A stretch of DNA of 27,760 bases. Origin: a virus. The notes under the pieces were generated by a model that saw nothing but the letters and a program-made list of their open reading frames with translations, had not been told where the DNA came from and ran no database searches. The position numbers and the translations under genes were made by a program. The stretch spans positions 1 to 27,760 of IMG/VR virus record IMGVR_UViG_3300027784_000026; one strand, written 5' to 3'. Below are positions 1 through 27,760 of this stretch, one piece after another; the stretch's first letter is position 1, and every line of letters begins with the position of its first letter.

Positions 1-75
1 GCAAATACAGACGATTTTATTTGTATAGGTAGTGTCGAAGATGAATATTACGATGATGTAGTGAAAGGAGGATGA
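1..75 (+). CDS. C-terminal end of a truncated hypothetical protein
   Basis: Frame 1 is open from the left edge of the window to a TGA at 73-75 and encodes 24 residues ending in an acidic stretch (SVEDEYYDDVV) followed by KGG. The start lies outside the window. The end of the frame contains the AAAGGAGG that would serve as SD for the mini-ORF at 78, as is usual for these packed genes. No family can be assigned from so little sequence. Confidence 0.4.
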   Translation, partial: ANTDDFICIGSVEDEYYDDVVKGG

Positions 76-77
76 TT

Positions 78-110
78 ATGAATAAAACAATAATCAAGTA
101 TATTGTGTAG
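78..110 (+). CDS. 10-residue mini-ORF (MNKTIIKYIV), possible leader peptide
   Basis: An ATG follows AAAGGAGG (65-72) at a workable distance and opens a 10-codon ORF ending at TAG 108-110. The SD of the next gene (GGAGGTG) follows at once. A near-identical mini-ORF starts with the same 15 bases at 1062. It may be a translated leader that couples the neighbouring genes, or it may be chance. No function is recognisable. Confidence 0.25.
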   Translation: MNKTIIKYIV

Positions 111-121
111 GAGGTGATTAC

Positions 122-301
122 GTGGAATGCTTTGATGAATTTTTAGAAGAACAAATTAAAGAAGCGATTAAAGACCAACCAGAAATTAATTATGAAGATT
201 TAAATATTAAGAAAATAAAAGGCAATTTATACAGTGAATTGACAAGACATGTTAGTAATTATTCGTTTCATTATAGAGAAATTATTTTGTCAAGTATTTA
301 A
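122..301 (+). CDS. Small hypothetical protein, 59 aa, GTG start
   Basis: A GTG at 122 sits behind TAGGAGGTGATTAC, an almost perfect SD, and opens 59 codons to TAA at 299-301. The product begins MECFDEFLEEQIKEAIKD, is rich in Glu and Lys, and is probably helical in its first half. The frame is intact and protein-like although short. The next gene begins 34 bases downstream with its own SD. I do not recognise the family. The GTG choice rests on the SD spacing; no ATG is available near the start of this frame. Confidence 0.6.
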   Translation: MECFDEFLEEQIKEAIKDQPEINYEDLNIKKIKGNLYSELTRHVSNYSFHYREIILSSI

Positions 302-335
302 AACAATACGGCGGGATTGTTTAGGGGGTGAAAAA

Positions 336-716
336 GTGAATAAATATAAATTTAGAGTTTGGAATAAAAAACACCAAAATATGTATTATAGTGATAATTT
401 TAATTGTTTATCAGATTTTTTTGGAGAACGAGGGTATCAATATCATGCAGTAAGTGATTCGAAAGAAAAAATAATTAAAATGCAATACACAGGGCGTGAA
501 GATGAAAAAGGCAAGGAAATTTATGAAGGGGATATAGTAGAATTTAATAATTATGAAAATAGCGAAATGTATAAAGGGTTAGTTGTATTTCATGATTGTT
601 CCTTTTGTATTAATTTATTTGAGGACTATGATTATCGTTATATGAGAGAATTTCATTATATTAAGATTTTAGGAAATAAATATGAAAATCCAGAATTGCT
701 GGAGGTGGAAGAATGA
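336..716 (+). CDS. yopX: YopX-domain protein, copy 1
   Basis: YopX proteins are common small accessory proteins of Firmicutes phages (SPbeta YopX is the reference) whose role is unknown. The hallmarks visible here are an N-terminal KYKFRVWNKKHQNMYY, a central MQYTGREDEKGKEIYEGDIVEF, and a C-terminal ILGNKYENPELL. I place the start at GTG 336 behind TTAGGGGGTG. This matches the usual first residues of the family, whereas an upstream ATG at 249 in the same frame would add 29 residues unlike the family and would overlap the preceding gene. The product is 126 aa. Its stop overlaps the start of the next YopX copy (ATGA), so the two are translationally coupled. The domain call is confident; no biochemical role can be stated. 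Confidence 0.85.
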   Translation: MNKYKFRVWNKKHQNMYYSDNFNCLSDFFGERGYQYHAVSDSKEKIIKMQYTGREDEKGKEIYEGDIVEFNNYENSEMYKGLVVFHDCSFCINLFEDYDYRYMREFHYIKILGNKYENPELLEVEE

Positions 717-1069
717 AAGAATATAAATTCAGGGTATGGAGCGAGATATTAGATAAAATGATTTATTCTAAGGATAATGCAATAAAGTTTTATAATGGTA
801 TATTGCTTAGTTGTGGGGATATTTGTGATGGTAAAGTTATGCAGTATACAGGTTTAAAAGATAAAAATGGTAAGGAAATTTATGAAGGGGATATAGTTAA
901 TTGCATGGACTCCTGGGAAGCAATAATAGAATACCATGAGTATAGTGGGGGTTGGTACTGCAAGAATATTGAAACTGGAAATTATGTTACAATTTGCAAT
1001 CAAGAAAACATGAAGCATATGAAAATTATTGGCAATAGATATGAAAATCCAGAGTTATTAAATGAATAA
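713..1069 (+). CDS. yopX: YopX-domain protein, copy 2
   Basis: This 118-aa paralogue lies directly behind copy 1 with an ATGA overlap and an SD (CTGGAGGTGG) inside copy 1. It repeats the landmarks: KEYKFRVWSEILDKMIY at the N terminus, MQYTGLKDKNGKEIYEGDIV in the middle and IIGNRYENPELL at the end. The stretch coding for KEIYEGDIV is almost identical in DNA between the copies, while the region between the landmarks differs strongly. This suggests tandem duplication, or capture of a second homologue, followed by divergence. Function unknown, as for copy 1. Confidence 0.85.
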   Translation: MKEYKFRVWSEILDKMIYSKDNAIKFYNGILLSCGDICDGKVMQYTGLKDKNGKEIYEGDIVNCMDSWEAIIEYHEYSGGWYCKNIETGNYVTICNQENMKHMKIIGNRYENPELLNE

Positions 1070-1091
1070 AACAATATCAGGCTATTGCTGA
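1062..1091 (+). CDS. 9-residue mini-ORF (MNKTISGYC) overlapping YopX stop
   Basis: An ATG inside the last codons of YopX copy 2 opens MNKTISGYC and stops at TGA 1089-1091, next to the AAAGGAGG that serves the following gene. The first 15 bases equal those of the mini-ORF at 78. It may be a duplicated boundary element rather than a gene. No function is implied. Confidence 0.2.
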   Translation: MNKTISGYC

Positions 1092-1104
1092 AAGGAGGAT
1101 AAAT

Positions 1105-1362
1105 ATGAGTAAATGTAAAATATGTAAAGATATAATTTTATTCCGATGGGGAATTAGACATGGATTTGGAGAATGTGTACGTTGTGGAACTCCTTATAAA
1201 TATTATCATTATGATGATGAAAATAATAGAGAAAAGTATTTTGAATGTCGATTAAAGGAAGAATACGTTGATGTTGCCCAACAGTATTATCAGGAAACAG
1301 GCAAAAGGTTAGACGCTGAAGTTGAAGGTTTTGAAGAATGGTTAAAAAAGAAAGGAGAATGA
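1105..1362 (+). CDS. Small protein with Cys pairs, possible zinc binding
   Basis: An 85-aa product with CKIC near the N terminus (residues 4-7) and CVRC at about 25-28. The paired CxxC motifs suggest a small zinc knuckle. The C-terminal half is charged and probably helical (EEYVDVAQQYYQETGKRL, then EGFEEWLKKKGE). The SD AAAGGAGG precedes the ATG by 8 bases. It lies in the accessory block of small genes before dUTPase. The zinc-binding role is inferred only from the Cys spacing; the family is not recognised. Confidence 0.6.
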   Translation: MSKCKICKDIILFRWGIRHGFGECVRCGTPYKYYHYDDENNREKYFECRLKEEYVDVAQQYYQETGKRLDAEVEGFEEWLKKKGE

Positions 1363-1364
1363 TT

Positions 1365-1646
1365 ATGAGCTGGAAAATTAGATATGAAAGCATAATGTAT
1401 GATTGCCCGCACAGAAGGTGGTATGAAATAACAAGTGGTGATGAAGTTGAATATTTTTGCTATGAACCTAATTATGGAAAAGGAGAAACGAAATGCAATG
1501 AAGCTGAATGCCCGTTGAGGGTTGTTGATGACGACAAAGAAGCCGGAAAAGATGTAGCATATGAATTTGGACCAAAAATTGAATTAGGTCATTATAGCGT
1601 TAATAAGAACAGGAGGCTAAGGAAGGAGGGGGGAAATAATGATTAG
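1365..1646 (+). CDS. Hypothetical protein with four spaced cysteines, 93 aa
   Basis: The ATG at 1365 is preceded by AAAGGAG with a 7-base gap. An ATG at 1359 is too close to the SD, and an ATG at 1338 in the same frame lies inside the preceding gene, so 1365 is preferred. The product begins MSWKIRYESIMYDCPHRRWYE and contains cysteines in YDCPH, YFCYE and TKCNEAECPL, a pattern fitting a small metal-binding fold. It then has an acidic stretch (VVDDDKEAGKD). It overlaps the next reading frame by a few bases. Unknown family. Confidence 0.6.
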   Translation: MSWKIRYESIMYDCPHRRWYEITSGDEVEYFCYEPNYGKGETKCNEAECPLRVVDDDKEAGKDVAYEFGPKIELGHYSVNKNRRLRKEGGNND

Positions 1647-1841
1647 TGTTTCTAGAAAAGGGGGGAGGGAAATGATGAATGCGTTCTGGCTTGACGAAGA
1701 GATTGTCAGATACTACATAAAGAACAATCTTTTCAAACTGACAGTAACTGTTATGATTTTATTTGCCAAGATTGCGGTTCTGAATTGGGGAAAGAAGACG
1801 TTGTAGGAGTTGAGAAAATTGATAATAGCTATTATAAATAG
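1639..1841 (+). pseudogene. Frameshifted small zinc-ribbon-like gene
   Basis: An ATG at 1639 (internal ATGs at 1672 and 1675, the latter after GGGGGAGGG) opens a frame reading MNAFWLDEE and on to TAG 1804-1806, but its second half is unlike a protein. The -1 frame from 1701 to TAG 1839-1841 instead reads DCQILHKEQSF and then CYDFICQDCGSELGKED. It contains a CxxC pair and has no usable start of its own, being closed upstream by TGA at 1692. The simplest reading is one gene, MNAFWLDEE joined to DCQILHKE, broken by a single-base change near 1695-1702. A sequencing error would look the same. No classic slippery heptamer is present, so programmed frameshifting is less likely. Confidence 0.4.
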
Positions 1842-1844
1842 CTA
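1826..1844 (+). promoter_or_regulatory. Perfect 8-bp inverted repeat, possible operator
   Basis: TAGCTATT (1826-1833), a 3-base centre ATA, and AATAGCTA (1837-1844) form a perfect dyad. It overlaps the stop of the broken zinc-ribbon frame and lies 66 bases before the dUTPase start. Its low G+C makes it a weak terminator stem, and the following GAGTTTTAG is only mildly T-rich. It could be an operator for a dimeric repressor. The call rests on symmetry alone. Confidence 0.3.
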
Positions 1845-1909
1845 GAGTTTTAGTTTGTGTGGGCTTGTTGTCGCTGTCAATAGCAATTATACCTGCTAGG
1901 AGGGGTAAT

Positions 1910-2401
1910 GTGAAACAACGTGGATTTGAGAAAATATCAAGAAGACAATTATTAAAAGACTTTGATGATAAGTTTAGGTATCATGAAATGGAACCAGAAA
2001 AAGTTATTTTACCTGAAAGAGCAACTGCTAAATCGGCGGGATATGATATTTTTTCCACTTTTCCTTTTGTTTTAGAACCGGGGGAAGCTACTAAAATACC
2101 AACCGGATTAAAAGCCTATATGCAACCAGATGAAGTATTAATGATATATCCCCGTAGTAGTCTTGGCTTCAAGTATTATGCTAGACTTGCAAATTCTACC
2201 GGATTGATTGACGCTGATTATTACAATAATGATGATAACGAAGGTCATATTTGGGTGAAGTTGAGGAATGAAAGCGACAAGGTGATGGAAATTGAACAAG
2301 GCGAAGCTATTTGTCAGGCTGTATTTCAAAAATATTTATTAGCTGATGGTGATAGTTTCGATGGTGAGGAAAGAAAAGGGGGAATAGGAAGTAGTGACTA
2401 A
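1910..2401 (+). CDS. dut: dUTP diphosphatase (trimeric type)
   Basis: It hydrolyses dUTP to dUMP and PPi, keeping uracil out of phage DNA and feeding dTMP synthesis. All five motifs of the trimeric dUTPase family are visible: AKSAGYDIFS (about 40-49), PRSSLGFK (81-88), TGLIDADYY (97-105, with the catalytic Asp), GEAICQAVFQ (131-140) and the C-terminal ERKGGIGSSD (154-163). The product is 163 aa, a normal subunit length. I place the start at GTG 1910 behind AGGAGGGG with a short spacer; an in-frame ATG at 1859 has no SD. A terminator-like hairpin follows 9 bases after the stop. It probably works with the RNR, ThyX-like protein and kinase encoded downstream. Confidence 0.93.
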   Translation: MKQRGFEKISRRQLLKDFDDKFRYHEMEPEKVILPERATAKSAGYDIFSTFPFVLEPGEATKIPTGLKAYMQPDEVLMIYPRSSLGFKYYARLANSTGLIDADYYNNDDNEGHIWVKLRNESDKVMEIEQGEAICQAVFQKYLLADGDSFDGEERKGGIGSSD

Positions 2402-2410
2402 TGTAATAAC

Positions 2411-2441
2411 GTCAGCACTTGCGAATAGGTGCTGACAATTT
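2411..2441 (+). terminator. Hairpin with short T run after dUTPase
   Basis: GTCAGCAC (2411-2418) pairs perfectly with GTGCTGAC (2429-2436) around a 10-base loop, followed by AATTTT. The stem is 8 bp and half G+C, placed just after the dUTPase stop, as expected of an intrinsic terminator, although the T run is short. Its right arm and tail belong to a 28-bp sequence repeated at 3054-3081. Confidence 0.5.
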
Positions 2442-2450
2442 TAACAAAAG
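2423..2450 (+). repeat. 28-bp perfect direct repeat, copy 1
   Basis: The sequence from 2423 to 2450, starting GAATAGGTGCTGAC and running to ACAAAAG, recurs without mismatch at 3054-3081. Here it includes the right arm of the terminator-like hairpin and ends at the SD of the next gene. The two copies bracket about 600 bp carrying two small intact genes and one truncated one. Confidence 0.9.
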
Positions 2451-2460
2451 GAGGGATAAA

Positions 2461-2778
2461 ATGATATATGATACTTTTGAGGTTAAAGGTAATTGTAGAG
2501 GTTGCGGGAAATCGACAGAATGGTATATAAACGGTGATTATCCAGTTTGCAGAAATTGTATGACAAAATTAATTTCTGATTTCCATACTGTTACTAATTT
2601 TGAATATTTACCTAAAAATAAGGAAGATGATTATTTAAACTGTATAAATGAAATTGCTCAATATATATCAAGTACTAAACATAATTTCAGTTTTGAAACT
2701 AGATACGCAATTTTAGATATTATCGAAAAACATGATAAAAAACTGGGGTTACACTGGAAAGCGGATGTAAGAAATTAA
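2461..2778 (+). CDS. Small protein with two CxxC pairs, 105 aa
   Basis: The ATG at 2461 follows AAAGGAGGGATAAA, an excellent SD; an upstream ATG at 2419 falls in the terminator hairpin and is rejected. The N-terminal third carries CRGC (about 12-15) and CRNC (29-32), spaced as in a small zinc ribbon. The rest is charged and helical (EDDYLNCINEIAQYISS, then RYAILDIIEKHDKK). It lies between the two 28-bp repeats. A nucleic-acid or protein-binding zinc protein is an inference from the Cys pairs. Confidence 0.65.
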   Translation: MIYDTFEVKGNCRGCGKSTEWYINGDYPVCRNCMTKLISDFHTVTNFEYLPKNKEDDYLNCINEIAQYISSTKHNFSFETRYAILDIIEKHDKKLGLHWKADVRN

Positions 2779-2790
2779 AGGAGGCATAAT

Positions 2791-2967
2791 ATGACTAAAT
2801 TTAATATTGAACTAGAAATACCCGACAATGAATTACCAGATGATAAAGTTGAAAAAGTTTTTATGGTTAATGGGATGATAACAGAATCATTAGAAGATTG
2901 TGTTATTGAAAATTTTAGAGTCCATGATACTATGATTATGCAAAAGTTTAGTGATGAAGACATTTAA
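2791..2967 (+). CDS. Small acidic hypothetical protein, 58 aa
   Basis: An ATG at 2791 behind AAAGGAGGCATAAT opens 58 codons ending at TAA 2965-2967. The product begins MTKFNIELEIPDNELPDDKV and continues with an acidic, probably alpha/beta segment ending KFSDEDI. SD quality, codon use like the neighbours and the orderly spacing argue that it is real, and that the open frame on the other strand here is a shadow. No family recognised. Confidence 0.6.
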   Translation: MTKFNIELEIPDNELPDDKVEKVFMVNGMITESLEDCVIENFRVHDTMIMQKFSDEDI

Positions 2968-2984
2968 AAAAGGAGGTTAATTAA

Positions 2985-3059
2985 ATGCAATTCCCCGCTG
3001 AAATTGATAATCAGAAAACTATCAAAAAAGGTATGAAAATCACCTTAATGGTAGAATAG
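2985..3059 (+). pseudogene. Truncated phage protein N-terminus (24 aa)
   Basis: An ATG behind AAAAAGGAGGTTAATTAA reads MQFPAEIDNQKTIKKGMKIT and then LMVE before TAG at 3057-3059. The opening resembles the start of longer phage proteins that begin with an MKFPAEI-type strand, so this is probably only the N terminus of such a gene. The TAG lies within copy 2 of the 28-bp repeat. A recombination joined at that repeat would explain both the truncation and the repeat. A genuine 24-residue peptide cannot be excluded. Confidence 0.45.
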
Positions 3060-3081
3060 GTGCTGACAATTTTAACAAAAG
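3054..3081 (+). repeat. 28-bp perfect direct repeat, copy 2
   Basis: Identical to 2423-2450. This copy lacks the left arm of the hairpin, so it should not act as a terminator. It starts inside the last codons of the truncated ORF and supplies its TAG stop. Confidence 0.9.
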
Positions 3082-3133
3082 GGAAGGGTAAAGGGGTTGT
3101 TAATATTAATTTATAAAAAAAGGGGGTTATAAA

Positions 3134-3445
3134 ATGTTTGACCATACTGAGTATAGCGATGTGCGGGAACGAATGATGGAATCTCTTGATAATTATGCAA
3201 AAAAAGGCTGGGTACCGGGTGGCTTTCTGGAGGCAGTTTTAAGAAACGATTTGAGCGGTGCTATGATGAGGGCAGACCATGTAAGCAGGAACAATATATT
3301 CCACATAGTTAAGTATTGTTACAACGAGTTGCCCAGCGAATGCTGGGGGAGTAAAGAGCATTTTGCAGCATGGTTAGAAGAAGAAAAATATAAAACCTTC
3401 CAAGAAAGGGAGAAAATGAATGAATATACTGAAAGCAACAGTTAG
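3134..3445 (+). CDS. Conserved phage protein, 103 aa, early region
   Basis: The ATG follows AAAAAGGGGGTTATAAA. The core, with AVLRNDLSGAMMRADHVSR and then YCYNELPSECWGSKEHFAAW, matches a pattern I know from many small phage early proteins, in which a helix with VLRNDL is followed by LPSECWGS and a Trp-rich end. No function is established for that group. The product is mostly helical, soluble and without a signal or membrane segment. It sits directly before the primase gene, which may mean a replication-linked role, but that is only context. Confidence 0.7.
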   Translation: MFDHTEYSDVRERMMESLDNYAKKGWVPGGFLEAVLRNDLSGAMMRADHVSRNNIFHIVKYCYNELPSECWGSKEHFAAWLEEEKYKTFQEREKMNEYTESNS

Positions 3446-3457
3446 GGGGGACATATA

Positions 3458-4387
3458 ATGAAATACATAGAAATTGATAATACACCTATTATGGCAGACA
3501 TCAAAGATATACTTGTTAAATTAAGGCAGGAATTAGGTTATTTTAGAAGAATTAAAGATACAAATAATAATTATATGGTAGTGTGCCCTTTTCATGATGA
3601 TACTGACCCCAGTTTAGGTATAACCAGAAGAAAGGTTAAGAAACTTGATGGTCATACTGTACCTGCAGGTACGGTTAATTGTTTTGGTTGTGATTATAGT
3701 GCGGATTTCTTAACTTTTATTGCTAACCTTAAAAATATTACACCTAAAAAAGCTAAAAAATGGTTGTTAAATAACTTTGAGAAAGGTCAGTATTTAAAGC
3801 GGGCTATTGACATGGAACAAGAACAAGAACCAAAGACCTATGATTTAAGTCATTTTGAGAACTATCATCCGTATATGGCTAAACGAGGTATACAAAAGGA
3901 CTATATAAAGAGATATAATTTAAAATATAATCCTGAATCAAACACTATAGTTTTCCCTATTTATAAAAAAGGTAAGATTATAGGTTATGAGGAAAGGGGG
4001 GTAGAGCATAAGTGGATACATGATGAGGGTACTACAAACACTTTGTATGGAAGGCAATGTCTATACCCTAGCAATGAAATATGGTTAACAGAAGGCCCTA
4101 TAGATTGTATTATAACGGTACAGAGTGGGTTTAATGCGGTAGCTATCCTAGGGGGTATATCAAACCAAAAAATAAAAGAGATAAAGCAACTACCTAACAG
4201 GGTATTAGTGTGTGCGTTTGATGATGACAAAACGGGGGATTATTATACAGATTTAATTTACAATAACATATCAGATAAAATAATTAAGAAAGCAACCTTT
4301 AGAGCAAATGACCCAGGAGCAATGACTGATAGTTTTGATTATAACATAAATATACTTACAGGAGGTAATTATGCAGCAAACATATAA
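3458..4387 (+). CDS. dnaG: DnaG-type DNA primase (CHC2 zinc finger + TOPRIM)
   Basis: It should synthesise RNA primers for DNA replication. The CHC2 zinc-binding module is seen as CPFH (C43, H46) and CFGC (C75, C78). The TOPRIM fold follows, with TEGPIDCI (E212) and the acidic FDDDKTG (254-260) that binds Mg2+. At 309 aa it is about half the length of bacterial DnaG and ends soon after TOPRIM, so it lacks a C-terminal helicase-binding domain and is not fused to a helicase. The SD is TAGGGGGGACATATA. Its end overlaps the sigma-like gene by 17 bases. No DnaB-type helicase occurs in this window, so the partner helicase must be elsewhere or come from the host. Confidence 0.88.
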   Translation: MKYIEIDNTPIMADIKDILVKLRQELGYFRRIKDTNNNYMVVCPFHDDTDPSLGITRRKVKKLDGHTVPAGTVNCFGCDYSADFLTFIANLKNITPKKAKKWLLNNFEKGQYLKRAIDMEQEQEPKTYDLSHFENYHPYMAKRGIQKDYIKRYNLKYNPESNTIVFPIYKKGKIIGYEERGVEHKWIHDEGTTNTLYGRQCLYPSNEIWLTEGPIDCIITVQSGFNAVAILGGISNQKIKEIKQLPNRVLVCAFDDDKTGDYYTDLIYNNISDKIIKKATFRANDPGAMTDSFDYNINILTGGNYAANI

Positions 4388-4988
4388 AAATCTTATAGCA
4401 GTTTCGGCAGATTTACATAATCAGGAAATTATAGAAGAATACAGACAAGGTAATGAAGACTTAGCTATAGCTAGTTTTTTTGTAAATAACTTTTCTTTTT
4501 TTAAAAGTCTAGCACATAAATATTGGTCAATAGAAGAGGAAGAAAAATCTAGTTTTGCCCTGACAGCTATTCATAACGCCTTAGAACAATATAATGGTGA
4601 TTATAAACTTATTACTTTAGCAGGTGAACTATTTAAACAAAAGTTAATTAACAGTATTCAAAGACAAAATGCTGAAAAGAGGGAAATTGATTACAACTAT
4701 GATAGTTTAGAGTCTATGAGAGATAATGATGAAAATTTAGACTTCCTCCCTACTTATAAAGATAGTTTAAATAGAAAAAATCCTTTTGAGTCTACTGTTA
4801 GTTTATTTTTACTCAAAGACCAAATCCAGGCAGATACTACTTTATCTGAAAAAGAAAAAGACATATGTTTATTATTATCTAAAGACGCCAGTTTATCATA
4901 TTCTGAAATAGGTGAAAAATTAAATATATCAAAACAATGTGTATATCGGCATGTTAAAAAGCTAAAAAATAAAAGTTTTTTACATTAA
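4371..4988 (+). CDS. Sigma-70 family-like transcription factor, 205 aa
   Basis: The length and layout fit a small sigma factor. Residues about 20-110 form a helical region like sigma region 2 (EYRQGNEDLAIASFFVNN to SLAHKYW and the following helices). The C-terminal helix-turn-helix resembles region 4, with LSEKEKDICLLLSKDASLSY followed by SEIGEKLNISKQCVYRHVKK. It probably directs RNA polymerase to phage promoters or acts as a phage regulator. The start at ATG 4371 follows ACAGGAGGTAATT inside the primase gene, so the two are coupled. A promoter-like sequence follows its stop. Region 2 is weakly conserved, so a plain HTH regulator is the alternative. Confidence 0.65.
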   Translation: MQQTYKNLIAVSADLHNQEIIEEYRQGNEDLAIASFFVNNFSFFKSLAHKYWSIEEEEKSSFALTAIHNALEQYNGDYKLITLAGELFKQKLINSIQRQNAEKREIDYNYDSLESMRDNDENLDFLPTYKDSLNRKNPFESTVSLFLLKDQIQADTTLSEKEKDICLLLSKDASLSYSEIGEKLNISKQCVYRHVKKLKNKSFLH

Positions 4989-5002
4989 TTTTTAAATTAT
5001 CG

Positions 5003-5031
5003 TTATGATTAGAGGTTAAGTTTTGTATAAT
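5003..5031 (+). promoter_or_regulatory. Sigma-A-type promoter
   Basis: TATAAT at 5026-5031 is a perfect -10, and TTATGA at 5003-5008, 17 bases upstream, matches four of six -35 positions. The site lies in the gap between the sigma-like gene and the next gene and would drive the recombination/SSB/polymerase block. It is the best consensus promoter I can see on the + strand. Confidence 0.5.
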
Positions 5032-5054
5032 AGTAGTAAGGAAGGGGTGAGTAA

Positions 5055-5279
5055 ATGGGCAACCTAATGAGCGGTCTAGCAGAATCTAAAGTATTTGAAA
5101 ATCTAAAATTTAGACAAAAATGTGAAAACTGCAATCACTTACTTAAAGTTAAAAAGTTTAGAATAAGGCACCCTGACCAATTAACATTAATTATTTATTG
5201 TAGGAATTGTGGGGATCATTATACAGAATTATATAGAATAGGAGGTATTGAGTATAAAGGGGGATATAAGCAGCTATAA
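5055..5279 (+). CDS. Small zinc-ribbon protein, 74 aa
   Basis: Two Cys pairs, CENC (about 23-26) and CRNC (49-52), frame a short beta-rich segment (KVKKFRIRHPDQLTLIIY), the layout of a zinc ribbon. The SD AAGGAAGGGGTGA precedes the ATG, and this is the first gene after the promoter at 5003. It sits directly upstream of the Rad52-like gene and may be an accessory of the replication or transcription machinery, but no specific family is recognised. Confidence 0.65.
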   Translation: MGNLMSGLAESKVFENLKFRQKCENCNHLLKVKKFRIRHPDQLTLIIYCRNCGDHYTELYRIGGIEYKGGYKQL

Positions 5280-5293
5280 AAGGAGGAATAAAA

Positions 5294-5908
5294 TTGTTAG
5301 AAGAGTTAAAAGCACCATTTCCTAGTAAGTTGGTTAAATGGCGTGTGGGGCAGAAAAATAATGGTAGGGGATTAGCCTTAGCTTATGTGGACTCCAGAAC
5401 AGTGATGGGAAGATTTGATGAGGTATTAGGGGTTGGTGGTTGGCAAAGACAACATAGTTTTGGTACTAATGGTGAGGTGTTATGTAGTATTGGTATAAAT
5501 ATAGATAAACAATGGGTTTGGAAAACAGATGGGGCTGCTCAAACAAACTATGAAAGTGAAAAGGGAGGATTAAGTGATTCTTTTAAAAGGGCTGCTGTCA
5601 ATTGGGGGGTAGGTAGATATTTATACTATCTGGACTCTAAATGGGTAAATTTAAAGAAAGGTAAGATAGATAAACCTCCTAAACTGCCTATTTGGGCAAC
5701 CTCTTATGTCGAACAAATAAAATATTACTATGGTCAAAATAAAAAGAAAGTCCAACCTGTTCTTCAGAAATTTATTAAAGATAAAGATATAGACAGTGTG
5801 CAGGAGTTTATTGAAGGTCAAAATAAAAGCAGTGGAAGTAACTTATCCAATCTAAAAATATCGGAACAAAAAGAATTACTTACTACCATAGGGAGGGCTG
5901 TAAAGTGA
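5294..5908 (+). CDS. Rad52/Rad22-family single-strand annealing protein
   Basis: Phage Rad52-type proteins (Sak group) anneal complementary ssDNA in recombination and DNA repair. The family core is visible: YVDSRTVMGRFDEVLGVGGW (about 32-51), then CSIGINIDKQWVWKTDGA and SDSFKRAAVNWGVGRYLYYL (about 95-114), the last being the strongest signature. The C-terminal third is Lys/Ser-rich and probably flexible. The start is TTG 5294 after AAAAGGAGGAATAAAA. The stop overlaps the GTG of the SSB gene, so the two are coupled, as often seen for phage annealases and SSB. The window also encodes RecA, so the phage has both annealing and strand-invasion proteins. At 204 aa the length fits the family. Confidence 0.85.
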   Translation: MLEELKAPFPSKLVKWRVGQKNNGRGLALAYVDSRTVMGRFDEVLGVGGWQRQHSFGTNGEVLCSIGINIDKQWVWKTDGAAQTNYESEKGGLSDSFKRAAVNWGVGRYLYYLDSKWVNLKKGKIDKPPKLPIWATSYVEQIKYYYGQNKKKVQPVLQKFIKDKDIDSVQEFIEGQNKSSGSNLSNLKISEQKELLTTIGRAVK

Positions 5909-6342
5909 ACAATATAGTTTTAATAGGAAGGTTAACCGAAAAACCAAAATTAAGGCATACCAATAATGGAACCCCAGTCTGTAATTTTACACTTGCAGTT
6001 GATAGAAATTACAAAAATAAAGATGGAGAAAGAGATACTGATTTTATTAAAATAGTTACCTGGAGAAAAAGAGCAGAAACTTGTGCTAAGTATTTAGATA
6101 AAGGTAGTTTAGTGGGAGTTCAAGGCTCTTTACAAATTAGCAAGCGTCAAACAGATGATAGAACATATATTAATCCTGAAATACAGGCAAGTAATGTAGA
6201 GTTTTTATCCTTCAAAAACAACAACCCCGAAGAAACAGAAGATAATAAAGATACTTCTTCAAATGATAATTCCTCAAATCCTAACTCCTCTAAAGATGAA
6301 AGTTTAGAGGGCTTTGATGACCAATTTGAAGTTCCTTTCTAG
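5905..6342 (+). CDS. ssb: Single-stranded DNA-binding protein
   Basis: It coats ssDNA during replication and recombination. The OB fold has the typical start MNNIVLIGRLTEKPKLRHTN, the core VCNFTLAVDRNY, FIKIVTWRKRAETCAKYLDK and GSLVGVQGSLQ. The Asn/Ser/Asp-rich linker (about 112-137) and the acidic tip FDDQFEVPF are the classical C-terminal tail used to recruit partner proteins. The product is 145 aa. The start is GTG 5905, overlapping the TGA of the annealase gene. The stop is TAG. The same frame stays open for 30 more codons after it, which is noted separately. Confidence 0.92.
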   Translation: MNNIVLIGRLTEKPKLRHTNNGTPVCNFTLAVDRNYKNKDGERDTDFIKIVTWRKRAETCAKYLDKGSLVGVQGSLQISKRQTDDRTYINPEIQASNVEFLSFKNNNPEETEDNKDTSSNDNSSNPNSSKDESLEGFDDQFEVPF

Positions 6343-6435
6343 AAAGAGGCTGCAAATGAAGATTATGGTGGATATAGTGAAGCTGACAGCCTAAGGGGAA
6401 TAATCGATGAAATAGTAGAGATAGCATATAAGTGA
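6343..6435 (+). other. In-frame 30-codon extension after the SSB amber stop
   Basis: After the SSB TAG (6340-6342) the same frame continues through KEAANEDYGGYSEADSLRGI to IAYK and ends at TGA 6433-6435. It contains no ATG, GTG or TTG, so it has no start of its own. Its composition is protein-like. It could be a remnant of a small gene that lost its start, or a rare readthrough extension. A competing 12-codon ORF (ATG 6356, after AAAGAGG) runs in another frame. Confidence 0.3.
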
Positions 6436-6453
6436 TAAAGGAGGGGGCTACTA

Positions 6454-6507
6454 ATGAAGGGGCAGACTAGACATACAGTAGAGGGGGTACATAATGTTAT
6501 GGTTTGA
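6454..6507 (+). CDS. Possible 17-residue peptide
   Basis: An ATG behind AAAGGAGGGGGCTACTA opens MKGQTRHTVEGVHNVMV and stops at TGA 6505-6507, overlapping the next gene. The SD is very strong for so short a frame, which is the only reason to list it. It may serve translational coupling only. No domain is visible. Confidence 0.25.
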   Translation: MKGQTRHTVEGVHNVMV

Positions 6508-6856
6508 TAAAGACAAAGAACATACTATCAGGTTGCTTTATGATGATTATGAAGACTTATGTTCCTCTTTTAAACTGGTACATGAAGATACGGATTGTAA
6601 ACTACAAAACTGCCCAGAATGTAAAAATGGTAATGAACCTAAAGGAAGATTTTTTTTAAAAACTTTATATGAAGATAAAGTAGATACTTGGGTACAAAGT
6701 ACAATTATAATACCAGAGTTAGTTCAGTTAATAGACTACACCCCAATCTATGAACAGGATTTAAAAGTATATTTTACAGTACAATTTCGTTTAGATGTGC
6801 TACAGACCGATATTTATGATGGGAGGAAGTTTTATGAAGAATACTCTTTTGGATAA
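6494..6856 (+). CDS. Hypothetical protein upstream of DNA polymerase, 120 aa
   Basis: The ATG follows AGAGGGGGTACATA. The product starts MLWFDKDKEHTIRLLYDDYE, has a Cys cluster CKLQNCPECKNG near residues 35-46, and a beta-rich C-terminal half (GRFFLKTLYEDKVDTWVQST, VYFTVQFRLDVL). The Cys cluster and the strand-rich fold allow a zinc-containing nucleic-acid-binding protein, but I do not recognise a family. Its last 23 bases overlap the polymerase gene, so the two are translated together. Confidence 0.55.
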   Translation: MLWFDKDKEHTIRLLYDDYEDLCSSFKLVHEDTDCKLQNCPECKNGNEPKGRFFLKTLYEDKVDTWVQSTIIIPELVQLIDYTPIYEQDLKVYFTVQFRLDVLQTDIYDGRKFYEEYSFG

Positions 6857-9023
6857 GGAGAGAGATAAAAAAATAATACAAAAAATGAAAAATAAAAAGA
6901 AATCTACTAAAACGGTGCCCACAAGCACTATTCGTAATCAGCTTAATTTATTAGAAACTAAAATGGACGAATACTTTGATGATACTTCTACATATAAAGC
7001 AATATTCGACCAACAGGAGTTATATGATTATCTATCAGAAGATATATATGGTATGGATACTGAAAGTAATATTATGGGTAGTAATATAGACCCTATTGAT
7101 GATGAGTTTGTGGGTATGGGGCTTTACTCCCCCAAAAAGAACAAGGCTATTTATGTGCCTATAGCCCATCAAAAAACACATTTAATTAGGTATAATTACC
7201 AGTATGATTATAACAACCAGATGACGTTGGATGAACTAGCAGAAGTTATGAAAGAGGTTAATGTGAAATATATACTACACAATGCTCCTTATGATATGAG
7301 GGTATTATTAAACAGTATTGGGTATGTAGATTGGGACAGCTTGTTGTGGGATACTTGGTTGGGAGGTTGGTATTTATGTGAAACAGAACCTCATGGGCTT
7401 AAAGAACTGTATGATAAGTATGTAGTTAAAACAGAAGAATCTCTCACCTTTAAAGAATTATTTAAAGAAGTTGATTTTCAGTTAGTGCCTATTGAATTAG
7501 CTAAAAACTATGGTGGTAAAGACCCCCTAATGACCTATAAATTATATGAATTTCAAAAAGAGTTTTTAAAAGTTGAAGGTAAATACACAAAGGACTATGA
7601 TATGCAGCAGGCAGGAAAGTTTTATCTAGATTGGGAACTTCCTTTAGCAAAGACAACAGCAAAAATGGAAGAAAGAGGGTTTAAGTTTGATTCTAAACAG
7701 GCTAAAAAAACTAAAAAGAAATATGAACATAAAAGAACTAAAATAGAAGAACAATTACACAATATTATTGATGAGTTTGATTTATCCAAACTACCTTCAA
7801 TTAAGATGCAAAAATTAGGTAATCCAGTTAATATTAGTAGTGATTCTCAAATTAGAATACTTATGTTTGATGTGTTAGAACTAGATTATGAAAAAAGAAC
7901 TAGTGCAGAAGATGCTCTTAAATACTTTAAAAATAAACTTGAGGGTCAACAACAGAAGTTTTTTGAATTACTGTTGGAACATAGAAGTTTAGATAAAATC
8001 ATATCAAATTATCTTGACCAGCTACCCAAACAGGTAAAAGAAAATGGAAAATTACACTCTAATTTAAATCAGGTGGGAACTGTAACAGGGAGGTATTCCA
8101 GTAGTAATCCTAACCTTCAAAATATATCTTCCGATAGGGATGACATCAGGAAACTGTTTTGTGCTGACCCAGGTAAAATTTTAATCTGTAGTGATTATAG
8201 CCAACAGGAAGTACGGATACTTGCTTATTATGCTGATGATGAAAAAATGAAACAGGCTTATAGAGAAGGTAAAGACCTTTATTCTACAATTGCCAGTAGT
8301 ATTTATAATGCCCCCTATGAAACCTGTTTGAAAGGAGGTAAGAACGAACCTTACCGAACTGAATCAAAAACTATCATTTTAGGTAAAATGTTTGGACGCA
8401 GTATAGCTAGTATCGCTAGTCAAATTAATAAAAGTTATAGAGAAACACAAAAAATATTACAAGATTTCTATAATCTTTTTCCCTCTATTAAAACTGCAAT
8501 TGATAAAGCAGTAGCTTTTTGTGAAGAACATGGATATGTGAAAACGATTTATGGGACAAAAAGAAGGTTGCCAGATATAAATCTTAAAGAATATCAAGTA
8601 GATGCTGATAAAAAAAAGGAACAGTACTATCTAAAAAAATTAAAGAATGCAAGTTATACAGAAACCCAAAGGCTAAAGGAACAAGCTGAAGCAGAAGATG
8701 TACACATACAGGACAATACAGGGTTTATCGCTAAAGCCAAAAGACAAGCCATAAATAGTATTATTCAAGGTTCTGCTGCTTGTATGACTAAGAAGGCTTT
8801 AGTATTAATAGAGAACAACCAAAGACTTCATGAATTGGGTTATGAATTGTTATTACCTGTTCATGATGAAGTTATAGGTCAAGTTACATATGATGCCAGA
8901 GTTAAAGAAAGTATAGATATTGTAGAAAAGTTAATGATAAAAGCAGGGCGTCCGGTAGATATAACAATGGAGGTTGACCATGCTATTTCTAAAAAATGGT
9001 ATGGTGAAGAGATTACCATATAG
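6834..9023 (+). CDS. polA: Family A DNA polymerase with 3'-5' exonuclease
   Basis: This is the phage replicative polymerase. The exonuclease domain has Exo I MDTES (about 74-78), Exo II NAPYD (150-154) and Exo III YGGKD (226-230). The polymerase domain has motif A DYSQQEVRI (454-462, catalytic D454), the O helix starting RTESKTIILGKMFG (508-521) and motif C HDE (677-679). There is no 5'-3' exonuclease domain. The position matching E. coli Phe762 is Leu516 and the Tyr766 position is Phe520, both changed from bacterial Pol I. About 45 extra residues lie between RRLPDIN and the RQAIN segment. The start at ATG 6834 follows GGGAGGAAGTTTT; an ATG at 6795 lies inside the previous gene without an SD. 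The product is 729 aa. A sliding clamp gene follows closely. Confidence 0.93.
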   Translation: MKNTLLDKERDKKIIQKMKNKKKSTKTVPTSTIRNQLNLLETKMDEYFDDTSTYKAIFDQQELYDYLSEDIYGMDTESNIMGSNIDPIDDEFVGMGLYSPKKNKAIYVPIAHQKTHLIRYNYQYDYNNQMTLDELAEVMKEVNVKYILHNAPYDMRVLLNSIGYVDWDSLLWDTWLGGWYLCETEPHGLKELYDKYVVKTEESLTFKELFKEVDFQLVPIELAKNYGGKDPLMTYKLYEFQKEFLKVEGKYTKDYDMQQAGKFYLDWELPLAKTTAKMEERGFKFDSKQAKKTKKKYEHKRTKIEEQLHNIIDEFDLSKLPSIKMQKLGNPVNISSDSQIRILMFDVLELDYEKRTSAEDALKYFKNKLEGQQQKFFELLLEHRSLDKIISNYLDQLPKQVKENGKLHSNLNQVGTVTGRYSSSNPNLQNISSDRDDIRKLFCADPGKILICSDYSQQEVRILAYYADDEKMKQAYREGKDLYSTIASSIYNAPYETCLKGGKNEPYRTESKTIILGKMFGRSIASIASQINKSYRETQKILQDFYNLFPSIKTAIDKAVAFCEEHGYVKTIYGTKRRLPDINLKEYQVDADKKKEQYYLKKLKNASYTETQRLKEQAEAEDVHIQDNTGFIAKAKRQAINSIIQGSAACMTKKALVLIENNQRLHELGYELLLPVHDEVIGQVTYDARVKESIDIVEKLMIKAGRPVDITMEVDHAISKKWYGEEITI

Positions 9024-9040
9024 TCATAGGAGGTGTAGGT

Positions 9041-9199
9041 ATGCACCCTTTAGAAGAAATAAAAGATATATGTATTGATGTTCCTTTGAACGCAAACAAA
9101 GAGGAGTTTAATGAGGCTATAGAGGACATTCTGTTAATCTGTACAGAGAATATGGTCAAAGAAAAACAACAAGAGGAGGAAACCAATGAAGAAAAATAA
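9041..9199 (+). CDS. Small acidic protein between polymerase and clamp, 52 aa
   Basis: The ATG follows ATAGGAGGTGTAGGT, a strong SD, 17 bases after the polymerase stop. The product begins MHPLEEIKDICIDVPLNANK and ends in a Glu/Lys-rich helix (VKEKQQEEETNEEK). It overlaps the sliding-clamp gene by 14 bases, so the two are coupled. Its place between polymerase and clamp suggests a replication accessory, but nothing in its sequence shows a known motif. Confidence 0.6.
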   Translation: MHPLEEIKDICIDVPLNANKEEFNEAIEDILLICTENMVKEKQQEEETNEEK

Positions 9200-10169
9200 A
9201 TTGTATAATGCTCTGCAGAAATTAAATAGAATAGTGGGTTCTAACAATATAATGGATATATGTCAATATATTAAAATAGAGCCAGATAGAATGTTAGCTA
9301 CAGATATGACAAGAACTATAATTGTTTATATTGATACAGGTCTAGATTGTATTGTAGACGGTACAAAGCTTATCAATCTAATCAGAAACATAAATGAAGA
9401 AGTGGAACTTAATTTTGATGATAAGTTAGTTATTAAAGGTAATGGTACACATACTCTACAACACGCAGAAAAGAAGTTCCCTGATTTCGATTTTGAGGGG
9501 ACTAAACTTGGGGAATTTCACCCAGAAGAAGTAAAAACAATTATCAGTAGGCATAAAGACACCTATACAACAGACACCGACTTACAACATATGATGAACT
9601 TTCATCTGACAGACAGGGTAGTAACAACAAACGGTCATTTAATGGCTATTACTAATCAAGATTTAGTTGATTTGTTTGTGCCTGCTGACTTATTTAATAT
9701 GCTGTCTTTATTTGATGAAGGGTTTGAAGTTTATAAAGAGTCTAATAGGTTAAACTTTAAATCTGATAATTTAAGGATAATTGGTAATGAAGCCTACAAT
9801 ATAGATGCGTTCCCTGATATATCTGGTTATTATGATTTAGAGTTTGATAACTATGTAACTATGGATGCTACTGATTTAAAGAATATACTGCAAAGAAAAG
9901 AATTGTTTGTTAAAGATGAATTTGGTTATGCTGTAGTAATAGATACTGAAGACTTAACCATTCAGGATTATGAAGGGCATTCAGTAGAGGATATAGAACC
10001 TGTTGAGAATGAAGGTGCTTTTTCCTGTATGGTAGATATTAATGATTTATTGTTAGTGCTGAGTAATATAGATGATGAAGTAACAATTAGTCATGATGAA
10101 GAGTCACCAGCAATTAAAGTTAACTTTGCAGGGGCTACTTCTTATTTTATTAGTGTTGTGGAGGTGTAA
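9186..10169 (+). CDS. dnaN: DnaN-like sliding clamp (beta-clamp fold)
   Basis: It should form a ring that tethers the polymerase to DNA. The 327-aa length suits a bacterial-type clamp protomer (usual length about 370). Three repeating beta-rich segments can be followed: N-terminal MKKNKLYNALQKLNRIVGSN to DCIVDGTKLINLIRNI, a middle one with EVKTIISRHKD and TTNGHLMAI, and a C-terminal one with CMVDINDLLLVLSNIDDEVT ending YFISVVEV. The helix pattern of LxxLxxI at the start of each segment and TTNGHLMAI, like the TDGHRLA of DnaN, are the best landmarks. Overall similarity is low, so the call leans on pattern plus context. The polymerase lies upstream and three clamp-loader-type genes lie 6-9 kb downstream. 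The SD is CAAGAGGAGGAAACC. Confidence 0.7.
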   Translation: MKKNKLYNALQKLNRIVGSNNIMDICQYIKIEPDRMLATDMTRTIIVYIDTGLDCIVDGTKLINLIRNINEEVELNFDDKLVIKGNGTHTLQHAEKKFPDFDFEGTKLGEFHPEEVKTIISRHKDTYTTDTDLQHMMNFHLTDRVVTTNGHLMAITNQDLVDLFVPADLFNMLSLFDEGFEVYKESNRLNFKSDNLRIIGNEAYNIDAFPDISGYYDLEFDNYVTMDATDLKNILQRKELFVKDEFGYAVVIDTEDLTIQDYEGHSVEDIEPVENEGAFSCMVDINDLLLVLSNIDDEVTISHDEESPAIKVNFAGATSYFISVVEV

Positions 10170-10171
10170 AA

Positions 10172-10948
10172 ATGGGGTTAGATAGTCTAGCAGAGAAAGT
10201 AGAAACTAGGACAGAACACCCAGACCACCAGTTTTTAGTGGGCCTATTAAATGAAGAAATAGTTAAACAAGGTACAAAAAGGTCAGAAGATAGAACCCCC
10301 AGCCATTATTATTCCCCTTCTGGATTAGGTAAATGTAAAAGGTCTTTATATTATAAAAGGCTAAAAGCACCAGTTAACCCTAATCCTAATGTAAGTAGGG
10401 AAAATATAGATAAACAAGACCATGGTACTGACCGACATCAGAGATTACAACATTACTTATCCAGTATTGATCATGAAGATTATCAGCCATTAAGTGTTAA
10501 AGACCTCAATAGAGATTACCTGGACATAGTATCAGAAGAGGAATATGAAACCTTAGTGGTAGACACTAGATATCACTTGAGATTTAAAGTAGACTGGATT
10601 GCAAACATAAGGGATACAACCTATATTATAGAGATAAAAACAAATAATTACTTTGCACATAAAGACCGAACTGAAGAATCACCTTATCATACTTTACAAA
10701 GTGTCTGTTATTCATTGAGTTTAGGTATTAATAAAGTTATCTATTTATATGAATTAAGTGGAGGGGATTTCAATAAGAAACCCTTTCTTAAAATAGTAAC
10801 TCAAGAAGATAGAGATAAAGTACTAAATAAAATTAATCAGGTGGAAGAATATCTAAGTAAAAACGAACTGCCCCCTAAAGACACTTCAAATTGTAAGTTC
10901 TGCAATTATAAACATTTATGTAAACAAGACCAAAATGTGGAGGGATGA
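10172..10948 (+). CDS. Cas4/RecB-like PD-(D/E)XK exonuclease with Fe-S cysteines
   Basis: It probably degrades DNA ends to make ssDNA for annealing or strand invasion. The catalytic core reads LRFKVDWIANIRDTTYIIEI followed by KTNN, giving the D...EIK signature at about residues 139-157. Cysteines for an iron-sulfur cluster occur early in GKCKRSLYY and at the C terminus in NCKFCNYKHLCKQ, the arrangement of Cas4/AddB-type nucleases. A conserved His in HGTDRHQRLQHYL fits the family's first catalytic motif. The product is 258 aa. The ATG comes two bases after the clamp stop, with SD GTGGAGGTG inside the clamp gene. No cas genes or array are present, so a role in phage recombination is more likely than adaptation. 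Confidence 0.8.
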   Translation: MGLDSLAEKVETRTEHPDHQFLVGLLNEEIVKQGTKRSEDRTPSHYYSPSGLGKCKRSLYYKRLKAPVNPNPNVSRENIDKQDHGTDRHQRLQHYLSSIDHEDYQPLSVKDLNRDYLDIVSEEEYETLVVDTRYHLRFKVDWIANIRDTTYIIEIKTNNYFAHKDRTEESPYHTLQSVCYSLSLGINKVIYLYELSGGDFNKKPFLKIVTQEDRDKVLNKINQVEEYLSKNELPPKDTSNCKFCNYKHLCKQDQNVEG

Positions 10949-10949
10949 T

Positions 10950-11441
10950 ATGAATCTATTTGAGAGTGATATTTCACAAAGTTTAAAACAATTAGGAGTT
11001 TGGGGGCATCGGGATAGTGATAGTGCTTATGGCAAAGAAAATTCTGCTTGTGATTTCTTTATGTTACACAACAACATATTTTATGGTATAGAGTGTAAGA
11101 TGGTTACTGATGGCAGTAAAAGTATCTCCTTTGGTAGAGTTACTGTTGACCAACAAGAGGGGTTACTGGAGATACAACACCAAGGAGGTAAGGGGTATAT
11201 ATTATTTAATTTTAGGTGGATGGGTCCAGGTAATACTAAAGGTAAAGTGTTTATTATATCCATTGTAGAGTTTTTATACTTACAACATGCTATGAAGAAT
11301 TATGATAAATTTAAAGAAAAATATCCCCGAAATGATAGTTCTATACCTTTGAAGTATTTCCAGGACTGTGCAGAAGAAATGGACAGATTAAAATTGTATG
11401 AAGGAGGTTATGGTTGGAATTTATTACAGCTGACAGAATAG
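10950..11441 (+). CDS. recU: RecU-like Holliday junction resolvase
   Basis: It should cleave four-way junctions left by recombination. The nuclease core is visible as ACDFFMLHNNIFYGIECKM, giving an Asp and the ExK pair, followed by SFGRVTVDQQEGLLEIQHQG and GYILFNF, matching RecU's pattern of CDF, ECK, a conserved Gln and a GG-turn before a strand. The product is 163 aa, slightly short of RecU (about 200). The ATG at 10950 follows GTGGAGGGATGAT at ideal spacing; an ATG at 10935 overlaps the SD and is rejected. It forms a recombination set with the nuclease upstream, the annealase, SSB and RecA. Another PD-(D/E)XK nuclease type is possible. Confidence 0.75.
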   Translation: MNLFESDISQSLKQLGVWGHRDSDSAYGKENSACDFFMLHNNIFYGIECKMVTDGSKSISFGRVTVDQQEGLLEIQHQGGKGYILFNFRWMGPGNTKGKVFIISIVEFLYLQHAMKNYDKFKEKYPRNDSSIPLKYFQDCAEEMDRLKLYEGGYGWNLLQLTE

Positions 11442-11459
11442 GGGAGGGATATTTTAAAG

Positions 11460-11525
11460 TTGCCTATACACATATTTTTGATAATATTCGTTGTAATTTT
11501 AGTAATATTAGTCTGGGGTAATTAA
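11460..11525 (+). CDS. 21-residue single-span membrane peptide
   Basis: A TTG start at 11460, 11 bases after GGGGAGGG, opens MPIHIFLIIFVVILVILVWG plus a final Asn and ends at TAA 11523-11525. Nearly the whole product is one hydrophobic helix, far beyond chance composition for a gap between genes. The TTG and the long SD spacing make the start uncertain. It lies just before the ThyX-like gene. Such phage micropeptides often act on host membrane proteins, but nothing specific can be said. Confidence 0.4.
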   Translation: MPIHIFLIIFVVILVILVWGN

Positions 11526-11536
11526 TAGGAGGTTAT

Positions 11537-12082
11537 ATGAAACTTAAACATTTTAGAAGTACAGATAATTGGGATGAAGTTATCAAAAGAGGTAGAACTG
11601 CTATTCATAAGGATAGGGAAGGAGGAGAGATTACTAGTGCCTTAAAAACAAAATTACTGTTGGCAGAACACTCTATTATCAGAGAATTGTGGATTAAATG
11701 GTTGTGGGTTGAAATACCTTATTGGGTAACTGTTCATTTTAAAACTCATAGTTTAGGTACTATCCAGGACACTAGAACCCAAAGAATTAAACAAAATAGA
11801 GGGGAGGAAAGACAAGGGGCTCTGGTCGAACATGAAATGTCTGCCAATGCTCAAGCTATGATTAACATTAGCAGGAAAAGGTTATGTAACAGGGCAGCGG
11901 TTAAAACTAAACAGGCGTGGAGTACAGTAATTAACCGATTATTAGCTTATGAACCAGAATTAGCTAAAGTGTGTGTGCCAGAGTGTGTGTATCGGGGGTT
12001 TTGTCCTGAAACAAAATGTTGTGGGTATATAAACACTGATATGGGAGAAAAGGAAAGAGAAGACTATAGGGTAAGGGGGTAG
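11537..12082 (+). CDS. ThyX-fold protein, divergent flavin motif
   Basis: ThyX proteins are flavin-dependent thymidylate synthases. This 181-aa product follows the family layout: LLAEHSIIRELWIKWLWVEI then VTVHFKTHSLGTIQDTRTQR where ThyX has its RHRxxS signature. The helical AMINISRKRLCNRAAVKTKQ and ELAKVCVPECVYRGFCPE come next. The last two blocks match a branch of phage ThyX-like proteins I know. The classical RHRxxSxNExSxRY is not preserved: Arg-His-Arg is replaced around Lys-Thr-His, and Ser and Glu are missing. Activity as a thymidylate synthase is therefore uncertain; it may have another flavin or nucleotide-modifying role. A Cys cluster (CVPEC, FCPETKCC) near the C terminus is another branch feature. 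The SD is AATAGGAGGTTAT. Confidence 0.75.
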   Translation: MKLKHFRSTDNWDEVIKRGRTAIHKDREGGEITSALKTKLLLAEHSIIRELWIKWLWVEIPYWVTVHFKTHSLGTIQDTRTQRIKQNRGEERQGALVEHEMSANAQAMINISRKRLCNRAAVKTKQAWSTVINRLLAYEPELAKVCVPECVYRGFCPETKCCGYINTDMGEKEREDYRVRG

Positions 12083-12085
12083 TTA

Positions 12086-12304
12086 ATGGAAATTATAGTT
12101 AGAAGTATTATAATGTTAATACTAACTATTCTTTTTAGTGGATTACTTACTGGAGTTACTCTTCAATTTATAGGAACTGTATCAGGTTCAACAGGTGCAA
12201 CAGGTGCGGTATTTGCTTACATAGTGGTTATTGGGGTCCCTAGTTTTTTAAGTTTTGGTGTACTTTTTTGGTGGATAATGTTTAGATATTTGAGAGGGTG
12301 TTAA
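12086..12304 (+). CDS. Small membrane protein with two TM helices, 72 aa
   Basis: Two hydrophobic stretches, about 5-30 (SIIMLILTILFSGLLTGVTL) and 42-66 (VFAYIVVIGVPSFLSFGVLF), flank a Gly/Thr/Ser-rich loop GSTGATGA. A short basic tail RYLRGC follows. The SD is GTAAGGGGGTAGTTA. It is probably an inner-membrane protein of the infected cell. A holin is possible on size, but the gene lies inside the early replication block, far from the lysis genes. Family not recognised. Confidence 0.6.
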   Translation: MEIIVRSIIMLILTILFSGLLTGVTLQFIGTVSGSTGATGAVFAYIVVIGVPSFLSFGVLFWWIMFRYLRGC

Positions 12305-12305
12305 T

Positions 12306-12692
12306 ATGAACATATTTATTATTACAACAGGAGCATATGTAGATTATGGCATTGAAAAGGTATTTAGTAATTTAAAGAAAGCCCAAGAACACTGTATTAA
12401 AAAAAGCACTGCTTATACTGAATATCATATTGAAATATTTGAACTTGATAAAGACATTATCCAGTTAGAGATATTTGTGGCAAAGATAACTAAAGATGGG
12501 GCAGTCATGGTAACTAGCGCTCAAACTAATAAAGTTTATGAGTTAGTCCATTTTCCCCACTCTTTAATAAATACAGATAATCAACCTCATATAAAAGGTA
12601 TTTCTTTAAAAAGTGAAGAAGATGCAGTTTTAAAAGCTAAGCAAAATGTTCAATTATGGGGTGAAACTAATGACGGAGATGATTGGGGATAA
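12306..12692 (+). CDS. Conserved small phage protein, 128 aa
   Basis: The start MNIFIITTGAYVDYGIEKVF followed by KKAQEHCIK resembles a class of small phage proteins with a first strand ending in a GxYxDY motif and then a helix with KAxxxC, whose function is unknown. It is probably an alpha/beta protein without membrane segments. The ATG directly follows the TAA of the membrane protein gene, with SD GAGAGGGTGTTAAT. Its last 23 bases overlap the next gene. Confidence 0.6.
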   Translation: MNIFIITTGAYVDYGIEKVFSNLKKAQEHCIKKSTAYTEYHIEIFELDKDIIQLEIFVAKITKDGAVMVTSAQTNKVYELVHFPHSLINTDNQPHIKGISLKSEEDAVLKAKQNVQLWGETNDGDDWG

Positions 12693-13170
12693 AGATAAAA
12701 AGAATGAATTATATAAAAAAATAAATAAAAATGCATCAGTAATTGATAATATGGTAGATAAAATTATCGGGGATGAAATCAAAGAAATGGATAAATTTTT
12801 AGATAGTATCAAAGAAAAAGATAACTTTTCTGATGAAGAATTAGAAAAAATAATACTGAGATTAACTTTATTAATGTATTATGCAGTCGATAGACTAGAG
12901 TCTTTAGGTATTAAATCAGATGTTTCTGAAATTAATAATAATGAAACCTATTCCCGCTATTACTTACAGGGTGAAGGCACTATACCAGAAAGAGAAAACC
13001 AAGCTGAATTAGACAGTCTAGAAGAAGAATTAATGGAAAAGGCGTACTATAGAGCCTATAAGAAACTAAAAGGTAAAATAGATGCAGCAGAAAAAGTATA
13101 TCGAGGTGTAAAGAAAGTGATGGATAAAAGAAAAGCTGAAATAGACTTTAACAGGTCAGCTGAACAATGA
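12670..13170 (+). CDS. Helical hypothetical protein, 166 aa
   Basis: I choose ATG 12670, behind ATGGGGTGAAACTA, over an ATG at 12646 that lacks an SD and lies deeper in the previous gene. The product is mainly helical and strongly charged, with likely coiled-coil segments at EIKEMDKFLDSIKEKDNF, ELDSLEEELMEKAYYRAYKK and GKIDAAEKVYRGVKKVMDKR. No catalytic motif is apparent. It precedes a gap rich in inverted repeats. The position among recombination genes could mean a DNA-binding or scaffold protein, but this is not supported by a known family. Confidence 0.6.
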   Translation: MTEMIGDKDKKNELYKKINKNASVIDNMVDKIIGDEIKEMDKFLDSIKEKDNFSDEELEKIILRLTLLMYYAVDRLESLGIKSDVSEINNNETYSRYYLQGEGTIPERENQAELDSLEEELMEKAYYRAYKKLKGKIDAAEKVYRGVKKVMDKRKAEIDFNRSAEQ

Positions 13171-13295
13171 TAAGATAACTGCAATTATCTTATCGGCGTT
13201 TCAGAAAGTTGCTCATCCCCATTTAATCAGTTGTTAGAATGAGCAGCAGTATCAACATAAAAGTTAATTCGATACTTACAGAATAAGTAATTAAC
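13169..13295 (+). ncRNA. Structured intergenic region with three hairpins
   Basis: The largest + strand gap (13171-13332) holds three inverted repeats in a row. GATAAGATAA (13169-13178) pairs perfectly with TTATCTTATC (13185-13194). TGCTCAT (13210-13216) pairs with ATGAGCA (13239-13245). GTTAATT plus ACTTA (13263-13269, 13274-13278) pairs with TAAGT plus AATTAAC (13284-13295). An alternative helix AGTATC/GATACT (13248-13253, 13271-13276) would compete with the third. None has a T tract like an intrinsic terminator. It may be a structured 5' leader, an RNA switch, a processing site or an origin-like element. The class is unknown. Confidence 0.4.
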
Positions 13296-13332
13296 CTTAT
13301 TTAACAAAAATATAAGTGAAAGGGGTTAGATA

Positions 13333-13599
13333 ATGGGGTCTGTTTTTGAGGAAAATAGAGTTGGTAAATTTAGTTTAGGTTGGGAACAAGTTGAAGATGT
13401 TGATACAACTAAAAGAGTATTGGAAGATATTGTTATAGTTGAGGCTACATCACATTTTGCTCAACGAACGATTGAATATATAGGTTATTGTAAGAGGTTT
13501 GATAAGGTAAAAGAAGGATTAGAAATACCTACATATGATATTATGATAGTCGAATACGGTTATCTACCAGCCCGTATTATTTCAAAACAAAAAAATTAA
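13333..13599 (+). CDS. Hypothetical protein downstream of structured leader, 88 aa
   Basis: The ATG follows GTGAAAGGGGTTAGATA. The product, beginning MGSVFEENRVGKFSLGWEQV, appears to be an alpha/beta protein with a strand-rich centre (EDIVIVEATSHFAQRTIEYI, then YDIMIVEYGYLPARII). No membrane segment, Cys pair or catalytic motif is evident. It is the first gene after the hairpin-rich gap, so if that gap is regulatory this gene and the RNA ligase are its likely targets. Family not recognised. Confidence 0.6.
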   Translation: MGSVFEENRVGKFSLGWEQVEDVDTTKRVLEDIVIVEATSHFAQRTIEYIGYCKRFDKVKEGLEIPTYDIMIVEYGYLPARIISKQKN

Positions 13600-13627
13600 A
13601 AAATATAATATGGGGAGGAATAAATTC

Positions 13628-14269
13628 ATGATTAAAACTGTTAATAATACTTTGACTGAAATTAATGATATGCCTAAGATTGATGCCCCTTTTGTAAGAG
13701 AGGAAAACGAAAACGGTGATTATGTAGTGATTGATGAAATTAACGAAGGTTATGAATGGGTTTTTGAAAAGGATAATGTAATGGCAATAGAAAAGTTAGA
13801 CGGTACTAATGTTTCGGTTATTATCAAAGGTGGACATATTACTGCTGTATTCAATAGAAAAAACAGAGTGCCTGCTTTTAACACTTCAAAAGACTTTATT
13901 ACTAGAGGGTTATTAAACTCTATGGATAGAGGATATTTAAATTTAGAAGATGGGCAATGGTATGGTGAATTAGTCGGCCCTAAAGTGCAAGGTAATCCTT
14001 ATAAATTAGATGAACACTTATGGATACCATTCCAGAGATATTCTTGGAAACACTTAAAATATAAATCTTGGGGTAAATACCCTAAAACTTTCGCAAGCAT
14101 CAATAAGTGGTTTAAAGATGGTTTAATACCATTATTTTACTCAAATATACATGGGGTTGGATTTGATGAAGCAAGAGAAAATTGTACCCCAGAAGGTATA
14201 GTTTTTACTGATTCCGGTACTAAAAAGATGGCAAAATTAAGATATGATATGTTTGAGTGGAATCATTAA
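13628..14269 (+). CDS. Short RNA ligase (Rnl2-type nucleotidyltransferase core)
   Basis: ATP-dependent RNA ligases form a lysyl-AMP and seal RNA nicks, in phages often repairing host tRNA breaks made during defence. Visible motifs are motif I EKLDGTN with Lys56 as the adenylated residue, an Arg/Lys-rich FNRKNRV (75-81), motif III WYGELVG (111-117), motif IIIa-like EHLWIPFQ (129-136), motif IV PEGIVF (188-193) and motif V KMAKLRYDMF (200-209). The product is only 213 aa, against about 330 for T4 Rnl2, and ends shortly after motif V, so it is a bare catalytic core. The ATG at 13628 follows GGGGAGGAATAAATTC; an ATG at 13610 overlaps that SD. An atypical DNA ligase is possible but less likely. 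Confidence 0.8.
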   Translation: MIKTVNNTLTEINDMPKIDAPFVREENENGDYVVIDEINEGYEWVFEKDNVMAIEKLDGTNVSVIIKGGHITAVFNRKNRVPAFNTSKDFITRGLLNSMDRGYLNLEDGQWYGELVGPKVQGNPYKLDEHLWIPFQRYSWKHLKYKSWGKYPKTFASINKWFKDGLIPLFYSNIHGVGFDEARENCTPEGIVFTDSGTKKMAKLRYDMFEWNH

Positions 14270-14293
14270 AGAGGAAACTTAAGGAGGTGTAAG

Positions 14294-15313
14294 ATGGAAC
14301 TAGAAGAAGCTGTTCGGAATATTAATAAGAAAACAGATGATACCATAACACAAGGTAAAGATTATTCTAAAGTAGTTAAAATACCTTTTCCTTCTCCTAA
14401 AATTACATGGCAATTATATGGGGGTATACCAGCTAATAAGATAACTATGATATATGGCCCAGAATCCTCAGGAAAAACAACTGCTGCTTTAGGTTTTATT
14501 TCTATGGCGCAAGATTTATTCCCCGAAGAAAAAACATTATTTGTTGATGCAGAATATGCTCTTGATTTAAACTGGGCTGCAAAAATGGGTGTAAACACAA
14601 CTGACCTATTAATTATGGAACCTAAAGAACAATCAGGTGAAGAAGTCCTTGACCATATCTTAACTTTAGGGGAAACAGGCGAATTATCTACTATTATGTT
14701 GGATAGTATCCCTGCTTTAACCCCTCAAGACCAACTCGAAGGCTCAATAGCTGATAAGACATATGGGGGCATTAGTTTAGGATTAACCAAGTTTTTAAGA
14801 GAGTTTAATAAATTTGATACCAGTCTGTTCATTATTAATCAAGTTCGAGAGGAAATAGATAATCCTTACAAAAATTTACGGATACCAGGAGGAAGAGCAT
14901 TAAGGCATTATAGTTCTCTTATTTTAGAATCAAAAAAAGGCCATTTATTTAATAAAGACGGTCAAAAGGTAAAACGGGGGTCTGATAAACAGGCAGGGCA
15001 TTATGTAAATATAAGAATAAGAAAAACTAAAATATGTAAACCTGATAGAATTGAATCTTCCTTTACTCTTAACTATACTACAGGTATTGATGTTATTTCG
15101 GATACTATTGATATTGCTCAAAAATATGACATTATTAATCGCAGGGGGGCTTATTATTACATCATAAACCCGGAAACAGGTGAAATAAGAACTAAAGATA
15201 AAGAAGAATTAAAGTTTCATGGTAAAACAGCTTTAATTGATAAACTGGAAGAGGATGATGAATTAAAGAAAAACATAATTGACCAGGTACAAGATATAAC
15301 TTTTGACGAATAA
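14294..15313 (+). CDS. recA: RecA/UvsX-type recombinase
   Basis: It should form filaments on ssDNA and drive strand invasion. The Walker A motif GPESSGKTT is at 55-63, with a hydrophobic strand FVDAEYALDLNWAAKMGVN at about 83-101 typical of RecA, and a Walker B-like TIMLDSIPAL at 133-142. The RecA signature INQVREEIDNPY with IPGGRALRHYSSLIL spans 181-211, including the L2-type loop region. The 339-aa length matches bacterial RecA. The SD is TTAAGGAGGTGTAAG. It is followed by a small nuclease gene and the clamp-loader genes. Together with the Rad52-like protein, SSB, RecU-like resolvase and Cas4-like nuclease it completes a phage recombination set. Confidence 0.92.
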   Translation: MELEEAVRNINKKTDDTITQGKDYSKVVKIPFPSPKITWQLYGGIPANKITMIYGPESSGKTTAALGFISMAQDLFPEEKTLFVDAEYALDLNWAAKMGVNTTDLLIMEPKEQSGEEVLDHILTLGETGELSTIMLDSIPALTPQDQLEGSIADKTYGGISLGLTKFLREFNKFDTSLFIINQVREEIDNPYKNLRIPGGRALRHYSSLILESKKGHLFNKDGQKVKRGSDKQAGHYVNIRIRKTKICKPDRIESSFTLNYTTGIDVISDTIDIAQKYDIINRRGAYYYIINPETGEIRTKDKEELKFHGKTALIDKLEEDDELKKNIIDQVQDITFDE

Positions 15314-15326
15314 TGGGGGTGGGTGT

Positions 15327-15671
15327 GTGAAAGAGCATGAAGAAAAGATAGCTAAACAAGTGCAGTTTATTTATCCTTCTGCTTATGTAGTATCAGGTTC
15401 CGGTGCCCCCGACTTTAAATGCGGGGATATTAACTTTAGAGATGGGCTGTTAGATGGGAAAACTAAAGAAAAAGTACAAAAACAACAAACAATCTACAAA
15501 GAGGAATTAAATAAAATAAAGGAAGAAGGGTTTAGAAAGAATAAAGATATATTTGGGTTAGTCATCAACTTTGGGGATTTAGATGGTAAAGAGTACTATA
15601 TATTAGAAGAAGATGTGTTTTTAGATATGTTGCATGCTTATAAGCTGTGGAAGGAGGAACCATTGAAATGA
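15327..15671 (+). CDS. Small PD-(D/E)XK-like nuclease, 114 aa
   Basis: Residues about 19-45 give the nuclease core: VSGSGAPDFKCGDI followed by LLDGKTKEK. The PD pair and the DGK triad sit where VRR-NUC and resolvase-like enzymes have PD and ExK, although Asp replaces the usual Glu and the first catalytic motif is only a Glu/Lys-rich helix (KEHEEKIAKQVQFIYPSA). A following Gln-rich helix (KVQKQQTIYKEELNK) also fits the family. I choose GTG 15327, 13 bases after the RecA stop and preceded by GGGGGTGG. A TTG at 15303 in the same frame is weaker and overlaps RecA. The gene ends inside the SD region of the clamp-loader gene. The activity is an inference. Confidence 0.6.
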   Translation: MKEHEEKIAKQVQFIYPSAYVVSGSGAPDFKCGDINFRDGLLDGKTKEKVQKQQTIYKEELNKIKEEGFRKNKDIFGLVINFGDLDGKEYYILEEDVFLDMLHAYKLWKEEPLK

Positions 15672-16645
15672 ACTTACCTGTTACCTATCGACCAACAAAC
15701 TTTGATGAAGTCATTGGGCAAGATTTAATATGTAAAATACTGCAAAGACAAATAGAAAATGATGATTTAAGTACAGGGTATTTATTTAGTGGTCCAAGTG
15801 GAATAGGTAAAACTACTATCGCTAGAATTATTGCTGATAAAATCAATGCTGAAACTATCGAAATAGATGGGGCTAGTAATAACAGTATAGATGATATAAG
15901 AAATTTACGCAAAGACACTAATTTTAAAAGTTTAACAGGAGATTATAAAGTTTATATTATTGATGAAGCCCACTCACTGTCCAATAGTGCTTTCAATGCT
16001 CTGCTCAAGACCTTAGAAGAACCCCCTAATAGTGTTATATTTATCCTAGCAACTACTGAACCAGAGAAGATTATTCCTACTATAAGAACAAGAACTCAAC
16101 ATTTTAAATTTCAAAGGGTTGATTGGGAAACCATTAAAGACAGGTTAGAAACAATATGTGAGAAGGAAAATAACATTGTTAAAGACCAAATCCTTAACTA
16201 TATCTCAAAGATGTCGAATGGGAGTGTAAGGAGTGCAGTTTCTCTTTTAGAAAAGACCTTAGAGTTAGATAACCCTTCATGGGAAGATATACTTGACGTA
16301 ACCAACACTATCAACTATAAGCATATATTTAAACTAATCTTCTATATAAATAAGGGTAAAGAAGATAAGATTATAGAATTAATTGAAGAATTAAATAAAT
16401 CAGGTAAAAACTTAAGAGTGTTTATTAAAGAAACTATGAAGGTTATTTTAGATATTAAAAAATATAGTTTATTTAATAGTTTTGAGTATATAACAATACC
16501 CACTTTTTATGAAGAGCCAGTACAAAAACTATCTACATTTGAGGGGTTAAATGAACTGTTTATCAAGTTTAATGAACTCTATAATGAGTTAAAGTATGAA
16601 GAGGATATTAAACCTGTGGTTGAAGGAAGAATACTAAACTTTTAG
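15668..16645 (+). CDS. dnaX: Clamp-loader ATPase, DnaX gamma/tau-like
   Basis: It should be the motor of a loader that opens the sliding clamp. The start MNLPVTYRPTNFDEVIGQDL is the DnaX opening. Walker A GPSGIGKTT is at 42-50, Walker B YIIDEAH at 96-102, the stretch NALLKTLEEPP at 110-120 and sensor 1 ILATTEP at 126-132. The SRC motif position reads TRT (141-143), which keeps the arginine finger. The zinc-binding Cys cluster that bacterial DnaX carries after Walker A is missing, which makes the protein resemble an RFC small subunit. At 325 aa it lacks the tau extension, and no dnaX-type slippery site is seen within it. The ATG at 15668 follows AAGGAGGAACCATTGAA and overlaps the nuclease end. 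Confidence 0.9.
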   Translation: MNLPVTYRPTNFDEVIGQDLICKILQRQIENDDLSTGYLFSGPSGIGKTTIARIIADKINAETIEIDGASNNSIDDIRNLRKDTNFKSLTGDYKVYIIDEAHSLSNSAFNALLKTLEEPPNSVIFILATTEPEKIIPTIRTRTQHFKFQRVDWETIKDRLETICEKENNIVKDQILNYISKMSNGSVRSAVSLLEKTLELDNPSWEDILDVTNTINYKHIFKLIFYINKGKEDKIIELIEELNKSGKNLRVFIKETMKVILDIKKYSLFNSFEYITIPTFYEEPVQKLSTFEGLNELFIKFNELYNELKYEEDIKPVVEGRILNF

Positions 16646-16656
16646 GAGGTAATAAA

Positions 16657-17442
16657 ATGAAAACGGGTGATTTAATTTATGTTTGGACAGCTAAGGAACA
16701 ATGGGACTATGGTGGGGATATACCTAATGGCAGTATAGGCACTATTGTAGCTGCTGATGAGGACCATACTAATGCTGACTATGCGGTAAACTTACCAGGT
16801 GTTCGTAAATGTGCTTTTTGGGTTACACAAAATGAAGTGTTTTTGATTGATGAAGGTACATCACTTTCATTTAGTAAGGATGGGGATACAGGTGTAATTA
16901 AAACTATTCGGGGGGATTCAATAGACATAGAGTGGGAACACGCTGGATATATAACACATTCTCAAAACTTCGTAACAGTACTGACTAAAGTAATCAACCA
17001 TAAGGATAAGGAACCAGAAATGAAATTTAAAGTTGGAAATGGGGCAGTAACAGCAAAAGTTGAAGAAGATGGAATAGTTAATACAACTAGGGAATTTAAA
17101 GTTGGGGATACAGTAGCATATAGAAGGTATGAAGCTACTATATTTGGGATTGCTAATCAAGAAGATTTTTCAGGAGTTAAATATGCAATTACTTATACTG
17201 ATGAGGTCGGTGATGTACACCACAACCTGGTATCTGGTAATGAGATTAGCAAGTTAGAAATTGATATTGGAAGTTTAGTAGAACTAAAAGATAAGGAGTC
17301 TTATGGTAACCCTGTTTTTCCTATTTTATATACCATAGAAAGTGGATACAAGGTCGACAATACTACTTATTATGAATGTCGGAGATTATTTACTGATAAC
17401 CTATCTCTGTACAGCGAAGATGAAATAGAGGTAGCAAAGTGA
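16657..17442 (+). CDS. Repeated SH3-like beta-barrel protein, 261 aa
   Basis: The protein is built of several beta-rich segments that each start like a small SH3 or KOW-type barrel: MKTGDLIYVWTAKEQWDY (1-18), EGTSLSFSKDGDTGVIKTIR (about 68-87), EFKVGDTVAYRRYEATIFGI (about 147-166) and IDIGSLVELKDKESYGNPVF (about 206-225). Each has a conserved Gly-Asp or Gly-Ser turn and ends near an N/D-E-V/I strand. Such domains bind nucleic acids or proteins. It sits between the two clamp-loader ATPase genes (the SD is TTAGGAGGTAATAAA, and its stop overlaps the next GTG). A replisome accessory role is possible but rests on context. Confidence 0.55.
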   Translation: MKTGDLIYVWTAKEQWDYGGDIPNGSIGTIVAADEDHTNADYAVNLPGVRKCAFWVTQNEVFLIDEGTSLSFSKDGDTGVIKTIRGDSIDIEWEHAGYITHSQNFVTVLTKVINHKDKEPEMKFKVGNGAVTAKVEEDGIVNTTREFKVGDTVAYRRYEATIFGIANQEDFSGVKYAITYTDEVGDVHHNLVSGNEISKLEIDIGSLVELKDKESYGNPVFPILYTIESGYKVDNTTYYECRRLFTDNLSLYSEDEIEVAK

Positions 17443-18086
17443 TTGGTCAAAAAAGACTGTTAAATAAGGAATTTAGTCAATTTACAATATTATATGGTAA
17501 AAAGGGGAGCGGTAAAAAAACTCTTATCCATGAGAAATATGATGAAATAGCGGGTATCTTTAACACTGTAGAAGAGGTTAGATGGGTGATAGAGGACAGT
17601 AACAAGCTATCCAACCCTAGGTACTACCTGTTTGATAGACCCACTCTAAACGCACAAAGAGCCCTGTTAAAGATAACAGAAGAGCCTAACCCCTTTACCA
17701 ATATCATTGTAATCTGTAGTTATACTACTTATATAATTGAACCACTATATAGTAGAGCCAATATCGAAGAAATGGATAATTATACAGAGGAACAATTAAA
17801 GAGGTTTGGGGATAGTAAATACTATGATACACCTGGCTTATTGATTGATTATGAAGATAAACATATTAAATTAGCTAAACAAATTACTAACATAGAAACT
17901 TTAGATGATGTGTTCACTATCGCAGATGAAATAGATGAACTGTATTTAGTAACTAAACCATTAAAACATATGGTAAGTAGTTCAGTAATCTCTTTAATTC
18001 ATGAGTATGAAAGATATGATGATAACAACTATAATTTTGCAACAGACGAAATGTTGCTGCAAATATGGAGGGGTATAAATGGATAA
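17439..18086 (+). CDS. holB: Clamp-loader delta'-like AAA+ protein, 215 aa
   Basis: It starts MIGQKRLLNKEFSQFTILYG, then the P-loop GKKGSGKKT at 20-28. In place of a full Walker B it has YYLFDRPTLNAQ, and then RALLKITEEPNPFTNIIVIC (74-93) and LYSRANI (103-109), which match the ALLKTLEEP and SRC regions of DnaX/HolB. The degenerate Walker B and preserved SRx Arg are what delta' shows. The product is shorter than HolB (about 330 aa) because the collar domain is reduced. The start is GTG 17439 in a GTGA overlap with the previous gene. It follows the gamma/tau-like gene by one gene and precedes the delta-like gene, so a heteromeric loader is likely. Confidence 0.75.
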   Translation: MIGQKRLLNKEFSQFTILYGKKGSGKKTLIHEKYDEIAGIFNTVEEVRWVIEDSNKLSNPRYYLFDRPTLNAQRALLKITEEPNPFTNIIVICSYTTYIIEPLYSRANIEEMDNYTEEQLKRFGDSKYYDTPGLLIDYEDKHIKLAKQITNIETLDDVFTIADEIDELYLVTKPLKHMVSSSVISLIHEYERYDDNNYNFATDEMLLQIWRGING

Positions 18087-18327
18087 TTTTGATTTTAATA
18101 CAGAAGAACATAGTAACAGAACGGCACTCTTGTTTTTAGCAGCAATTGTAAGTTTTGTATTAGGGGCATTACTCTGGCCATACATTGTTAATTCTTGGTT
18201 TGAATACTTTAATGTTGGGTATAGACTGGTGTGGTGGCAGGGAGGGATACTAGCTTTTGTACCTCTGGTTGGTAAATTAACTATACCATTAGCAATAGTC
18301 ACCTTCATATTAATGTCAACACTATAA
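18079..18327 (+). CDS. Small membrane protein with two TM helices, 82 aa
   Basis: Hydrophobic stretches at about 15-36 (TALLFLAAIVSFVLGALLWP) and 58-80 (GGILAFVPLVGKLTIPLAIV) surround a Trp/Tyr-rich loop (NSWFEYFNVGYRLVWWQ). The N terminus is acidic (MDNFDFNTEEHSNR) and likely cytoplasmic. The SD is TATGGAGGGGTATAA, within the delta'-like gene, with an 8-base overlap. A membrane protein inside the loader gene cluster is odd; it could anchor replication at the membrane or simply be a moron. Family unknown. Confidence 0.6.
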   Translation: MDNFDFNTEEHSNRTALLFLAAIVSFVLGALLWPYIVNSWFEYFNVGYRLVWWQGGILAFVPLVGKLTIPLAIVTFILMSTL

Positions 18328-18337
18328 GGTGGTAATT

Positions 18338-18415
18338 TTGGAAGAATTAGAACAAGTATTAGCAGATATACCACTATTTAAAAAAAAGAGAATCAGTTTA
18401 AAAGGGGGCGAATAA
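18338..18415 (+). CDS. 25-residue peptide before delta-like gene
   Basis: A TTG at 18338, behind TAAGGTGGTAATT, opens MEELEQVLADIPLFKKKRIS plus LKGGE and ends at TAA 18413-18415, overlapping the ATG of the next gene (TAATG). The frame carries the SD of that gene (AAAGGGGGCG). The central ADIPLF followed by KKKR faintly recalls the hydrophobic hexapeptides by which partners bind the beta clamp, but the leading Gln is not in register. The coupling and composition suggest a real microprotein. Confidence 0.4.
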   Translation: MEELEQVLADIPLFKKKRISLKGGE

Positions 18416-19182
18416 TGAATCCTGATGAATTTTTAAGTATAGAGGATAAAAAAGATAAATATTTATTTGTGGGGTATAATCAAATTACTAAATACTTACT
18501 AGATAATTGGTTGGGGGACTACAAGGTTAAGGATAAATTACCCAAAGGAGGTTTGATACACAACAATATAGTAGTTCGTAATGATGATTTACTTAGTCAA
18601 AGTTTACAAGAGATACAAAGACCATATAAGTTTGCAGTTGTGGCTGATAAAGTAGATAACAGAAGAAAGATGTTTAAAGATGCATATGTAAATACTACAG
18701 ACAAAAAGTACTTACTTAAAAAGATAAAAAAGAGAACATCTTATCCAGAGAAACTATATAATTATTGTAATGATGTGGCACATATAATGAATGAAGTCAA
18801 CAAATTAAAGTATATGGATAACCCTGATGAATATGTTAAAAATTTAAAAATTGCGGGTGATAAGGAAATATTTAAATTTCTTGATAAGTTGTTTAAAGGT
18901 CAAAACTGTTTAGGTAATATTAATGAACACCCTTTAAAAATACTATATATGATTACTAACCAACTAAAGGGGATGATAATCTGCAAAAAATGTAAAGACA
19001 CTTATGGATTGCACCCTTATAGGCAGAAAATATTTAAAAAATTAAATAAAAACTTCACACTGCAAGAATTATTGGAACTATTATTTAAATCTACAGAAAT
19101 AGAAAGAATGATAAAAACAGGTAAAATAGAACCAAAAATAGGGCTAGAATACTTAGTGGTGATAACTAATGAAATATATTAA
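18415..19182 (+). CDS. holA: Clamp-loader delta-like protein (HolA-like)
   Basis: Delta is the subunit that opens the clamp ring. The C-terminal half matches HolA: HPLKILYMITNQLKGMIICK (about 177-196), then GLHPYRQKIFKKLNK (about 202-216), where HolA has its GLHPY-type segment, then FTLQELLELLFKSTEIERMI and KTGKIEPKIGLEYLVV, the usual end with a K-TG-x-x-P loop. The N-terminal part (DKYLFVGYNQITKYLLDN) corresponds weakly to HolA's opening strand and has no P-loop, as expected. At 255 aa it is shorter than HolA (about 340). The ATG follows AAAAGGGGGCGAATA. With the two AAA+ genes and the clamp it makes a full loader set. Confidence 0.68.
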   Translation: MNPDEFLSIEDKKDKYLFVGYNQITKYLLDNWLGDYKVKDKLPKGGLIHNNIVVRNDDLLSQSLQEIQRPYKFAVVADKVDNRRKMFKDAYVNTTDKKYLLKKIKKRTSYPEKLYNYCNDVAHIMNEVNKLKYMDNPDEYVKNLKIAGDKEIFKFLDKLFKGQNCLGNINEHPLKILYMITNQLKGMIICKKCKDTYGLHPYRQKIFKKLNKNFTLQELLELLFKSTEIERMIKTGKIEPKIGLEYLVVITNEIY

Positions 19183-19507
19183 TTCAAATTTACTTAACCA
19201 AGCTAATTATAGAAAAGAAAGTTCTATTAAGTATCTTTTCAAACAATATCACTGGTTGCGTGAATTAAGTTATTCGGGGGACAGTGTGGCCCTGTCAATA
19301 CTTATGGATTTAAATGCTTGTCTAGAACATGAATATCTAACAGATAAGCAAAGAAAAGCATTATATTATTACTACATACAACAATATACATTTCATGAAG
19401 TGGCAGAGAAACTAGAACTTAAATTTCATAGTTCGGCCCAAAACAGAGTAAATAGTGGGGTAAGCAGGGTAAAGGATTTATTAACAGGGGAAGAAAAATT
19501 ATACTAG
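19169..19507 (+). CDS. Sigma region 4-like HTH protein, 112 aa
   Basis: The second half has LTDKQRKALYYYYIQQYTFH followed by EVAEKLELKFHSSAQNRVNS and GVSRVKDLL, the pattern of a sigma-70 region 4 helix-turn-helix in which a Tyr-rich helix precedes the recognition helix. The N-terminal half is helical, without a clear region 2. It resembles small phage regulators of the ArpU/sigma-like type that turn on late genes. It overlaps the delta-like gene by 14 bases and lies before the RNR gene. It may regulate the - strand late genes, but no target site is identifiable. Confidence 0.65.
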   Translation: MKYINSNLLNQANYRKESSIKYLFKQYHWLRELSYSGDSVALSILMDLNACLEHEYLTDKQRKALYYYYIQQYTFHEVAEKLELKFHSSAQNRVNSGVSRVKDLLTGEEKLY

Positions 19508-19517
19508 GAGGGGTTCA

Positions 19518-22500
19518 ATGAAAGTAATAAAACGAAATGGTCAAAAAGCTAATTACAATAAAAATAAAATAGTAAATGCAGTATTAAGTGCAATGGAAGA
19601 AACTAGAAGTGATAGTTTTGAAGATTTATATGAAACCTCTGTTCATATTGCTGACCTTGTAGAACAAGAAATAACAGATGGGGTTGATGTAGAAACTATA
19701 CAGGATGTAGTAGAAACTAAATTAATGGAACAAGGGTACCACCAAACAGCCAAGGCATATATTTTATATAGAAAAGAAAGGGAAGATAAGAGAGGAAGAT
19801 GGTTAGATAATGGACTTCCTTTTGATATATGGCAAAGAAAATATCAATTTGAAAATGAAAGTTTTGAAGAGTTTTTTACTAGGGTTGCTAAAGACAACAC
19901 CAATATAAAGAAAAAGATAAGAAATAAAGAATTTAGCCCTGCGGGTAGAATATTGGCTAATAGAGGTTTACATAATGAAGGTCAAAGAATAAGTTTAAGT
20001 AATTGTTATGTGCTTAAACAACCAGATGACTCTTTAGAATCAATATTTGATACCGCTAAATATATGGCAAGGACATATTCAGTTGGGGGTGGTTGTGGGG
20101 TAAGTATGGACAACCTTCGACCTAGAGGTGCTAAAGTTAATAACGCAGCCAAGACTACCACAGGTTCTGTATCTTTTATGGACTTATATAATATGACCAG
20201 CAGGATTATTGGGCAGAAAAAGAGAAGAGGGGCTTTGATGATTGCCCTTAGTGATTCTCACCCCGACCTAGAGGAGTTTATTGAGTTAAAGACAAATTTA
20301 GATAGAATAAATACTGCTAACACCTCAATTAAAATTAGTGATGATTTTATGAACGCTGTTAAGGATAATCAAAACTGGACACTAGAGTTTGATGTAGAAG
20401 ATACAGGGGAACATATAGAAAAGACCAAAGATGCTGACCGATTAATAAATAAAATAGCTTATGCTAATTGGTTAGGCGCAGAGCCAGGGGCATTGTTTTG
20501 GACTACAATCAGTAACTGGTGTATTCCTTCTGAAGATGATGAATTTGAATATGCAGGAACTAACCCCTGTGCTGAAGAGCCCCTGCCTGAGTTTGGAAGT
20601 TGTTTAACTGGCGATACAAACATTCTCACGCCCCAAGGGGTAAGAAGGATTGATAGTTTAAATGAAGATTATGTTTTTAGTACAGATGATAAAATGCGAG
20701 AATATTTAAAAGTAAAAGAAAAAGGTATACAGGATGTATTTGAATTAAAATTAGAAAATGGATTAAAACTTGAGGCAACTGATGACCATATGATAAAAAC
20801 AAAAAACAATGGAATGGTAGAAATTAAAGGTCTAACTTCTAATCATAAAATTAAGGTGTTAAAAGATTATCCACTTACTCAATATGGCAACTATGACAAA
20901 AAGTATGAAATGTTTGGGTGGATGCATGGTGATGGTTGGTATACCGATAATTCTATTGGAATAAGCTTCAATTACCCTGATGGAGATGAAGAAGTAAAAT
21001 CAAGGTTGTTGCCAATTTTTAAAGAAGTGTTTAATGTCAAAGAACGTCCCCCTTTAAAAGATGATGAAGTATCTTATCAGTTACAAACAAATAAAAATTT
21101 TGATTTTGAAAAATGTAAAGAATTAGGGTTTGTAAAAGCTACTGCTATTGATAAAGAACTACCAGTCACTTTTTATGATTGGACATTACAACAACAAATA
21201 TCATTTATAAGAGGATTATTTAGTGCTGATGCAGGTATTACAGGAAAATCAAATGCTCAAGTGTCTTTTGTTACATCTAGTATACAATTAGCAAATCAAG
21301 TACAAAAATTCTTAGCTAGTTTGGGTATCCATACTAGATTTTATGAAAATAGATTTTACACTGAAGATAGAAATCCTCAATATAAAATTGTTGTAACTAA
21401 AGAATCAGCTAATATTTATATGAAAACAATAGGATTGATTCCAAAAGTAAAAATAGATAAATTTAATGAATCTAATTATAAAGATAATCAATATTTAGAT
21501 ATTGATTCTATTAAATATAAAGGTGAAGAAATAGTTTATGATATAGTTGAAGTTTATGATACTAATACATTTTATGCAAATGGTATTGCAGTTCATAACT
21601 GTAATTTGTCTAGTATTAATCTTTCTGAATTTGTAACTAAGCCCTATACTAAAGATGCTAATTTTGATATGGCTAAGTTCACCCGAACAGCCAGAGAAGG
21701 TATAACCTTTTTAAACGAAGTGTTAGAGGAAGGTAAAGACCTCCACCCTCTGGAACAACAGAGAAAGACTGTAGAGGAATGGTTACCAGTAGGGCTAGGT
21801 ATATTTGGATTAGGTTCAATGTTGTTAAAAATGGGCATAAGATATGGTAGTCAGGAATCACTGACTTTCTGTGACCATTTAGGTTTTACTTTACTTAATG
21901 CTGCTTTACAACAGTCAGCTTTATTAGCAAAAGAAAAAGGGACTTATCCTAAGTATAAAGAAGATGCTGTACTGGCTAGTCCTTTTTTACACAATAATAC
22001 CACTAAAGAAACAATGGAATTAATTAAAAAATATGGTTTAAGAAACTCTGCTGTTTTATCTATTGCCCCTACTGGAACTATCAGTAATTTATATCAAGTT
22101 AGTGGAGGTATAGAACCTCTCTTTAAAACAAGCTATACCCGGAAAACAGAATCTCTACACGATGAACAACAGGAATACACAATATTTGATAATACAGTAA
22201 AAGAATTAATGGATAAACAGAACATAACTAATGAAAAAGATTTACCCGGCTATGTGGTAGATGCTCATAACTTAGATTATAAAGAAAGAATACAAATGCA
22301 ATCAGTATGGCAACAGTATATAGATGCATCTATTAGTTCTACTATTAATTTACCTAATTCTGCTACTGTTCGAGATATTAAAGACCTATATATGTATGCT
22401 TGGGAGAGCGGTTTAAAGGGTGTAACTATCTATAGAGATGGTTGTGCTAGAGAAGGTATCTTACAAGGGGAGGAAAATGGCACTAAAAAAGAGATGACCG

Positions 22501-22610
22501 ACCAAGACTGGATAGACCAGAATATATGTCCTGAGTGTCATATTACTCTAGATATGACTGGTGGTTGTAAAGAATGCCCAGAGTGTGCTTTTGAATTATG
22601 TGAAGTGTAA
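19518..22610 (+). CDS. nrdJ: Class II (B12-dependent) ribonucleotide reductase with intein
   Basis: It reduces ribonucleotides to deoxyribonucleotides with adenosylcobalamin as radical source. An ATP-cone lies at 1-90 (MKVIKRNGQKANYNKNKIVN). LSNCYVL (Cys163) is the first redox Cys, NPCAEEPLPEFGS (Cys351) carries the thiyl-radical Cys, and CNLSSINL supplies the second redox Cys 11 residues later in the spliced protein. The C terminus has the zinc-type tail ICPECHITLDMTGGCKECPE characteristic of NrdJ. The 1030-aa precursor contains a 333-aa intein (362-694), leaving a 697-aa enzyme. Class II enzymes work without oxygen, in keeping with an anaerobic host. The SD is CTAGGAGGGGTTCA. No small subunit gene is present, as expected for this class. 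Confidence 0.92.
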   Translation: MKVIKRNGQKANYNKNKIVNAVLSAMEETRSDSFEDLYETSVHIADLVEQEITDGVDVETIQDVVETKLMEQGYHQTAKAYILYRKEREDKRGRWLDNGLPFDIWQRKYQFENESFEEFFTRVAKDNTNIKKKIRNKEFSPAGRILANRGLHNEGQRISLSNCYVLKQPDDSLESIFDTAKYMARTYSVGGGCGVSMDNLRPRGAKVNNAAKTTTGSVSFMDLYNMTSRIIGQKKRRGALMIALSDSHPDLEEFIELKTNLDRINTANTSIKISDDFMNAVKDNQNWTLEFDVEDTGEHIEKTKDADRLINKIAYANWLGAEPGALFWTTISNWCIPSEDDEFEYAGTNPCAEEPLPEFGSCLTGDTNILTPQGVRRIDSLNEDYVFSTDDKMREYLKVKEKGIQDVFELKLENGLKLEATDDHMIKTKNNGMVEIKGLTSNHKIKVLKDYPLTQYGNYDKKYEMFGWMHGDGWYTDNSIGISFNYPDGDEEVKSRLLPIFKEVFNVKERPPLKDDEVSYQLQTNKNFDFEKCKELGFVKATAIDKELPVTFYDWTLQQQISFIRGLFSADAGITGKSNAQVSFVTSSIQLANQVQKFLASLGIHTRFYENRFYTEDRNPQYKIVVTKESANIYMKTIGLIPKVKIDKFNESNYKDNQYLDIDSIKYKGEEIVYDIVEVYDTNTFYANGIAVHNCNLSSINLSEFVTKPYTKDANFDMAKFTRTAREGITFLNEVLEEGKDLHPLEQQRKTVEEWLPVGLGIFGLGSMLLKMGIRYGSQESLTFCDHLGFTLLNAALQQSALLAKEKGTYPKYKEDAVLASPFLHNNTTKETMELIKKYGLRNSAVLSIAPTGTISNLYQVSGGIEPLFKTSYTRKTESLHDEQQEYTIFDNTVKELMDKQNITNEKDLPGYVVDAHNLDYKERIQMQSVWQQYIDASISSTINLPNSATVRDIKDLYMYAWESGLKGVTIYRDGCAREGILQGEENGTKKEMTDQDWIDQNICPECHITLDMTGGCKECPECAFELCEV
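20601..21599 (+). mobile_element. LAGLIDADG intein in ribonucleotide reductase
   Basis: The intein starts at Cys (CLTGDTNILTPQG, splicing block A) and ends with TFYANGIAVHN, giving the penultimate His and terminal Asn, followed by extein Cys. It is 333 residues long. A block B TxxH is seen in EATDDHMIKT. Two LAGLIDADG-type motifs are present: MFGWMHGDGW at intein residues 104-113 and IRGLFSADAG at 203-212, both with the catalytic Asp, so the homing endonuclease looks intact. Splicing signals also look complete. It sits exactly before the redox-active Cys of the reductase, so unspliced protein must be inactive. Its DNA is more AT-rich than the extein by eye. Confidence 0.93.
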
Positions 22611-22647
22611 GTGGTTTAGGTAGCGCTAACTAAAGGAGGTGGATTAT

Positions 22648-22821
22648 TTGGAACTTTATCGTATTAATATATGTTTTGAAAACGGTACTGAGATAGTAGC
22701 TACATATGAAACTAACCAACCCGCTAAAGAAATACTGGATGAAATAAGAGGTAGGGATTTTATTACTGATGATAATTTTCTAGTTCAATGGGATAAGGTT
22801 AATTATATTTCTATAGCATAG
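22648..22821 (+). CDS. Small hypothetical protein, 57 aa
   Basis: I choose TTG 22648, 7 bases after AAAGGAGGT, because a GTG at 22639 in the same frame overlaps that SD. The product begins MELYRINICFENGTEIVATY and looks like a small beta-hairpin followed by a helix (NQPAKEILDEIRGRDF) and two more strands, ending NYISIA. No motif is recognised. It is placed between the RNR and the kinase genes and may be co-transcribed with them. Confidence 0.55.
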   Translation: MELYRINICFENGTEIVATYETNQPAKEILDEIRGRDFITDDNFLVQWDKVNYISIA

Positions 22822-22858
22822 GTTGATAACTAAGTTGGCTAAACAACATCAAAACTAG

Positions 22859-22888
22859 AGGGGAGGTTATTCCTCCCCTGAAAGGGGG
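22859..22888 (+). promoter_or_regulatory. Hairpin that may control the SD of the kinase gene
   Basis: AGGGGAGG (22859-22866) pairs perfectly with CCTCCCCT (22872-22879) around a 5-base loop. The CCCC of the right arm (22875-22878) could instead pair with the GGGG of the kinase SD (22884-22888) across a 5-base loop. The two hairpins exclude each other, so the first would free the SD and the second would hide it. No T run follows, so it is not a classic terminator. The role is inferred from base pairing only. Confidence 0.45.
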
Positions 22889-22895
22889 CTTTTAA

Positions 22896-23423
22896 ATGAA
22901 AAAGATATTATGTTTAATAGGTAAATCTGGGGTGGGTAAAACTTATCTATCTCAACAAATAGATGAATATACAATCCCTAGTTACACTACCAGAAAACCT
23001 AGACAATATAAGGAAGAAGGTCATATTTTTTACCCCGCTGCTTATAAAGTAATGGAATTTTGGTGGGAAAATCCTGAAGAAAGACCTAAAGAAGTAATTG
23101 CCCATCAAAAACTATATGGAGAACATTACTGGATAACAGATGCTTTAGTAAAAGACGAAATTAATGTATATATTGTTGACCCTAAAGGGTATGAACAATT
23201 AACAGATAATGTAGATTATCCTGTTTTTTCAGTAAAATTAACTGTAGACCCTTATACTAGAGTAAATAGATTAATGAAAAGTAGAGACTTTGAGGAAGTG
23301 TGTGAAAGAGTGATTAATGATGGGAAAATGTTTAGTAACTTTCAAGGTAATTTTGTTATAGATATGAATAATTCACCAACAGAAAAACTTCGACATATCA
23401 TAAATAACCTAAAGGGGGGTTAA
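22896..23423 (+). CDS. Guanylate kinase-like (deoxy)nucleoside monophosphate kinase
   Basis: It probably phosphorylates dNMPs for phage DNA synthesis. The P-loop GKSGVGKT is at 9-16. IPSYTTRKPRQYKEEGHIFY (about 29-48) matches the GMP-binding loop of guanylate kinase (TTRxPR with downstream Glu and a Tyr). GEHYWIT and VYIVDPKGYEQL correspond to the conserved GxYG and DVQG regions. The C-terminal part carries the Arg-rich RVNRLMKSRDFEEVCERV lid helix. The product is 175 aa, shorter than Gmk (about 205). Substrate specificity cannot be told from this. The SD is GAAAGGGGGCTTTTAA, possibly controlled by the preceding hairpin. RNR and dUTPase belong to the same dNTP supply. Confidence 0.8.
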   Translation: MKKILCLIGKSGVGKTYLSQQIDEYTIPSYTTRKPRQYKEEGHIFYPAAYKVMEFWWENPEERPKEVIAHQKLYGEHYWITDALVKDEINVYIVDPKGYEQLTDNVDYPVFSVKLTVDPYTRVNRLMKSRDFEEVCERVINDGKMFSNFQGNFVIDMNNSPTEKLRHIINNLKGG

Positions 23424-23424
23424 T

Positions 23425-23748
23425 ATGTTAGAAAAATACTATGAACTGCATAAACTGTACAAAGATTTATATTCCAAAGGGTTAGTAGGAGTGTCTGACC
23501 AAAAGATTCAATTAGAGACCGATACTTTTTTTAAAATAGCTGATTTAAATGACATAGAGGTTAAACACCGACCCAGCATTGAGTTTCCTATCGAATTAAA
23601 GTTCCCTTATCGGGATATAGCAATTATTTGTTTATTTGACAAAAGTGAAACTAGCACATACTATAACAACACCGAAGATGAACTAAACAGGGGGTTAATC
23701 AAGGAGAAATTTAAATTCGATTCCCTCATAAACCCCCCACATATTTAG
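23425..23748 (+). CDS. Hypothetical protein, 107 aa
   Basis: The ATG comes immediately after the kinase stop, with SD AAAGGGGGGTTAAT inside the kinase gene. The start MLEKYYELHKLYKDLYSKGL is helical, followed by strands (SIEFPIELKFPYRDIAIICL) and a charged C-terminal part. No Cys pairs, TM segments or catalytic motifs are seen. I do not recognise the family. By position it ends the nucleotide block before the lysis-related transglycosylase. Confidence 0.55.
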   Translation: MLEKYYELHKLYKDLYSKGLVGVSDQKIQLETDTFFKIADLNDIEVKHRPSIEFPIELKFPYRDIAIICLFDKSETSTYYNNTEDELNRGLIKEKFKFDSLINPPHI

Positions 23749-23762
23749 AAAGGAGAAAAAAA

Positions 23763-24386
23763 ATGGAGAATAATAATAGGAAGTTTTGGTTAGGGAAAGA
23801 AAAGAGTCAGATGGTAAACATTAATGATTTCTTATGGGGATTCTTAATTGGTGTTCTTCTTACTGCAATCTTTATGGGCGTCGCTGTTTCTGGAGAGGGA
23901 GTAGATAAAATAAATGAAATTGAGCAATTAATTAGAACGGTGAGTCCCGATGTTGAAAGAGTTCGAGAGAAAGCAACTGCATTCTATTTTGTAGCTGAAG
24001 AATTTCCTGTATGTCGAAGGACTCTTTTAGCTATTGCGGTTCAAGAAACGAGGTTTAGACATAATTTAAAAGGAGCAGATGGAGAAGTTGGAATGATGCA
24101 AATAATGCCGGACACTGCGAGGATGTTTGATAAAAGTGCTGATTTGAATGACATTAGAACTAATGTAAGAATTGCAGCTCAGTATCTTTCATTCTCGTAT
24201 GATGTAGTCTCCTATTTCTATTCTGACTGGAGGATTATTTATGAGGTAGGATTGACTTCTTATAATCGAGGGCATGGGATAGTTAGAACTGAACTCTATG
24301 ATGGAATGAATCCAAGGAATGGGTATGAAAAGGAGGTTTTAAATATTAGATGGAAGATTTTAAGGGGAAAGTGGGGGGATATTTAA
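23763..24386 (+). CDS. Membrane-anchored lytic transglycosylase (SLT domain)
   Basis: SLT enzymes cleave the glycan strands of peptidoglycan. A cytoplasmic N terminus is followed by one TM helix at about 23-43 (FLWGFLIGVLLTAIFMGVAV), then a periplasm- or wall-facing SLT domain. RRTLLAIAVQETRFRHN contains the catalytic Glu95, GADGEVGMMQIMPDTA (104-119) is the conserved GxxGLMQIMP-like motif, and TSYNRG (165-170) is the final SLT motif. The product is 207 aa. The SD is AAAGGAGAAAAAA. It may be the endolysin, a signal-anchor type needing no holin for export, or a wall-opening enzyme. It is convergent with the - strand holin genes. Confidence 0.85.
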   Translation: MENNNRKFWLGKEKSQMVNINDFLWGFLIGVLLTAIFMGVAVSGEGVDKINEIEQLIRTVSPDVERVREKATAFYFVAEEFPVCRRTLLAIAVQETRFRHNLKGADGEVGMMQIMPDTARMFDKSADLNDIRTNVRIAAQYLSFSYDVVSYFYSDWRIIYEVGLTSYNRGHGIVRTELYDGMNPRNGYEKEVLNIRWKILRGKWGDI

Positions 24387-24396
24387 GCTCTCCCCC
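24374..24396. terminator. GGGGGA/TCCCCC stem between convergent genes
   Basis: GGGGGA (24374-24379) and TCCCCC (24391-24396) form a 6-bp G+C-rich stem around an 11-base loop that includes the transglycosylase stop. It lies where the + strand operon meets the - strand operon, the place for a two-way terminator. No T tract follows on either strand, which weakens the call. Confidence 0.35.
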
Positions 24397-24433
24397 TATA
24401 CATCGCATTTTAAACCCCAGAAATCGGATTTAG
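24394..24433 (-). repeat. 40-bp near-perfect direct repeat, copy A
   Basis: Positions 24394-24433 match 25449-25488 at 37 of 40 bases; the three differences lie at repeat positions 19, 21 and 22. Read on the - strand, each copy starts with the stop codon of a reading frame (CTAAATCCGATTTCTGGG...). This copy ends the coiled-coil lysis gene. The two copies bracket both - strand lysis genes. Confidence 0.85.
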
Positions 24434-24840
24434 AAAAGTGCTGCATAAGCTAGAAGAGCTGTAAATACTAACATGAGTATTGCAGCAGCCGCTCCACCCC
24501 AATCTCTTATTCTATCCCAGAAGGTTCTATTTGCATGTCTCTGCTGTTCAATGTCTGAGAGTCTACCGTCGATATCAGCCAAAGTCTCAGCAATTTTTTT
24601 ATTACGCTTATAAATAGCATCTATATCTCCGGCGTTTTCTGACTGTTGGTTTTTTAACTCTTTTAATTGATTTGTTGCGTCCTGTAAGTTGTTTTTGAAT
24701 CCAGCTAAATCTGCTTTAATATTATTATGCTTAATGAATAAAGTTTCTAAATCATTGATTGACTCCTTTAGACTCTCGATTCGACGAAATAATTCCTCTG
24801 TACTTATTTCAATGTCTCTTTCATATTCTTGTTTGTCTAT
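24430..24840 (-). CDS. XhlA-like lysis protein (coiled coil + C-terminal TM), ATA start
   Basis: The 136-residue product has long charged helices (EELFRRIESLKESINDLETL, DAIYKRNKKIAETLADIDGR) and one C-terminal membrane helix (GGAAAAILMLVFTALLAYAA) after a WDRIRDW amphipathic turn. This is the layout of XhlA/hemolysin-type proteins that work with phage holins. No ATG, GTG or TTG exists in frame before the coiled coil; an in-frame TAA closes it upstream. The only fitting start is ATA at 24840-24838, 7 bases behind a perfect AGGAGGTG (24853-24846), reading ATA-GAC-AAA-CAA-GAA. An ATA start is rare but the SD fit is ideal. The stop lies in repeat copy A. It follows the holin-like gene and is probably co-transcribed with it. 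Confidence 0.7.
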   Translation of the reverse strand: MDKQEYERDIEISTEELFRRIESLKESINDLETLFIKHNNIKADLAGFKNNLQDATNQLKELKNQQSENAGDIDAIYKRNKKIAETLADIDGRLSDIEQQRHANRTFWDRIRDWGGAAAAILMLVFTALLAYAALF

Positions 24841-24899
24841 AAAATCACCTCCTGTAAAACCCGTGGGGGAGGGGCATTACGTATTTTCATATTTTGAAA

Positions 24900-25175
24900 T
24901 TATGGGTTTTCTTTTTCCCTTAACCGATTCTTTGTTCGGTTCCATTCACGATCAAAGTTTTCTTCATCTCCATATTCTATCCCTTCGATTTCTATTTCCT
25001 CAGGAATTTCTACAGGTTTTCCTCCTACATGTAGGTTAAAGACTCCCCCTTTATCAGTTTTAATCATTCCAAAGTGCATATATTTATCCAGGAGCTCCAG
25101 TTCGTATTCTGTTATACTTAAATCCTTTGCAACTTTCTCGAGAATCTTGAATAAAACTTGATTAATCTTTATTGC
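24900..25175 (-). CDS. -1 frame extension of the holin-like gene (91 aa)
   Basis: The -1 frame relative to the holin-like gene is open from just after a TGA at 25190-25188 to TAA 24902-24900. From the slip point it reads AIKINQVLFKILEKVAKDLS and on through LHVGGKPVEIPEEIEI to RLREKENP, clearly protein-like. No ATG, GTG or TTG starts it; the first ATG (25079) would cut off 30 coding-like residues and lacks an SD. The upstream gene carries the heptamer A_AAA_AAG (25181-25175) in the right phase five codons before this frame's first clear sense run, with GAGG (25195-25192) 10 bases upstream, as in E. coli dnaX. Translation by -1 frameshift would give a 180-residue fusion. An unusual start or a chance open frame remain possible. 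Confidence 0.6.
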   Translation of the reverse strand, partial: AIKINQVLFKILEKVAKDLSITEYELELLDKYMHFGMIKTDKGGVFNLHVGGKPVEIPEEIEIEGIEYGDEENFDREWNRTKNRLREKENP

Positions 25176-25441
25176 TTTTTTATTTTCTCATCCTCAAGCA
25201 TGTGTTCTATATCTTCTGTTTCAAAGTCACTGCTATGAAGCATCACAATCAATTTTTCGACGAACACAGGCACATTGATTTCTTCATCCTCGAGTGCTTC
25301 TGCAAGGAACGTAATAATTGTTCTAATGAGTCGTAACCAAATTGATTTTTCTACGAAGTGAGTAACAATAACGGAGACAAGAATTGCAAGCATGTATCCA
25401 AAAAGCTCCGTTTGTACTATTTCAAGTAATAATTCCATCAT
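25169..25441 (-). CDS. Holin-like small membrane protein, 90 aa
   Basis: One N-terminal membrane helix at about 11-30 (TELFGYMLAILVSVIVTHFV) is followed by an amphipathic helix and an acidic C-terminal half with EDEEINVPVFVEKLIVMLHS, the pattern of phage holins of the LLH-type group. It should open the membrane at lysis or act as a holin partner. The SD GGGAGGTG precedes two tandem ATG codons (25441 and 25438). The second has the better 7-base spacing, so the true product may be 89 aa. The end MLEDEKIKKQ includes the slippery A_AAA_AAG two codons before the TAA, pointing to a longer frameshift product. The gene is flanked by the two 40-bp repeats. Confidence 0.7.
   Translation of the reverse strand: MMELLLEIVQTELFGYMLAILVSVIVTHFVEKSIWLRLIRTIITFLAEALEDEEINVPVFVEKLIVMLHSSDFETEDIEHMLEDEKIKKQ
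25175..25195 (-). promoter_or_regulatory. Probable -1 ribosomal frameshift signal
   Basis: Read on the - strand: an SD-like GAGG, then 10 bases, then A_AAA_AAG in the frame of the holin-like gene, followed by CAA and the TAA stop. The heptamer and the upstream SD-like stimulator match the E. coli dnaX arrangement. Downstream pairing is weak (TTCTCGAGAA near 25140 gives only a short stem), so the case rests on the heptamer, the SD spacing and the startless open -1 frame. Confidence 0.6.
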
Positions 25442-25448
25442 TTCACCT

Positions 25449-25488
25449 CCCTATACATCGCATTTTTAGACCCAGAAATCGGATTTAG
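25449..25488 (-). repeat. 40-bp near-perfect direct repeat, copy B
   Basis: This copy matches 24394-24433 at 37 of 40 bases. On the - strand it begins at the stop codon of a startless short frame and runs into the SD region of the holin-like gene (GGGAGGTG). Recombination between copies A and B would remove the whole holin and XhlA-like cassette. Confidence 0.85.
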
Positions 25489-25574
25489 TGCGATTCTTCT
25501 TCAATGAATTGGCCTTTATCATCAATAAGAACCTGTTCGATAGCTAGTTCTACAAGAGCGTCCCTAATGTTTAA
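25485..25574 (-). pseudogene. Short startless frame, probable gene remnant
   Basis: Between TAA at 25577-25575 and TAA at 25487-25485 the - strand reads LNIRDALVELAIEQVLIDDK followed by GQFIEEESH. The composition is that of a real helix-turn-strand peptide, but no ATG, GTG or TTG starts it and no SD precedes the only near-start, an ATT at 25568-25566. It looks like the C-terminal end of a gene cut by the TTAA-rich tract just upstream. A leaderless or ATT-started peptide is less likely. Confidence 0.35.
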
Positions 25575-25589
25575 TTAATTAATTAATTA
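25571..25589. repeat. (TTAA)n palindromic tract with stops in all six frames
   Basis: TTAATTAATTAATTAATTA is a perfect tetranucleotide repeat, identical on both strands, and it contains TAA in every reading frame in both directions. It stands in the gap between the tail gene and the lysis cassette on the - strand, just ahead of the startless remnant at 25485. As a short tandem repeat it may be prone to slippage, but no frame can be opened by changing copy number. Confidence 0.7.
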
Positions 25590-25660
25590 TTTGGTATGGT
25601 TTTACAAACAGAAGTATTTCTTAATTGATTGTCTAAGGTATTCTTTTTTATAATTTTTAT
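25583..25660 (-). CDS. Possible 25-residue peptide with ATA start
   Basis: On the - strand GAGG (25670-25667) is followed after 6 bases by ATA, opening (M)KIIKKNTLDNQLRNTSVCK and TIPNN to TAA 25585-25583 in the TTAA tract. There is no ATG, GTG or TTG in the area. It is listed only because a neighbouring gene seems to use the same SD-plus-ATA arrangement. It may be noise in a decaying stretch. The gap 25442-25680 otherwise holds only repeat copy B, the remnant and the TTAA tract. Confidence 0.2.
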   Translation of the reverse strand: MKIIKKNTLDNQLRNTSVCKTIPNN

Positions 25661-25680
25661 ATATTACCTCTTCTTAGTTA

Positions 25681-27567
25681 TTACGTAGAGTCAATGATGT
25701 CTACAATTAAACCGTTTTTAATTTCAACTTCTTTTACTTCTCCGTCGATTTCTATTTCATGAGTTCCGTTTTCCGGATGCGTATACCCGTTAGTCTTTTC
25801 ATAATCAACTGCATTATCTGATATCTTATTTTTTGTAATCGCTCCATTATTAATTTTATTAACAGTAATTGAACTATCCGCTATCTTATCTTCTGTTACT
25901 GCATTATTTGCTAATTTATTTTCTGTAATAGAACCGTCGCTTAAATCACCTTCATCAGCTTGGCTGGCTTCTGCTGACACTTGTATTGATACTTCGCTTA
26001 AATTATTCCTGTCGTCGTATGCTTTTACTAAGATATAATAAGTTTCTCCTGATTCCATATCTTTAATTTCTCCGTCTGTTGAATCGTAATAAGAATTAAG
26101 AGTAAATTGCGTACTCATCCCTTCTGCTACACGGTTTTCTTTAGACGCCGCGAATCCGTCTGTATTACTACAATAAATATTATAGCCTGTGACGTCTTCT
26201 TCAGGATTTAAATCATACGAAATCGTAATCCCTCTAATTGCTGTTCTTGCAATAACATTTTGTGGTTGACTTGGTGGGAAAAACGGATTACCTCTTGCGA
26301 TTCCTGGTCTTGATTCTTTTTTAAACCATTCTTTGAATAATCCTATAGGGTTTCCGGTTTCCGACATATTTGGTTTTCCTCTTGTATCTAAAAGAGTTCT
26401 TTTCTTTCCTTCTTCGAAATTGATTTGATGACGATATCCTACAACTCCGAATTCTTGTTCTCTATCATAATGAACTCCGTTCGGTCGGAATCGATAAGTA
26501 TCATGTAATTGTGCCGGAAAGAAAAATAATGTTTCAATACTATGGTCGGCTTTCGCATCTTTTAAATCATGAAGAGCATTTTCTGCCATTGTGTTTGCTT
26601 CTGGTGCAGTATTAATATTAGAAGAACCAGCTTCGGATATTTCCATAAATATTTCTCCATATAAATCGATAGAAGTTTGGTCTTCTTTCGTAATTTGCAT
26701 TCGCTTACCGGGTTCTCCATCTTCTGTTTCTTCGTCTAAATCGGAGTAAGTAATTCTAATGACATTCCGAATCGAAGATTTATCCATTTTTAATCTTGTT
26801 ACGCCGGAATAATCGCCAGGTCCGAAAATCCAACTAACTTCGTCAGGATTTCTTTCTGGTTCGTAAAACATAATTTCCATATCTTCTGTAGTTATAGAAT
26901 ACCGAGTTTTAACTTCCCACCCGATTTGATGAGCTAATTCTCGTAACGCATCGTACAGATATTCTTTTCTTTGTTTATATCGATAAATATTCCACCCAGG
27001 AGATTCCGGTGTTTGTAAAGTGATATTAACATTACTTTCGTGGTCATCAATAATTTTTTGCATTTCATTTTCTACAGGTTCGCCTGTTTCGCTACCGTAA
27101 ACTCGTTCTGCTCTTATATATTTTTTCAATTTTTCTGAAATACAAACAGCATTGATATCAATAGGGTCAGAATCGAAATTAGTTTGTGTAATAACACCTT
27201 TTTCAAAAATTCTCCAATGGTCAGAATAAGGTTCTTCATTTAATTCAGTTATAGCTAGTTCTATTTCAAAATCTCTTCCTACAAGAATTTTCGGAGCATA
27301 TTCGTCAGAATCGTTAAGATTATAAGGAGAATCTTTCATTAAAGTAACTAAACTTCTTTTAAAAAGATTTCTTTTTAATTCAAAATTATAAGTTTTACTA
27401 GGGGAATCGATATCGTCTGAAATTTCTAACGAACGGATCCAGTTTCTTCCTTCGAAATCAGTAAATTCAACCATATTTCCATCCATATCTTCGAAATAGA
27501 CTTTAAAATGAACTCGGTATGCATCTGATTGCAATAAATCGACTTCTCGTTCTGTTAAATCTCTCAT
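25681..27567 (-). CDS. Phage tail protein with FnIII domain and C-terminal repeats
   Basis: This 628-aa virion protein has three parts. Residues 1 to about 415 resemble tail-hub or baseplate proteins: beta-rich, starting RVHFKVYFEDMDGNMVEFTD, with RKEYLYDALRELAHQIGWEV in the middle, a common helix-strand turn of tail-tip proteins. About 430-540 forms a fibronectin type III domain (PSQPQNVIARTAIRGITISY, TGYNIYCSNTDG, ETYYILVKAYDDRNNLSEVS). About 545-590 has four and a half decapeptide repeats of the form xxITxxKIxx (GSITENKLAN, NAVTEDKIAD, SSITVNKINN, GAITKNKISD), typical of triple-helical or beta-helical fibres. It probably sits at the tail tip and touches the host surface. The ATG directly follows the TAG of the upstream gene, whose end supplies GGAGGAGG. 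Confidence 0.75.
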   Translation of the reverse strand: MRDLTEREVDLLQSDAYRVHFKVYFEDMDGNMVEFTDFEGRNWIRSLEISDDIDSPSKTYNFELKRNLFKRSLVTLMKDSPYNLNDSDEYAPKILVGRDFEIELAITELNEEPYSDHWRIFEKGVITQTNFDSDPIDINAVCISEKLKKYIRAERVYGSETGEPVENEMQKIIDDHESNVNITLQTPESPGWNIYRYKQRKEYLYDALRELAHQIGWEVKTRYSITTEDMEIMFYEPERNPDEVSWIFGPGDYSGVTRLKMDKSSIRNVIRITYSDLDEETEDGEPGKRMQITKEDQTSIDLYGEIFMEISEAGSSNINTAPEANTMAENALHDLKDAKADHSIETLFFFPAQLHDTYRFRPNGVHYDREQEFGVVGYRHQINFEEGKKRTLLDTRGKPNMSETGNPIGLFKEWFKKESRPGIARGNPFFPPSQPQNVIARTAIRGITISYDLNPEEDVTGYNIYCSNTDGFAASKENRVAEGMSTQFTLNSYYDSTDGEIKDMESGETYYILVKAYDDRNNLSEVSIQVSAEASQADEGDLSDGSITENKLANNAVTEDKIADSSITVNKINNGAITKNKISDNAVDYEKTNGYTHPENGTHEIEIDGEVKEVEIKNGLIVDIIDST

Positions 27568-27760
27568 CTATAAATCCTCCTCCAACGTAAAATCTACATT
27601 AGCGGTATTGCCAATACTTAAGTATTCTTTATTATGAACTTCGCACCGACAGATCATATACTCTTCTTTTAAAAAACTTCCTTCAACCTTAATTGTAGGA
27701 GGATCGATCGGTAATTCTCCCATTTCATATATATCCTGTGCTGAAAATAAATCCTGATTA
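27568..27760 (-). CDS. C-terminal part of another phage structural protein (truncated by window)
   Basis: The - strand frame is open from the right edge to TAG 27570-27568, encoding 63 visible residues with ELPIDPPTIKVEGSFLKEEY and MICRCEVHNKEYLSIGN. It is beta-rich, like tail or baseplate proteins. The stop abuts the tail gene's ATG (TAGATG), so the two are coupled and co-transcribed. The start lies outside the window. A tail function is inferred from position only. Confidence 0.6.
   Translation of the reverse strand, partial: NQDLFSAQDIYEMGELPIDPPTIKVEGSFLKEEYMICRCEVHNKEYLSIGNTANVDFTLEEDL

Follow-up and report, generated by a model that had tools for sequence, protein, structure and literature searches.

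A plausible −1 frameshift site beside a probable AUA start in a phage lysis operon

The lysis operon of this phage contains a junction between two reading frames, and the best single reading of that junction is −1 ribosomal frameshifting at the slippery heptamer A_AAA_AAG, which would join a 90-residue membrane protein (ORF A) to a coding extension in the −1 frame. We favor this reading tentatively and regard the site as a plausible, unproven recoding candidate. The gene that follows, which resembles XhlA, very probably initiates at AUA 24840, given the sequence as it stands, and this AUA start is a firmer result than the frameshift. The two features together suggest an operon in which translation itself could set the amounts of the lysis proteins.

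Genome context and the lysis operon

The window analyzed, 27,760 bases long, is the whole of one IMG/VR record of an uncultured phage. Its plus strand carries about 38 tightly packed early or replication genes, including those for a family A DNA polymerase, a UvsX-like recombinase, and a ribonucleotide reductase with an intein. The large subunit of the reductase (19518-22610, +) is split by the intein, which has a LAGLIDADG endonuclease domain. The last plus-strand gene (23763-24386, +) encodes a protein that combines a transglycosylase (SLT) domain with a membrane anchor or signal at its N-terminus; it is convergent with the lysis operon and is a possible candidate for the endolysin. On the minus strand, the tail protein gene is followed by ORF A, the extension, and the XhlA-like gene (Table 1). 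A duplex-energy calculation gives Shine-Dalgarno (SD) pairings of −6 kcal/mol or stronger at 36 of the 38 other genes of this phage. The window also contains three overlaps of the ATGA/GTGA type (at 713, 5905, and 17439), all of which retain an SD, with energies of −7 to −11.

Table 1. Features of the lysis operon and its surroundings
Feature	Coordinates	Strand	Remarks
Tail protein gene	27567-25681	−	First minus-strand gene from the right end; the operon follows
40-bp direct repeat, copy 1	25449-25488	−	Directly upstream of ORF A; family D8, 93% identity
ORF A (P0001), 90 aa	25441-25169	−	ATGATG start, strong SD GGGAGGTGA
SD-like element GAGG (GAGG/AGGA)	25195-25192	−	10 nt 5' of the heptamer
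Slippery heptamer A_AAA_AAG	25181-25175	−	Two codons ahead of the ORF A stop
Extension (P0002), 90 codons plus stop	25172-24900	−	Begins with ATA; ATAA overlap with the ORF A stop
AAAGGA, weak SD	25123-25128	−	−5.6 kcal/mol; precedes an in-frame ATA
ATA, alternative start	25113-25115	−	Behind AAAGGA; 71-codon version of the extension
Extended SD AGGAGGTGA	24845-24853	−	7 nt from GGAGG to ATA 24840; −11.6 kcal/mol
XhlA/hemolysin-like gene (P0003)	24840-24430	−	ATA start at 24840; coiled coil and C-terminal membrane helix
40-bp direct repeat, copy 2	24394-24433	−	Begins at the XhlA-like stop codon

ORF A has a hydropathy of about 1.9 around residues 13-31, which predicts one N-terminal hydrophobic helix, and a single-sequence AlphaFold2 model (pLDDT 72) places a long N-terminal helix ahead of three further helices. 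This architecture fits the pattern of small proteins with one to three membrane helices encoded near lysis genes, and ORF A adjoins the XhlA-like gene. An earlier note on this DNA had called the protein a holin. We find no backing for that name in Pfam, PHROGs, or NCBIfam, where ORF A matches no family and in particular no known holin family, or in a fold search, which returned nothing significant. Because family and fold matches are absent, the designation is a positional argument alone, and ORF A is not demonstrably a holin.

Searches for homologues of the ORF A, extension, fusion, XhlA-like, tail, and SLT proteins found none in IMG/VR viral contigs or, for those of the same proteins that were tested elsewhere, in phages, 85k genomes, or plasmids; the tail protein has partial, distant phage matches only. 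Among 80 loci that carry relatives of the ribonucleotide reductase, none contains a relative of the lysis operon. Conservation of the heptamer and frame transition was approached through homologues of ORF A and of the extension in phages, IMG/VR, and the 85k genomes, and none was found.

The operon is flanked by the two copies of the 40-bp direct repeat, each starting where the preceding reading frame ends, at its stop codon. The repeat could be a promoter, a module boundary, or a recombination site. Within the window, the T7-promoter-like core of the repeat, ATGTATAGGG(A/G)G, is confined to these two copies. The 17-nt core had one further match, inside a coding gene in an unrelated phage, which we rejected as a chance hit. 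Directly ahead of ORF A, a segment of 240 nt (25442-25680, −) contains a (TTAA)n run in its middle, and one of its frames reads YKNYKKEYLRQSIKKYFCL*NHTK*LIN*LNIRDALVELAIEQVLIDDKGQFIEEESH*. The last 27 codons of this frame carry a coding signal of 12 bits, but the frame lacks both a start codon and an SD; the segment looks like a small gene that has decayed or is expressed in an unusual way.

The frame junction and its recoding signals

ORF A ends in GAG AAA ATA AAA AAG CAA TAA. The −1 frame opens past a TGA just upstream, starts with the codon at 25187, and closes with a TAA whose last base is 24900, so that the putative fusion of ORF A and extension would be 180 aa long. The extension is coding, with a codon-usage score of 0.38 bits/codon against a median of 0.33 for the genes of this phage; the 2,495 off-frame windows of 90 codons taken from those genes all stay at or below 0.16 bits/codon. 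The chance expectation for 90 open codons is about 3e-4. The earlier description of a long open −1 frame is borne out. A weak structural model of the extension shows two helices, a β hairpin, and a C-terminal helix.

The same description saw no ATG, GTG, or TTG close to where the extension begins. This is correct, the earliest of them being ATG 25079, but the near-cognate codons ATA 25172, ATT 25166, and ATA 25115 are present. Neither ATA has an extended SD at a spacing of 5-9 nt. At ATA 25172, the best pairing reaches −3.6 kcal/mol at a spacing of 17, which leaves it without an SD at usable distance. At ATA 25115, the match extends over 6 nt only, is weaker than the SDs of 36 of the 38 other genes, and is equaled by about 5-7% of random sites; the 19 codons ahead of this ATA are mildly coding, with a density ratio of 2.5.

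The heptamer and the GAGG element lie where the earlier note had placed them, and the heptamer falls in the zero frame, inside the short overlap of both frames. In Escherichia coli, few −1 motifs are more efficient than A_AAA_AAG, and the spacing between GAGG and heptamer is within the 6-17 nt range found stimulatory in that work (PMC4066793). When the encoded peptide HMLEDEKIKKQ is resampled with synonymous codons according to phage codon usage, A_AAA_AAG appears in 8% of the sequences and the heptamer together with an SD-like element in about 1.6%; arbitrary codons are preceded by an SD-like element in 14-16% of cases. The recoding signal is therefore weaker than its appearance and is suggestive rather than strong. 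No stable RNA structure was detected 3' of the heptamer (z = +1.05), nor a hairpin there under the IS3 rules of PMC4066793; an Rfam search gave no match. Some proven cases of −1 frameshifting lack a downstream stem-loop or pseudoknot (PMC4066793).

An AUA start for the XhlA-like gene

A profile search matches residues 39-131 of the P0003 product to PHROG 937, annotated as hemolysin, with E = 3.7e-6; in Pfam the protein stays below any cut-off. Together with the coiled coil and the C-terminal membrane helix (hydropathy 2.4), the PHROG match supports assignment to the XhlA/hemolysin family. In lysis, XhlA and SPP1 gp24.1 cooperate with another holin (PMC6316719); no XhlB-like partner was identified in the window.

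The first ATG, GTG, or TTG of P0003 is TTG 24582 at codon 87, and the 86 codons before it are gene-like, with 0.45 bits/codon. ATA 24840 is preceded by AGGAGGTGA, a perfect Shine-Dalgarno whose duplex is stronger than that of the median gene of this phage. An extended SD within the 5-9 nt spacing range, the absence of standard starts nearby, and the onset of coding character thus coincide at this codon, and initiation at AUA 24840 is very probable. We considered whether AUA has been reassigned to methionine in this phage and rejected the idea, as ATA columns mostly align with isoleucine in homologues, just as ATT and ATC columns do. Since ATA reads as isoleucine inside genes, its role at 24840 would be that of a start codon and not a sign of an altered code. 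The perfect SD placed for this AUA further suggests that near-cognate initiation operates right next to the extension.

Near-cognate AUA and AUU starts with an extended SD function in Staphylococcus aureus at approximately 10-30% of AUG. In Bacillota, AUA starts of this kind give about 10% of AUG expression, with ccpN reaching up to 30% in rich medium, and the AUA start of ccpN is conserved in Bacillus subtilis (PMC13009471). Our scan of 80 related loci (1.33 Mb) for near-cognate starts returned an AUU-started nucleotide kinase (locus L018, 8049, +) and an AUA-started ORF (locus L041, 3769, +), each behind an extended Shine-Dalgarno. These two cases suggest that such starts are under-annotated in phages. 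Gene callers limited to ATG, GTG, and TTG would miss the extension and would call the XhlA-like gene from TTG 24582, losing 86 codons.

Readings of the junction and likeness to known systems

We rank −1 frameshifting first, a one-base indel or assembly error second, and separate AUA initiation third; the weights are our own estimates from coincidence rates and published base rates. For frameshifting speak an extension with gene-like codon usage and no gene-like start, in a phage whose other genes nearly all have good SDs, as well as a heptamer located in the frame overlap behind an SD-like element whose distance has been proven to stimulate slippage in E. coli, a combination with a joint chance of 1.6% given the peptide. 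The unbroken state of the other A/T runs in the contig speaks for it as well. Against it stand the lack of a homologue in the searched databases, the lack of a downstream stem-loop, in-frame AUAs that might start the extension separately, and the further irregularities of the locus, namely the remnant at 25442-25680 and the start of the XhlA-like gene at AUA. Published base rates also count against it, with 33% of orphan frame transitions expected to be gene overlaps and 67% indels or sequencing errors (PMC3711429). Of the earlier proposal, then, the frame transition and the coding extension stand, whereas a stem-loop and a homologue are missing and rival readings persist.

If frameshifting is correct, ORF A and the extension would form one translational unit of the lysis operon. 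Most ribosomes would terminate at the TAA after ...KIKKQ and release the 90-aa membrane protein, and a minority, assisted by pairing of GAGG with 16S rRNA, would slip back one base on A_AAA_AAG to yield the 180-aa product (...KIKKAIKINQVLFK...), whose C-terminal domain would be cytoplasmic. The XhlA-like product would be limited separately by its AUA start behind the extended Shine-Dalgarno, and the ratio of the three products would thus be fixed by translation. We infer the occurrence of slippage, its efficiency, and any role in lysis timing. The full picture, in which a strongly initiated membrane protein, a 180-aa frameshift form, and an AUA-started XhlA-like protein are dosed purely translationally, is possible but on balance doubtful.

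A serious competitor, although we do not think it probable, is that a one-base deletion in the A-run, by mutation or by assembly or sequencing error, split a continuous 180-aa gene. One extra A joins the frames exactly: with seven A's the sequence reads ATA AAA AAA GCA without interruption. The base rates quoted above favor this explanation, as most orphan frame transitions are indels or errors (PMC3711429), and the adjacent 240 nt upstream resemble decayed coding sequence. Against it, the 39 intact genes contain 54 further A/T runs of six or longer, all of them in frame, which argues that indel error is uncommon in this contig. A run of six A's is also short for polymerase slippage, and ORF A by itself begins at a strong start and is predicted to form a compact helical fold.

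Less likely still is that the extension is a separate AUA-started cistron, kept at low expression by its near-cognate start. Initiation could occur at AUA 25172 by termination-reinitiation, as its ATAA is formally an ATGA junction differing by one base, or at AUA 25115 behind AAAGGA, which lies at a workable spacing. Such initiation gains credibility because the neighboring XhlA-like gene clearly pairs AUA with a perfect SD, and because AUA and AUU starts serve in S. aureus, in ccpN of B. subtilis (PMC13009471), and apparently at the two loci found in our scan; an AUA in the −1 frame was also suspected of initiating translation in reporter constructs of the E. coli frameshift study (PMC4066793). 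A start and SD belonging to the extension, which the earlier note had named as grounds for abandoning frameshifting, are thus half present, in the form of ATA 25115 with an SD of only −5.6 kcal/mol. Separate initiation would nevertheless be atypical here, because all but two of the well-supported phage starts have SD energies of at least −6 kcal/mol in strength. AUA 25172 lacks a usable SD, though the three ATGA/GTGA overlaps keep theirs, and AUA 25115 has an SD equaled by about 5-7% of random sites and follows mildly coding codons. Separate initiation would also reduce the heptamer and GAGG to coincidence.

Quite improbable is that the extension is an untranslated remnant or is reached by another route such as transcriptional slippage: relatives are absent and the upstream sequence looks decayed, but the 90-codon frame is fully open with gene-like codon usage, and six A's make a short run for transcriptional slippage.

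Lysis timing requires exact ratios of effector and inhibitor membrane proteins, which known phages achieve by dual starts or separate antiholin genes. Frameshifting and near-cognate initiation, if confirmed, would be an additional means of fixing that ratio. Our literature search, which covered few subscription papers and so does not prove absence, found no holin or holin partner regulated by a frameshift or an AUA start. If the slippage is real, it would place frameshifting of the dnaX/IS3 type in a setting without precedent in the literature searched.

The junction shares with E. coli dnaX, the parallel drawn in the earlier note, its heptamer, an SD-like element at about equal distance, and the −1 direction; however, dnaX has a downstream stem-loop that is absent here, and its frameshift shortens the product, whereas slippage here would lengthen it from 90 to 180 aa. 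A startless −1-frame extension in a phage or mobile-element context is likewise found in IS3-family transposases and the phage tail-chaperone pair G/GT (SPP1 17.5/17.5*, PMC6316719), but the present extension lies beside an XhlA-like gene after a tail gene, is neither transposase nor chaperone, and has no conserved stimulator. Like infC, ccpN, citZ, and cvfC1 of S. aureus (PMC13009471), the XhlA-like gene pairs an extended SD with AUA in the absence of other starts; it differs in being a phage gene. Its coiled coil, C-terminal membrane helix, and position after tail genes recall the two-component holins XhlA/XhlB and SPP1 gp24.1/gp26, although SPP1 regulation uses two in-frame AUG starts (PMC6316719) and ORF A matches no holin family. 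In the MS2 lysis gene (references cited in PMC5009743), a lysis-related frame is reached via termination or slippage in the upstream gene, as proposed here; MS2 is an RNA phage with an overlapping gene, in which ribosomes terminating at the coat gene reinitiate, unlike the slippage that we propose.
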